This document shows, in pieces, positions 1 through 47,654 of a stretch of DNA of 47,654 nt. The notes below the pieces were generated by a model. That model was not told the DNA's origin, searched no databases, and saw nothing but the letters and a program-made list of their open reading frames with translations. The number at the start of each line of letters is the position of its first letter. Position 1 is the stretch's first letter. The position numbers and the translations under genes are program-made. Location of the stretch: positions 1-47,654 of the forward strand of contig JAGORG010000003.1 of the NCBI GenBank assembly GCA_018062965.1, written 5' to 3'. This stretch comes from Minisyncoccota bacterium. GTDB taxonomy: Bacteria > Patescibacteriota > Minisyncoccia > Phycocordibacterales > UBA5272.

Positions 1-945
1 CAATAGTCCGACACCATACATAATATGCTTCCAGTGTTGTTTTCGTATTTCGATAAACACCATAAGAGCTAGACCAAAGGCGAGAAAAATGATGAGCGCT
101 TTGTAAAAGATATCTACGACATGTGAACCTTTAAAGAGTAGTCGATCGTACCAAGATGTATATACAATTGGCTCTGAAGTTGTAGCTACGATTTCTTGTG
201 TTTCAGAATTTTTAACAACAGTAAACAAAGGAGTAGAGACAATAGGCTTTAACGTAGAAGTTGCCACAACTTCAGTTTCTCCTTTAACTTCTGGGGTACC
301 TGTTGCAGTTACCTGAGATGGTACAAGGTCTTGAGCGGGCGATGTTTGCTGTGCACTAGTTGATATATTTGATGCTGCTGTTGCTGGTGTGCCAAACATT
401 TGGACAACAAAAATAGTAGGCACTCCCTCATGAATACCTTCTGCTGTTGCGATACCAATTTCTCTAAAGTTAATATTAAGCAAATTAGCTCGATGCTTTG
501 GTGAGTCAAGCCAAGCTTGGTTTACATCTTTAGAATCGTTGAAGTTAATAGCTAGATTTTCACCAGCATACACAAAAACATATCCCGCTTCTTTAAACCA
601 GTGCCATGGGGTTACTCCACTAGGACTCTCATGAGCAAAGTAGTCATTCTTAATCATGTCTTCCGCTTTCATTTGCGCCGCAGTATCAAGAAGCGTATTT
701 CTCTGAAGAGGTACTTCGTTATATGCGATGCGGCTTTCATTTGCCAAATCAACTAGTACAGAAGCTGCAACCGAAGCACCCAGTACTGTTTTGTGCATAA
801 AAAAAGAACTACCCGCTGAAAAACCAAGCATAAAAATACTGGCAAGTAGTATTAGAACGACAGAAACTTCCCTAAAAAGATGTGGCTTGTAATCGTTGTG
901 CTCATGTGGGATGAAAAAATGCTTCAAGAGCTTTAACGGATGCAT
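1..945 (-). CDS. CAP-domain (SCP/YkwD-like) membrane-anchored surface protein, partial
   Basis: The frame is open from ATG 945 to the window edge, so the C-terminus is missing (315 codons seen). After a basic N-terminus comes one membrane segment (about residues 29-46). The CAP domain follows at about residues 70-195, with the family pattern HESPSG, AGENLAI, AWLDSPKHRANLL, FREIGIA and VVQMFG. A Ser/Thr-rich linker and a second hydrophobic segment close to the window edge come after it. CAP proteins of this bacterial type are extracytoplasmic and of unclear biochemical role. A bidirectional terminator separates it from the next gene. The domain call is firm; the function is not known. Confidence 0.85.
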   Translation of the reverse strand, partial: MHPLKLLKHFFIPHEHNDYKPHLFREVSVVLILLASIFMLGFSAGSSFFMHKTVLGASVAASVLVDLANESRIAYNEVPLQRNTLLDTAAQMKAEDMIKNDYFAHESPSGVTPWHWFKEAGYVFVYAGENLAINFNDSKDVNQAWLDSPKHRANLLNINFREIGIATAEGIHEGVPTIFVVQMFGTPATAASNISTSAQQTSPAQDLVPSQVTATGTPEVKGETEVVATSTLKPIVSTPLFTVVKNSETQEIVATTSEPIVYTSWYDRLLFKGSHVVDIFYKALIIFLAFGLALMVFIEIRKQHWKHIMYGVGLL

Positions 946-973
946 ATATCAACAAGTATAGCTGAGGAAGAGT

Positions 974-1009
974 AAAAAACAACCCGCACATCTGTGCGAG
1001 TTGTTTTTT
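974..1009. terminator. Bidirectional hairpin terminator
   Basis: An A-tract, a GC-containing stem around a four-base loop and a T-tract form a symmetrical intrinsic terminator between two minus-strand genes. It ends the 843-aa protein transcript (minus) and could also work on plus. Confidence 0.8.
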
Positions 1010-1028
1010 AACTGTAAATTGCTATTAG

Positions 1029-3560
1029 CTAGCGAGCGTTTATATGAGCTCGTGATAGTGGGCCAAAGAATCCTGTCGAAGGGATACTATTTGCACGCTG
1101 CCACTTTGTAACCGCTGCTTTAGTTAGTGGGCCAAAGTATCCAGTTGAAAGACCTGCTCGAAGGTATCCTCCTTCAATGAGAGTCTTCTGAAGTTCGACA
1201 ACGTCAGTACCTCGACTACCGAATCCTAGATTCGCAGCAAAATTAAATGCTGTAGCACCGAGAACCTGTCCAACTGTACCTATTGTTGGAGATGTTACTG
1301 ATGTGTTCCCAGATGTAGCAGGTGTTCCTGCTGTAGAACTAGGTGCCGTACTTGCAGATGCTGAACTAGATGATGAACCTCCGGTTGATCCTGATGATGA
1401 TCCACCTCCAGAACCTCCAACACCAACTTGGCTATATACAACGAATGTTGTTGCGTGCTTTGTCCAAACAACCAAATCAGAACCTGCTGTAGTAGCACAA
1501 TCATCTCCCGCAGCTAGCGTTGGATTTGTTGAGCTATCACATGTATTTGTGATGTGTGTAAACGCACCATTTCGTGACCATCCAACTTTCTTGCCTGCCT
1601 GACCAGCAAATGTGAGCTTGATAGCCTTGTCAAACGTAAGAGAGATATCTCCTGCTCCGATTTCAATACCGATTGCTGTTCCAGAGAGCGCAAAACCTTG
1701 TTCAGGGGTAAGCGTAAATACTGTTGTTGCTACAGGGAGGTCAAATGTTCCATCCCATGATGTAGGGCCTGATATAACTGTTTCTGCAGGGATAAATGCC
1801 TGAACAGTTCCAGATGTAGTTGTAGCAGTAAGTTGCGTGTTTGATTCCACAGTTGCTGTTTTACCTTCTGGTGTTGTTGAAGCTGATGTAACAGGTGCTT
1901 CTGAAAAACCTTTCAAGAGAATTGTGTCAGTTGATGTGGCGTTAGCTTTTGTCCAAGCAAGATCTGAACCAATACTTCGTACGTTTGTATATGAAGAGTA
2001 TCCATATGTACGAACAGAAAACGTTTCTGGGTTTGTTACTGCTAGCACAGCTCGGGTAAATGAGTTATTTTCCCAAATTGATTTCCAATCAAACTGCGCT
2101 TCTGTGTATTCTCCTCGAGCGCGAATATGCCACTTGTTATCAGATTCAAAGGTGTTTCCTGTGATTACAGCACCTCCAACAGGGTAGACATACCATGGTT
2201 GTCCTCCTGCGCCACTAAAACTAATGCGAGCATAGTCATTTGTAGTACCTTTAAACGTATTGTTTGTGATAACACGGTCTCCTGCAGGTGACGATGTGGC
2301 TGTACCGGCACCACTTGCAATACTGATAGTTGAAGCGTTATCAAATACGTTGTTAGTGATTGTGAACTTGTTAACAATCTGACTAGTAGTAAAGTCGCTA
2401 ATATATACAGCTCCACTTATTTCAGAGATTTTTGAGTCACGTAGGGTGAAGTTATCACCAATAACTTCAATCGTCTTGTTAGTTCCTGGGATGTTTTCAG
2501 CAAATGTAATACCTGAGATAGTTACATTATCTGCTGCGATAAATGTTCCACTGTTACCAAAGCTATTAGTAGCGTTTGTTTTAACAGTCACATCTCCAAC
2601 ACCTTGTAGTTTTACACTAGAGGTTCCAAAGAAAAGGCCAAACTGGTACGCAGCTCCATTAACTGTTCTGTTAGTAGCAGTTTCTGTGTATAGACCAGGG
2701 TAAACAGTTACTGTTTCTCCTGATACCGCAGCATCAAGCGCAGCCTGGATATTAGCGTAGATAGTAGTTGTACTTCCTTGTGTAATAGCAGCTTTCTGTG
2801 TAAGGTTGTTTGACCATACATAGAATGCAGATGTTCCTGCAGCGTGATACTTGTGGTAATCAGAAGGCGCTGTTACAGATACAGTTGCTGTATCTGAAAT
2901 ACGAGCACCATCAGACCAAATCTTGTTTGTTTCACCAAGAGTTCCTGAAACGAGGTTAAATACAGAAGGTGTCATAACACCACTTCCTGGATCAACGTTT
3001 ATAGCTCCCCATGCACTACCAGATGTAGTGAGTCCAGTTGCAGTAACAGTTGAACCGTTAACAGTAAGACCAGCTCCTCGTGAATTAACAATAGTTACAT
3101 TGTTAAGCGTAAGGTTTGCATTACCGTATGCCTGTACACCGTAACAATTAGTAGATTCACAATCAAATGTAATACCTGAAATCACTACTGGATTTGTATC
3201 AGTTGCAGGAAAAGCAACAAGAAGGTGCTTTGAACCTCCTACTGTACCAAAATCAGTTGCAGCCTTAACAGTTACTGAACCTTGTCCAGCAAGTGTTACA
3301 GACTTTGAGATATTCAACTGCGCAGCGAGCGGGTATACACCATCTGCAATGTTGATAGTATCCCCATCAGCAGCAATTGAAACCGCAGCTTCAATAGTTG
3401 TGAAAGGAGTTTCTGCTGTCATACCATCAGTAGTTGTACTTGTTGTATTAACATTTACATACCATGGAGTAGCAGCTGAAACGTTTACAGCTCCATCGAT
3501 AAAAAGCGCACAAGCAAACATTGTTGCACCAAAACCTTTAAGCACGTTTGAACTAATCAT
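1029..3560 (-). CDS. Secreted beta-helix surface protein with C-terminal peptidoglycan-binding domain
   Basis: 843 aa. A signal peptide ends near VSAATPW (about residue 30). Two regions (about 30-210 and 260-520) carry the periodic Asn/Val/Ile pattern of right-handed parallel beta-helices (pectin-lyase-like), with runs such as ITNNTF and ISGITF. Residues about 600-740 form a Thr-rich region, followed by a Gly/Ser linker (about 745-790). The last 70 residues are a PG_binding_1-like repeat (LGFGSRGTDVVELQ, GYFGPLTKAAV, GFFGPLSRAHI). It is probably an exported adhesin-like or polysaccharide-contacting protein held on the wall. A TTGACT-17-TAGTAT promoter lies upstream with a leader of about 75 nt and no Shine-Dalgarno site. 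The fold call is an inference from sequence pattern. Confidence 0.85.
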   Translation of the reverse strand: MISSNVLKGFGATMFACALFIDGAVNVSAATPWYVNVNTTSTTTDGMTAETPFTTIEAAVSIAADGDTINIADGVYPLAAQLNISKSVTLAGQGSVTVKAATDFGTVGGSKHLLVAFPATDTNPVVISGITFDCESTNCYGVQAYGNANLTLNNVTIVNSRGAGLTVNGSTVTATGLTTSGSAWGAINVDPGSGVMTPSVFNLVSGTLGETNKIWSDGARISDTATVSVTAPSDYHKYHAAGTSAFYVWSNNLTQKAAITQGSTTTIYANIQAALDAAVSGETVTVYPGLYTETATNRTVNGAAYQFGLFFGTSSVKLQGVGDVTVKTNATNSFGNSGTFIAADNVTISGITFAENIPGTNKTIEVIGDNFTLRDSKISEISGAVYISDFTTSQIVNKFTITNNVFDNASTISIASGAGTATSSPAGDRVITNNTFKGTTNDYARISFSGAGGQPWYVYPVGGAVITGNTFESDNKWHIRARGEYTEAQFDWKSIWENNSFTRAVLAVTNPETFSVRTYGYSSYTNVRSIGSDLAWTKANATSTDTILLKGFSEAPVTSASTTPEGKTATVESNTQLTATTTSGTVQAFIPAETVISGPTSWDGTFDLPVATTVFTLTPEQGFALSGTAIGIEIGAGDISLTFDKAIKLTFAGQAGKKVGWSRNGAFTHITNTCDSSTNPTLAAGDDCATTAGSDLVVWTKHATTFVVYSQVGVGGSGGGSSSGSTGGSSSSSASASTAPSSTAGTPATSGNTSVTSPTIGTVGQVLGATAFNFAANLGFGSRGTDVVELQKTLIEGGYLRAGLSTGYFGPLTKAAVTKWQRANSIPSTGFFGPLSRAHINAR

Positions 3561-3642
3561 AAATTCTATAGCTTAATAAATAATACTAGTAATAAAAGAG
3601 TAACCAAAAACAGCTTATTCAGACATAAAGCTCGTGAGTCGA

Positions 3643-3671
3643 ATACTACGCTTGTTACCAACCTAAGTCAA
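3643..3671 (-). promoter_or_regulatory. Sigma70-type promoter of the beta-helix surface protein
   Basis: On the minus strand TTGACT (3666-3671), a 17-nt spacer and TAGTAT (3643-3648). It predicts a 5' leader of about 75 nt before ATG 3560, unlike the leaderless genes around it. Confidence 0.6.
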
Positions 3672-3700
3672 TAAGCTAAAAACATAGACTTAGCTATGAT

Positions 3701-4138
3701 TTAGTCCTGAAGGGCAAGTAAATTGCTGCATACTTGTTCAAACTCTTCAAGAGACGATATGGTTGCATCCAAACATCCATCTATCATCAGGTTTTAACCA
3801 TGTGCGTCTAGTTGACGCGTATCCGTACGATATCCGATACATGTTTTCCCTAGTGCATGAGCGATACCGAGCTCTACACACAGTCCTTCGTCTGGTACAC
3901 GCCCATCGAGTAACGCCAAGAATATATCCGCATCTCTCACTTCTTGCACATCTCGCTCAAATAATTCTTTGCGAACATCAGAAACATCTCGTCCACTTTG
4001 TATTTTTTCATATGCCAAACCTCCATCTTCTTGTGGAAGATACGTCTCATAGCCAAGATTCTCTAACAAATCACGAATACGTCTGTTTCGCTCTTGCTCC
4101 ATTTCATTAAACAGCGGCCCAGCTATGTAGACTTTCAT
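3701..4138 (-). pseudogene. Nucleoside 2-deoxyribosyltransferase, interrupted by in-frame TAA
   Basis: Begins MKVYIAGPLFN, the family start (PF05014), and has the nucleotide-binding and catalytic region DEGLCVELGIAHALGK at about residues 83-98. Translation stops after 114 aa at TAA 3794-3796. The same frame continues for 30 more codons (NLMIDGCLDATISSLEEF...) to a TAA at 3701, giving the usual family length (145 residues) and a tail like the family C-terminus. A single nonsense change or a sequencing error explains this; the shortened product lacks the last helix. These enzymes transfer deoxyribose between bases in nucleotide salvage. It is the last gene of a minus-strand operon, 9 nt after the membrane protein gene. 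Confidence 0.8.
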
Positions 4139-4147
4139 TGGTATTGA

Positions 4148-4537
4148 CTAGAAGAGTGCAAATCCAATTCCGGCCAAATATACTCCGAGTACCATAGAAG
4201 CGAATCCACCGAACACATATATAGCTGGACTATTGAACTTTGAAACAAACTTCTGAAGCGTACGATCTGGAGCAGCTAGGTAGAGAATACTTTCAATAAC
4301 CGCTACCCAACCAAACGATGAAATGATACTAGCCTGAAGCGATGAAAAGTCATTGTGTGTGACGATGAGAAATAGTCCCGCGAGCAATTCAACAGTGCTT
4401 AATACAAGACGTGTAAATCGTTCTTTTACGAACACTGAAATGAGGGGGATAAAGTATTCTTTACGCACCATAACCACAGTACCGATGATAATAAGAAAGA
4501 GCCCGAGAACTTTTGAAAGTAAGAGTGTTGTTTCCAT
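4148..4537 (-). CDS. Small polytopic membrane protein, unknown function
   Basis: 129 aa with four predicted hydrophobic segments (about 5-24, 40-58, 66-88 and 103-128) and few charged residues. No named family recognised. It is the middle gene of the operon running from 4962 to 3701, 41 nt after the DUF6884-like gene and 9 nt before the deoxyribosyltransferase gene. No Shine-Dalgarno sequence is visible. Confidence 0.75.
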   Translation of the reverse strand: METTLLLSKVLGLFLIIIGTVVMVRKEYFIPLISVFVKERFTRLVLSTVELLAGLFLIVTHNDFSSLQASIISSFGWVAVIESILYLAAPDRTLQKFVSKFNSPAIYVFGGFASMVLGVYLAGIGFALF

Positions 4538-4578
4538 GCAAATACGTTAGGTAAATAATCCAGTTACACGGCAAAAAC

Positions 4579-4962
4579 CTAAGCGGGAGGCAACTGGTGA
4601 TAGGTGAGGCTCACGTTTGCTATTTCAGCAGCCATAACGAGTGCTCGTGTATATGGCACCCACGATGCTTTTTCTTCAGTATAAAAAACGATATCTGTTA
4701 CCCCTTCTGTTTGAAGCTGCTTTGCCATTACAACTCCGAGTTCATCGACTTTACTGTCTTCAAGATAGTAATCATAAAGCTCAAGAGGGGTGTTACCTTT
4801 GATGATTCCATATTTACCAGAAAGAATGTAAAAGGGGAGTTCTAGACGCTTTGCTTCTTCGTATGTATGTGTCACGTGTGGTGCATCATATCTTAGATAT
4901 GCCGGCATAAGCCCAGCATCTTCACGCTTCTTTCTTGCACAAATAGTCACAAGGGCTTTCAT
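4579..4962 (-). CDS. DUF6884-like protein
   Basis: 127 aa from ATG 4962. It has the pattern of the DUF6884/YaaA-like group: a short N-terminal strand with ICARKKRE, then LPFYILSGKYGIIKGN (about 42-57) and an LYDYYL segment, resembling proteins that read ILSAKYGLL...YD. Function unknown. The start is chosen because GGTATACTTATAATC sits directly upstream, a -10 box 7 nt from ATG with no Shine-Dalgarno site. An upstream in-frame ATG at 5010 would fall before this promoter. First gene of a three-gene operon. Confidence 0.7.
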   Translation of the reverse strand: MKALVTICARKKREDAGLMPAYLRYDAPHVTHTYEEAKRLELPFYILSGKYGIIKGNTPLELYDYYLEDSKVDELGVVMAKQLQTEGVTDIVFYTEEKASWVPYTRALVMAAEIANVSLTYHQLPPA

Positions 4963-5003
4963 GATTATAAGTATACCAGGCAATACACTGAAGGTATGTA
5001 TAT

Positions 5004-5032
5004 TTGACATTAATACATATATGTTGTAGTTT
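5004..5032 (+). promoter_or_regulatory. Sigma70-type promoter of the CPBP protease gene
   Basis: TTGACA (5004-5009), 17-nt spacer, TAGTTT (5027-5032). It is followed by a short leader with GGAGG at about 5049. Confidence 0.6.
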
Positions 5033-5060
5033 ATTTATCAGACAACACGGAGGTTTTCAG

Positions 5061-5576
5061 ATGTTTAAAGAATTCAAGAACTTTAAAGAAGTGATCACAA
5101 CCTTCTTTCTGTTCATTACATTTAAAATGATGTGGAATATTTTCGTATTCATTTCATTTAGAGTTTTTCTTGTGCCTATTCATAATAACGGCATAAAAGA
5201 AAGTATTACAGTAGGATTCAAGACAGAACCCTACCATGTACTTCTTTTCTTATTTAACTTCGCATTCATAGAAGAGCTGATTTTTAGAGCTATTCCTATG
5301 TTGCTTGTTTTTGTATCCTTTATCTTTTTCCCTTACTTGGAGAAGGAAAAGGATAAAGTAATCCTTCTGGTGCTTCTTATTTCCTCAGCTATGTTTGGTC
5401 ACGCTCATGGAGACTACACAAACACAGTAATGCACGGCGGAGTTGGAGTTTTATTTTTTGTATTCTTCCTTAAAAGTGGCGGCTACAACGGTAAAATCTT
5501 TATTCCTTTGATAGCAACAACGTTACTTCACTTTTCAATGAACCTAATTGTGGTTCTATTAGCTGTTAGTAGCTAG
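5061..5576 (+). CDS. CPBP-family (CAAX protease/bacteriocin-processing) membrane metalloprotease
   Basis: 171 aa with several membrane segments. It carries the motifs of the CPBP/Abi family (PF02517): EELIFR (the EExxxR motif) at about residues 71-76, FGHAH near 114, and a C-terminal LLHFSMN. Such proteins are intramembrane proteases, often linked to bacteriocin immunity or maturation, though the substrate here is unknown. The start at 5061 is set by a clear ribosome site (CGGAGG, 8 nt upstream). It has its own promoter and terminator, so it is a single-gene unit on the plus strand. Confidence 0.85.
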   Translation: MFKEFKNFKEVITTFFLFITFKMMWNIFVFISFRVFLVPIHNNGIKESITVGFKTEPYHVLLFLFNFAFIEELIFRAIPMLLVFVSFIFFPYLEKEKDKVILLVLLISSAMFGHAHGDYTNTVMHGGVGVLFFVFFLKSGGYNGKIFIPLIATTLLHFSMNLIVVLLAVSS

Positions 5577-5589
5577 ACTTCATTCCATC

Positions 5590-5615
5590 TAAACCCCACA
5601 TTTGTGGGTTTTTTA
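5590..5615 (+). terminator. Hairpin terminator after the CPBP gene
   Basis: AACCCCAC / GTGGGTT stem followed by a T-run, 14 nt after the stop codon. Confidence 0.8.
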
Positions 5616-5649
5616 TTTTCTGGAAAAATGGCATGAAAAATGTTAGTAT

Positions 5650-5785
5650 TACTATCACTCTTTACCGAAATAGGTTCTTCACAAAGAGTCAGTAAAATTG
5701 GGTCGAGACAGCTCGGCTGCGAAGAGTTAGAAACTCCAGCAGGCGAATTAGCAAATTCGAAGCTTGGCAATTTCTAACCAAAAAA
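5650..5785 (+). ncRNA. Possible structured RNA upstream of tRNA-Gln
   Basis: Noncoding stretch with several pairings: ACTCTTT (5657-5663) with AAAGAGT (5683-5689); CGAG/CTCG at 5704-5715; and a long arm GTTAGAAA (5726-5733) with TTTCTAAC (5771-5778) enclosing CCAGC/GCTTGG and CGAATT/AATTCG. A rival hairpin GAGTTagaAACTC (5724-5736) would exclude the long arm. No known RNA family was recognised and no clear promoter or U-tract is present, so this could also be a processed leader of the tRNA. Strand is assumed from the downstream tRNA. Confidence 0.3.
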
Positions 5786-5845
5786 CTCTCAAGAATCAAA
5801 AAAGAGTAGAGGCAAAAGCAAGGTCGTCGCTCACAAAATAAAGAA

Positions 5846-5916
5846 TGGGGTATCGTCTAATGGTAGGACATCAGGTTTTGGTCCTGAGTATCGAGGTTCG
5901 AGTCCTTGTACCCCAG
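5846..5916 (+). tRNA. tRNA-Gln (anticodon TTG)
   Basis: Full cloverleaf: acceptor TGGGGTA/TACCCCA, D arm, anticodon stem TCAGG/CCTGA around loop TTTTGGT with anticodon TTG, and T arm CGAGG-TTCGAGT-CCTTG. The discriminator base is G and CCA is not encoded. Its 3' end is the anchor for the repeats that run through the next 2.5 kb. Confidence 0.93.
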
Positions 5917-5921
5917 CAAAC
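5903..5921 (+). repeat. Putative att site in the tRNA-Gln 3' end
   Basis: TCCTTGTACCCCAGCAAAC, spanning the 3' half of the T arm, the acceptor strand and 5 nt beyond. It matches 8434-8452 at 18 of 19 positions. Shorter cognates end in CAGCAAAC at 7362-7369 and CAGCAA at 8222-8227. Confidence 0.65.
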
Positions 5922-5982
5922 ATAGTTTCGCGAATAAACGCTTGAGAATAAAACAAAAGTAGGTTCGAGTCCCGGAAGGGTT
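5914..5982 (+). repeat. 69-nt segment-start repeat, copy 1
   Basis: Runs from CAGCAAAC to a tRNA T-arm-like end, AGGTTCGAGTCCC...GGGTT (5961-5982). It aligns without gaps to 7362-7430 at 51 of 69 positions, with the final 22 nt nearly identical. It looks like a leftover tRNA 3'-end fragment at the start of an inserted segment. Confidence 0.65.
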
Positions 5983-5986
5983 CTGG

Positions 5987-5992
5987 TATACT
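5987..5992 (+). promoter_or_regulatory. -10 box of the Fic gene (leaderless)
   Basis: TATACT followed by exactly 6 nt and then ATG 5999. Transcription would begin at or next to the start codon. Confidence 0.55.
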
Positions 5993-5998
5993 TCAGAA

Positions 5999-7327
5999 AT
6001 GAAACATGAAATGGAGCCATTAGGTGAACCAACCATAAGAGAGACTGAACCAATGACAGTCTTTCAAGCAAAGCCGTTAGAGTCTTTCATTGCCCTGAAA
6101 GAGGAAATGATGAGGGAGATTGGTGTCCCCGATGGAGTAGTTTTGTGGCACAGGTTGCAGAATATAAACCACGACCTTCGCTCATTTCAGGTTGTTGATA
6201 AGGAATTGACACAACGATCACAGTCTCACAAAGTAACGGACAAGCTTCGAAATGTGCTTAGAAAAGCGAAACCTGTACCTGAGGATGGGCGAAGTATTAT
6301 GTTTAGTGGACGTGAAGATGTTCAACGTATTAAAACAGAAGATCTGGAAAAACTAAAAAGTGCTGTGTTGGAAGAGCTCAAGAGAATAGAACAGTTTAAT
6401 GTTCCGCTTGGAAACTTAACTGAAAGTGAACTGGATCCAGAAGTGGCTAGTCTCTTAACTAAATATGAAAAAAATAAAGTATACGAACTGTTAGAGCCAG
6501 GGGTAGGTATCGAATGGAATGAAGTTTTGCAGCTCGTTAGTTGTATAAGTAGTTCTTTTGATTTTCGAAACAGAAAAATTGCTGAATTTGTTGGGTACAA
6601 ATATGCGCGTTCTATACCGTCGGATATTGATATTGAAGCATTTATTCTGAATGTTCATCAGATTCTTTATTGGCATAAAGGTAAAAGTGCGTATCGAAAT
6701 GTTCTTCTTAAGAACTCTGGTGGTTTTAATGCTCCTGTTGATTATGTTTTATTGCCTCAGATGATGAAAAAGTTTTCTCAAGATGTTGAGGCCGTTGGTT
6801 ATATTGAGAAAAACGAGGACGCCCTAAAGGAGGCGCTCAGAAAATATCTGCTATTTGAAATCATACATCCATTCCAAGATGGCAACGGTCGCACAGGAAG
6901 AGCTTTGTTCGTATATCTTCAGAGGCGTTTTAAAGAAAAGGAATCCATGACGGATAAACCTGTGCATATACCCATTGCACGCTTTGAATCCGGAACAGCC
7001 TTTTCAGAAGAGCGTAAGGATGTTATGAATCACCCAGGCTCTTTATCGCTCGACGTTAACATCCTTGTTCATGAGCTTATGCGAAACAAAGAAATTTTGA
7101 CGCTGAGTGAAGAATTAGAGCGTTCTAAGGATATGGATATAGATAGGTTTTATGACGGCGTGTGTAAAATACTTGAATCAGAACAGATGAGTGCTGAATT
7201 GGATAAGCTGGTAGATATGATCAAAAAGCAGAGTGCTCTTGATGATATGTCTAGTCAAGACTGGAACATTGTATATGATTCTGCACGAAATAATCTACTG
7301 AAGCAGCGTTTTGAAAAAGCGAATTAG
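5999..7327 (+). CDS. Fic-domain protein (putative AMP transferase)
   Basis: 442 aa. The Fic core motif HPFQDGNGRTGR starts at catalytic His290, a full match to HxFx(D/E)GNGRxxR. Fic enzymes usually move AMP from ATP to a Ser/Thr/Tyr hydroxyl of a target protein. Residues 1-210 are a helical, charged region not assigned to a family, and about 360-442 is a charged helical tail. No separate antitoxin gene is beside it, and an inhibitory helix was not found with confidence. It is the first gene after tRNA-Gln and lies between two copies of the 69-nt repeat, so it was probably acquired. It could act as a toxin, in phage defence or in internal signalling. Confidence 0.88.
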   Translation: MKHEMEPLGEPTIRETEPMTVFQAKPLESFIALKEEMMREIGVPDGVVLWHRLQNINHDLRSFQVVDKELTQRSQSHKVTDKLRNVLRKAKPVPEDGRSIMFSGREDVQRIKTEDLEKLKSAVLEELKRIEQFNVPLGNLTESELDPEVASLLTKYEKNKVYELLEPGVGIEWNEVLQLVSCISSSFDFRNRKIAEFVGYKYARSIPSDIDIEAFILNVHQILYWHKGKSAYRNVLLKNSGGFNAPVDYVLLPQMMKKFSQDVEAVGYIEKNEDALKEALRKYLLFEIIHPFQDGNGRTGRALFVYLQRRFKEKESMTDKPVHIPIARFESGTAFSEERKDVMNHPGSLSLDVNILVHELMRNKEILTLSEELERSKDMDIDRFYDGVCKILESEQMSAELDKLVDMIKKQSALDDMSSQDWNIVYDSARNNLLKQRFEKAN

Positions 7328-7338
7328 TTTCTAAAATT

Positions 7339-7369
7339 GTTCCAACTTCGTCCCAAACCTTCAGCAAAC
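7339..7369 (+). repeat. Segment-end repeat A (GTTCCAACTTCGTCCC...CAGCAAAC)
   Basis: Begins 12 nt after the Fic stop. It belongs with 8199-8227 and 14786-14811 (GTTC/TTTC-AACTTyG-CCC...CTTCAGC) and ends in the CAGCAAAC seen at the tRNA end. Confidence 0.55.
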
Positions 7370-7430
7370 GTCATTTCGATAAACAAGCTTTGTGAAATAA
7401 GAAAAAGAAGGTTCGAGTCCCAGATGGGTT
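7362..7430 (+). repeat. 69-nt segment-start repeat, copy 2
   Basis: Gap-free match to 5914-5982 (51 of 69), ending in AGGTTCGAGTCCCAGATGGGTT. It precedes the terminator of the next minus-strand gene. Confidence 0.65.
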
Positions 7431-7435
7431 AAAAT

Positions 7436-7462
7436 AAAAAAGCCCACCGAAGTGGGCTTGCT
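7436..7462 (-). terminator. Terminator of the GC-rich deoxyribosyltransferase-like gene
   Basis: On minus, AAGCCCAC-ttcg-GTGGGCTT followed by a T-rich tract. Confidence 0.8.
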
Positions 7463-7489
7463 TCCAATCAGAAGACTTGTAGCGGGATC

Positions 7490-8095
7490 CTAGCGGTTCC
7501 TGCTTGCGACCAGGTCAGCGCAGAGCGATTCGAGATCGGAATACCTCGTCTGGTTGACTTCGTTCATGTAGTGGTTGGGAAGTCCCATGCGCTCCGCACC
7601 ATCCGGCCAGCCGATGAAGAGGCTGTTAGGCTGCCAGTGCACACTGCCGATCTGCATCTTCATGCCGAGGAAGATACCCAACTCGAGGTTGGTGTTGAGT
7701 CCGAGCAGTTCGTCCGCCTTGCGCGGAATCCAGAACACAGCATGGTCGGCGCACGTGGTCGGAGTGACGAGGCGACTGGATTCCCATTGGTGGATGTAGC
7801 TTCGCTCGGTGAAGTCGCCGAGGATTTCGAATCCGCGCGGTTCCGGGCAGTAGATCCAACCCGCAAAGCCGCGCTTGCGCAGGATTGCGACAGCAGTAGC
7901 TCGCCACTGGCAGTGGAGCACTTGGTTACGCGACGTGGGGCCGGCCAGGAAGATGGAGCCCTTCTGTTTGCTGTGCTCGGGCAGTTCAGCGTCGTGGTAG
8001 AGCTGGACCATCGGGTCCGTCCACATGGCCTTGAGTTCGGTCAGCAACGTTTCGTGTGCGACCACATAACCTTCTTGTCGATCGAGAGTGGGCAT
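7490..8095 (-). CDS. Nucleoside 2-deoxyribosyltransferase-like protein (GC-rich orphan)
   Basis: 201 aa. It has the features of the Nuc_deoxyri_tr2-type family: SIFLAGPTSR (about 47-56), a WRATAVAIL helix, YCPEPRG (about 82-88), a WESSRL helix and the acidic NLELGIFLGM (about 136-145), where the catalytic Glu is expected. The likely activity is on the N-glycosidic bond of (deoxy)nucleosides. The gene is visibly richer in G+C than everything around it. It has a GAGGAGGCAAC ribosome site, a TAGACA-17-TAGTGT promoter and its own terminator. It sits inside the tRNA-anchored array, antisense to its neighbours. Transfer from a GC-rich donor is inferred. Confidence 0.8.
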   Translation of the reverse strand: MPTLDRQEGYVVAHETLLTELKAMWTDPMVQLYHDAELPEHSKQKGSIFLAGPTSRNQVLHCQWRATAVAILRKRGFAGWIYCPEPRGFEILGDFTERSYIHQWESSRLVTPTTCADHAVFWIPRKADELLGLNTNLELGIFLGMKMQIGSVHWQPNSLFIGWPDGAERMGLPNHYMNEVNQTRYSDLESLCADLVASRNR

Positions 8096-8158
8096 GTTGC
8101 CTCCTCATGGTTGGAATGAGCCTCTTAATTGGTTGGGGAAGAGTAACCCGCTGAAAGT

Positions 8159-8187
8159 ACACTACAATAATTCAATACTTTTGTCTA
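8159..8187 (-). promoter_or_regulatory. Sigma70-type promoter of the GC-rich deoxyribosyltransferase-like gene
   Basis: Minus-strand TAGACA (8182-8187), 17-nt spacer, TAGTGT (8159-8164). Both boxes are imperfect but the spacing is ideal. Confidence 0.4.
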
Positions 8188-8198
8188 TATTCAAAAAA

Positions 8199-8227
8199 GT
8201 TCGAACTTCGTCCCAGAGCCTCAGCAA
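8199..8227 (+). repeat. Segment-end repeat B
   Basis: GTTCGAACTTCGTCCCAGAGC then CTCAGCAA, related to repeat A. Its end CCTCAGCAA (8219-8227) is repeated exactly at 8442-8450, so the two copies bracket the hairpin element. Confidence 0.55.
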
Positions 8228-8450
8228 CACACTAAAACACACATGTCAAGTACATGTGTGTTTTAGTGTGGAAAATAGCGGTAGCTATTTTCGTTGCTAG
8301 GAGTACAGCACATGAACTGCTTCATGTGTGTAAGGACGAGAAAGCCGCAGTGATGTTTTTCTAGCAAGAAAAACCACGAGGAGTGGCCGGCGAACTTTTC
8401 GAGTGACGACGAGAAAAGATTTGTCGGAGAGATTCCTTGTACCTCAGCAA
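8228..8450. other. 223-bp multi-hairpin element bounded by 9-bp direct repeats
   Basis: Six consecutive strong inverted repeats fill most of this stretch: a 19-bp perfect stem with 5-nt loop (8228-8270); a 9-bp perfect stem with loop GGTA (8271-8292); an 8-bp stem (8309-8328); a 7-bp stem (8355-8374) whose loop TAGCAA can pair with TTGCTA at 8294-8299 as a pseudoknot; CCAC/GTGG with loop GAGGA (8374-8386, sharing one C with the previous stem); and a 14-bp stem with one bulge and two G-U pairs (8387-8427). CCTCAGCAA precedes the element (8219-8227) and closes it (8442-8450). The short open frames across it look unreal. It may be a structured RNA, a folded single-stranded DNA recombination substrate, or both. 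No known family recognised. Confidence 0.6.
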
Positions 8451-8452
8451 AC
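8434..8452 (+). repeat. Duplicate of the tRNA-Gln 3' end (putative attR)
   Basis: TCCTTGTACCTCAGCAAAC, one mismatch to the tRNA-Gln end at 5903-5921. The two copies are direct repeats 2.5 kb apart, as expected after tRNA-targeted integration. Confidence 0.7.
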
Positions 8453-8487
8453 AAGAGCTAGCTCAAAGATAGTTAGTTCTAAGACAA

Positions 8488-8518
8488 AAAACACTTTCCA
8501 CAATGAAGGTGTTTTTTG
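8488..8518. terminator. Bidirectional hairpin terminator before the RM operon
   Basis: A-run, CACTTTC/GAAGGTG stem and T-run. It insulates the restriction-modification operon from the hairpin element and abuts the operator. Confidence 0.7.
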
Positions 8519-8550
8519 TTGTACTATATTACAACAATTAATGTTATAAT
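8518..8550 (+). promoter_or_regulatory. Operator and -10 box of the RM operon
   Basis: Inverted repeat GTTGTA-ctatat-TACAAC (8518-8535) lies where the -35 would be, followed by TATAAT (8545-8550) and, 6 nt later, ATG 8557. The layout suits autoregulation by the XRE-type controller encoded next. Confidence 0.55.
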
Positions 8551-8556
8551 TAAATC

Positions 8557-8763
8557 ATGAAAGAGATATCAGAAAAACTTGCAACTAACCTGAAAAAAAT
8601 TAGAACTGAAAAAGATCTAACTCAATCAGAATTGGCAATAAAATTAAATGTAGATAAATCATTTATAAGTAATATTGAAAATGGAAAATCTAATCCGACA
8701 ATAGCAACGGTTGCAAATATCGCTAAAGCTTTAGGTATCTCTAGTGAAGAATTGATTAAATAA
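8557..8763 (+). CDS. XRE-family controller protein of the RM system
   Basis: 68 aa, a single Cro/C1-type helix-turn-helix domain (about 10-62: LTQSELAIKLNVDKSFISNIENGKSNPTIATVANIAKAL). The length and position, first in a restriction-modification operon, match C (controller) proteins, which time methylase and nuclease expression by binding their own promoter. A palindrome overlaps its -35 region. Translation is probably leaderless (TATAAT, 6 nt, ATG). The stop is separated by one base from the ATG of the next gene. Confidence 0.88.
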   Translation: MKEISEKLATNLKKIRTEKDLTQSELAIKLNVDKSFISNIENGKSNPTIATVANIAKALGISSEELIK

Positions 8764-8764
8764 T

Positions 8765-9616
8765 ATGTCGAAAACTATAAAGATTTTCTTAATAGATGGC
8801 GAACCAAACGGATTAAAGACTGTAGAACTTAGCAATTGGGTTGGACAGGCTGTTGTAATACCGAGAAATAAGTTAAGGGATATTAAAGATCGTGCAGACT
8901 GCAACAAACCGTCAGTATACTTCTTAGTGGGAAAAGATAATGAAGGTGAGTTACTTCAAACTGCTTATATTGGCGAAGCCGAGAATCTATGGAACCGACT
9001 AACTACACATGACGGCTCTAAAGATTTCTGGCAAATAGCTGTCGCATTTGTAAGTAAAGATAATAACCTAACAAAAGCTCATGTAAGATATTTGGAGAGT
9101 AGATCTATTGATATTGCAACTAGTGTAAAAAGATACCAATTAAACAACGGTGCAAAATCTTCTATTCCTTCTCTGTCAGAATCTGATATTGCTGACATGG
9201 AAGAATTTCTTTTAAACTTAAGATTATTACTAACGGCAGTAGGTTATCCAATTTTACAAGAACCGATCTCTAAAGAAACTAAGGATTTAGATAACCCCCT
9301 ACTATATTGTAAGGGTAAAAATGCTATAGGCACTGGAAGAATGACAAATGACGGTTTTGTTGTATATGAAGATTCAACGGCAACTTCTGAAATAAGTAAT
9401 GCTGTTTATGAGAGAAATACTAAGACAATAGAAAAATTGATACAGAATGGGTATATTCAAAAACAACAAGACGGTCTTTATAAATTTGTAAAAGAGTATG
9501 TATTTAATAGTCCGAGCGCAGCTTCCGATATTATACTTGGTAATTCTACAAGTGGTTGGAAAAAGTGGAAGACAGATTCTGGTAAAACCCTAGAAGAACT
9601 ATATGAGTCAAATTAA
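8765..9616 (+). CDS. GIY-YIG nuclease family protein with C-terminal DUF4357-like region
   Basis: 283 aa. A GIY-YIG-type fold is seen at about residues 50-120: VYFLVGK, AYIGEAENLWNRL (YIG and the catalytic Arg), DFWQIAVAFVSKDNNLTKAHVRYLESR (the acidic residue in YLE). The C-terminus (about 240-283) with VFNSPSAASDIILGNSTSGWKKW matches DUF4357. Proteins of this architecture are common beside restriction-modification genes, but their role is not settled; a second nuclease or an accessory restriction function is possible. It is translationally coupled: one base after the controller, and overlapping the first methyltransferase by 14 nt. AT-rich like the rest of the operon. Confidence 0.85.
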   Translation: MSKTIKIFLIDGEPNGLKTVELSNWVGQAVVIPRNKLRDIKDRADCNKPSVYFLVGKDNEGELLQTAYIGEAENLWNRLTTHDGSKDFWQIAVAFVSKDNNLTKAHVRYLESRSIDIATSVKRYQLNNGAKSSIPSLSESDIADMEEFLLNLRLLLTAVGYPILQEPISKETKDLDNPLLYCKGKNAIGTGRMTNDGFVVYEDSTATSEISNAVYERNTKTIEKLIQNGYIQKQQDGLYKFVKEYVFNSPSAASDIILGNSTSGWKKWKTDSGKTLEELYESN

Positions 9617-10652
9617 AAATAAAACCATTGCAATAAATAATGACTTACTTAACCTACAAAGCCGTAGGTATATTGGTAATAAATATAAGCTATCAGAATG
9701 GATATTTTCAATTATAGACAAAGAATGTAAAGGAGAAACTTTTGCAGACATTTTTGCAGGGACAGGGGTTGTATCTGCTCAAGCAAATGGCAGGTATAAA
9801 AAAGTTATTTTGAATGATTTTCTATATTCTAATTATAATATTTACCAAGCCTTTTTTAGTAAATCAAAATTCAGTATTGATCTAATTAATCAATACTTAA
9901 AAAAGTACAACAGTTTAGATCCAGCAAAAATAAAAGATAACTATTTTTCAATAAGTTTTGGAAATAAATATTTTACAGCTGATTCAGCTAAGTTAATTGG
10001 ATATATACGCGAGGACTTGGAAAAAAATAAATCCAAAATGTCAGAAAAAGAATATTATATTCTAACCACATCACTACTTTATTCTGCTGACAGTATAGCA
10101 AATACAGTTGGTCATTATGACGCCTACTTTAAAAACAAAAACTACGTAACAAAATCATTTTCAATGAAAATGATCCAACCAGTAAAAACAAATAGTGCAG
10201 ATATTTACAGAGAAGATGCAAACACTTTAGTTAAACGAATAAAAGCAGATATTGTATATATTGATCCTCCATATAATTCAAGACAATATAGTAGATTTTA
10301 TCATGTCTTAGAAAATTTAATTAAATGGCAAAAACCAAAACTATTTGGGACAGCACTAAAACCTGAACCTGAAAATATGAGCGACTATTGTAGAGTTAGT
10401 GCTAAAGATCGATTTGCAGAATTAATTAAAGATATTAAAGCAAAGTATATTGTTGTTTCTTATAACAATACGTACGAATCAAAAAGTAATTCTTCTGAAA
10501 ATAAAATAACCCACGCCGAACTTCTTACAATCTTAAATAGCAGAGGAAAAACAAAGATATTTGAAAAAGAATATAGGCACTTTAATTCTGGAAAAACAAA
10601 CTTTAATAATCATAAGGAATTTTTATTTGTTACATATGTCAAAGATAACTAA
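9603..10652 (+). CDS. D12-class DNA adenine-N6 methyltransferase (M1)
   Basis: 349 aa. SAM-binding motif I is ADIFAGTGVV (about 48-57) and catalytic motif IV is DPPY at 221-224 within DIVYIDPPYNSRQYSRFYH. The segment YIGNKYKLSEWI (23-34) is typical of the class. It would methylate adenine in one strand of the recognition site. Two different adenine methyltransferases in a row indicate an asymmetric target, with each enzyme protecting one strand, as in type IIS systems. It overlaps the upstream GIY-YIG gene and the downstream methyltransferase gene. Confidence 0.88.
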   Translation: MSQIKNKTIAINNDLLNLQSRRYIGNKYKLSEWIFSIIDKECKGETFADIFAGTGVVSAQANGRYKKVILNDFLYSNYNIYQAFFSKSKFSIDLINQYLKKYNSLDPAKIKDNYFSISFGNKYFTADSAKLIGYIREDLEKNKSKMSEKEYYILTTSLLYSADSIANTVGHYDAYFKNKNYVTKSFSMKMIQPVKTNSADIYREDANTLVKRIKADIVYIDPPYNSRQYSRFYHVLENLIKWQKPKLFGTALKPEPENMSDYCRVSAKDRFAELIKDIKAKYIVVSYNNTYESKSNSSENKITHAELLTILNSRGKTKIFEKEYRHFNSGKTNFNNHKEFLFVTYVKDN

Positions 10653-11550
10653 AAAAATAATTAGATCCCCACTGTTTTATGTGGGAGACAAATATAAATT
10701 AATGAAGCAGTTAATAGAACTGTTTCCTTTAAATGTTAATAATTTCTATGAGCCATTCACCGGTGGAGGTACTGTTTTTCTAAATGTGGAAGCGAAAAAA
10801 TACTACCTAAACGATATAGATAAGCATTTAGTAAATATTCACAAGTACTTAATAAGTAATTCTTCTAATAAAGATGTTTTCTTTAAAGAAGTAGGTAAAA
10901 TTATTAAAAAATACAAGCTTTCTAAATCTTATGACACAGATATAGTTCCAATATCTTTAAAAAAAGAGTTCAAGAAAACATACTATGCTAAATTTAATAA
11001 AGAAGGATACGACAAACTTAAATTAAGTGTAAATAATTATAAGAAAAATGATCCTTTGATATTGTATATCTTATTAATATACGGTTTTAATAGAATGCTT
11101 AGATTCAACGGTGGTGGCAAATTTAATTTACCTGTAGGTAATGTTGATTTTAATAAAAATGTTGTATTAGCATTGAATCAATACTTTGATTATTTTAAAA
11201 ATAAAAAAGTTAAATTTACCTCAAGTGATTTTAGAAAGTATTTTGAAAAAAGAACATTTGTAAAAGATGACTTCGTCTACTTAGACCCACCCTATTTAAT
11301 AACATTTAGTGAATATAATAAGAAATGGGGAGAAAAAGAAGAAACTGATTTACTAAATATTATTGATAAGCTAAATAAAAAAGGGGTTAAATTCGCATTA
11401 TCAAATGTTACAGAATACAAAGGGAAGAAAAACACAATTTTAATTAACTGGATGAAGAAGTATAATATACATAAAATAAAAAGTAACTACATTAGCTACC
11501 ACAATAATAACCAAAAAGATATTAAGGAGGTACTAATCACAAATTATTAG
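10636..11550 (+). CDS. Dam-like DNA adenine-N6 methyltransferase (M2)
   Basis: 304 aa from ATG 10636 (17-nt overlap with M1). An earlier in-frame ATG at 10561 would add 25 residues unlike the family. Motif I is PFTGGGTV (40-47), motif IV DPPY at 217-220, and GFNRMLRFNGGGKFNLPVG (150-168) resembles Dam/DpnII-type enzymes that act on GATC. This supports a GATC-containing site for the system. D12 class. Confidence 0.88.
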   Translation: MSKITKKIIRSPLFYVGDKYKLMKQLIELFPLNVNNFYEPFTGGGTVFLNVEAKKYYLNDIDKHLVNIHKYLISNSSNKDVFFKEVGKIIKKYKLSKSYDTDIVPISLKKEFKKTYYAKFNKEGYDKLKLSVNNYKKNDPLILYILLIYGFNRMLRFNGGGKFNLPVGNVDFNKNVVLALNQYFDYFKNKKVKFTSSDFRKYFEKRTFVKDDFVYLDPPYLITFSEYNKKWGEKEETDLLNIIDKLNKKGVKFALSNVTEYKGKKNTILINWMKKYNIHKIKSNYISYHNNNQKDIKEVLITNY

Positions 11551-11559
11551 AAAATATAT

Positions 11560-13154
11560 ATGTCAAGAAAAGCAACATACAAACCATTATTATTTACTAC
11601 CACAGTAAGAAATCCGAGCAGGATGAAGGTTTTGTTAAATATTTTTAGTAAATACGACAAACAAAACCTGACTAGTTCTCTCTGCGAAGAAATCATGGGA
11701 GAAATAATTAGATATGGATTATACAGACCGACTAGGGGTGTCACTCCTGAAATAGAAAGGAAATGGGGATCAAAAAGAATCTCTGAAAATTCCCCAATTG
11801 GTGTGGAATTACTTAATGATCAAGAAGTATCTAGTCAATTGGAATTAAACCCTCAGGATCATAAAGAGGCTGGTTTTGAGCATGGTTGGCCATCTCGCTT
11901 TGTAACTGTATTTGATTTTGCAAAAGAACTAGGCTTTGTTTATTACTGGATGAATGAGCCTATTAAGTTTTCTGAAATAGGAATAAAACTAGCAAACTCA
12001 ATTGAAATTAAATTGGAGGATAATTTTATCTCTGTATCAGAGTCTCACCCAGAATTTGAACAACAAGCATTTTTAAATTCATTAGCTAAGTATCAAAGAA
12101 ATAACCCGTTTGTAAAAGTGCTAAACGATAACGTACCTCTAATTCTTTTACTTGAAGTTATAAAAAAATTAACAGCGATCCCGAACTTAATGGTGCGGGA
12201 ATATCAAAATTAGAGTTACCGCTAGTTATTTTTTGGAAAGATAATGACTCTGAAAAACTTTATCAACTCATTAAAAAAATAAGAAAAGAATTTGGATATC
12301 AACCAACATGGGAAACTATAGTTGATATTTGTGTAAATAAAATTATGGGCGGAGATTTTAAAAAGTTTAAGCCCGAGTCTATTATGGTTGAGTACCCTGA
12401 CGAATTCATAAGAAAAATGAGATTAACCGGATTAATTTCATTAAGGGGTGCTGGTAGATTTATAGATATAAACCATAATGAAAATGAAAAAGTTGAGTAT
12501 GTATTAAACAAATATTCTGTTTACAAAAAATTTGATACTGAAAAGGAGTATTTCGATTATGCATCAACAATAGATGAGAACTTAGTATCTATAGAAGCTA
12601 AAGTTATACCTGCTTCTGATAAGGAAAAATTCTTGGAAAAATGGACTGAAACATTTAGTTGGGATCAAATAAAAATTGAGCTTACAAATCTCGCAACAAA
12701 GAATTTAACCAAAGATGAAATTCTTAAATATTTAGCTAATCCTGTTAGATTAGAGTTTTTAACTGCATTGGCTTTGAAATCGAAATTTCCTCAGGTTAAA
12801 GTCATACCTAATTACCCAATTGACGATGAAGGTATACCAACTTCAACTGCTGGTGGAACGGGTAATATTGGTGATATAGAATGTTTTGAGGGATCTAGAG
12901 GTATTTTAGTGGAGGTTACTATGTCAGAAGGGAGAACTCAAACAATGATGGAGGTATGGCCAATAAGTAGACATCTTAAAGAATTTACAAAGAAAGCCCC
13001 AGAATCAATGTGTTATTTTATTGCACCAAGTTTATTTAGCGACACAGTAAGTCAGATTGGTTATGTTAAACAAAGTGAAAATTTAAATATACAACCAAAA
13101 ACTATAACTGATTTTGTTACCCATTTGGAAAATACGCAAGTTCTATACATTTAA
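11560..13154 (+). pseudogene. AlwI-family type IIS restriction endonuclease, frameshifted
   Basis: Two frames together encode about 531 aa. The first is open from ATG 11560 to TAG 12213; the second carries on to TAA 13154. Continuity breaks at a run of seven A (12162-12168): adding one A restores EVIKKINSDPELNGAGISKLEL and an unbroken protein. The C-terminal half has the RE_AlwI-type core, LEFLTALALKSKFP, DDEGIPTSTAGG, GDIECFEGSRGILVEVTM and EVWPISRHLKEF, with the PD-(D/E)XK-like Asp and Glu in GDIE...VEVT. As read, the nuclease is split from its catalytic half. A homopolymer sequencing error, true decay or slippage at A7 are all possible. Last gene of the operon, 9 nt after M2. Confidence 0.8.
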
Positions 13155-13538
13155 TTTAAAGATATAATTTTACTCTCGACAACAAACAAGCAGTCTTCGT
13201 CTATTTTCGACTACTTAGCAGCCCAGCATTTCTTTTTTAGTGGTAACTTCAATAATGAAAATATTTCAGTTTATGACCATGAAAATAGTTGTCACGTGAG
13301 CGGGAGTGGCTCCTCACTGTACCATCACGGAAATTCAAACCATATCACCCTGCATGTCAACAACTTATCTTTCACAGGATATGACTATGATGAGGGGCGT
13401 CACTTTAGTGGTCACGTCAATGGTACCTCAATAACTATCTATGACTATGGATTGTCCTCACATTTTAACTATTTCGTTCTAGTTAGAATTGTTCCAACTT
13501 GGTCACACCTAAAGGTACTGCTTGTTTTAACGAATTGA
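13155..13538 (+). pseudogene. 5'-truncated gene for a YDY-repeat protein
   Basis: Directly after the endonuclease stop, and in the same frame, the sequence stays open with three degenerate repeats of about 24 residues: FFSGNFNNENISVYDHENS, HGNSNHITLHVNNLSFTGYDYDEG and HFSGHVNGTSITIYDYGLSSHF. There is no ATG; a GTG at 13296 would start inside the repeats. The last 25 residues run through spacer repeat C and are probably not original. This looks like the remains of a small secreted-type repeat protein that lost its start, and perhaps its end, when neighbouring segments were inserted. Function unknown. Confidence 0.5.
13491..13521 (+). repeat. Spacer repeat C (type II)
   Basis: GTTCCAACTTGGTCACACC then TAAAGGTACTGC. 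Same family as 14068-14096 and 15499-15527, with a 2-nt insertion and a mismatch. Confidence 0.65.
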
Positions 13539-13578
13539 TAACGATTCAAGAAACTATGAAGCCCACAGCCCCAGCTGA

Positions 13579-13584
13579 TATACT
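13579..13584 (+). promoter_or_regulatory. -10 box of the GNAT gene
   Basis: TATACT in CAGCTGATATACTT, 6 nt before ATG 13591. The same CAGCTGATATACTT string precedes the gene at 14139. Confidence 0.5.
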
Positions 13585-13590
13585 TAGGTG

Positions 13591-14055
13591 ATGAATATTA
13601 GAAAAGCTAATCTAAATGACGTGAGAAATATTGTTGAGTTGAACAGACTACTAAATAAACAACACGTTGCTTTGGACCCAATCTGGGCTGGAGGAGACGT
13701 TGTAAATACTTCATTCGAGAAACGGCTCAAAGAAGATCTTAACAATGCTGATTCTCTTCATTTAGTTGCTGAAGATAACGAGAAGCTCGTAGCTTGGTTT
13801 GAAGGAAGTATTGAAGAAACATTACCTTATTTTACTGAGCGCAAGATAGGGCATATCAGAAGTGTTTATGTTTTACCGGAATTCAGAAAACAAGGAATCA
13901 CAAAAGCTGGTGTAAATATGTTATTTAACTGGTTTAAAGAACATGGGATTAAATTAGCTGAACTATCAGTTGCTTCTGAAAATAAGGAAGCAGTAGAAGT
14001 TTGGGAAAAGCTAGGTTTTATGGAGTATAAGAAGCGAATGAAGAGGGAGATATAG
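13591..14055 (+). CDS. GNAT-family N-acetyltransferase
   Basis: 154 aa. Acetyl-CoA-binding motif A is IRSVYVLPEFRKQGITKAGV (about 89-108), with the Q/RxxGx(G/A)-like RKQGIT, followed by the C-terminal VASENKEAVEVWEKLGF. Substrate unknown. ATG 13591 is chosen over GTG 13588 because it lies 6 nt after the -10 box, as in neighbouring genes. The gene is followed after 12 nt by spacer repeat D. Confidence 0.85.
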   Translation: MNIRKANLNDVRNIVELNRLLNKQHVALDPIWAGGDVVNTSFEKRLKEDLNNADSLHLVAEDNEKLVAWFEGSIEETLPYFTERKIGHIRSVYVLPEFRKQGITKAGVNMLFNWFKEHGIKLAELSVASENKEAVEVWEKLGFMEYKKRMKREI

Positions 14056-14067
14056 ATTCCAAAAACT

Positions 14068-14096
14068 GTTCCAACTTCATCACCTAAAGGTACTGC
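14068..14096 (+). repeat. Spacer repeat D (type II)
   Basis: A 29-nt sequence starting GTTCCAACTTCATCACC and ending GGTACTGC, identical to 15499-15527. It starts 12 nt after the GNAT stop. Confidence 0.75.
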
Positions 14097-14126
14097 TAAT
14101 TTCAGCCAGTTGACTACAACAGCTGA

Positions 14127-14132
14127 TATACT
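14127..14132 (+). promoter_or_regulatory. -10 box of the HExxH gene
   Basis: TATACT in CAGCTGATATACTT, 6 nt before ATG 14139. Confidence 0.5.
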
Positions 14133-14138
14133 TGAATA

Positions 14139-14783
14139 ATGAAACTCACCTTTGCATACAACAGAAACCGGGATGTTTGGTGTATTTTGAACTATGGAAA
14201 GACATCCATGAATTCTCAAACTCTGACGAAGGTGTATACACAACTTACTAATCAGTATGGAGAATCTGTTTCAGAGGGTGATGCTAATGCATTCATTGAA
14301 TCATACATGTCTACGGAAGGTATAGAACCTGATGAACTAATTCCCAGACTTCAAGAAAGTTGGGATGAAATAGCAGAAGAATATTACAAGCGTGCAGAAA
14401 AAGTTTTTGGGGTAATGCTGCCAAATGATGTAACAGCCTATCTTACAATAAATGACCGTTGTCCTTATAGTATTGAACAGGGTATGTTTTATGTTTCCAG
14501 TTCATACCTTTATACAACCAACAAAACAGCTATGCATGAACTCTGGCATTTCTACACATGGTTCAAGTACGGCATCGAATGGGAGAGAAAACTTGGAGCA
14601 GAAAAATACAATGAAATCAAAGAAGCTTTAACGGTGCTTTTAAATGTGGAGTGCAAAGATTTACTTCCTGAAGGGGTTCTTGATAAGGGGTATCCTCAGC
14701 ACCAAGAGCTACGCCAAAAGATTCTTGATATTTGGTCTAAAGAGCAAAATATGGATAATTTGTGGCAAGCTCTCGTTGCATAA
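14139..14783 (+). CDS. Putative zinc metallopeptidase-like protein (HExxH)
   Basis: 214 aa, no signal peptide. HELWH at residues 133-137 fits the zincin HExxH motif, within TAMHELWHFYTWFKYG. A glutamate-rich helix follows (EIKEALTVLLNVE, about 165-177) and might supply a third ligand. No named family recognised, so protease activity is only suggested. It stands between two GNAT genes, each separated by a related spacer. An alternative internal ATG at 14208 would still keep the motif. The -10 box 6 nt upstream supports 14139. Confidence 0.7.
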   Translation: MKLTFAYNRNRDVWCILNYGKTSMNSQTLTKVYTQLTNQYGESVSEGDANAFIESYMSTEGIEPDELIPRLQESWDEIAEEYYKRAEKVFGVMLPNDVTAYLTINDRCPYSIEQGMFYVSSSYLYTTNKTAMHELWHFYTWFKYGIEWERKLGAEKYNEIKEALTVLLNVECKDLLPEGVLDKGYPQHQELRQKILDIWSKEQNMDNLWQALVA

Positions 14784-14785
14784 TA

Positions 14786-14811
14786 ATTTCAACTTTGCCC
14801 CAGGCTTCAGC
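14786..14811 (+). repeat. Segment-end repeat E (type I)
   Basis: AATTTCAACTTTGCCCCAGGC then TTCAGC, three bases after the HExxH stop. Related to repeats A and B. Confidence 0.45.
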
Positions 14812-14814
14812 TGG

Positions 14815-14820
14815 TATAAT
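14815..14820 (+). promoter_or_regulatory. -10 box of the AAC(3)-I-like gene
   Basis: TATAAT in CAGCTGGTATAATC, 6 nt before ATG 14827. Confidence 0.5.
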
Positions 14821-14826
14821 CATGAG

Positions 14827-15276
14827 ATGAGCTATACATACAAACAACTCCAATCTTCTGACACAGATCTTCTTAAACAATTACTAGTTGTTTTCGGTAA
14901 AGCTTTTGAAGATATCTCTACATATCAAAAGGCGATTCCAGGCAACGAATACTTACAAGCTCTTCTTGCAAAACCTCACTTCATAGCACTTGTTGTTATG
15001 AATAACACTGAAATTGTTGGAGGTCTAGTGGCATACGAACTAGAAAAGTTTGAGCAGGAGAGAAAAGAAATATACATCTATGACTTAGCTGTTTCAGAAG
15101 AACACAGAAGAAAGGGTCTAGCAATTGGACTGATCCAAACGCTCAAGGACATCGCAACGGAACGCAAATCATATTCTATTTTTGTTCAAGCTGATAGAGA
15201 AGATGCCCCCGCGATAGCTTTATATGAATCACTTGGCACAAAAGAAGCTGTATTTCATTTTGATATAACCATGTAA
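14827..15276 (+). CDS. AAC(3)-I-family aminoglycoside N-acetyltransferase-like protein
   Basis: 149 aa GNAT enzyme. Long stretches resemble AAC(3)-I enzymes: FGKAFEDISTY, KPHFIALVVM, GGLVAYELEKFEQERKEIYI, YDLAVSEEHRRKGLA (acetyl-CoA site, about 91-105), FVQADREDAPAIALYESLG and FHFDI. Family members acetylate the 3-amino group of gentamicin-type aminoglycosides. Close likeness to the whole family pattern makes the call good, but activity and substrate range are untested. It is a single-gene segment with its own -10 box (leaderless) and spacer remnants on both sides. Known AAC(3)-I genes are often carried on integron cassettes, so a mobile history is plausible. Confidence 0.85.
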   Translation: MSYTYKQLQSSDTDLLKQLLVVFGKAFEDISTYQKAIPGNEYLQALLAKPHFIALVVMNNTEIVGGLVAYELEKFEQERKEIYIYDLAVSEEHRRKGLAIGLIQTLKDIATERKSYSIFVQADREDAPAIALYESLGTKEAVFHFDITM

Positions 15277-15294
15277 ATCACATAGTGCGCCTAC

Positions 15295-15315
15295 TTAAAC
15301 TTGTCCCAACTCGAG
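15295..15315 (+). repeat. Partial spacer repeat F
   Basis: TTAAACTTGTCCCAACTCGAG, like the start of repeat G (TTAAACTTGTTCCAACTTC) but cut off. It starts 18 nt after the acetyltransferase stop. Confidence 0.45.
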
Positions 15316-15324
15316 TTTTTACAA

Positions 15325-15357
15325 AAGAAAAGCCGGCTCCTGTGAAGGAAACCGGCG
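15325..15357 (-). terminator. Terminator of the pseudoknot RNA
   Basis: Minus-strand GCCGG-TT-TCCT-tcac-AGGA-G-CCGGC followed by TTTTCTTTTGT. Confidence 0.75.
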
Positions 15358-15446
15358 GCTCTGCTATATCAGCACTTAACTCGCAGCTTCGTTAAGGCCT
15401 ACCCCGACTAATCCGTGACTTTGGGGTATCGCGCCACGGATGATAT
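15325..15446 (-). ncRNA. Small structured RNA with H-type pseudoknot
   Basis: No plausible reading frame. On the minus strand a near-perfect promoter (15451-15479) drives a transcript of about 120 nt. At its 5' end ATCCGTG (15441-15435) pairs with CACGGAT (15417-15411), 7 bp. TACCCC inside that loop (15428-15423) pairs with GGGGTA downstream (15405-15400), giving an H-type pseudoknot. Next come a CTTAAC/GTTAAG hairpin, a TGCT/AGCA hairpin and a GC-rich terminator (GCCGG...CCGGC plus T-run). The compact 5' pseudoknot resembles the shape of some ligand-binding or protein-binding RNAs, but no family was recognised. Flanked by spacer repeats F and G. Confidence 0.65.
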
Positions 15447-15450
15447 GTCT

Positions 15451-15479
15451 ATTGTATCATTTAATTATTTGATTGTCAA
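15451..15479 (-). promoter_or_regulatory. Consensus promoter of the pseudoknot RNA
   Basis: Minus-strand TTGACA (15474-15479), 17-nt spacer, TACAAT (15451-15456). Confidence 0.75.
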
Positions 15480-15498
15480 GTTTAAAGTATTTAAACTT

Positions 15499-15527
15499 GT
15501 TCCAACTTCATCACCTAAAGGTACTGC
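15499..15527 (+). repeat. Spacer repeat G (type II)
   Basis: 29 nt identical to 14068-14096 (starts GTTCCAACTTCATCACC, ends GGTACTGC). Confidence 0.75.
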
Positions 15528-15618
15528 CAACTTCAATGAAGTGAGTAAACACCAAAACCTTCAGTTATATGTAATTGTAAACATTGACAATACACAACAC
15601 GGGTTATAACATTTATGT

Positions 15619-15837
15619 ATGAAAAAAATACCGCTGTCCGAAGATGCATTCGCTTATAGAAATATAATTACTATTGATATACTTATTATTGTTTTAAGTG
15701 TTGCATTAGCTGTATTCATTGAGCCACTTTTTATACTCCTAGCATTACCTTTTGCTTACGATTTATATAATGTTGCTTTTTACAAGAAAAGAACTCCTGT
15801 GAGCGTTGTATCTGAAATTTTTTCCATCCTTCCTTAA
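15619..15837 (+). CDS. Small two-helix membrane protein, unknown
   Basis: 72 aa with two adjacent hydrophobic stretches (about 16-34 and 36-50), a charged N-terminus and a KKR tail. No family recognised. It is the last gene of the accessory array, downstream of repeat G. GTTATAACATTT upstream could supply a -10 box (TATAAC). No Shine-Dalgarno site. Confidence 0.55.
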   Translation: MKKIPLSEDAFAYRNIITIDILIIVLSVALAVFIEPLFILLALPFAYDLYNVAFYKKRTPVSVVSEIFSILP

Positions 15838-15886
15838 CCTTTTCAAGCTAACCACTCAAGAGGGCGGTGTGCTACTATAAACCTAT

Positions 15887-16222
15887 ATGAAACATTTCAC
15901 AGTTATCTACATGGCGCCAGCGTCAACTATTGAAGAGTGGATGAAAACACCAGAAGCGGAACGCAAAGAAGCAGAGATGAAGATGAAAGCAGAGTGGGAC
16001 GCGTGGACGGCTGCACACGCAGACACACTACTTAACACTACTGCACTCGGTACAACAAAACGTGTGAGCGCATCTGGTGTTGTAGACGTAAAAAATGACA
16101 TGATGATGTCATCATATGTACAAGGCGAGTCCGCAGAAGCAGTAGCTCTGATTTTTAAAGATCATCCACACTTTACTATCCCTGGTGCAACGATTGAAAT
16201 AATGGAAGCGCGATCGCTTTAG
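15887..16222 (+). CDS. YCII/DGPF-like small protein
   Basis: 111 aa. A ferredoxin-like alpha/beta pattern (KHFTVIYMAP, ... VKNDMMMSSYVQGESAEAVALIFKDHPHF..., ATIEIMEA) is typical of YCII/DGPF domain proteins of this size; DGPF proteins sit near sigma factors or are stand-alone and their function is unknown. The assignment comes from strand order and the HPHF-IPGATIEIMEARS ending. A TACTATAAA box lies a few bases upstream of the ATG. Confidence 0.6.
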   Translation: MKHFTVIYMAPASTIEEWMKTPEAERKEAEMKMKAEWDAWTAAHADTLLNTTALGTTKRVSASGVVDVKNDMMMSSYVQGESAEAVALIFKDHPHFTIPGATIEIMEARSL

Positions 16223-16283
16223 TTTATTGTCGACACACTTTTTAAGATAAAGAGACATACAAACTATACTGAACCAATCTAGC

Positions 16284-17195
16284 TTACGAGTGGTTGTATA
16301 TTGCAAACAATGCCATGGCTATCATGGTCATATTTTCAAATACGGTTACTTTAGAGAGTGGTAGTTTAGTACCTCCACCTAAACATCCACACTCTAGACT
16401 TTTTCCAGAACTAAGTGAGATAATAATACCGAAAGTTGTACAACTATACATAATGACCACAATTGTTTGGACTGGTATCATAAAAAGCCCAGAAAGGACC
16501 AGTAAACCAATTCCTGTTTCCAAAATAGGATATAACTTGGCATATAGCGGAACTTGCTGTGCGAGAGGGTCATACCGCTTGAACATGTCAGCAAACGCAC
16601 TAATATCTTTAAGTTTAAGAAGACCTAAGGTAGTAATAAACACACCCATAGCATTCATGAGCAATACCTCTACAGTAAATACTTGAAATGACGTAATAAG
16701 CCAACCCACAACAAGTGAGAGGAGGGCTATGAAAATGAGCGGTGCGTACAGGTCAAGCTTTTCAAACAAAGATTCTTCTTTTTCTGTTATGTGACATACC
16801 TTAACCTCTGTAGCGCAACAAGCTTTTGATATATCTTCTTCGCGATAAACACCACCTTCCCATATATGAAGCTTCTTGTGCGAGATACTAAATCCTCTTT
16901 GCAGGACTTTAAAATCTGGACACCCTTCAATAATTTCTGACCAGATACCGTTTGTTTTGATTGCATGATATGAACAATGCTCTTGGTCCTTATACCCCCA
17001 GGCTTTTAAAACCTGTTCGCTTCTATATTCATATACGCCAAGTGTGGCAATTCTCCCTTCATGATCTGCTTCATAACAATACCGCTTCATGTCGAGAACT
17101 TCATACATTTTCTCGTGAAAATATGGGTAATCTGTTCTATATAGCTTCCAGATATCATCTTTCATTCCTAAAGATGAGAGTGAGTTGTTTTGCAT
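16284..17195 (-). CDS. MauE/DoxX-like integral membrane protein with Cys-rich N-terminal domain
   Basis: 303 aa from ATG 17195. The start is chosen because a TACTATATTTTT promoter region lies just before it, whereas the longer frame runs back into the next gene's terminator. Residues 1-165 are soluble with scattered Cys and His (HCSYH, GCPDF, CCAT). Four membrane helices follow (about 170-303). LECGCLGGGTKLPLSKVTVFEN (about 268-289) matches the C-terminal pattern of MauE/DoxX-type membrane proteins, which work with thiol or redox partners. The role here is unknown. It converges on 15887. Confidence 0.7.
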   Translation of the reverse strand: MQNNSLSSLGMKDDIWKLYRTDYPYFHEKMYEVLDMKRYCYEADHEGRIATLGVYEYRSEQVLKAWGYKDQEHCSYHAIKTNGIWSEIIEGCPDFKVLQRGFSISHKKLHIWEGGVYREEDISKACCATEVKVCHITEKEESLFEKLDLYAPLIFIALLSLVVGWLITSFQVFTVEVLLMNAMGVFITTLGLLKLKDISAFADMFKRYDPLAQQVPLYAKLYPILETGIGLLVLSGLFMIPVQTIVVIMYSCTTFGIIISLSSGKSLECGCLGGGTKLPLSKVTVFENMTMIAMALFAIYNHS

Positions 17196-17218
17196 AAAAA
17201 TATAGTAACACAAAAGAA

Positions 17219-17240
17219 AAAGGAGTCCTGAGGACCCCTT
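17219..17240 (-). terminator. Terminator of the 126-aa secreted protein gene
   Basis: Minus-strand AGGGGTCC-tca-GGACTCCT stem followed by TTTTTCTTTTG. Confidence 0.7.
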
Positions 17241-17260
17241 AAACCCTTGCGGGTGTGCGC

Positions 17261-17641
17261 CTACGACGCGTAATGCGCGTGACGATAGTTGATCGGCTTG
17301 CGGAAACGGTTCCACCACGGCCGCTGCGCCTTCCGAAGCAGGTGATGGGTGAGTACCGCGACCGCAATGGAACTGATCAGCATGACCAGCCAGCCCATCG
17401 GCGAGAACAGAAAGAACGTTGCGTCAGAGACGCTCGTGCAGACCGCCTGGTCCGTGAGCATCTGCCAGGACGTTTTGAAGTTGCCGGCCGCAAGTGCCTG
17501 CCACGCCAGCTCGGTCTTGTGGGCATGGAGTTCATAGTGGCTCATGCCGGCTGCTTCAGCAGTGCCGTGCATGCTGGCCTGTGCTGAGACAGACAATACC
17601 ATGCACATGGAAGCAAGAAAGAACGGGGAGCGCAGTTTCAT
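17261..17641 (-). CDS. Secreted or membrane-tethered GC-rich orphan protein
   Basis: 126 aa from ATG 17641, set by GAGGAG 7 nt upstream. The signal peptide is KLRSPFFLASMCMVLSVSAQAS. A His/Glu-containing middle follows, then a membrane helix (about 80-103: FSPMGWLVMLISSIAVAVLTH) and a basic tail (RKAQRPWWNRFRK). No family recognised. Its GC-rich codon use stands out against the AT-rich neighbours. A TATACT box lies at 17682-17687 but no good -35. It has its own terminator, as do the other Shine-Dalgarno-led orphans here. Confidence 0.65.
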   Translation of the reverse strand: MKLRSPFFLASMCMVLSVSAQASMHGTAEAAGMSHYELHAHKTELAWQALAAGNFKTSWQMLTDQAVCTSVSDATFFLFSPMGWLVMLISSIAVAVLTHHLLRKAQRPWWNRFRKPINYRHAHYAS

Positions 17642-17782
17642 GTGGGTTCTCCTCAGAAAAAGGCGAAAGTGCCTACAAGATAGTATACACAATAAATTAA
17701 CCTAACTATGCAAAGCTATAAACAGCAGCAGATAAGTTGGTACCTGTTATACTTATTTTATATACCTAACAAACATACACAT

Positions 17783-18148
17783 ATGGCAAAATACGTAGAC
17801 GGATTTGTGATTCCAATAGCAAAAGATAAGAAGGATGCTTACAAGAAAATGGCACGAGAAGGAAAAGCTGCGTGGATGAAATTTGGCGCATTGTCATACA
17901 TGGAATGTCGAGGGGACGATATGACACCAACTCATGTAGCATTTACATTTCCAAAGATGGCAAAGGTAAAAGAAGGGGAGGAAGTGTGGTTTTCATTCAT
18001 TACGTTTAACTCAAAGAAACATCGCGATGAAGTAAACAAAAAAGTAATGGCTTATTTTGACAAGAAATATGCAGGCAAGAACCAAGATATGCCATTTGAT
18101 ATGAAGCGATTCTCGTATGGCGGGTTCATTGTTGAAGTCGGAGCGTAA
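17783..18148 (+). CDS. DUF1428 family protein
   Basis: 121 aa from ATG 17783. It begins MAKYVDGFVIPI and continues KDAYKKMAREGKAAWMKFGAL, then FVPFDMKR-like MPFDMKRFSYGGF near the end; this is the whole-length pattern of DUF1428 (small cytoplasmic dimeric ferredoxin-like proteins, function unknown). The start agrees with the family, and an upstream ATG at 17708 would add 25 unrelated residues. Leaderless or short-leader expression from TATACT at about 17750. Confidence 0.85.
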   Translation: MAKYVDGFVIPIAKDKKDAYKKMAREGKAAWMKFGALSYMECRGDDMTPTHVAFTFPKMAKVKEGEEVWFSFITFNSKKHRDEVNKKVMAYFDKKYAGKNQDMPFDMKRFSYGGFIVEVGA

Positions 18149-18172
18149 ACGTATAGTAGGCTACTGCATATA

Positions 18173-18202
18173 AAAATACCTCGCACATGCGCGAGGTATT
18201 TT
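18173..18202. terminator. Bidirectional hairpin terminator
   Basis: AAAATACCTCGC and GCGCGAGGTATTTT arms, 12 bp. It serves the DUF1428 gene (plus) and the 52-aa gene (minus). Confidence 0.85.
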
Positions 18203-18220
18203 GCTTATGGGCAAGTCAGG

Positions 18221-18379
18221 CTAGGCCATGAACTTGCAGAAGCTTTCGTAGGCAATGTAGAGGCTCGTTGCAGCGAACACTGCCGCTGCCACTTCGCCTA
18301 AGGGGTCGACTTCGACCATGACCTGAGGTCCGATGCGTTTCCCCATCTTCACCCGGAGCTTAAAGAGCCAGTTGTTCAT
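18221..18379 (-). CDS. 52-aa GC-rich orphan peptide
   Basis: Starts at ATG 18379 after AAAGGAGAAATC and ends at TAG 18221. It has a basic amphipathic N-terminus (MNNWLFKLRVKMGKRIG) and a moderately hydrophobic C-terminal helix (EVAAAVFAATSLYIAYESF). Promoter, ribosome site and terminator are all of good quality, which is why it is called a gene despite its size. No family recognised; possibly membrane-associated. Confidence 0.7.
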   Translation of the reverse strand: MNNWLFKLRVKMGKRIGPQVMVEVDPLGEVAAAVFAATSLYIAYESFCKFMA

Positions 18380-18405
18380 GATTTCTCCTTTACAAGAACT
18401 ATTTT

Positions 18406-18434
18406 ATAATAAAACATATTTACTATAAAGTCAA
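18406..18434 (-). promoter_or_regulatory. Sigma70-type promoter of the 52-aa gene
   Basis: Minus-strand TTGACT (18429-18434), 17-nt spacer, TATTAT (18406-18411). Confidence 0.65.
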
Positions 18435-18475
18435 GTTTTAAATCTGTAAGGTGATATACTTAGCTAATATTTACT

Positions 18476-18730
18476 ATGTATTTTGTCTACATTCTCCAAT
18501 GCTCAGATTCGACGCTCTATGTCGGCTCTACAAATAACATCGAAAAAAGATTACACGAACACAATGAACTCAAATCTGGTGCGCATTACACAAAAATACG
18601 CCGCCCTGTGATACTGAAATACACAGAGGAACTCCCTGATATATCCGCTGCAAGAAAAAGAGAAGCTGAAATAAAAACATGGACACGCAAGCAGAAGCTA
18701 GCTTTATTTGAAGTTAAAAAATACGTTTAG
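18476..18730 (+). CDS. GIY-YIG nuclease superfamily protein (YhbQ/UPF0213-like)
   Basis: 84 aa, the size of stand-alone YhbQ-type GIY-YIG proteins. [28 protein letters not shown] (3-30) supplies the two Tyr motifs and catalytic Arg, and [11 protein letters not shown] (59-69) the conserved Glu. Linked to DNA repair in some bacteria, with structure-specific nuclease activity presumed. Its stop overlaps the stop of the convergent DUF2200 gene by 4 nt. Confidence 0.88.
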
Positions 18731-19092
18731 TCTTTCCGCAAAATCTTTTCCATTGATTTTCCTCTTGCTAGTTCGTCAACCATTTTATCTAAATAGCGAA
18801 TACCTTGCATGGTTGGGTCCTCTATATCCTCAACTCGCACACCACAAACAACACCTTTTACTAAGAATCTTAGAGGATTCATCTTAGGAGCCTGCGCTAA
18901 AAATGTTTCGTAGTCTGTTTCTTTCTTGAGGTGTGCGTCGAGAGCTTTTTGAGTATACCCAGTCAACCAGTGAATGATCTGGTCAACTTCGGCTTTTGTG
19001 CGACCTTTCTTTTCAGCTTTGGCTATGTACATAGGGTACACACGTGCAAAGCTCATTGTATAGACTCGGTGTTTTTGTGCGTCTTTGGTCAT
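18727..19092 (-). CDS. DUF2200 family protein
   Basis: 121 aa. [22 protein letters not shown] (9-30), [12 protein letters not shown] (37-48) and [38 protein letters not shown] match DUF2200 along the whole length. Cytoplasmic, function unknown. Convergent with the GIY-YIG gene. Confidence 0.88.
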
Positions 19093-19152
19093 GTTTACGA
19101 ATTAATATTACCACACACAGATACCGAGCCTGTTGGGGTATACTTACTGTAT

Positions 19153-19314
19153 ATGAATATATTAAAAACATTGTCATCTATTGCTGCGATATTGTTTGGA
19201 GTGTTTATGTTTATTTTTGGTGGATATGACGATAGTCCAGGAGCCCAAGGACTTGGACTGCTGCTTTTTATTTTTGGTATCGTTTGGATAGTACGAGGGA
19301 GAAAGAATAACTAA
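19153..19314 (+). CDS. 53-aa two-helix membrane protein
   Basis: Start ATG 19153, 8 nt after TATACT in GGGGTATACTT. Two hydrophobic helices are joined by GGYDDSPGAQG, ending in a basic RGRKNN tail. Short, but with the same promoter arrangement as clear genes. No family recognised. 17 nt before the alcohol dehydrogenase gene, so probably co-transcribed. Confidence 0.65.
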   Translation: MNILKTLSSIAAILFGVFMFIFGGYDDSPGAQGLGLLLFIFGIVWIVRGRKNN

Positions 19315-19331
19315 AACAACTTGATGACCTC

Positions 19332-20249
19332 ATGAAAGCAATTATCTGTACAACATATGGGCCACCAGAGGTGCTTCACATAGAGGATGTACCCACACCA
19401 TCACCAAAAGATAATGAAGTTTTGGTTGCTGTTAAAGCAGCTGCGGTCAACTCTGGAGATGTGAGAGTACGGGGACTTATCGTAAGTGGATTTTTGAGAC
19501 TGGTTATGCGAGTAGTTCTTGGTTTTACTAAACCAAGAAAACCAATACTTGGAGTAACAGGATCCGGTGTTGTAGAAAAAGTTGGCAAGAATGTAACTCG
19601 CTTCAAACCGGGAGATGAGGTGTTTTTTAGTACAGGTTTTGGATTTGGAACATATGCACAATATGTAGCAATACGAGAATCAGGTGCAATTCTTCATAAA
19701 CCAACAAATGCTTCATTTGAAGAAGCGGCGGCCATTGTTTTTGGTGGTATGACTGCTATTTATTTTTTGGAAAAAGCAGGTATACAATCAGCTAAACCTA
19801 AAAAGGTTCTCATTTACGGGGCAACAGGGGCTGTTGGTAGTTCGGCTGTATCGATAGCAAAATATCACAACGCACACGTAACAGCAGTTTGTGGTGAAGA
19901 AGGTGTCGATATGTCTACGAAACTTGGTAGTGACGTTGTTCTTGTATACACACGACAACCAATGAATACTATTACCGAGCGATACGATATCGTATTTGAT
20001 GCGGTTGGGAAACTTTCTCCACACGATGCCAAAGCGCTTCTTGATACAGACGGCAAGCACGTAACAGTTGGAGGTCTCGACACAGCAAGAGAAACACTTG
20101 ACCAAATGAAGCAGTTGAAAGAGATGTATGAGGCGGGAAAACTCCCTGCGGTTATAGATAAAGTCTATGACATGAATGACATCGTTCAAGCACACCGGTA
20201 TGTAGAAAGCCAAAGAAAGAAGGGGAATGTAGTTATAGAAATAGCATAA
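19332..20249 (+). CDS. Zinc-independent MDR oxidoreductase (quinone reductase-like)
   Basis: 305 aa. It has the GroES-like N-terminal domain (AAAVNSGDVRVRG, GVTGSGVVEKVGKNVTRFKPGDEVFF) and a Rossmann domain with GATGAVGSSAVSIAKYHNAHVTAVCG (about 158-183). The zinc-ligand pattern of classical alcohol dehydrogenases is missing, so it fits the NADPH:quinone reductase/MDR group. It would reduce a quinone or enal substrate with NADPH. A 17-bp perfect hairpin terminator follows. Confidence 0.88.
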   Translation: MKAIICTTYGPPEVLHIEDVPTPSPKDNEVLVAVKAAAVNSGDVRVRGLIVSGFLRLVMRVVLGFTKPRKPILGVTGSGVVEKVGKNVTRFKPGDEVFFSTGFGFGTYAQYVAIRESGAILHKPTNASFEEAAAIVFGGMTAIYFLEKAGIQSAKPKKVLIYGATGAVGSSAVSIAKYHNAHVTAVCGEEGVDMSTKLGSDVVLVYTRQPMNTITERYDIVFDAVGKLSPHDAKALLDTDGKHVTVGGLDTARETLDQMKQLKEMYEAGKLPAVIDKVYDMNDIVQAHRYVESQRKKGNVVIEIA

Positions 20250-20284
20250 ACACCAAGCGGCGCCGTAGGCGCCGCTTGGTGTTT
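20248..20284. terminator. Strong bidirectional terminator
   Basis: AAACACCAAGCGGCGCC, loop GTA, then the exact complement and TTTT. It separates the convergent MDR gene and the 238-aa surface protein gene. Confidence 0.9.
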
Positions 20285-20311
20285 TAGATAACCTCTACGT
20301 ACTATGACGTA

Positions 20312-21028
20312 TTAGTTTGTAGTTCTAAATGTACTGTTTGGGGAACTTACACTTACGTTACCATTTGCATCCGTTGCGACGACTGTATAGTAGTACGTTG
20401 TATTAGGCGTAAGACCTGAAACAAGCACAGAGTGAGATGTTCTTAGGTTACTGTCTGCAGAAGCAAGCATACCTGTTCTTTGACCGAAACCAACTGAGTT
20501 GATGTCACCTTCATTGAACTGAACCGGTGTTGTGTCATAGAATACGCGAGCTGTTGCGTTTTCATTTGTTGTCCAAGACAATGTCACTGCATTTGAACCC
20601 AATGATATGTTTGGCGTAGACAATGATGGACCTGAAACATCAGATGATATAACACCACCTGCAATCAATGCATTCATTTTTGCAAGCGTTGAAGGACCAA
20701 CTCGTCCATATCCAGTTGTGGCAGGAGTTCCTGAAGAAACAATACCGTGGTAAGCCTGGAACTTCTGAACAGCTGCAACTGTTAGTGATCCATAGTATCC
20801 CGTCACTAGACCTTCTGGGTAGAATGATGGGTTGCTTGCTAGATATGTTTGAATGTTTCTTACGTTACTATTTGTCATACCTGGACCAGCTTGTGCTGTA
20901 ACCAGCTCAAACGATGCCGCAGAAACAGGTTGTGTAAACATAAGAACAAGAGCTGCTACTGCTGCAACAATAAGTGCGCCTAGGATGGCTACTGTTCCTT
21001 GTTTACGAGTGTGAATTAGTTTTTCCAT
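20312..21028 (-). CDS. Secreted protein with PG-binding-like and fibronectin type III domains
   Basis: 238 aa. Basic N-terminus and a hydrophobic segment ending at QPVSAAS (signal or anchor). Residues about 45-120 form a PG_binding_1-like domain (NVRNIQTYLASNPSFYPEGLVTGYYGSLTVAAVQKFQ, YGRVGPSTLAKMN). Residues about 133-238 form a fibronectin type III domain (VTLSWTTNENATARVFYDT, SHSVLVSGLTPNTTYYYTVVATDANGN). Likely wall-attached. The upstream region holds a TATACA box and a leader of about 35-40 nt without a Shine-Dalgarno site. Confidence 0.85.
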   Translation of the reverse strand: MEKLIHTRKQGTVAILGALIVAAVAALVLMFTQPVSAASFELVTAQAGPGMTNSNVRNIQTYLASNPSFYPEGLVTGYYGSLTVAAVQKFQAYHGIVSSGTPATTGYGRVGPSTLAKMNALIAGGVISSDVSGPSLSTPNISLGSNAVTLSWTTNENATARVFYDTTPVQFNEGDINSVGFGQRTGMLASADSNLRTSHSVLVSGLTPNTTYYYTVVATDANGNVSVSSPNSTFRTTN

Positions 21029-21173
21029 ATATTATTTTATTAATGGTGATTAATACGTTGTATAGGGAATAGCGACTAAATATTACCTACAATACATACA
21101 ACACTGGTGAAGGCGATAGTGTGACAACATAGTATTCGGTCACAGTATCTACACACTGCTTGTTATCTACAAT

Positions 21174-22520
21174 ATGAACCAATCTAGACTTCTCTACGTC
21201 ATATCAACGTTATCTTTTTTCACACTCTTTTTATTTGTATGTTTATTTGTTCCTGTTAACGCTCAAAGCACCACAACTACAGATGGATCAAACGATTCAC
21301 CAACAGAACGCAGGCAGTACATACGCGGATGGCGTGGGCAATCCAACGACTTACAACAAAAAATACAAGCACTTGGCTCCACTTCAAGTACTATCGTACC
21401 TCTACCTGTACTTTTTGGTGTCGAACTTTCAAATCTTCGAACGGACTTTGGAGATCCGAGATCAAACGGACGTACCCACATAGGAAATGACATCATGGCA
21501 CCTCGAGGAACTCCTATTGTTTCTCCAACCCCTGCGGTAGTTCTACGTATAGGAACAGGATCAGGGGAGGGAAACTATGTATACACAGCAAACCCAGGAG
21601 GAGAAACATTTGTATATATGCACTTGGATACATTTGGTGAAGGGGTCACCCAGGGAACAGTGCTCGAGAAAGGTTCAGTCATTGGATATGTTGGAAATAC
21701 AGGAAATGCGTCCGGTGGTGCTCCGCATCTTCACTTTGAAATACACACAAGTAGTGGAATGGCTACTGACCCGTATACAAGAGTAAACGCAACATTTTCA
21801 CCTGAAGAAAAGATGCGCTATATAACCAATATATTCTCTACTCACAAAGACCAAAGTACGTTTGCTCAACTTACGGCAAGCACCTTTGCGTCGACTTTTC
21901 TAGAAGCAACAGCGCGCGGTATTTCATACCCTGAAGCAATAAAAAATAACCTAACATCACTTCCTCTGCCATCGTCTCCTGTAATCACAAGTCTTCCTCC
22001 TGGGGATCTTGAGCTTGGATCAAAAGGAGTTGAAGTCGTACAGCTTCAACAATATCTTATTGCACGAAACACTGGACCATATGCTCTACGTCTGTCACAA
22101 GCAGGTGCAACAGGAAACTTCGGACCAATGACGGAAGCTGCGCTCATTGAATACCAGGTGAACGCAAATATCGTTCCAAGTGACGGTTACTACGGCCCAA
22201 CAACTCAGTCTCATGTCAAAGCAAGCCCTGCAACAAACCCAGCACCTACACCGACAACACCAACACAGACAACTGTTTTGATGAGAGATTTGTCGTTACA
22301 ATCAACAGGGGAAGATGTGAGAACGTTGCAGAAGTTTCTAAACAAACAAGGTTACATAGTTTCATCATCCGGCGCGGGGTCACTTGGAGCAGAAACAACA
22401 TTCTTTGGTCCAGCAACTCAAGCTGCGGTCATCAAGTTCCAATCTGCTAACAATATTAACCCCGCTGTCGGTTATGTAGGACCAATCACACGAAAACTAA
22501 TAACTTCGTTTGGTATATAA
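21174..22520 (+). CDS. M23 (LytM-type) peptidase with two PG-binding domains
   Basis: 448 aa. Signal peptide 1-30 (VPVNAQS). The M23 domain spans about 85-205: HxGxD motif HIGND (H102, D106) and HLHFEI (H185, H187), so all zinc-site residues are present. Two PG_binding_1 repeats follow, about 278-350 (SKGVEVVQLQQYL, TGNFGPMTEAALIEYQ) and about 375-448 (GEDVRTLQKFLNKQG, TFFGPATQAAVIKFQ), joined by a Pro/Thr linker. Predicted to cut peptide cross-links in peptidoglycan outside the membrane during growth or division. It is divergent from the 238-aa wall protein with a 145-bp shared upstream region. Confidence 0.92.
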   Translation: MNQSRLLYVISTLSFFTLFLFVCLFVPVNAQSTTTTDGSNDSPTERRQYIRGWRGQSNDLQQKIQALGSTSSTIVPLPVLFGVELSNLRTDFGDPRSNGRTHIGNDIMAPRGTPIVSPTPAVVLRIGTGSGEGNYVYTANPGGETFVYMHLDTFGEGVTQGTVLEKGSVIGYVGNTGNASGGAPHLHFEIHTSSGMATDPYTRVNATFSPEEKMRYITNIFSTHKDQSTFAQLTASTFASTFLEATARGISYPEAIKNNLTSLPLPSSPVITSLPPGDLELGSKGVEVVQLQQYLIARNTGPYALRLSQAGATGNFGPMTEAALIEYQVNANIVPSDGYYGPTTQSHVKASPATNPAPTPTTPTQTTVLMRDLSLQSTGEDVRTLQKFLNKQGYIVSSSGAGSLGAETTFFGPATQAAVIKFQSANNINPAVGYVGPITRKLITSFGI

Positions 22521-22554
22521 CACACCGAAAATGAAGTGATATACTTATATACAT

Positions 22555-23478
22555 ATGAACATACGAACATTTTTTGTAGGTAGAACAATTGGCTTTTTGG
22601 TTGTGCTGGCTCTTGTTGGTGGATTCTTTCTTTTTAACACGTATATCTATAACAAAAAACAAGCACCTACTGCACAGGATTACAAAAACGCAACCTATGT
22701 GGTGAACGGTATGAATATAGAACTGAAAAACGGGGCATCTGACACAGAAGCAGCACCTGGCTCTGCTTCAAGGATAGTTACTCGCTTCTTTGGTAATGAG
22801 CTCTTTAAAGACTTAAACGAGGACGGCAAGGATGATGTGGTTTTTCTTGTAACACAACAGACTGGCGGAAGTGGTACGTTTTATTATGTTGTTGCAGCTT
22901 TGGCAACTGAACGTGGCTACCTTGGTGGAGAAGGCATACTTCTTGGTGACCGTATCGCTCCACAAACCACTCAATCCGGCCCAGGGAAATCTGTGATCAT
23001 TACCTATGCTGACCGTGCTCCAGGAGAAAACTTTAGCGTACAACCGTCTGTTGGAAAAAGTATGCAGCTTATACTAGATCCAAATACACGACAGTTTGGT
23101 GAAGTTGCGCAAAACTTTGAAGGCGAAGCGGATCCTGCACGTATGACACTCACCATGAAAACATGGGTTTGGATTTCAGCACTCTATAACGATGAGCGTG
23201 TTGTTACACCTAAGCAACCTAAAGCTTTCTCTATTACTTTTGCAGAAAATGGTACTTTTTCAGCAACAACCGACTGCAACAACATGATGGGAACATATAG
23301 CGCAAACAATGGCATCATCTCGTTTGGCCCAATAGCTTCAACAAAAATGTATTGCGAGGGCTCACAAGAAACAACGTTTGGAGAACTGCTACGCGACACA
23401 TCTGCGTATCATTTTACAAACAAAGGTGAGCTTATCTTTGATCTGAAGTTTGATAGCGGCAACGTAACATTTCGCTAA
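22555..23478 (+). CDS. META-domain membrane-anchored protein
   Basis: 307 aa. One N-terminal membrane anchor (about 11-30). Residues about 40-190 are an unassigned beta-rich region with DLNEDGKDDVVFLV, an EF-hand-like acidic loop. The C-terminal 100 residues are a META (HslJ-like) domain: FSITFAENGTFSATTDCNNMMGTYSANNGIISFGPIASTKMYC...FGELLRDTSAYHF. META domains occur in surface or stress proteins with unclear function. TATACT lies 9 nt before ATG. Confidence 0.85.
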   Translation: MNIRTFFVGRTIGFLVVLALVGGFFLFNTYIYNKKQAPTAQDYKNATYVVNGMNIELKNGASDTEAAPGSASRIVTRFFGNELFKDLNEDGKDDVVFLVTQQTGGSGTFYYVVAALATERGYLGGEGILLGDRIAPQTTQSGPGKSVIITYADRAPGENFSVQPSVGKSMQLILDPNTRQFGEVAQNFEGEADPARMTLTMKTWVWISALYNDERVVTPKQPKAFSITFAENGTFSATTDCNNMMGTYSANNGIISFGPIASTKMYCEGSQETTFGELLRDTSAYHFTNKGELIFDLKFDSGNVTFR

Positions 23479-23515
23479 ACAGTAACCAGAACATAGTGAT
23501 GGTACACTCAAGTGT

Positions 23516-24001
23516 ATGAAAAAGAGTTTGTTTGTGTGTGCTTTTATATTCGGACTATCTATAGCTCATGTATACGCCCATGAGTCAAAAGAAAGTGATG
23601 GAACTATTGTATATTTTCACGCAAACCCAAGCCACTTACCTATAGAAGACGAGAAGTCCAGCCTTCTTGTACTCATACGAACCAAAGATGGGACATTTCC
23701 TGCTTCTACGTGCGACTGCCGACTAACTCTTTATAAAGAAAGTACGCGACTGGAATCTTGGTCATTATTTCTCGATGGAAAAACAAAATCTCTGACACCG
23801 TATATTTTTAAAGATGCTGGTATTTATAGAGCTGAGATTATCGGCACACCTCGTGACGGCACATCGTTTTCTCCTTTTACGTTTTCATTCTCAGTTGAAG
23901 TCGGAGAAGGTGACTCGTGGTTAAGTAAACACAAACTAGCCATCATCTACACCCTTGGGGGACTTGTTGTATTTGCTATTGGGTTGCTCATGTTATACTA
24001 A
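23516..24001 (+). CDS. Exported protein with C-terminal anchor, paired with a YcnI-like gene
   Basis: 161 aa. Signal peptide ends at HVYAHES. An Ig-like beta domain follows (about 25-130) and contains a CDC pair. A C-terminal membrane helix is at about 139-160. The start of the mature protein with His and the neighbouring YcnI-type gene suggest a copper-related periplasmic-side role, but no family was recognised with certainty. TACACT precedes the ATG at short range. Confidence 0.65.
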   Translation: MKKSLFVCAFIFGLSIAHVYAHESKESDGTIVYFHANPSHLPIEDEKSSLLVLIRTKDGTFPASTCDCRLTLYKESTRLESWSLFLDGKTKSLTPYIFKDAGIYRAEIIGTPRDGTSFSPFTFSFSVEVGEGDSWLSKHKLAIIYTLGGLVVFAIGLLMLY

Positions 24002-24025
24002 TAGGTATACCTATTCACACAATAT

Positions 24026-24640
24026 ATGAACCACGCCCGCACATTTGTATCAACAGCACTACTTGTTTCTAGTATTATCCTGGGGACCACATCATATGCA
24101 TTTGCTCATGTAACTGTTAAACCAACCCAAACAACTCCTGCTACATATCAGGTGTTTTCAGTTGCTGTGCCAAATGAAAAAAATATCCCTACTATACAGG
24201 TTCGTCTTTTGATTCCAGAAAATGTAGAGAGTGTAACTCCTAATATAAAAGCAGGGTGGGTCACGAAAACTGTTACAACAAATGATGGTAAGGTGACAGA
24301 AATCATTTGGAGCAAAGGTGCAATTCCAGAAGGCTTTCGTGATGAGTTCGTTTTTAGCGCAAAAACTGGAACCACAGAAGAGTCGATCATCTGGAAAGCG
24401 TACCAAACATACAGCGATGGCACCGTAGTCGTATGGGATGCAGACCCGCATGAAGAAGATAGCAATAGTCAAGCTTCTGAAGAAGAATCTACCAGCGGAC
24501 CATACTCAGAAACAAAGGTAACAACCTCATCAACATCAACAAGTGATGACTCGCTCTTCGCGATAAGCTTGCTTGCGGTCCTTGTTTCTTTGTATAGCTT
24601 GTATATAGCAACAAAAACCCGTAAAGCAGCCCGAGTTTAA
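24026..24640 (+). CDS. YcnI-family (DUF1775) copper-binding-type protein
   Basis: 204 aa. Signal peptide to TSYAFA, so the mature chain would begin with HVTVKP, the conserved N-terminal His of DUF1775. Further family pattern: YQVFSVAVPNEKNIPTIQVRLLIPENV, VTPNIKAGW (a conserved Trp) and EFVFSAKT. An acidic Ser/Thr linker and a C-terminal membrane helix (about 176-196) follow. Family members bind Cu(II) through the N-terminal His. Together with 23516 it forms a likely two-gene copper-handling unit at the cell surface. Confidence 0.85.
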   Translation: MNHARTFVSTALLVSSIILGTTSYAFAHVTVKPTQTTPATYQVFSVAVPNEKNIPTIQVRLLIPENVESVTPNIKAGWVTKTVTTNDGKVTEIIWSKGAIPEGFRDEFVFSAKTGTTEESIIWKAYQTYSDGTVVVWDADPHEEDSNSQASEEESTSGPYSETKVTTSSTSTSDDSLFAISLLAVLVSLYSLYIATKTRKAARV

Positions 24641-24761
24641 CAGAAAACTATACAATACAAACCCTGTCAAATACCGCTCTCTAAAAGAACACACAATGCC
24701 GATTTGCGCTAATAGAAAATAGGGGAGTATACTTACTACATTACTTACTAATATTTACTCC

Positions 24762-24980
24762 ATGGAAGGACATTCATTCATTCAAGATCAACCACATCCA
24801 GAAGACGCTGCCTTTACACCTTTCACTGGAGAAATATCAGCAAATCTAAAAGAGAGGCTAGCAACCACTCTAGAGCGCTACAAGACCATGGACAACGAGC
24901 TGGTGCGCAGTGCAGCTATGCTCACAACAGAAGCTGCTATCGCTTGTGCAAATGAAGGACAGTACCGCGAAGCTGCTTAA
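24762..24980 (+). CDS. 72-aa helical protein, unknown
   Basis: Predicted mostly helical (LKERLATTLERYKTMDNELVRSAAMLTTEAAIACANEG). No family recognised. TATACT stands 28 nt before ATG; the leader ends CTAATATTTACTCC, similar to the sequence before the gene at 18476. Followed by another small helical gene. Confidence 0.5.
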   Translation: MEGHSFIQDQPHPEDAAFTPFTGEISANLKERLATTLERYKTMDNELVRSAAMLTTEAAIACANEGQYREAA

Positions 24981-25065
24981 CAATACAGTACGTTGACAAA
25001 ATAACACTTTCGTGAGAGAGTGAAGATATCATTATCCTTATATATATAGGGATTTAGAGCAGTAT

Positions 25066-25356
25066 ATGGCAATAATTCAACCCCTACGTGACCTACTCAA
25101 CAGTTCAGAGCTCTCCTTCGAAGAAGTGAGAGCCTTTGAGACTGGGCTCGCATATTTAACCCAAGATCAGCAAAAGACATTTGTTACGTTGCTCAAAAAT
25201 GATCCAGAACTCATCTACCCACTCTATATCAACTTCAAAGCAAAGCTACGCGCAGCGCAAGGAACAGACCAAGAATGGGAAACTGCGATAGAAACAGAAA
25301 TCGTTCAACTCGAAGACTTCATAGCAAAACGACGAGTTGGGGATGAAATCATGTAA
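25066..25356 (+). CDS. 96-aa helical protein, unknown
   Basis: Helical and acidic throughout (FEEVRAFETGLAYLTQDQQKTFVTLLKNDPELIYPLYINFKAKLRA), soluble. It may be related in function to its 72-aa neighbour; no family recognised. A terminator follows directly. Confidence 0.55.
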   Translation: MAIIQPLRDLLNSSELSFEEVRAFETGLAYLTQDQQKTFVTLLKNDPELIYPLYINFKAKLRAAQGTDQEWETAIETEIVQLEDFIAKRRVGDEIM

Positions 25357-25383
25357 AGCCACTCACGATATGAGTGGTTTTTT
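25355..25383 (+). terminator. Hairpin terminator
   Basis: GCCACTC-acgata-tGAGTGGT stem then T-run, starting at the stop codon of the 96-aa gene. Confidence 0.8.
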
Positions 25384-25400
25384 GATACACTTATATACAT

Positions 25401-25955
25401 ATGATTCACATAGCACAACCAACCGCGCGTGAAGGTTACAGAGCGCTTATAAAAACACGCGGTTCTGGGTATGTGTTTGCGGCAACCTATCTCCTTATTG
25501 TTGTTCTTTATTTTGTTGTTATTAACAGCAAACTTGCATATACATTTTTTTCATTCACATCACTTGATACTCTAGAAAAAATACATTATTTCTTTGTGGC
25601 ACTTTTTGACACATCTACGTTTTCTTCTACGCCACTTGTTATTTTATTAGCTTTGACGGCAACCACCACGTCTCTTGTAGTAACTCAGTTCTACGCCTAT
25701 TTTAAGGCTCGTGGCAAGCTTTTATCGCAAGACAGCACCTTAGGTGGATTGGGGTTACTCTTTGCTATTTTAGGGGTTGGTTGTGCAGCCTGTGGTACGC
25801 TCGTTGCTTCGACAATACTTGGTATATTTGGCTACTCGACACTGCTTATGTATTTTCCACTTCATGGAGTAGAGATAGGTTACTTTGGTACTTGTATGCT
25901 TGCAGTCTTGTCATACGTACTAGCTAAACGTCTAGCGACACCGTACACGTGTTAA
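25401..25955 (+). CDS. Polytopic membrane protein with a GCAACGT motif
   Basis: 184 aa, about five membrane helices. GVGCAACGTLVAST (about 131-144) puts two Cys in a helix in the manner of thiol-redox or metal-handling membrane proteins. No family named. TACACT precedes ATG by 10 nt. The nuclease gene starts 7 nt after its stop, so the genes 25401-27183 probably form an operon. Confidence 0.7.
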   Translation: MIHIAQPTAREGYRALIKTRGSGYVFAATYLLIVVLYFVVINSKLAYTFFSFTSLDTLEKIHYFFVALFDTSTFSSTPLVILLALTATTTSLVVTQFYAYFKARGKLLSQDSTLGGLGLLFAILGVGCAACGTLVASTILGIFGYSTLLMYFPLHGVEIGYFGTCMLAVLSYVLAKRLATPYTC

Positions 25956-25962
25956 CTATTAT

Positions 25963-26535
25963 ATGTCAGGACACTTAGGCCCAATTGGAGAAAAAATAGT
26001 TCAGAGAGTTATTATCGCTGTGTGTATTATTTTTGCTTCTGCATTTTTGTACGAACAACAAGAGTGGGGAGTAGTGAACCTTTCGCTTCCAACCGAAATC
26101 AAAGACACAACGGGAGTCTACTATACCGTTACCAAAGTAACTGATGGAGACACCCTTCAGGTGGATATAAACGGAACAACGGAACGTGTACGCTTGATTG
26201 GTATCAACACACCAGAAACTGTTGACCCCCGAAGAGATGTTCAATGTTTCGGCAAAGAAGCCTCTGATCGTATGAAAGATTTAGCGTACAAAAAATTAGT
26301 ACGTCTAGAGAACGATCCATCACAAGACGCTCGGGATACCTACGGACGACTGCTCGCATATGTATACCTAGAGGACGGACAGATGCTCAACAAAAAAATG
26401 ATTGCAGATGGATACGCATACGAATACACCTATATCAAACCATATATGTATCAAACTGAATTTAGAGAACTACAAACCCTTGCACGCACAAGCAAACGAG
26501 GGCTATGGGCAGATAACGCCTGCGGCACCAAATAA
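25963..26535 (+). CDS. Thermonuclease (SNase)-like membrane-anchored nuclease
   Basis: 190 aa. One N-terminal membrane helix (about 13-29), then a staphylococcal-nuclease domain (about 48-187): VTDGDTLQV, RVRLIGINTPET (catalytic Arg and Glu), KLVRLEND, DTYGRLLAYVYL (second catalytic Arg), LNKKMIADGYA and KRGLWA. Predicted Ca-dependent nuclease acting outside the membrane, perhaps for DNA scavenging, which would suit an organism with limited nucleotide synthesis. Catalytic residues are all present. Confidence 0.9.
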   Translation: MSGHLGPIGEKIVQRVIIAVCIIFASAFLYEQQEWGVVNLSLPTEIKDTTGVYYTVTKVTDGDTLQVDINGTTERVRLIGINTPETVDPRRDVQCFGKEASDRMKDLAYKKLVRLENDPSQDARDTYGRLLAYVYLEDGQMLNKKMIADGYAYEYTYIKPYMYQTEFRELQTLARTSKRGLWADNACGTK

Positions 26536-26541
26536 CCATCT

Positions 26542-27183
26542 ATGGAAGTCATACGCTATCTCATTTCAAAAGTAATTCTCCTGATTCCAATTATCCTTCT
26601 TTTGTTTGTTATGTATTGGATTGGAAGCAAACTAGCTGTCTTTTTGCCCGAAGGAGCACTATCTGCACTAAACCCACTCAAAGGGGATTTATTACCTCCA
26701 CCACGAAACAATATGCCGACAACAAACCCACTCACAAGTGGATATATGTTGGACTACACAGCACCAGAGGATACGTACGACTACACCACAAACACGTCTG
26801 CAAAAAACACATCTCAAACAGGAGCGCAGAACTCTGTTGTTTTTAATGCAAATCAGGCAGGATTTTCTCAAACAGAACTATTTATTCGTAATATTTCTCT
26901 TTACAGAGGGCAATCTATAGCTCCAGGTTTTACGTTTACAGGAGAAGCTCGCGAAACAATGTTTTCTCAAGGTAGATTTATGCTCTATCTTGCCAACAAA
27001 GATGGTCACATCGTAGGCACAGGAGAAGCTGTTGCGGTAGATCAGTGGTCTATCCCTGGATGGCACAGATTCAACGGCCGTATCATTTCTATGAACGGAC
27101 AAGGAGAATGTTTTCTTATATTTAGATCATCTTCACCGACACAGCCACAAGTAACTATTCCTGTTGTGTGTAGAGCAAATTAA
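26542..27183 (+). CDS. Membrane-anchored protein with Gmad2-like beta domain
   Basis: 213 aa. N-terminal membrane helix (about 8-33), a Pro/Thr-rich linker (about 50-105) and a beta-sandwich (about 112-213: LFIRNISLYRGQSIAPGFTFTGEAR, FMLYLANKDGHIVGTGEAVAV, GWHRFNGRI) resembling Gmad2-type immunoglobulin-like domains. Likely extracytoplasmic, role unknown. It begins 6 nt after the nuclease gene and converges on the gene ending at 27188. Confidence 0.7.
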   Translation: MEVIRYLISKVILLIPIILLLFVMYWIGSKLAVFLPEGALSALNPLKGDLLPPPRNNMPTTNPLTSGYMLDYTAPEDTYDYTTNTSAKNTSQTGAQNSVVFNANQAGFSQTELFIRNISLYRGQSIAPGFTFTGEARETMFSQGRFMLYLANKDGHIVGTGEAVAVDQWSIPGWHRFNGRIISMNGQGECFLIFRSSSPTQPQVTIPVVCRAN

Positions 27184-27187
27184 AACA

Positions 27188-27661
27188 CTATTGCTCATCT
27201 GCAAAAATAAACTCTCCAGGATTATTTGGGTCAGGAATCAAAGGTCTTTGTTTACCTTCATACTGCCAACCTGGTTGCTGAGGAACACCACCTCTTTGAT
27301 TTTCTCTTACTATTTTACCACTCTCAATATCCCAATCGCTTGGCGGTTCCACGTTTGCACCCGGATTCAAGCCATCAATAAATCTTTCTTTAGTAGGATA
27401 ACTAATACCTTTTTCTTTGAGATATGTATTTAACTGCTCCAAGGTTACTCTGGTACCTTCTACATGAAGAGCTTGTTGATATAGTTTGTTATGTGTACGT
27501 GCATCTATTTCAGTTAAACCATTAACAAGGGGAGCAACTTCTGTTTCAAGAGCCTGAAACACCTCAAGCGGCAAGGTTGATGTATGCTCTATGTGGTTTT
27601 GAAACAAGTCTTCCATCCCATCACCTTTGCCTGATTGTGGAGCTCTTTCAAAAGGAGGCAT
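27188..27661 (-). CDS. Hypothetical soluble protein downstream of the GatB/YqeY gene
   Basis: 157 aa. Charged, helical first half and a Pro/Gly-rich tail (GGVPQQPGWQYEGKQRPLIPDPNNPGEFIF). No family recognised. It starts 15 nt after the GatB/YqeY stop, so it should be in that operon. A later ATG (MEDLFQNH) 45 nt inside is an alternative start. Confidence 0.6.
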   Translation of the reverse strand: MPPFERAPQSGKGDGMEDLFQNHIEHTSTLPLEVFQALETEVAPLVNGLTEIDARTHNKLYQQALHVEGTRVTLEQLNTYLKEKGISYPTKERFIDGLNPGANVEPPSDWDIESGKIVRENQRGGVPQQPGWQYEGKQRPLIPDPNNPGEFIFADEQ

Positions 27662-27676
27662 AGTGGTTGGCGTGAT

Positions 27677-28129
27677 TTATGCAACCAGACGGTCGATAAC
27701 TGCTTTTACAAGTGCACCATCTGCATTTCCGCCGAGTTCTTTCATCATTGTTCCAACAAAAATACCTTTCTTAGCTGGATCAACTGGTTCAAGTGCGATA
27801 CGAGCTTTTACTTTTTCTTCGATTTCAGCTTCTGTCATCTGAGCAGGGAGGAAACTTTCAATAAAATGAAGTTCTGCTTTTTCAGAATCAGCGAGATCTT
27901 CGCGACCTCCTGCGATGAACTGTTCAATAGAGTCTTTTCGCTGCTTTGCGAGACGCTTGATAACTTTCATACAGTCTTCGTCAGAAAGAACTTCTGTTGG
28001 TGGACGACCTTGAGTAACAAGTTCGTTAGTAAATGCTGCTGAGATAAGACGAAGAACGCCGAGACGTTCCATGTCTTTTGCAATCATTGATTTTTTAATT
28101 TCTGCTTTTATAGTTTCTTGCATAGTCAT
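27677..28129 (-). CDS. GatB/YqeY domain protein
   Basis: 150 aa, the stand-alone YqeY type: MQETIKAEIKKSMIAKDMERLGVLRLISAAF, an ELVTQGRPPTEVLSDEDCMKVIKRLAKQRKDSIEQF core, and a C-terminal MMKELGGNADGALVKAVIDRLV helix pair. The related domain in GatB contacts tRNA, and the free-standing protein's role is uncertain. ATG 28123 (two codons later) fits the local spacing from TATAAT (9 nt) better than 28129 (3 nt). Confidence 0.9.
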   Translation of the reverse strand: MTMQETIKAEIKKSMIAKDMERLGVLRLISAAFTNELVTQGRPPTEVLSDEDCMKVIKRLAKQRKDSIEQFIAGGREDLADSEKAELHFIESFLPAQMTEAEIEEKVKARIALEPVDPAKKGIFVGTMMKELGGNADGALVKAVIDRLVA

Positions 28130-28142
28130 GTCATTATATCAC

Positions 28143-28174
28143 AAAAAAAGAACCCCACTCTTGCGAATGGGGTT
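28143..28174 (-). terminator. Terminator of the GC-rich 61-aa orphan gene
   Basis: Minus-strand AACCCCA/TGGGGTT stem followed by CTTTTTTTG. Confidence 0.7.
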
Positions 28175-28278
28175 GTGTGGCTTCCTTCCACACGTACGAA
28201 GCCGTGAGGCTCAATGTTGATGAACAGGAGCCCGTCGCGCGTTGCCGAAAGCAATGACGGGCGGCCGGCGGTCAGGCA

Positions 28279-28464
28279 CTACTTGCAGCTGGCGGAAGCC
28301 GGCGGCGAACTGGAAGCGCCCAGGCCCTGGTTGGCGGCGCCGGCGTTGGTCAGCTTGTTGGTGCTCAGCGCAGCGGCGGATGCCGGCGGCGAGGCGCCCA
28401 TGGCGGTGAAGGCAGCAGCATAAGGGAACTGGCCAGTCGGCGGACGGTGCAGGGAACGGTTCAT
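28279..28464 (-). CDS. 61-aa GC-rich low-complexity orphan protein
   Basis: Start ATG 28464 after AAGGAGAGATCC; an upstream ATG (28500) lies outside the ribosome site. The product is rich in Ala, Ser, Gly and Pro (AAAFTAMGASPPASAAAL) with a single C-terminal Cys. No family recognised. Among the most GC-rich stretches in the window. After the TAG the same frame stays open about 45 more codons (reading DGLLFINIEPHGFVRVEGS), which may be chance or a broken longer gene. Promoter and terminator are both clear. Confidence 0.6.
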   Translation of the reverse strand: MNRSLHRPPTGQFPYAAAFTAMGASPPASAAALSTNKLTNAGAANQGLGASSSPPASASCK

Positions 28465-28525
28465 GGATCTCTCCTTGATTGCGGTTGAAGGAACTGACAC
28501 GTCACCTCAAGAGGTTGACCATTTC

Positions 28526-28553
28526 ATTATAGCATACCCATAAATCTTGTCAA
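28526..28553 (-). promoter_or_regulatory. Consensus promoter of the 61-aa orphan gene
   Basis: Minus-strand TTGACA (28548-28553), 16-nt spacer ending TGC, TATAAT (28526-28531). Confidence 0.8.
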
Positions 28554-28659
28554 GTCCTTCTTTTTGTGTTGTTATTACAGTGCTTTTTTGACCTATCCAC
28601 ACAGAGTTACTTTTATAACCATCTACGTTTTTAATGTTACTCACGGTATACTCATATAT

Positions 28660-29715
28660 ATGTCTACATCTCTTCTTATCGCTCTATTTGGTACGCTTAT
28701 CGTTGTTTTGCTTGTTGTTATATTGCTTCGTAATGGAAACACCAAGAAAAACGATGACGAGCAAACATTTCTCATTCTCCAAGACCAACTCGAGCGCCTC
28801 ACACGTACCATGGATGAACGCTTGCATAGATCTTCAACTGAAATCAATCAAGCACTTCGTCATCAGGGAACAGATACACAGCGTCTCATCCAAGACATCA
28901 CTCGAGAGCTGACTGAAGTAAAAGAATCCAACAAGCAGGTGTTTTCTATCACTGAGCAACTACAAAACTTGCAGGACATCTTGAAAAACCCAAAGCAGCG
29001 CGGAATACTAGGTGAATACTACCTAGAAACGCTTCTCAAGAATGTCATGCCACCTGGGTCATACCAGATGCAGTATGCATTTCCAAATGAAACCATTGTG
29101 GATGCTGCGGTGTTTGTGAAAGACAAGATCATTCCTATTGATTCCAAGTTCTCACTTGAAAACTACAATCGTATCATCGAAGCAACGGACAAAACCGAAA
29201 AGGAACGTCTGGAGAAAGTGTTTCTCAATGATTTAAAGAATCGCATCGTTGAAACCGCAAAGTACATACAACCAGAACAAAATACAATGGACTTTGCATT
29301 CATGTTTATTCCTCATGAAGCAATCTATTATGATCTGATTATCAACAAAATTGGCTCAGTCACTGAAGACACCGAAAATCTGATACAACGTGCTGCTTCA
29401 AAATACAGAGTTATCATCGTATCTCCAACATCATTTCTCGCATACCTGCAAACTGTATTACAAGGACTAAAAGCGATGCAAATAGAAGAGTCTGCTCAAG
29501 ATATCGTCAAACGTGTAGGTGAACTCGGAAAACATTTGAAGGCGTATGAAGATCATCATAACAAGCTAGGAAATACCTTGAGCACTGTTGTTAACCATTA
29601 CAGCAATGCAAGTAAGGAGCTTAAAAAGGTGGACAAAGATGTTTTCCGTATCACTGGTGAAGCAGCAGGTATAGAGCCAGTGCTTTTGGATAAACCAGTG
29701 TTTAGTGATGATTAA
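28660..29715 (+). CDS. rmuC: RmuC-family DNA recombination protein
   Basis: 351 aa from ATG 28660, 7 nt after TATACT. N-terminal membrane anchor (about 4-22), coiled coil (about 35-105), then the RmuC domain (about 115-325): KQRGILGEYYLETLLKNVMPPGSYQMQYAF, IVDAAVFVKDKIIPIDSKFSLENY, DFAFMFIPHEAIYYDL and SPTSFLAYLQTVLQGLKAM. RmuC limits inversions at short inverted repeats and has a nuclease-like fold. An in-frame ATG at 28564 lies upstream of the promoter and is rejected. Confidence 0.92.
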   Translation: MSTSLLIALFGTLIVVLLVVILLRNGNTKKNDDEQTFLILQDQLERLTRTMDERLHRSSTEINQALRHQGTDTQRLIQDITRELTEVKESNKQVFSITEQLQNLQDILKNPKQRGILGEYYLETLLKNVMPPGSYQMQYAFPNETIVDAAVFVKDKIIPIDSKFSLENYNRIIEATDKTEKERLEKVFLNDLKNRIVETAKYIQPEQNTMDFAFMFIPHEAIYYDLIINKIGSVTEDTENLIQRAASKYRVIIVSPTSFLAYLQTVLQGLKAMQIEESAQDIVKRVGELGKHLKAYEDHHNKLGNTLSTVVNHYSNASKELKKVDKDVFRITGEAAGIEPVLLDKPVFSDD

Positions 29716-29716
29716 A

Positions 29717-29748
29717 TAAAAAACCGCTTCGTGAGAAGCGGTTTTGTT
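29717..29748. terminator. Bidirectional hairpin terminator
   Basis: AAAAACCGCTTC-gtga-GAAGCGGTTTT, between convergent rmuC and the 71-aa gene. Confidence 0.85.
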
Positions 29749-29760
29749 TGGATCAACCCA

Positions 29761-29976
29761 TCAAAAGATGGTTGGTTCGTTGGGGTTTGCTGAGTCGTAG
29801 GGTTTGAAGAAATACTTGAGCCCCATGCAAACCCCATACATAAGGGCGAAAACAAGGAATAACGCAACGGCGAGCATGACCGTGGGGTTTTCGACAAGAT
29901 CCCGCGAAACTGCATCCGGGGGCGTTTCTGCCTGAGAAAGAATCACAATTTCGCTCTTTTGGGGCGCTGTTTTCAT
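29761..29976 (-). CDS. 71-aa single-pass membrane orphan protein
   Basis: Start ATG 29976 after AAAGGAGACACC, stop TGA. A soluble N-terminal third (QKSEIVILSQAETPPDAVSRDL) precedes one membrane helix (about 30-53) and a polar tail ending NPNEPTIF. No family recognised. One of three genes in the window ending in TGA. It has its own promoter and terminator. Confidence 0.7.
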   Translation of the reverse strand: MKTAPQKSEIVILSQAETPPDAVSRDLVENPTVMLAVALFLVFALMYGVCMGLKYFFKPYDSANPNEPTIF

Positions 29977-30007
29977 GGTGTCTCCTTTAAAAAACAGGTT
30001 CCTGTTC

Positions 30008-30035
30008 AATCTACCACACCCACACGCTACGTCAA
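30008..30035 (-). promoter_or_regulatory. Promoter of the 71-aa membrane protein gene
   Basis: Minus-strand TTGACG (30030-30035), 16-nt spacer ending TGG, TAGATT (30008-30013). Confidence 0.6.
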
Positions 30036-30083
30036 TAGCTATGTCTTGCGTATTATTTGAAAATAAGGTATAATTCTCGAACT

Positions 30084-30401
30084 ATGTCATTTGCAGTTAT
30101 TCAAACAGGCGGAAAGCAATACAGAGTCGCTGTAGGCGATGAAATTGCCGTCGAAAAAATCAAAGGGGATTACAAGGTAGGAGACAAGGTTACTATCGAA
30201 TCTGTCGTTCTTAAGGATGATGGAAAAACCACTACACTTGGCGCACCGTACATTGCAGGAGCAACTGTAGAAGCAACTATCACTGAATCAGATCGTCTTG
30301 CAAAGGTTCTCGTTGTACGTTACCGAGCAAAGTCTCGTTACTACAAGAAAAACGGTCATCGACAGCCTTTTATGGGCCTCAAGATCGAAGCGATCAACTA
30401 A
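30084..30401 (+). CDS. rplU: 50S ribosomal protein L21
   Basis: 105 aa. MSFAVIQTGGKQYRVAVGDEI start, VVLKDDGKTTTLGAPYIAGATVEA, and the C-terminal RAKSRYYKKNGHRQPFMGLKI with the L21 signature. It binds 23S rRNA in the large subunit. ATG 30084 follows TATAAT by 9 nt. Unlike many bacteria, rpmA is not next to it here but 6 kb away. Confidence 0.96.
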   Translation: MSFAVIQTGGKQYRVAVGDEIAVEKIKGDYKVGDKVTIESVVLKDDGKTTTLGAPYIAGATVEATITESDRLAKVLVVRYRAKSRYYKKNGHRQPFMGLKIEAIN

Positions 30402-30403
30402 TA

Positions 30404-30438
30404 AAATAAAGCGTGACCTTCGGTCGCGCTTTATTTTT
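30404..30438 (+). terminator. Hairpin terminator after rplU
   Basis: AATAAAGCGTGACC-ttc-GGTCGCGCTTTATTTTT. It is nearly the same stem as the terminator at 37397. Confidence 0.85.
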
Positions 30439-30468
30439 ACTATCCTGAGAGATATACTGTACACCAAT

Positions 30469-30774
30469 ATGCAAAAATATCTTCGTGCGTTTATCTTAGG
30501 CGCGAGCACTATACCCCTAAACGTTTCCGCTAATACTCCTGCACCCATAATGCCGCCCGGATACACTCCACATCTAAGTGAAGTTATCTTTGACTCTATG
30601 GTAATCTTTTTGGTAGTTGCTCAAGTAGTGGTGGTTTGGTATCTTTTTCGTATGTTATACCAAATGCACATCAGTAAAATAACCTCACAAACAGGACTAC
30701 GTACATTTTTTATAACCCTTTTTGCAGTGCTGTATATCGCTTCAATTGTTTTGATTTATTCTAGCAGACTCTAA
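30469..30774 (+). CDS. Small exported membrane protein, unknown
   Basis: 101 aa from ATG 30469, 10 nt after TATACT. A signal-like N-terminus (to LNVSANT), a Pro-rich patch (PAPIMPPGYTP) and two membrane helices (about 41-62 and 80-98). No family recognised. The upstream in-frame extension runs back through rplU and is rejected. Confidence 0.6.
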   Translation: MQKYLRAFILGASTIPLNVSANTPAPIMPPGYTPHLSEVIFDSMVIFLVVAQVVVVWYLFRMLYQMHISKITSQTGLRTFFITLFAVLYIASIVLIYSSRL

Positions 30775-30782
30775 AGTAAGTA

Positions 30783-31409
30783 CTATCTTCTTCTTTCAAA
30801 AGCGCTTTTAAATGTATCTTTATCTACATATTCAAGCTCAAGACCGCTCGATAAACCACGCGCAAGCATAGAGAGCTTTATTCCGGCGATACCAACGATT
30901 TGAGACACTGTTTTTTCAACATACTCTTTTGTTGTATCTCCATAATCTGTAACAGGGAGCGCGAAGATAATTTCTTTAAGTGTAGCTTGTTCTATACCTG
31001 CATGTACTCGACTAGTAAGCTCTCGAATACGGATGAGTTCTGAAGGTTTATCAGAAAGTGGTGGGACCAAACCTCCTAAAATAAAGTAGAGTCCTCCATA
31101 TGAGCCAGTTTTTTCAATTGCATCCATATCGAGCTCTTTTTCGAGAATCATAAGCGTACCTTGGTCACGAGATTCATTTTCACAGATATCACACATTACT
31201 TTTGTGCTTTGTGGGTTTTTGTCACCGAAATACCTGAAACACATCTCGCATTGTTTACCTGTGAACTTCAGCTCCTCGAGCGCTGCAATGAGTTGTTCTT
31301 TGTAGTGAGAATGTTCACGCAATAGGAAATATACAAAGCGTTTAGCTTGTTTTGGTCCGATTCCAGGGAATCGCATAAAAAGTTCAGCGAGACGGTCAGT
31401 TGCGTTCAT
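30783..31409 (-). CDS. recR: Recombination mediator RecR
   Basis: 208 aa from the family-typical start MNATDRLAELFMRFPGIGPKQAKRF with the helix-hairpin-helix. The zinc finger is CEMC...CDIC (about 55-75). A Toprim domain follows (LMILEKELDMDAIEKTGSYGGLYFILGG, PLSD). RecR with RecO loads RecA at gaps. Length is normal (about 200). TATACT is upstream without a Shine-Dalgarno site. The upstream frame extension overlaps a terminator and is rejected. Confidence 0.95.
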   Translation of the reverse strand: MNATDRLAELFMRFPGIGPKQAKRFVYFLLREHSHYKEQLIAALEELKFTGKQCEMCFRYFGDKNPQSTKVMCDICENESRDQGTLMILEKELDMDAIEKTGSYGGLYFILGGLVPPLSDKPSELIRIRELTSRVHAGIEQATLKEIIFALPVTDYGDTTKEYVEKTVSQIVGIAGIKLSMLARGLSSGLELEYVDKDTFKSAFERRR

Positions 31410-31429
31410 GTGATGATTTAGTATAACAA

Positions 31430-31464
31430 AAAAAGACACCCTTTGTGGGCATCCTTTTGGTATG
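31430..31464 (-). terminator. Terminator of the 119-aa membrane protein gene
   Basis: Minus-strand GATGCCC-acaaa-GGGTGTC (with wobble pairs) then TTTTTTTG. Confidence 0.65.
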
Positions 31465-31470
31465 GTTTGA

Positions 31471-31830
31471 CTATTTTTGCATACACGATTCCAGGACAGC
31501 ATAGAACCCGTAAAGGGAACTTGGTGTGGTTTCTTTTTCGTGTTTGTACTGTAGCCACTCTTTTGCGAAAAAAAATGAGAGTGCTATGAGTCCATAACAG
31601 GAAACAAGGTACACGTTGACTTCCAGTACAAAGCTAAGGAGAAAGCCAGCAATAGTTGCTCCACCAAAGCTATAGAAGAACGGCTTTGCTCGGCGAATAC
31701 CTTCCGTCCTTCTGAGCACCCTAAAAAGAATTTTGTCTGTTTCCTTTGAAAATTCAAGAACCCGAGGTGGAGATGGCAGAATGATATTTCTCTCCCTCCG
31801 ACGCTGTCTGCGGTAGCCTGAAGATCCCAT
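31471..31830 (-). CDS. 119-aa membrane orphan protein with basic N-terminus
   Basis: Strongly basic start (GSSGYRRQRRRERN), two membrane helices (about 53-71 and 73-91) and a charged tail. No family recognised. Start set by TTAGGAG 10 nt upstream. TTGACA-based promoter (31879-31907) lies just after the dnaB stop, and its own terminator follows, so it is separate from dnaB and recR. Confidence 0.65.
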   Translation of the reverse strand: MGSSGYRRQRRRERNIILPSPPRVLEFSKETDKILFRVLRRTEGIRRAKPFFYSFGGATIAGFLLSFVLEVNVYLVSCYGLIALSFFFAKEWLQYKHEKETTPSSLYGFYAVLESCMQK

Positions 31831-31878
31831 TTGGAAATCTCCTAAAAAAGTTGTATTAAGGAACGACTGAGTAGGTGT

Positions 31879-31907
31879 ATTCTGCAGTAAATACCACAGC
31901 TTGTCAA
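31879..31907 (-). promoter_or_regulatory. Promoter of the 119-aa membrane protein gene
   Basis: Minus-strand TTGACA (31902-31907), 17-nt spacer, CAGAAT (31879-31884). Confidence 0.55.
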
Positions 31908-31913
31908 TTTACA

Positions 31914-33380
31914 CTAAAACTCCGGTACATTAACAGCGGGGAGGGAGAAGTCTCCGAACTCGGACTTTTCAACAGAAAGGAACGAGGTTTTCTTATCGTC
32001 AAAGTAAAGCTCTACCATACCAGTTGGACCGTTACGATGCTTTTCGATCAAGATTTCTACAATGTTTTTACGCCCAGTATCTTCTGTGCCATATTTGTCT
32101 TCACGGTGAATAAACATAACCACGTCCGCATCTTGTTCAATAGATCCTGAGTCTCGAAGATCAGAAAGGCGAGGTTTACCTCCACGAGCTTCAACGGCAC
32201 GAGAAAGCTGCGATAGAGCAATCACAGGCACATTGAACTCCTTTGCTAATCCTTTCAGAGATCGAGAAATTTCAGTAACTTGGTTTACCATACTGTCGTA
32301 TTGCTTTGCAGTACTCATAAGCTGAAGGTAGTCCACAATAACAAGCCCGATAGGTTTGTCGGTATTGAGACGGCGAAGTGTACTACGCATGTTGAGAATA
32401 GAGTTCGCTGCTTTATCATCAACAAAGATTGGAGCCTTCATCAGTTCATGCATACCTTGCTGAAGACGCTGGAATTCTTCATCAAGAGAGAGCTTTGCGG
32501 TACGGAGCTTCCAACTATCCACCTGAGATTGAGCAGATAGCATACGATCCACCAGTTGCTCTTTACTCATTTCAAGGGAGAAAATAGCAACAGGTATACC
32601 ATGCTTTACCGCTGCGTTACGTGCAAAGTCTAGCGCAAGGGAAGTCTTTCCCACAGAAGGTCGGGCTGCCAAGATAATGAGGTCAGACGGCTGAAAACCT
32701 GAGAGTTTGTTATCGAGATCTCGGAAACCACTTGGTGTACCTCGCATACCTCCTTCTTTTTCTGACATCTTTTCAATACGTGTCCATGTTTCTTCTATCA
32801 ATTCCTGGAAAGCGATGAGGCGGTTTGTAGATGATCCTTTTGTGGTTATTTCATATACACGACGCTCTGCTTCTTCAAGGATTGATTCTAGTGGCTCTTC
32901 TTCGTCATATGAAATCTCTGCAATGTGCGTACTCGCTTCGATAAGTCTACGGAGCAATTCTTTTTTGCGCACAATCTGTGCGTAGTATTTTACGTTTGCA
33001 GCTGACCCAACTAGACCAAGAAGATCAGCCAAGTATGGGGCACCACCAATTTGGTCAAGTTCTTTTCGTTCACGAAGTGAAGCAGACACAGTCAACAGGT
33101 CAACAGGCTCTTTCTTATTTGTTAAGTCTTCGATGACTTCGTATATGATCTGATGCTTTGCAGCGTAAAAACTTTGAGCATTGATAACGTCTACAATTTC
33201 GTAGAGCGCTTCTGCGGATAACAAAAGTGAGCCAAGGAGTGCCTTTTCGGATTCTAAATCTTGTGGGGGAACGCGTGGACCACGCAAAGCGTCGTCGTCA
33301 CGCTTGTTGTTACGGTTATAATCACCATATCCATTTTTTCGTCTTGGTTTTCCGCTTGAGAGCTGGTCCAGTGGCAACAT
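31914..33380 (-). CDS. dnaB: Replicative DNA helicase DnaB
   Basis: 488 aa. N-terminal DnaB domain (about 38-140: PPQDLESEKALLGSLLL, NKKEPVDLLTV), linker helix, then RecA-like core with Walker A ARPSVGKT (239-246), Walker B-like IGLVIVDYLQLM and SQLSRAVEARGGKPRLSDLRDSGSIEQDADVVMFIHR. Hexameric fork helicase. An extra basic N-terminal stretch of about 35 residues (KPRRKNGYGDYNRNNKRDDD) precedes the domain. -10 TACACT lies 7 nt before ATG. Confidence 0.96.
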   Translation of the reverse strand: MLPLDQLSSGKPRRKNGYGDYNRNNKRDDDALRGPRVPPQDLESEKALLGSLLLSAEALYEIVDVINAQSFYAAKHQIIYEVIEDLTNKKEPVDLLTVSASLRERKELDQIGGAPYLADLLGLVGSAANVKYYAQIVRKKELLRRLIEASTHIAEISYDEEEPLESILEEAERRVYEITTKGSSTNRLIAFQELIEETWTRIEKMSEKEGGMRGTPSGFRDLDNKLSGFQPSDLIILAARPSVGKTSLALDFARNAAVKHGIPVAIFSLEMSKEQLVDRMLSAQSQVDSWKLRTAKLSLDEEFQRLQQGMHELMKAPIFVDDKAANSILNMRSTLRRLNTDKPIGLVIVDYLQLMSTAKQYDSMVNQVTEISRSLKGLAKEFNVPVIALSQLSRAVEARGGKPRLSDLRDSGSIEQDADVVMFIHREDKYGTEDTGRKNIVEILIEKHRNGPTGMVELYFDDKKTSFLSVEKSEFGDFSLPAVNVPEF

Positions 33381-33462
33381 GTATACGAGTGTAGCAAGTT
33401 AGAAAGCCTTGCCACAAACTAAAATATATTGTATCTCTCTAAAAAAGAGGGGATTAGGTGGA

Positions 33463-34848
33463 TTACTGAACAATCTCCTGCCCATCTTGGGTGTCTTTGA
33501 CTCCAAAACCATGCTTTTTGAGCTCGTCACGCAAACGGTCAGCTTCTTTATAGTCACGGTTTCTACGTGCAATAGTACGAGCGTCGAGTAAATCTTCTAC
33601 TTCTTTTGTGAGAACAATTTCTTTTTGTGCTGCCTTTTCGAGCCCAAGACCGAGAACCTTATCCATTTCTAAAATAGTTGCATACTTTTCAGCATCAGGA
33701 ATCGAGTCTGCTATTAATTTCCAAAGAAGGGCAACTGCGGCCGGAGTAGCCAAGTCATCGTAAAGAGCTTTGGTAAACAGACTTATATACTCAGCGTTTG
33801 AGGTAGCTGGTTCTGTTGTTTTTAACAATGCAACATGGTTCCAAAGCTTTTCATACGCAACAGAAGCAGCATCAAGAGACTCAAATGAAAACATGACCTC
33901 TTTTCGATAGTGAATCGTCAGGAGAAAATATCGGTATGCGAGTGGGTTGTATCCTTTTTGAATCAAGGTTTGCATTGTCAAAAAGTCATCGTTTGATTTT
34001 GACATTTTCCCTGTAGTATCCTGCAAAAAGTTGACATGCATCCAATATGAAGCGTATTTCTCATCAAACGCAGCTTCTGATTGAGCGATTTCGTTAGTGT
34101 GATGAACAGGAATATGATCGATACCTCCAGTGTGGATATCAAAATGATTACCTAAGTATTTGGTAGACATAGCACTACACTCTATGTGCCATCCAGGAAA
34201 ACCGACCCCCCAAGGAGATTCCCACTCCATTTGACGCTTCTCGTTTTTTGGAGAAAACTTCCACAGTGCAAAGTCAGTTATGTTTCTTTTTTCTTTATTC
34301 TCTTCTACACGCGCGCCACTTTGTAAACCTTCAACATCAAGATGGGCAAAATCTGCATAGCTATCAAATTTTGCGGTATCGAAATACACACCGTCTGAAG
34401 TAGTGTATGTATATCCTTTTTCTTCGAGTTTTTGTATGATCGCTATTTGCTCTTTAATATTGTCCGTTGCTCGTGGAAATATATACGCACTTTTAGGGAT
34501 ATTAAGCAGTGAAATATCACGCATAAAACTTTCTGTATAGAAGGTCGCTATATCCCAGGCCGTTTTCCCTTCACGACGAGAACCTTTTTCCATTTTGTCT
34601 TCTGCTTGGTCGTCGTCATTAACCGTGTGCCCAACGTCGGTGATATTAATAACATGCGTCACCTCGTACCCCTTATGCACAAGCGTACGCCTTAATATAT
34701 CAGCAAAAACATACGCTCGCATATTGCCGATATGAGCATAGTGATACACCGTTGGTCCACATGAATACACACCAACCTTTCCTGTTTGAAGTGGCGTAAA
34801 GAGTTCAATCGATTTACTAGCGGTGTTGTAGAGGTATATATCTGACAT
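33463..34848 (-). CDS. cysS: Cysteinyl-tRNA synthetase
   Basis: 461 aa. Class I motifs: HIGN at 39-42 and KMSKS at 281-285. The zinc site residues are C30 (YSCGPTV), C224 and HH (about 249-250). GWHIECSAM and GGIDHIPVHHTNE match the family. Charges tRNA-Cys. Divergent from the S41 protease gene, with TATAAT exactly 6 nt before ATG. Confidence 0.97.
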   Translation of the reverse strand: MSDIYLYNTASKSIELFTPLQTGKVGVYSCGPTVYHYAHIGNMRAYVFADILRRTLVHKGYEVTHVINITDVGHTVNDDDQAEDKMEKGSRREGKTAWDIATFYTESFMRDISLLNIPKSAYIFPRATDNIKEQIAIIQKLEEKGYTYTTSDGVYFDTAKFDSYADFAHLDVEGLQSGARVEENKEKRNITDFALWKFSPKNEKRQMEWESPWGVGFPGWHIECSAMSTKYLGNHFDIHTGGIDHIPVHHTNEIAQSEAAFDEKYASYWMHVNFLQDTTGKMSKSNDDFLTMQTLIQKGYNPLAYRYFLLTIHYRKEVMFSFESLDAASVAYEKLWNHVALLKTTEPATSNAEYISLFTKALYDDLATPAAVALLWKLIADSIPDAEKYATILEMDKVLGLGLEKAAQKEIVLTKEVEDLLDARTIARRNRDYKEADRLRDELKKHGFGVKDTQDGQEIVQ

Positions 34849-34900
34849 AGGGAGATTATACTTTGTATTTTAGCACATCGCTCGTTATACTTAAGCTTAT

Positions 34901-36112
34901 ATGCAGCATCACGTTCAAAAATATTCAAAACTATTCATAATCGGAATTGTAGGGGCAGCGCTCTTTGGTTCAGGGCTGGTTATGGGAGCAACCCTAGGAG
35001 GTAGCAACTATGCCGCAGGAGGCAAAGTCGAGAGCGCTCTTTTGCGTGAAGTAAAAGACACCCTTGATACAAAATTTGTTTTTTGGAAAGCATCTTCGAC
35101 ACTTCCAACAGACAAAGACTTTGAGTACGGCATGATCAAAGGCTATGTTGATAGTTACAAAGATCCATACACAGTATTTTTCCCACCACGTGAAGCGAAA
35201 AGCTTTACTGAAAACGTACAAGGCTCCTTTGGAGGTGTTGGTATGAACGTAGGAACAAAAGAGGGTAATATTGTAGTCATTGCCCCACTTAAAGACTCAC
35301 CGTCCATGAAAGCGGGAGTAAAAGCGGGGGACATCATTCTATCTGTTGATGGCACATCAATTGCTGGCCTTTCGTCAGATGAAGCTGTTTCTATGATTCG
35401 TGGTGAAGTTGGCACAAAAGTTACCATCTCAATATACAGAGCAGATACCAAAGAAAACAAGGACATAACCATCACTCGAGATACTATCAAAATCCCAACT
35501 CTTGATACGAAAATCCAAGATGGCGTATACATTATTCAGCTATACAATTTTTCTGCAGAATCACCAGAACTGTTTAGGGATGCGCTCAACGCGTTTATTG
35601 CTACAAACCTAAACAGACTAGTTATTGATCTACGAGGAAACCCTGGAGGATATCTTGAATCCGCAGTTTCAATGGCGAGTTTCTTCTTGCCTGAAGGATC
35701 AGTGGTTGTTTCTGAAAAACAAGGTAAGTTAGAGTCAACAGTAAACCACAGAAGCACAGGAAACACTGGAGTACCTAAGCAGACACGCATAGTTGTTCTC
35801 GTTGACAATGGATCTGCTTCTGCGTCTGAAATCTTAGCGGGAGCTCTTAAAGATGCAAACATCGCAACCATTGTTGGAGAAAAGACTTTTGGAAAGGGGT
35901 CAGTTCAGGAACTTATCAACCTTCCAGGAGGCGCTGCTCTAAAAGTAACAACAGCTAAATGGTATACACCAAACGGAACATCTATCTCTGAACATGGAAT
36001 CGTTCCAGATGTAGAATCCCTGGTAGCAACTTCTACTCCAAAACTTGGAAAAGATGGAGAACCAATTGATACGCAGCTCTTAAAAGCCATCGAAATCGTC
36101 AAAAAGAAATAA
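34901..36112 (+). CDS. S41 C-terminal processing peptidase
   Basis: 403 aa. N-terminal anchor (about 10-31), PDZ domain (about 105-190: GGVGMNVGTKEGNIVVIAPLKDSPSMKAGVKAGDIILSVDG) and the tail-specific protease core (about 200-370): LRGNPGGYLESAV, DNGSASASEILAGALKD (catalytic Ser) and GEKTFGKGSVQ (catalytic Lys). CtpA-type, acting outside the membrane on C-termini of exported proteins. TATACT 9 nt before ATG. Confidence 0.95.
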   Translation: MQHHVQKYSKLFIIGIVGAALFGSGLVMGATLGGSNYAAGGKVESALLREVKDTLDTKFVFWKASSTLPTDKDFEYGMIKGYVDSYKDPYTVFFPPREAKSFTENVQGSFGGVGMNVGTKEGNIVVIAPLKDSPSMKAGVKAGDIILSVDGTSIAGLSSDEAVSMIRGEVGTKVTISIYRADTKENKDITITRDTIKIPTLDTKIQDGVYIIQLYNFSAESPELFRDALNAFIATNLNRLVIDLRGNPGGYLESAVSMASFFLPEGSVVVSEKQGKLESTVNHRSTGNTGVPKQTRIVVLVDNGSASASEILAGALKDANIATIVGEKTFGKGSVQELINLPGGAALKVTTAKWYTPNGTSISEHGIVPDVESLVATSTPKLGKDGEPIDTQLLKAIEIVKKK

Positions 36113-36122
36113 TTAACCGCGC

Positions 36123-36153
36123 AAACCCCACACTTCCTGTGGGGCTTGTTTTT
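36123..36153 (+). terminator. Hairpin terminator after the S41 peptidase gene
   Basis: CCCCACA-cttcc-TGTGGGG then CTTGTTTTT. Confidence 0.8.
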
Positions 36154-36156
36154 GGG

Positions 36157-36162
36157 TATACT
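36157..36162 (+). promoter_or_regulatory. -10 box of rplI (leaderless)
   Basis: TATACT in GGGTATACT, exactly 6 nt before ATG 36169. It sits directly behind a terminator, so no upstream promoter can serve the gene. Confidence 0.65.
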
Positions 36163-36168
36163 AGGGGT

Positions 36169-36609
36169 ATGAAAGTTATTCTTCAAAGAGACATTGCACG
36201 CCTTGGTAAACGCGGAGAAGTAAAGGACGTTGCTGAAGGATACGCCATTAACGTTCTCATAAAGAAAGGGGACGCTCTCCTTGCAACCCCGGGAGAAATT
36301 TCAAAGTGGAAAAACAAGGAGACTCAAGCAAAATTCAAAAAAGATACTGCCGCTGCATCATTTGCATCACTCATTACCGTACTCAAAAAAGAACCTATTG
36401 TCATTGCTGGGAAAAAAGCAGATGCAAAAGGACAACTATTTGCCTCTATCAAAGAAGCGGATATTGTGGACGCGATTTTTGCTAGAACAAAAATATCTCT
36501 TGACCCAAAACAAATCAAGCTAGCAAACCCAATAAAATCAATTGGTAAACACGATGTAACCCTTAAACAAGGGGAGACCGTCGAAACGATAGCTGTGCAT
36601 ATTCAATAA
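36169..36609 (+). CDS. rplI: 50S ribosomal protein L9
   Basis: 146 aa. MKVILQRDIARLGKRGEVKDVAEGYAINVLIKKG is the L9 N-terminal rRNA-binding domain. A connecting helix and the C-terminal domain (about 70-146) follow. Normal length. The promoter is squeezed between a terminator and the ATG, which makes a leaderless transcript very likely. Confidence 0.96.
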   Translation: MKVILQRDIARLGKRGEVKDVAEGYAINVLIKKGDALLATPGEISKWKNKETQAKFKKDTAAASFASLITVLKKEPIVIAGKKADAKGQLFASIKEADIVDAIFARTKISLDPKQIKLANPIKSIGKHDVTLKQGETVETIAVHIQ

Positions 36610-36643
36610 AAAAACCTGAAACGATTTGTTTCAGGTTTTTTTA
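36606..36643. terminator. Bidirectional hairpin terminator
   Basis: AAAAAACCTGAAAC-gattt-GTTTCAGGTTTTTTT between convergent rplI and rpmA. Confidence 0.9.
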
Positions 36644-36658
36644 TTTATCTAGATTGAC

Positions 36659-36931
36659 CTAGTCTACGTTTGCAAGCTTCTTTCGCTTGATTGTTCCGTC
36701 GAAATGCTTCATACGCTTTTCTGTAAATGACACTTTACCATTTGCAACAGCATAGAGCGTGTGGTCACGTCCCATCTTTACGTTCTTGCCAGCGGCAATT
36801 TTACTGCCTCGCTGACGAACGATGATGTTTCCTGCTACTGCAGTTTCACCAGCATACAGCTTTGTACCAAGGTACTTTGGCTTACTATCTGTTAGGTTTT
36901 TTGCCGAACCCGCGGCCTTTCTTGTTGCCAT
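36659..36931 (-). CDS. rpmA: 50S ribosomal protein L27
   Basis: 90 aa. [44 protein letters not shown] is the L27 signature; the N-terminal tail reaches the peptidyl transferase centre. The extended N-terminal cleavage sequence of Firmicutes L27 is absent. It shares a 20-bp upstream region with a divergent small gene at 36952. Confidence 0.96.
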
Positions 36932-36951
36932 AGAATATACTAAATTACGTA

Positions 36952-37110
36952 ATGCATAGTATACAAGAAAAGCTTAAAAAAATCAATAGTTCTATAAGTT
37001 GGCTAGATATAACCTCCTTGGCTATATGTGTTCTTTTTATTGGTGTTTTTAGTATGTACCTAGAGCAACTACAAGAAATTTCTGAGGTTAGGTATATTCA
37101 AACACCTTAA
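36952..37110 (+). CDS. 52-aa single-pass membrane peptide
   Basis: ATG 36952 to TAA 37108-37110. [14 protein letters not shown], one hydrophobic helix (about 18-36) and an acidic tail. TATACT at 36937-36942 lies 9 nt before ATG, the same arrangement as certain genes, so it is called despite its size. Divergent from rpmA. No family recognised. Confidence 0.55.
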
Positions 37111-37130
37111 CCAGGGCTTTGTGGAGAATA

Positions 37131-37202
37131 AAAAAGAGCCAGCAACCGGGAAGGGCTGCTGGCCTGGAGGTCCCCAAGGGAGGGGGGAGGAGCTTAACTA
37201 AT
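37131..37202 (-). ncRNA. C-rich small RNA candidate
   Basis: A consensus promoter (37207-37236) and an intrinsic terminator (GCCAGCA/TGCTGGC stem at 37138-37163, then U-run) define a minus-strand RNA of about 70 nt with no reading frame. Its 5' half is a pyrimidine tract containing CUCCUCC, CUCCC and ACCUCC, i.e. complementary to Shine-Dalgarno sequences such as GGAGG. C-rich single-stranded motifs of this sort are how RsaE-like sRNAs of Gram-positive bacteria block translation. A role in regulating Shine-Dalgarno-led genes is inferred. Confidence 0.55.
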
Positions 37203-37206
37203 ATAG

Positions 37207-37236
37207 ACTATACCAACAAACATAGGTACGTGTCAA
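37207..37236 (-). promoter_or_regulatory. Promoter of the C-rich small RNA
   Basis: Minus-strand TTGACA (37231-37236), 18-nt spacer ending TGG, TATAGT (37207-37212). Confidence 0.7.
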
Positions 37237-37323
37237 GGTTATATATCAACGGAATGTAAAGCATTGAGCAACATGTGTACAGACGTCTTTTCCATGCCAT
37301 CAAGCACGCTATACTGTATACAT

Positions 37324-37392
37324 ATGGCAAAAGGAAATCACAGAGAACGAAAAGAGGCTAAAAAACCGAAAAAGGTTGTACCTAAGGTATAG
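37324..37392 (+). CDS. 22-aa basic peptide MAKGNHRERKEAKKPKK...
   Basis: ATG 37324 to TAG 37392, preceded by TATACT 8 nt upstream and followed directly by a strong terminator, so it forms a complete one-gene unit. Sequences starting MAKG-N-R-x-KEAKKPKK recur as tiny conserved proteins of unknown function in many bacteria. The Lys-rich composition suggests nucleic acid or ribosome contact. Confidence 0.6.
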   Translation: MAKGNHRERKEAKKPKKVVPKV

Positions 37393-37396
37393 CCTC

Positions 37397-37432
37397 AAAA
37401 TGAAGCGCGACCTACGGTCGCGCTTCATTTTT
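37397..37432 (+). terminator. Strong hairpin terminator
   Basis: AAAATGAAGCGCGACC-tac-GGTCGCGCTTCATTTTT, 5 nt after the 22-aa gene. Confidence 0.9.
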
Positions 37433-37467
37433 GCTATCTACATTCCATTTCTGCTAGAATCAAGCAC

Positions 37468-38073
37468 ATGTATTTTACACCTCGTATTGACCACGCGCTT
37501 CAAACAGCTGCACAACTTCACAGCAACCATACCAGACGAGATAAGGAAAAAACTCCATACATCACTCACCTCATGGCGACTATGCTCATTGCAAGTCAGG
37601 TAACAGATGATGAAGATACGCTTATCGCATGCCTTATGCACGATAGTGTCGAAGATGTTGTTGGTTTTGAACAAGCAGATCTTGAAAAACTATACGGGGA
37701 GCGAGTTGCTAACATCGTGTACCATGTGACTGAACAAAATGCTAAAGAGGGAGGTGCTTTACCAATTCCTTCATGGATAACCAGGAAAGAGAATTATTTG
37801 AAACTTTTACAAGAAGGTCCCGTAGAAAGTCACATTGTTTCTGTCTCAGACAAGCTTCACAATCTCAGTAATTTTATGGAAATGTACCGCAATGAAGGAG
37901 AGAGTATGCTTGAAAGATTCCACGGCAGTATCCCTAACATGATCTGGTACACCGAAGAAGTTATCAATATAACCACCACAACCTTAGGAAACGACAACTT
38001 GTTGATACAAAAACTTGTCACACAACTAGAGAACGCAAAAACACTATTTAAAGAACATATCCTTCATGCTTGA
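37468..38073 (+). CDS. HD-domain phosphohydrolase ((p)ppGpp hydrolase-like)
   Basis: 201 aa. The RelA/SpoT-type HD pattern is RIDHALQTAAQLHSNHTRRDKEKTPYITHLMATMLIA (6-42), LIACLMHDSVEDV (52-64; HD) and SDKLHNLSNFM (about 124-134; last Asp). There is no synthetase domain, so it resembles small alarmone hydrolases that remove pyrophosphate from (p)ppGpp; another nucleotide substrate is possible. It ends in TGA and overlaps the terC-like ATG by 8 nt (translational coupling). Confidence 0.85.
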   Translation: MYFTPRIDHALQTAAQLHSNHTRRDKEKTPYITHLMATMLIASQVTDDEDTLIACLMHDSVEDVVGFEQADLEKLYGERVANIVYHVTEQNAKEGGALPIPSWITRKENYLKLLQEGPVESHIVSVSDKLHNLSNFMEMYRNEGESMLERFHGSIPNMIWYTEEVINITTTTLGNDNLLIQKLVTQLENAKTLFKEHILHA

Positions 38074-38824
38074 AACATACGCCTCAATTATTATTTCACT
38101 TTTTATTATCGAAGTACTTTTATCAATTGATAATGCACTCGTTAACGCAACACTTGCAGAAAGTCTCCCAGAAGAACAACGAAAAAAAGCAATACGTATA
38201 GGTATTTTACTTGGAGCTGTATTTCGTATATTCGCACTTTTTTTGGCGTCAATCATCATACAAAACGTTTGGCTCAAGATACTTGGAGGAGCTTATTTGA
38301 TCTACCTAGCAATAGCCCATCTCGGTAAAATGGTAGACAACGAAGGTCATACCGTTCGTTCGACAAAAGATAGCTTTAGGGCAGTTATTGTGCAAATCGC
38401 ACTCGCAGATATCGTCTTTAGTATCGATAATGTTATTTCTGCGGTAAGTTTTTCTTCAAATATTTACATTGTTATGTTCGGAGTAGGAGTTGGTGTCCTT
38501 AGCATGCTCTACATAACACCGATTCTCTCAAAGGTTGTTCACAAATATAAAGGCATGCCTCAGGCAGCGTACGCAATAGTCGGACTCATTGGTGTTGCGC
38601 TTTTAGTTGAAACTCTCACCCATATTCACATCGGCGAGGTTACAAAGTTCATATGTGTTCTTGCTATTGTTATCTTTACAGTATGGTTCGAACACAGCCC
38701 AACCCTCCGCAAATTCACCTATCCATTCCTTAAAAAGGCTCAATACATCATTGCTATTCCTCTTGATATCTACTACGCAACGAAGTTTATTGTACGAGAA
38801 ACGCTTTCTAAAAAGGTACGTTAA
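38066..38824 (+). CDS. TerC-family integral membrane protein
   Basis: 252 aa, seven or so helices. Two internally related acidic motifs, LLSIDNALVNATLAESLP (17-34) and VFSIDNVISAVSFS (about 117-130), mark the TerC/YkoY family. These are thought to handle metal ions (Mn export in related proteins) or aid exported-protein metallation. It follows the HD hydrolase in the same operon, with the starts overlapping. Confidence 0.92.
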   Translation: MLETYASIIISLFIIEVLLSIDNALVNATLAESLPEEQRKKAIRIGILLGAVFRIFALFLASIIIQNVWLKILGGAYLIYLAIAHLGKMVDNEGHTVRSTKDSFRAVIVQIALADIVFSIDNVISAVSFSSNIYIVMFGVGVGVLSMLYITPILSKVVHKYKGMPQAAYAIVGLIGVALLVETLTHIHIGEVTKFICVLAIVIFTVWFEHSPTLRKFTYPFLKKAQYIIAIPLDIYYATKFIVRETLSKKVR

Positions 38825-38844
38825 AGTGCGGTATACTTCACTGT

Positions 38845-41800
38845 ATGGATACGTCATTTGAAGACCGCTACAAGAAACTAAACACTGCACAAAAAAAAGC
38901 TGTTGATACAATCGATGGACCCGTCATGGTTGTTGCAGGTCCTGGATCAGGAAAGACAGAACTACTCTCACTTCGTGTTGGCAATATTTTAAAGCAAGGT
39001 ACCGCTCGAGCTTATAACATCTTGTGTCTTACGTTTACCGAAACCGCAGCACACAACATGCGCGCACGTTTAGAGTCTTTGATAGGACCAGATGCTTATC
39101 GTGTTGCTATTTATACATTTCATGGATTCTGCACAGATATCATAGGTAGATACCCAGAGTACTTTTATAATGCGGTACACGTACAGCCAGCAAGTGATTT
39201 ATTGCAAAGCGAACTCTTAGAAAGTATTTTTGAGCGCTTGCCCCACAAACACATCCTCGGGAGCAAACACCCAGAGCTTGGATACTCATATCTAAAAGAA
39301 GTGCAGTCAAAAATAAAAGATATCAAAAAAGGTGGTTTGACTCCTGCGCGTTTCAAAGAAATACTTTCAGAAAACGAAGAGGCTTTTGCTCGTCTCAATA
39401 CAATACTCGCACAGCACCTACCGGAAAGAATTGGCAAAGGCTCAATCGAGGCTTTTGAAGCTATGCGCACCGAACTGATAGCAACCGATACAACACTTGG
39501 CTATATGTATGCACGATCGATAGAATATGCACTTGATGCGTGTGAGAAATCTGAAAAAACAACGCCGCTTTCGGATTGGAAAACTGACACCACAGGAAAA
39601 GATGAAGCGGGTAACCGTGTCTTTAAGGACTACCTCCTTTTACCTAAACTCTATGCGCTGGCAGATATCTACGCGATGTATCAAGAGGCTTTAAATCGTG
39701 CAGGGTTATTTGACTATGAAGATATGATTCTACAAGTAGTTGAAGCACTCGCACAGCACACATCCTTGCGCACAGAACTTGAGGAACTCTATCAATACAT
39801 TATGGTTGATGAGTTCCAAGATACGAACAACGTTCAACTTTCACTGATAAAAGGTATCACGAGTAATCCTGTCCACGAAGGTAAGCCAAACATTTGCGTG
39901 GTAGGAGATGACGACCAGGCGGTATACAAGTTTCAAGGAGCAGAAATATCCAACATCCACAACTTCAAAACGTTTTACCAAGATGTTCAAACCATTGTTC
40001 TTGTAGAGAACTACCGATCAACACAAAAAGTGCTCGACTTTGCCCGAGCTATTGTGGTGCAGGGGGTGAATCGCTTGGAAACAAAACTAGATGGAATTCG
40101 CAAAGACTTGCAGGCAAAAAATACACAGTTACCCGCTGGAGATATTCACGTTCTACCGTTTAGTACAGGAGAAGAAGAGTATGCATACATCGCTCAAGAA
40201 GTTAAAAAACTTTTGAACGCGAACGTTCCACCTGAAGAAATAGCGCTCATAGCTCGTGAACACAAACAACTCATCGCACTTTTGCCATATTTGGACGCTC
40301 TTCATATCCCATATGCATACATGCGCAAAGAAAATGTGTTTGATGAAAAGCATGTAGCTGAACTTATTACACTGTGTAGATTTTTAGCAAGTGTTGGAGC
40401 CTCTCAATTTGAACGAGATGACTTGCTACCAGAGATTCTTGCATTCCCATTTTGGGGGTTGAGTCGTTTGAGTATATGGAACGTAGCAGAATATGCGAAA
40501 CGGGAAAATGTTTCTTGGTTAGAAGCAATGAGAAGAAGTGACGACGTAGAGATGCACGCACTTGGAACCTTTTTGATAGAACTCGGCATCGCAGCTCAAA
40601 CAACGCCGCTTGAAATTATTTTAGACACACTCATCGGCACCAAAGACATGCCTCGCGTTGGAGAATCTCCAGATGACGACGAACAGAGGGATATGTTCTC
40701 ACTCTCGCTTGATACAGACTTTACTTCACCATACAAAGAATACTACTTTGGTAAAAATGCATTTGAAAATAATGCTAGTAGTTACATACATTTTTTGTCA
40801 TCACTACGAGTATTTATGCAAGCATTACGAGACTATAAAGAGGGCGAAGGTCTCCGCGTGTCTGACGTGGGACGTTTTGTTGACAGACATATCGAATACA
40901 ATATCGCACTTATCAACGAAACTCCGTTTGCACACAACGAACATGCAGTTTCACTTTTGACATCTCACAAAGCAAAGGGGCTTGAGTTTGCATATGTGTT
41001 TGTTGTTTCGGTGCATGATACTATTTGGGCAGGTAAAGGCAGACGCAATCTGTTATCGTTTCCGATTAACTTACCACTCACAACAACAGGGGACGACGAA
41101 GATGATTTTATTCGACTTTTTTATGTAGCCCTCACTCGTGCGCGCCATACACTCTATATCACACACCACAAAAGCCCGCTTCGATTCCTGAGCGCTCCAA
41201 CCATTCCTGAAACATCTACACAAGCAGACCCAGTCGAAAAACCAGAACTCATCGCGGAGGGGTTGCAGGTATACCACGCTCCACCGTTTGCACACGATGA
41301 ACTAGCTCTCTTAAAAAAACTTGTTGAAAACTACACACTCTCACCGACACATCTGAATAACTTTTTAAATATTATCGATGGTGGTCCTATGTTATTCCTA
41401 GAGCAGAACCTTTTGCGTTTTCCTCAATCCAAAACAGTGTCGAGTGTATACGGTACAGCTATACACAAAGCACTTGAAGATGCTCATGTTCTTATGCGAA
41501 AAGATGGGAAACTTCCACCACTTGAAACCATTTTAGAGTCATTCAGAAAAGAGCTGAAGAGGGGTCGCTTGATTGATTTTGAAGAAGAAAAGCAACGAGC
41601 TCGTGGAGAACAGATACTTGCGGGTTACTATACGCTTAAAAAAGATGCGATACGTGGGGAGCATATTGTTGAACTTAACTTTGCTAAACAACATGTTGTC
41701 GTAGATGGCGCAAAATTCACAGGAAAGATCGACAAAATAATCGATGATGGTGAAACATGGACTGTTATTGACCTTAAAACAGGAAAAGGTTTCAGTGCGT

Positions 41801-42144
41801 GGGACGACCCAAAAGCAAAAGACTATAGCGAGATCAAGCTACACAACTACCGTTATCAGCTGATGATGTACAAGCTTCTCGTTGAACATTCACGAGATTA
41901 TAGTACACACGTCGTATCACAAGGAGTGCTAGAGTTTGTTGAAGAACAAGAGGGTAAAGCAGTCACTGAACTTACGCTTATATTTGACCAAAACACACAA
42001 CAAGAACTGGAACGATTTAGAAAACTTGCTGTGAAGGTATACGAAAAGATAGTTGCGCTTGATTTCCCAGATACAACAGATTACCCAAAAACCCTCGATG
42101 GTATCATTCAATTCGAAGACGACCTGATAGCGGGAGTAGTGTAA
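38845..42144 (+). CDS. UvrD/PcrA-like helicase fused to a RecB-type PD-(D/E)XK nuclease
   Basis: 1099 aa. SF1A helicase motifs in order: Walker A AGPGSGKT (31-38), YIMVDEFQDTNN, VVGDDDQAVYKFQG, VENYRSTQKVLDFA, LLTSHKAKGLEFAYVFV and FYVALTRARHTLYI. The C-terminal 240 residues are a nuclease: YGTAIHKALEDAH, FTGKIDKIIDDG, WTVIDLKTGKG (Asp and Lys of the active site) and YRYQLMMYKLL. The architecture is that of AddA/RecB-like end-processing enzymes. No AddB partner is adjacent, but a separate RecB/Cas4-like nuclease is encoded 1.7 kb downstream. TATACT is 7 nt before ATG. Confidence 0.93.
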   Translation: MDTSFEDRYKKLNTAQKKAVDTIDGPVMVVAGPGSGKTELLSLRVGNILKQGTARAYNILCLTFTETAAHNMRARLESLIGPDAYRVAIYTFHGFCTDIIGRYPEYFYNAVHVQPASDLLQSELLESIFERLPHKHILGSKHPELGYSYLKEVQSKIKDIKKGGLTPARFKEILSENEEAFARLNTILAQHLPERIGKGSIEAFEAMRTELIATDTTLGYMYARSIEYALDACEKSEKTTPLSDWKTDTTGKDEAGNRVFKDYLLLPKLYALADIYAMYQEALNRAGLFDYEDMILQVVEALAQHTSLRTELEELYQYIMVDEFQDTNNVQLSLIKGITSNPVHEGKPNICVVGDDDQAVYKFQGAEISNIHNFKTFYQDVQTIVLVENYRSTQKVLDFARAIVVQGVNRLETKLDGIRKDLQAKNTQLPAGDIHVLPFSTGEEEYAYIAQEVKKLLNANVPPEEIALIAREHKQLIALLPYLDALHIPYAYMRKENVFDEKHVAELITLCRFLASVGASQFERDDLLPEILAFPFWGLSRLSIWNVAEYAKRENVSWLEAMRRSDDVEMHALGTFLIELGIAAQTTPLEIILDTLIGTKDMPRVGESPDDDEQRDMFSLSLDTDFTSPYKEYYFGKNAFENNASSYIHFLSSLRVFMQALRDYKEGEGLRVSDVGRFVDRHIEYNIALINETPFAHNEHAVSLLTSHKAKGLEFAYVFVVSVHDTIWAGKGRRNLLSFPINLPLTTTGDDEDDFIRLFYVALTRARHTLYITHHKSPLRFLSAPTIPETSTQADPVEKPELIAEGLQVYHAPPFAHDELALLKKLVENYTLSPTHLNNFLNIIDGGPMLFLEQNLLRFPQSKTVSSVYGTAIHKALEDAHVLMRKDGKLPPLETILESFRKELKRGRLIDFEEEKQRARGEQILAGYYTLKKDAIRGEHIVELNFAKQHVVVDGAKFTGKIDKIIDDGETWTVIDLKTGKGFSAWDDPKAKDYSEIKLHNYRYQLMMYKLLVEHSRDYSTHVVSQGVLEFVEEQEGKAVTELTLIFDQNTQQELERFRKLAVKVYEKIVALDFPDTTDYPKTLDGIIQFEDDLIAGVV

Positions 42145-42161
42145 ACCTCTACTGAGACTGT

Positions 42162-42189
42162 TTGACAAACTATTTGTAACATGCAGAAT
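42162..42189 (+). promoter_or_regulatory. Promoter of the 125-aa orphan gene
   Basis: TTGACA (42162-42167), 16-nt spacer, CAGAAT (42184-42189). It resembles the promoter at 31879-31907 in its -10 box. Confidence 0.5.
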
Positions 42190-42223
42190 GGTGGCAACCC
42201 TGTTCTTTTTTGAGGAGACTTAC

Positions 42224-42601
42224 ATGCGCTACGACCGTCCACAACCGCAAAGCCCCCGTGTTCTTCGAGAGGCGGTGATTGCGGTACGAGATAAGTGTTT
42301 TCCTGGTTTTCATATTTCTGAAACCATCCACAATAGAAGAAATTACCGAGGCGAAAAAATGTATGTTTGCTCTATTTTTTTTGAAGAGACATACACAGTG
42401 TGTGGGTGGGCAACATTCTTTAGAAGAAAAACAGCTTATAGAAAACGTACTGTTGTCACCACAACTTTTACCTGTAACCACAACAGAGCCCCGGAGGTAT
42501 TTGGTTTAGATATCGCACCTGAAATAACCGAGCATAAACGTTTGGGAATTATCAATACCTTATACACAGGAATTGAAACCTATAACAAGATGCATGTCTA
42601 G
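42224..42601 (+). CDS. 125-aa basic orphan protein
   Basis: Start ATG 42224, 7 nt after GAGGAG. Alternating basic and aromatic beta-like segments (YVCSIFFEETYTVCGWATFFRRKTAYRKRTVVTTTF), no membrane helix. No family recognised. It has its own promoter and terminator; one of only two Shine-Dalgarno-led units found on the plus strand. Confidence 0.65.
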   Translation: MRYDRPQPQSPRVLREAVIAVRDKCFPGFHISETIHNRRNYRGEKMYVCSIFFEETYTVCGWATFFRRKTAYRKRTVVTTTFTCNHNRAPEVFGLDIAPEITEHKRLGIINTLYTGIETYNKMHV

Positions 42602-42612
42602 TTACATCACAA

Positions 42613-42638
42613 TAAAAGCACCCAAACGGGTGCTTTTT
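42613..42638. terminator. Bidirectional hairpin terminator
   Basis: AAAAGCACCC-aaac-GGGTGCTTTTT between convergent orphans. Confidence 0.85.
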
Positions 42639-42640
42639 CT

Positions 42641-43123
42641 TTAGGTAACCAGTCCACGCCAGATGTGTTCAACTTGAGGCACAGGAGGTGGGTTGCTGTA
42701 TGCTTCATGCAAGTCACACAGGAGGTGAGGCAACTCAGGTTCTCCTTCTGATGTGCAGTATTCTTGAATTGTTTCAATCGGTAGATCAAAAAAATCATCG
42801 AGTGTGCAGACGCCTTTCTCGAAGAGAACTTTGGCAACTTTCCCGTAGGGGTTTTGATGACCAAAAAACTCAAGAATATCTAACGTGTAGACGTATTCAT
42901 TTCTTTCAAGTGTCGAACGCGCTTTCGAAACTTTTATGTACATAGTGGCACGCATTTGTCTACTTGGAAGTGCTGGGTCGTTTTTTGTGGTACTCGTTTC
43001 GTATTTCAACAAAAGTTCAACGAGCACCCTCATGAGCTTCCCACGCTTGCGCTTTTGCTCTCCTGTAAGCGGCACAGCAGCACGCTCGACTACAGTGGAT
43101 GGAAGATTCTCTTTTTTTGGCAC
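42641..43123 (-). CDS. 160-aa soluble orphan protein with GTG start
   Basis: GTG 43123 is chosen because AAGGAG lies 6 nt upstream; the longer ATG frame (43183) begins inside the promoter. A basic N-terminal half (GEQKRKRGKLMRVLVELLLKYE, RQMRATMYIKVSKAR) and an acidic C-terminal half (CTLDDFFDLPIETIQEYCTSEGEPELP). The pattern of the C-terminal part suggests a helical bundle. No family recognised; nucleic-acid contact is possible. Confidence 0.65.
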   Translation of the reverse strand: MPKKENLPSTVVERAAVPLTGEQKRKRGKLMRVLVELLLKYETSTTKNDPALPSRQMRATMYIKVSKARSTLERNEYVYTLDILEFFGHQNPYGKVAKVLFEKGVCTLDDFFDLPIETIQEYCTSEGEPELPHLLCDLHEAYSNPPPVPQVEHIWRGLVT

Positions 43124-43154
43124 AATGAGCTCCTTATTTGTTAGGTATCGTGTA

Positions 43155-43183
43155 AATCTACATGATGAAATGTGTCTAGTCAA
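43155..43183 (-). promoter_or_regulatory. Promoter of the GTG-start orphan
   Basis: Minus-strand TTGACT (43178-43183), 17-nt spacer, TAGATT (43155-43160). Confidence 0.65.
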
Positions 43184-43194
43184 TCAATACTAGA

Positions 43195-43226
43195 CAATAA
43201 AAAAGTCGCTTCGTGAGAAGCGACTA
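43195..43226 (-). terminator. Terminator of the 137-aa membrane protein gene
   Basis: Minus-strand AGTCGCTTC-tcac-GAAGCGACT then TTTTTATTG. Confidence 0.85.
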
Positions 43227-43248
43227 GGTTGAGTTGGTGTTGCCTGTG

Positions 43249-43662
43249 TCAGGCAACAACGTGTTTGATGCGGCCGATGTACAGCCAAATCGTCACAGGA
43301 ATCAGTACGGCGCAGGCTGCGATGTGCAACCCGGCGGAGACACCCTTCTCCGTTGCGAAGAAGAACATCATCAGGCCGAACAGCCCGAGGACAATGGCAT
43401 TTGCGCCTGCTGTCCAACCACCGGCGTTTTCCATCTTGCGAAGGAAGGCGCCGAAGCGCATGCGAGCACCACCTTGAAGCAGATGGTACTGATACGCAAC
43501 CAGTATGTTGGTCGCAAGGAAGATCACGACCGACATCACCTGAATCGTGGGACTCATCTCGTCTGGAATCGATGGATTGACCATCATGTAGAGCATGAGC
43601 AGCGATCCGTAGATCACGCAGATGCCCAGCAGGAACGGCTTGACTTTGTTGTAAGTGCTCAT
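43249..43662 (-). CDS. 137-aa four-helix membrane orphan (GC-rich)
   Basis: Four membrane helices (about 8-28, 40-59, 84-104 and 110-129) with a basic loop RMRFGAFLRKME between the second and third. No family recognised. CGGAG 8 nt before ATG, TGA stop, own promoter and terminator. Its base composition is clearly richer in G+C than the flanking nuclease and helicase genes, which suggests transfer. Confidence 0.7.
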   Translation of the reverse strand: MSTYNKVKPFLLGICVIYGSLLMLYMMVNPSIPDEMSPTIQVMSVVIFLATNILVAYQYHLLQGGARMRFGAFLRKMENAGGWTAGANAIVLGLFGLMMFFFATEKGVSAGLHIAACAVLIPVTIWLYIGRIKHVVA

Positions 43663-43730
43663 GATTAACTCCGTGAGTATGCGCTATTACGCATTGGTTG
43701 ATGAAAAGGACGAATTCAAACTACCACTAT

Positions 43731-43759
43731 AATATATCATAGATAAGTATATTTGTCAA
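43731..43759 (-). promoter_or_regulatory. Promoter of the 137-aa membrane protein gene
   Basis: Minus-strand TTGACA (43754-43759), 17-nt spacer, TATATT (43731-43736). It predicts a leader of about 60 nt. Confidence 0.75.
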
Positions 43760-43814
43760 TAGCAACATCCCTTTAAATAGGGGGTATTCTAGTGCTACAC
43801 TTTGTACATCATCT

Positions 43815-44681
43815 ATGCCTGACAAATATACAGCCGTGTGGGTATCACACTCATCTATGGGCGACTTTCTCAAATGTCCACGCCTGTACTATTTACACAA
43901 TGTCTACAAAGACCCAGTAACACGACAAAAGATGTCTATCGTGACACCGCATATGTCACTTGGTATTGCCGTACACGAAGTTCTCGAAGGTTTAGGAGAT
44001 TTCCCAGCGCATGAGCGCATGACAAGAGATTTGCATGCAACATTTGAAGAAGCTTGGCAAAATGTATCTGGCAAAAAAGGTGGTTTTATGTCTGAGGAAC
44101 AAGAAATGGAGTTTAAAAATCGAGGTAAACAGATGATAGATAACGTCATCAAGAACCCTCGATTCCTCACCAACAAACGAATCAAACTCCCACGCGAACA
44201 GATGAATCCAAACTTTTATATTTCGGAAGATGACAACATCATTCTAAACGGCCTTGTTGACTGGATAGAATATTTACCAGACGACACACTACATTTGATC
44301 GATTTTAAAACAGGGAAACATGAGGAAAAAGAACAGTCTCTTCAACTACCGATTTATCTTCTTCTATGTAATGCACTTCAGAAACGAAAAGTTTCTAGGG
44401 CAAGCTACTGGTATTTAGAGAGCGACAAGATGGTAGAAAAAGAACTACCTGATGCTATAACTGCCGAAACATCTGTTATTGAAATTGCTCGTAAAGTAAA
44501 AGAAGCCAGAGCGCGCGGAATCGACAAAGGAGGCTTTGATTGCCCTCAAGGGAAAGACGGGTGCGCGCACTGTCTCCCATACGAAGAGATACTTAAATCA
44601 AAACGAAACGAACCATCATCTGCAGAGTTTGTGGGCACAGGGGGATTTGGTCAAGATATGTACATAGTACATAAAGCATAG
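43815..44681 (+). CDS. RecB/Cas4-like PD-(D/E)XK nuclease
   Basis: 288 aa. SHSSMGDFLKCPRLYYLHNV (11-30), GIAVHEVLEGL (the first acidic/His motif), LNGLVDWIEYLPDDTLHLIDFKTGK (about 140-164; Asp and DxK active site) and QSLQLPIYLLL (the Q motif). Cysteines in FLKC and FDCPQGKDGCAHC could form an iron-sulfur cluster as in Cas4 and AddB. No cas genes or CRISPR array are nearby, so a repair role, perhaps with the helicase-nuclease upstream, is more likely. Confidence 0.85.
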   Translation: MPDKYTAVWVSHSSMGDFLKCPRLYYLHNVYKDPVTRQKMSIVTPHMSLGIAVHEVLEGLGDFPAHERMTRDLHATFEEAWQNVSGKKGGFMSEEQEMEFKNRGKQMIDNVIKNPRFLTNKRIKLPREQMNPNFYISEDDNIILNGLVDWIEYLPDDTLHLIDFKTGKHEEKEQSLQLPIYLLLCNALQKRKVSRASYWYLESDKMVEKELPDAITAETSVIEIARKVKEARARGIDKGGFDCPQGKDGCAHCLPYEEILKSKRNEPSSAEFVGTGGFGQDMYIVHKA

Positions 44682-44703
44682 TAGGTATATACTAAGAGTA
44701 TCT

Positions 44704-45102
44704 ATGGAATCATACACATATACACAATACGCGGAATTCATTAAACCAGATTGGGCTCCGCCTGCATGGCTCTTTGGCCCTGTGTGAAGTGTGCTCTATC
44801 TTATTATTGCAATTAGTTTTGGATACGTATTCTATAAATGGATAACTGGCAAACTTCCTTTTTCTATTGTTCTACCATTTGGGTTGAACCTTATCTTTAA
44901 CGTTATATTTACTCCGATTCAGTTTGGATTACAAAACAACCTACTTGCAGCAATCGATATCATTCTTGTGTTAGGAACACTTGTGTGGCTTATGGTTGCT
45001 ATTTGGAAAAAATATAGATGGGTAGCGCTTGCAAACATCCCTTATCTTGCTTGGGTTTCATTTGCAACAGTGCTTCAACTGACTGTGCTCTATCTTAACT
45101 AA
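44704..45102 (+). pseudogene. TspO/MBR-family protein with in-frame TGA at a conserved Trp
   Basis: The frame from ATG 44704 reads WAPPAWLFGPV, then TGA (44785-44787), then SVLYLIIAISFGYVFYKW to TAA 45102, 132 codons plus stop. TspO proteins have Trp exactly there (WLFGPVW). The rest keeps the family pattern, including a tail like PYLAWVSFATVLQLTVLYLN. TGG to TGA is one transition. Other genes here use TGG for Trp and TGA for stop, so recoding is unlikely. A GTG at 44791 could start a shortened product lacking the first loop. TspO proteins are five-helix membrane proteins binding tetrapyrroles. Confidence 0.8.
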
Positions 45103-45112
45103 CCCTATCTCT

Positions 45113-45226
45113 ATGGAACTTATACAGATACTCATAAACTTCATCACGGGACTTGTTTACATCTTTATTGATGTTATCGAACACGTACTTACATTTATTG
45201 TAAATCTACTCCGACTAATCTCTTAG
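45113..45226 (+). CDS. 37-aa membrane peptide downstream of the tspO-like gene
   Basis: ATG 45113 to TAG 45224-45226, 10 nt after the TspO stop. Almost wholly hydrophobic (MELIQILINFITGLVYIFIDVIEHVLTFIVNLLRLIS) with regularly spaced charges, so an amphipathic or membrane helix. No Shine-Dalgarno site. Called with caution because of its size. Confidence 0.35.
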   Translation: MELIQILINFITGLVYIFIDVIEHVLTFIVNLLRLIS

Positions 45227-45234
45227 TCTTAACA

Positions 45235-46074
45235 TTATCGCTGTACGATTACAGGCGTTCCAAGAGGAGCCCAATCGTAGAGAATTTTTGCAATCTCTGG
45301 TGGAAGGTTAATACATCCATTTGACTGATCAGTACCATATCTATCGTGCCAATATGACCCGTGGATAACGGCGCCATCTAGTGTAAAGTAAAGATTCCAT
45401 GGCACACCAGGGAGGTCAAATGGGACGTCACTCACCCCAGGAAGTGGTCCTTGCATATACCTGCTTGGTGTTTTTTTGTAGACACTAAAGGTTCCAAGTG
45501 GAGTTGGAGTAGAATCAATGCCTGTAGATACTTTTGTCGTGAGATATAGATAATTTCCATCGTAGGCATATATCATGTGATCAGACAGATCGATAACGAT
45601 TCTCTTAGTAGTTGTAACCTGTTGATTGCCAAGAATCTGTTCACCGTCGCTTTTTACCACTCGCCCAGCAACTGCTGGTACATACCAATCTCCTTCTACG
45701 CGATCTGCGTATCGCAACCATTCATCAAAATATACACGATACCATGTTTGACCATTAACAGTTACTCTATTTTTTATTTTAAGAATCATGCCGTTACGAA
45801 GATCTATCACTTCTTCATATTCAGTTCCTGGACCTGCATATGCGGGGATACACATACCTTCAAACTGAGGACCACAACTACTTGTGATTTCTATATATTC
45901 ATACGCTCCCTGCGCAGGGGTTGTGACTTGGCGTGTGACAGGTTTTTGTACAGCTTCTGCATGAACAACTACAGGCTCTGTAGATGTCAGAGAAGCTTCA
46001 TTACGTGAAGCAAACAGTACAATACTACACACTATGACGAGAAAGGTGAGAGTTTGGTTATATGTTGATTTCAT
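45235..46074 (-). CDS. L,D-transpeptidase (YkuD) with SH3-like domain
   Basis: 279 aa. Signal or anchor at 8-24. Residues about 55-130 form an SH3-like region (GPGTEYEEVIDLRNGMILKIKNRVTVNGQTWYRVYF). The YkuD domain is at about 158-279, with the catalytic motif HGSYWHDRYG...SNGCINL (His238, Cys254). It makes 3-3 peptidoglycan cross-links or anchors proteins. It complements the M23 endopeptidase and PG-binding proteins elsewhere in the window. Confidence 0.93.
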   Translation of the reverse strand: MKSTYNQTLTFLVIVCSIVLFASRNEASLTSTEPVVVHAEAVQKPVTRQVTTPAQGAYEYIEITSSCGPQFEGMCIPAYAGPGTEYEEVIDLRNGMILKIKNRVTVNGQTWYRVYFDEWLRYADRVEGDWYVPAVAGRVVKSDGEQILGNQQVTTTKRIVIDLSDHMIYAYDGNYLYLTTKVSTGIDSTPTPLGTFSVYKKTPSRYMQGPLPGVSDVPFDLPGVPWNLYFTLDGAVIHGSYWHDRYGTDQSNGCINLPPEIAKILYDWAPLGTPVIVQR

Positions 46075-46177
46075 AGACTAATCTGCATGCAATCAATAGA
46101 TGGGCACATAGAGTATATATTATAACATATATTTATATATAAGTCAATATCATGATGCGCGTGTGTATACTACACAT

Positions 46178-46726
46178 ATGCAGCCTTACACTCTACGCAC
46201 AAGCTCTCGTGCACGCCATATACGTATATCCATCAGCAGAGAAGGCGAGGTGACTGTTGTTGTACCTAGCAGGGTATCTCTTGATCAAGGTGCAGCGTTT
46301 GTCAAAGAAAAATCTGCATGGATTGAAAGGACACTACAAAGAATACAACGCCAAAAACCCTCATATACAATTCCAAAAAGCAGGCGAAAGGATTACTTGG
46401 AACAAAAGGACGCCGCCTTCAACCTTGTACAGATGCGACTTGAGCACTTTAATCAATTCTACGGTTTTACCTGGAAACAGGTATCCATAAAAAATACATC
46501 TTCTCGCTGGGGAAGCTGCTCTAGATTGGGTAACCTAAACTTTAATTACAAAATCGTTTTCCTCCCACCTGAACTTCAGGATTATCTTGTAGTCCACGAA
46601 TTGTGCCATTTAGGTCAGTTCAATCATTCGCAGTCATTTTGGAATCTCGTCAAAAAAACAATACCTGAATATCTACGATTACGAAAAAACCTGCGTGATA
46701 TAGGTAGTATGCAAGCAGATATGTAA
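46178..46726 (+). CDS. YgjP-family (SprT-like) metal-dependent hydrolase
   Basis: 182 aa from ATG 46178, 6 nt after TATACT. Family pattern of PF01863: ARHIRISISREGEVTVVVPSRVS, SSRWGSCSRLGNLNFNYKIVFLPPELQDYLVVHELCHLGQFNHSQSFW with HELCH as the zinc site. A zinc metallopeptidase-like protein of unclear substrate. It ends 62 nt before lexA. Confidence 0.9.
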   Translation: MQPYTLRTSSRARHIRISISREGEVTVVVPSRVSLDQGAAFVKEKSAWIERTLQRIQRQKPSYTIPKSRRKDYLEQKDAAFNLVQMRLEHFNQFYGFTWKQVSIKNTSSRWGSCSRLGNLNFNYKIVFLPPELQDYLVVHELCHLGQFNHSQSFWNLVKKTIPEYLRLRKNLRDIGSMQADM

Positions 46727-46759
46727 CGTATGTGCTTATCCACAGGCAATCTCTTGCTG

Positions 46760-46775
46760 TAGAACAATCGTTCTA
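46760..46775. promoter_or_regulatory. LexA operator (SOS box)
   Basis: Perfect palindrome TAGAAC-AATC-GTTCTA immediately upstream of, and abutting, the lexA -10 box TAGACT (46777-46782), which itself is 6 nt before ATG 46789. It resembles the Gram-positive GAAC-N4-GTTC operator. Confidence 0.75.
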
Positions 46776-46788
46776 GTAGACTGGACAC

Positions 46789-47352
46789 ATGACAGAAACA
46801 GACAAAATCATCGCATTTTACGACGAACATGAACGTGTTCCTACGTACGAAGAAATGAAAAAGCTTTTTGGTGTAAAATCCAAAAACACTGTTGCTTACA
46901 AAGTAAAGAAACTCATTGAGGAAGGGGTTCTCATAAAAGAAGGGCGACGAATCGTTATGGGAGTAGTAGGTGGATTCATGAAGCTTGGAAACATTCAGGC
47001 TGGATTCCCAACAACAGCCGAGGAACAAAGTGAGATTGAAAAAGTATCACTCGACAGACTCCTCATGCGTCGTAAAGGAAGAACATTTCTTTTGGAAGTT
47101 CAAGGTGAATCAATGAAAGATGCTGGAATATTTGACGGAGACCTGGTTGTTGTTGAACGAGGACGAGAACCACTCAAGGGTGACATAGTCGTTGCTCAAA
47201 TGGGGGATGAATATACCCTCAAATACTTTAACGTAGAACGAGGAAAACCTGTACTTGTCCCAGCCAACAAAAAATTCAAAAAAATCTATCCGGACCCTGA
47301 TTCACTCCGGATAGAAGCGGTTGCAAGCGCCATTGTTCGTAGGTTCCGCTAA
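46789..47352 (+). CDS. lexA: LexA repressor
   Basis: 187 aa. Winged-helix DNA-binding domain (1-60: HERVPTYEEMKKLFGVKSKNTVAYKVKKLIEEG). Self-cleavage site Ala71-Gly72 (IQAGFP). The S24 peptidase domain holds catalytic Ser108 (GESM) and Lys145 (YTLKYF). It represses SOS genes until RecA filaments trigger cleavage. A palindromic operator at its own promoter supports autoregulation. The N-terminal domain is shorter than E. coli LexA's. Confidence 0.94.
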   Translation: MTETDKIIAFYDEHERVPTYEEMKKLFGVKSKNTVAYKVKKLIEEGVLIKEGRRIVMGVVGGFMKLGNIQAGFPTTAEEQSEIEKVSLDRLLMRRKGRTFLLEVQGESMKDAGIFDGDLVVVERGREPLKGDIVVAQMGDEYTLKYFNVERGKPVLVPANKKFKKIYPDPDSLRIEAVASAIVRRFR

Positions 47353-47377
47353 TATACATATAATCCCAAAAACAAAA

Positions 47378-47409
47378 GATGCCCGAACGTTACCAAACGT
47401 CCGGGCATC
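47378..47409. terminator. Bidirectional hairpin terminator after lexA
   Basis: GATGCCCG-AACGTT...AAACGT-CCGGGCATC stem between convergent lexA and the slipin-like gene. T-rich flanks are modest. Confidence 0.7.
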
Positions 47410-47431
47410 GTCTATTTGTAAGCGCCTTTGC

Positions 47432-47654
47432 TTATACTTTCTTGGCAAACCCTTCAAGAGCCTTCAACGCCTCAACAGGGAGCATGTACACAACTGTATT
47501 TGATTGGTCAGATGACATGTCGTTTATCGACTGAAGTGTTCTCAAATGAAGCGCACCAGGAGCTGATGAAAGCATCTGAGCTGCTTTTGCCATATTTTCA
47601 GAAGCTGCGAGTTCTCCCTCAGAAGTGATGATCACCGCTCGTTTTTCGCGTTCA
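47432..47654 (-). CDS. SPFH/slipin (stomatin-like) protein, C-terminal part
   Basis: The frame runs in from the window edge and stops at TAA 47432. The visible 73 residues begin EREKRAVIITSEGELAASENMAKAAQML, the typical end of the SPFH domain and coiled coil, and finish NTVVYMLPVEALKALEGFAKKV as in slipins. Such membrane-bound scaffold proteins usually pair with an NfeD protease. A GTG at 47635 is not the real start. Confidence 0.8.
   Translation of the reverse strand, partial: EREKRAVIITSEGELAASENMAKAAQMLSSAPGALHLRTLQSINDMSSDQSNTVVYMLPVEALKALEGFAKKV

What the first reader, a model, noticed from the sequence alone, without database searches (positions are those of the whole stretch)
8228..8450. 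A 223-bp element made of six stacked hairpins, bracketed by CCTCAGCAA repeats
Seen: stems of 19, 9, 8, 7, 4 and 14 bp follow one another. The 7-bp hairpin loop can pair back with an upstream strand (pseudoknot), and 9-bp direct repeats mark the limits exactly (8219-8227 and 8442-8450). It contains no credible gene. The two longest upstream stems are perfect, implying recent selection or recent arrival. It could be a new noncoding RNA class, or a recombination site that works as folded single-stranded DNA. It is its own unit in the tRNA-anchored array.
Basis: seen in the sequence. Interest (0 to 1): 0.75.

Follow-up and report, generated by a model that had tools for sequence, protein, structure and literature searches.

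The report
tRNA-anchored guide-bearing hairpin element
Behind many tRNA genes of a large group of tiny bacteria sits an apparently undescribed, gene-free folded element that carries both a copy and a mirror-image "guide" of the tail of the gene it sits behind; it looks like a minimal mobile element that finds its home by base pairing, though what moves it is unknown.

Summary
The unit at 8228-8450 folds far better than shuffles (z -11.5). It belongs to a family found in 16/16 genomes of its genus and 29/240 sampled Patescibacteria; a 138-row alignment shows compensatory double changes in 37/37 pairs.

Most copies lie directly 3' of a tRNA or tmRNA gene on the same strand (G006: 23 of 24 copies, 23 of 40 tRNAs). 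Each carries antisense of its own tRNA's acceptor strand, a CTGC-loop hairpin, antisense of the T arm, a structured core, and a sense copy of the tRNA 3' end. The sense copy starts at one nucleotide, C56|R57 of the T loop (61/61); the antisense guide crosses that point (57/59). Four genomes have one in the topA 3' end, matched to topA; twelve are empty there. The CCTCAGCAA limits are tRNA-Gln 3' ends. The pseudoknot is chance (1/79 copies).

Best explanation: a non-coding, guide-bearing integrative element acting as a folded single strand. No reverse transcriptase, Y1, IS110 or serine recombinase is shared by all carriers; RNA versus ssDNA is unresolved. No Rfam family or paper was found.

The parts
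5846..5917 (+). tRNA-Gln(TTG), the host gene; its 3' end (5898-5919) is the sequence copied in sense and antisense by the element
   Evidence: ARAGORN and Rfam tRNA; sequence comparison
8193..8227 (+). displaced tRNA-3'-end-like copy that ends the cargo unit between tRNA and element; ends in CCTCAGCAA
   Evidence: 35-nt direct repeat with 7333-7367, 83%; pattern matches
8228..8270 (+). perfect 19-bp trailer hairpin, 5-nt loop
   Evidence: also behind tRNA-Gln(CTG) at G000:C4
8271..8292 (+). perfect 9-bp trailer hairpin
   Evidence: related hairpin in the C4 copy
8294..8306 (+). A': antisense of the tRNA-Gln acceptor 3' strand (TTGCTAGGAGTAC against rc TTGCTGGGGTAC)
   Evidence: sequence; own-tRNA match over the family
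8308..8329 (+). hairpin between the two guide parts, loop CTGC (8317-8320)
   Evidence: 9 pairs, all with double changes, 97.9% of cells paired
8331..8342 (+). G': antisense of the tRNA T arm and T loop (TAAGGACGAGAA); ends in GAA, which pairs across TTC54-56
   Evidence: 57 of 59 copies end in GAA here
8345..8381 (+). core helices P2 (8345-8346/8380-8381) and P3 (8350-8352/8375-8377 and 8355-8362/8367-8374) with AGCA loop 8363-8366
   Evidence: covariation
8387..8427 (+). core helix P4 with conserved wobbles G8390.T8424 and G8392.T8422; abuts the sense copy
   Evidence: covariation; wobbles in 116/131 and 92/131 rows
8429..8450 (+). sense copy of the tRNA-Gln 3' end from R57 on (GAGATTCCTTGTACCTCAGCAA against GAGTCCTTGTACCCCAGCAA), partly decayed
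   Evidence: sequence; fixed start in 61 of 61 readable copies

Best explanation
The unit is one copy of a family of tiny, protein-less integrative elements of Patescibacteria that live at the 3' ends of tRNA genes (also tmRNA and topA). Shown: copies carry a two-part antisense guide (A', a hairpin, G') to the host gene, a structured core, and a sense copy of the host gene's 3' end; the sense copy begins exactly between C56 and R57 of the T loop while the guide spans that junction. Topologically this is what an insertion at that junction leaves when the gene keeps an intact 3' end and a second copy lies beyond the element. The target stays intact, so more elements can insert, giving tandem arrays. 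Inferred: the plus strand acts folded (RNA or single-stranded DNA), the guide picks the site by base pairing, and an enzyme in trans, or the folded core itself, makes the exchange. In this window, later cargo insertions at tRNA-Gln have pushed the element 2.4 kb from its tRNA.
For: Covariation: 37/37 pairs with double changes, 1400 such cells against 395 in shuffles; independent alignment 34/37. tRNA association: 117/143 hits with a same-strand tRNA or tmRNA 3' end within 300 bp; G006 23 of 24, chance about 1e-45. Own-gene matching of antisense and sense arms. One-nucleotide-exact junction with the guide across it. topA: occupied in 4 of 16 genomes with the gene 3' end duplicated and the guide matched to the in-gene copy; 12 empty. 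Identical or near-identical cores behind different tRNAs of one genome, each flanked by its own tRNA's arms. Tandem copies. Patchy distribution over the phylum.
Against: No partner enzyme: RT, Y1, IS110 and large serine recombinases are each missing from copy-rich genomes, and the universal Xer is also in genomes without copies. Part of the pattern is vertical (same tRNA, other genome nearest in 25 against 15 in shuffles), and gene conversion could spread cores without transposition. No circle or transposition event was seen. topA right-hand copies keep coding-like change patterns, which simple insertion and decay does not predict. How a guide is renewed at a new target is unexplained.
Confidence: 0.5

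Rival explanations
1. A host-serving cis RNA: the downstream antisense arms pair with the 3' half of the pre-tRNA or mRNA and control termination, processing or turnover; the sense copy releases the guide by competing for it.
For: Plus-strand bias and conserved G.U pairs and loops; guides match the functional gene copy rather than the displaced copy in topA; copies persist at the same tRNA between genomes more than chance.
Against: Many tRNAs lack one (17 of 40 in G006, 32 of 37 in G000); topA has it in 4 of 16 genomes only; acceptor antisense is perfect in only 33 of 98 copies; the element can sit kilobases away beyond islands, as here; many copies have a terminator-like hairpin between tRNA and element; tandem arrays.
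Confidence: 0.22
2. A folded single-stranded DNA recombination site (attC-like) worked by the resident Xer-type recombinase or an unknown tyrosine recombinase; no RNA stage.
For: G.U makes up only 2.1% of paired cells outside two conserved wobbles against 5.0% in tRNA stems of the same loci; G.U:A.C ratio 2.8 against 15.9. One Xer-type enzyme in every genome tested. No promoter-like site at the window copy. This is a mechanistic version of the best explanation.
Against: Two conserved G.T wobbles and many conserved unpaired bases look RNA-like; Xer is also in genomes without copies; fitting to the model adds misaligned cells to the mismatch counts.
Confidence: 0.2
3. Old elements at each tRNA, now immobile, homogenised by gene conversion of their cores.
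For: Vertical signal for cores and hairpins; hairpins differ between copies that share a core.
Against: topA occupied/empty pattern and patchy tRNA occupancy; elements still need an origin by insertion.
Confidence: 0.1
4. Assembly artefact or chance palindromes.
For: Perfect palindromes can cause assembly trouble.
Against: Compensatory changes in all 37 pairs, independently assembled genomes across a phylum, nucleotide-exact junction.
Confidence: 0.01

Closest known systems
Integron attC sites and cassettes (PMC3053210)
   Same: Imperfect palindrome acting as a folded strand, structure kept while sequence varies; arrays of insertions at a fixed site
   Different: No integron integrase found; site is a tRNA T loop or topA, not attI; carries antisense and sense arms of the host gene's 3' end; no gene cargo; branched core instead of one hairpin
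IS110 bridge RNA (PMC11208160)
   Same: A structured non-coding nucleic acid of similar size with a guide complementary to the insertion target
   Different: No IS110 transposase in 16/16 genomes; a two-part antisense guide to one strand across the whole site rather than left and right guides for opposite strands; no donor-binding loop recognised
tRNA-integrating genomic islands and satellites
   Same: Insertion at tRNA 3' ends (also tmRNA and conserved genes), gene 3' end kept intact, second copy displaced, tandem occupancy (own knowledge; islands of this kind are seen here)
   Different: No recombinase or cargo, about 150-220 bp, many tRNA families served by one core family, antisense guide, conserved folded core
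REP/BIME palindromes and IS200/IS605-type elements
   Same: Short multicopy intergenic hairpin elements; strand-specific folding
   Different: Y1 transposase absent from 11 of 16 genus genomes; tRNA-confined; long target-complementary arms (family features from own knowledge)
Group I and group II introns
   Same: Internal guide pairing with the insertion site
   Different: No Rfam intron hit at the element; lies beyond an intact gene copy; RT absent from many carriers

Membership tests
Integron attC | Conserved strand-folded structure | tested here: met
   37/37 covarying pairs, plus-strand bias; met only in the general sense of folding
Integron attC | Integron integrase in the genome | tested here: inconclusive
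   Usually one tyrosine recombinase per genus genome; that of G000 reads as Xer-like; not tested with an IntI-specific model
Integron attC | R/L boxes with a GTTRRRY-type core site and extrahelical bases | not tested
   The junction found is C|R in TTC|RA or GAC|AA; box architecture was not modelled
IS110 bridge RNA | IS110 (DEDD) recombinase encoded with the RNA | tested here: not met
   0 of 16 genomes
IS110 bridge RNA | Separate target- and donor-binding loops | tested here: not met
   Consensus structure shows one two-part antisense guide and no second guide
IS200/IS605 or REP-RAYT | Y1 HUH transposase in carrier genomes | tested here: not met
   Absent from 11 of 16 genus genomes including copy-rich G006, G009, G010
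Group II intron or retroelement | Reverse transcriptase in carrier genomes | tested here: not met
   Absent from G000, G004, G007, G009, G010, G013, G015
Known Rfam families | Match at gathering score | tested here: not met
   Only tRNA and tmRNA in window and loci tested; nothing credible at the element up to E 10
tRNA-integrating island | Gene 3' end kept intact with a displaced second copy | tested here: met
   Sense copies; topA
tRNA-integrating island | Encodes a recombinase | tested here: not met
   No ORF of its own; no recurrent linked gene
Mobile element (general) | Observed excision or transposition | not testable with these tools
   Needs reads or experiments

The most novel reading that the evidence does not exclude
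A new kind of nucleic-acid-guided integration: a protein-less element of about 150-220 bp whose folded strand (RNA or ssDNA) carries a two-part guide spanning a fixed junction in the 3' end of conserved genes, and is inserted there by its own structured core or by an unrecognised housekeeping enzyme, taking up a matching guide at each new target.
Probability: 0.3. Interest if true: 0.95.

Novelty: categorically new. Interest (0 to 1): 0.82.

Why it matters
If it moves by guide pairing, it would be among the smallest integrating elements known, combining the target and its own guide at the ends of essential genes, in a phylum whose reduced genomes have little room for extras. It would give a natural, compact example of nucleic-acid-guided integration to set beside bridge RNAs and integrons. 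If it is a host RNA instead, it is a widespread tRNA-associated RNA class with no Rfam entry.

Tried and rejected
Pseudoknot between the P3 loop and an upstream strand: 1 of 79 copies, rejected. tRNA mimicry as the sole reason for the hairpin position between the acceptor and T-arm antisense parts: rejected, because the topA copies keep the A'-hairpin-G' layout without a tRNA. Pure staggered-cut duplication followed by decay: does not explain the topA right-hand copies, which differ from the left by 46 synonymous but 5 nonsynonymous codons over four genomes; comparison with relatives did not show which copy is foreign. Partner search by gene neighbourhood: only genes that neighbour the tRNAs recur, plus island recombinases. 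Partner families RT, Y1, IS110, large serine recombinase: none shared by all carriers. Phages, plasmids, viral contigs: nothing; the five viral pattern hits fail the covariance model. Rfam at E up to 10: only chance hits. A structural RNA as host at L072/L074: not found; the host gene there reads as topA. Literature: nothing describing this among the papers listed (open-access library only).

Full report
1. The observation. The stems and repeats described at 8219-8450 are in the sequence. The plus strand folds at -97.2 kcal/mol against a shuffle mean of -57.1 (z -11.5); the minus strand is weaker (z -6.6). Rfam 15 gives only the tRNA in the whole window and nothing credible at the element even at E up to 10. 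The bracketing CCTCAGCAA repeats are versions of the tRNA-Gln 3' end, TACCCCAGCAA at 5909-5919. The pseudoknot is confined to this copy: 1 of 79 copies with the AGCA loop can form it, because this tRNA ends in CAGCAA.

2. Homologues. The window's own genome (646 kb) holds four further copies by blastn. Reading them showed the common plan: each lies directly 3' of a tRNA gene and holds parts of that tRNA's 3' half in antisense and again in sense. In the genus, blastn finds copies in 15 of 16 genomes, and a covariance model built from 50 copies (R1) finds 2-30 per genome in all 16. Across the phylum 29 of 240 sampled genomes are positive. A DNA pattern of the distant form, scanned over one genome for each of about 85,000 species, returned 80 loci; the model confirms 54 matches in them. 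Nearly all are in records titled as Patescibacteria lineages (Kaiserbacteria, Yanofskybacteria, Nomurabacteria, Komeilibacteria, Uhrbacteria, Magasanikbacteria, Saccharibacteria and others), with a few unnamed 'bacterium' records and one Elusimicrobia record. Pattern hits in other phyla fail the model.

3. Structure. On the alignment of 138 distinct copies (A2), all 37 consensus pairs have changes on both sides, with 1400 double-change cells against 395 in shuffles; 96% of cells pair against 40-53% for slid controls. A2 was fitted to the model and leans towards it, but the independent MAFFT alignment A1 gives 34 of 37 pairs with compensatory changes. Conserved unpaired features are a CTGC loop, an AGCA loop and a GSAG/CGAG internal loop. 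Two G.U (G.T) pairs in the last hairpin are conserved (116/131 and 92/131 rows).

4. Anatomy. 5'-[trailer hairpin(s)]-A'-[hairpin with CTGC loop]-G'-[core: P2, P3, P4]-G-A-3'. G' and A' are antisense, and G and A sense, to the T arm and acceptor 3' strand of the host tRNA. Longest exact antisense match averages 9.9 nt for the own tRNA against 5.7 for other isoacceptors; sense 12.1 against 5.1. The sense copy starts at R57 of the T loop in 61 of 61 copies where it can be read, never including TTC54-56, whereas G' pairs across TTC in 57 of 59. The guide therefore spans a fixed junction, C56|R57. Mini variants drop P2 and P3 and keep P4 against the sense copy, and other core classes share the plan. 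Acceptor arms decay more than T-arm arms: antisense acceptor is perfect in 33 of 98 copies and the sense acceptor in 30 of 98.

5. Host genes. Of 143 model hits in fetched loci, 117 have a same-strand tRNA or tmRNA 3' end within 300 bp upstream. In whole-genome censuses, 23 of 24 (G006), 16 of 23 (G010) and 5 of 7 (G000) hits lie within 250 bp; 23 of 40, 14 of 35 and 5 of 37 tRNAs carry one. For G006 chance is about 1e-45. Several exceptions have islands between tRNA and element: this window (2.4 kb, with a Fic protein and a deoxyribosyltransferase-like gene, the latter below the Pfam cut-off), and tRNA-His, -Ala and -Leu in G010; the Ala and Leu islands carry large serine recombinases. A similar recombinase gene lies between a tRNA-Ser and a distant element in G000. 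Two copies lie behind tmRNA.

6. topA. Two exceptions lie in the 3' end of a protein gene that reads as DNA topoisomerase I (zinc-ribbon C-terminus). All 16 genomes have this gene; four carry the element there (G006, G010, G014, G015) and twelve do not. A downstream gene that reads as relA/spoT follows in several empty genomes and in occupied G015. The gene's 3' end is duplicated around the element, and the A'-hairpin-G' guide matches the in-gene copy, including codon-level differences from the right-hand copy. Right-hand copies still look coding: 46 synonymous and 5 nonsynonymous codon differences from the left copies over four genomes. Either the pairs met recently by transfer between species, or both ends are used; identity to relatives did not decide.

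7. Movement or inheritance. Cores are nearest to another tRNA's copy in the same genome in 64 cases and to the same tRNA in another genome in 25; the latter is still above the shuffled mean of 15 (maximum 23). For the CTGC hairpin it is 37 against 19.5. So copies persist at loci, and cores also spread or convert within genomes. G006 has an identical mini core behind Val, Arg, two Ser and Leu tRNAs, and G013 near-identical full cores behind Arg, Lys and Leu. Tandem copies behind one tRNA occur.

8. RNA or DNA. For RNA: plus-strand bias, conserved G.U pairs and conserved loops. For DNA: G.U makes up 2.1% of paired cells outside the two conserved wobbles against 5.0% in tRNA stems of the same loci, and the G.U:A.C ratio is 2.8 against 15.9. 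The window copy has no promoter-like match by the sigma-70 consensus, and many copies have a terminator-like hairpin between the tRNA and the element (read). This is not decided.

9. Enzymes. RT, Y1, IS110 and large serine recombinases are each absent from copy-rich genomes. At least one tyrosine recombinase is present in every genome tested, with or without detected elements; that of G000 reads as Xer-like. No gene recurs near the elements beyond tRNA neighbours and island recombinases. Phage, plasmid and viral collections gave none.

10. Conclusion. The best reading is a non-coding, target-guided integrative element acting as a folded strand. The architecture, junction, host-gene matching and covariation are shown. 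Mobility is suggested by topA occupancy, core sharing and tandem arrays. The chemistry, the enzyme and the way guides are renewed are not known.

Noticed in passing
L258, L263, L264, L267 (topA 3' ends of G006, G010, G015, G014): The displaced right-hand copies of the topA 3' end keep coding-like patterns: 46 synonymous and 5 nonsynonymous codon differences from the left copies, as if both ends had been in use or met recently by transfer.
   Followed up: partly
L061 1077-1305; L016 1138-1230; L036 near tRNA-Gly(TCC): A different core class (GGGGAAGGGGTCGGGAAACGG...) behind tRNA-Gly genes, with a perfect 22-23-nt antisense copy of the tRNA 3' half and no CTGC hairpin.
   Followed up: no
L238, L239, L240: Islands carrying large serine recombinase genes lie between tRNA genes and their elements.
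   Followed up: partly
window 5918-8227: Two cargo units behind tRNA-Gln (Fic protein 5999-7327; deoxyribosyltransferase-like 7490-8095) with similar left ends (...AGGTTCGAGTCCC...) and right ends (TTCNAACTTCGTCCC...TCAGCAA): a tRNA-anchored cassette array.
   Followed up: partly
window 9603-13154: Restriction-modification cluster (two D12 adenine methyltransferases, AlwI-like endonuclease) in which the endonuclease appears split over two reading frames (11560-12213 and 12345-13154).
   Followed up: no
L241 about 6760-6990 (minus strand): A tRNA that ARAGORN misses seems to be interrupted by a group I intron-like sequence, with an element directly behind it; the intron reading is by eye.
   Followed up: no
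L150 6184-6661: Three model hits on a contig titled Elusimicrobia GWA2_51_34, the only named record outside Patescibacteria; mis-binning or transfer not checked.
   Followed up: no
L011 2472-2670; L049 near 3165: Two copies carry an extra structured insertion (about 45 nt, TCCCGGTTTCTTAGATTGTAGTCAATCTTTTGAAACCGCAGTCCTTTAGG-like) inside the core.
   Followed up: no
G000:C4:10309-10511: The copy behind tRNA-Gln(CTG) has a continuous 26-nt antisense of the tRNA 3' end without the CTGC hairpin and a different core, yet shares the window copy's two trailer hairpins.
   Followed up: partly
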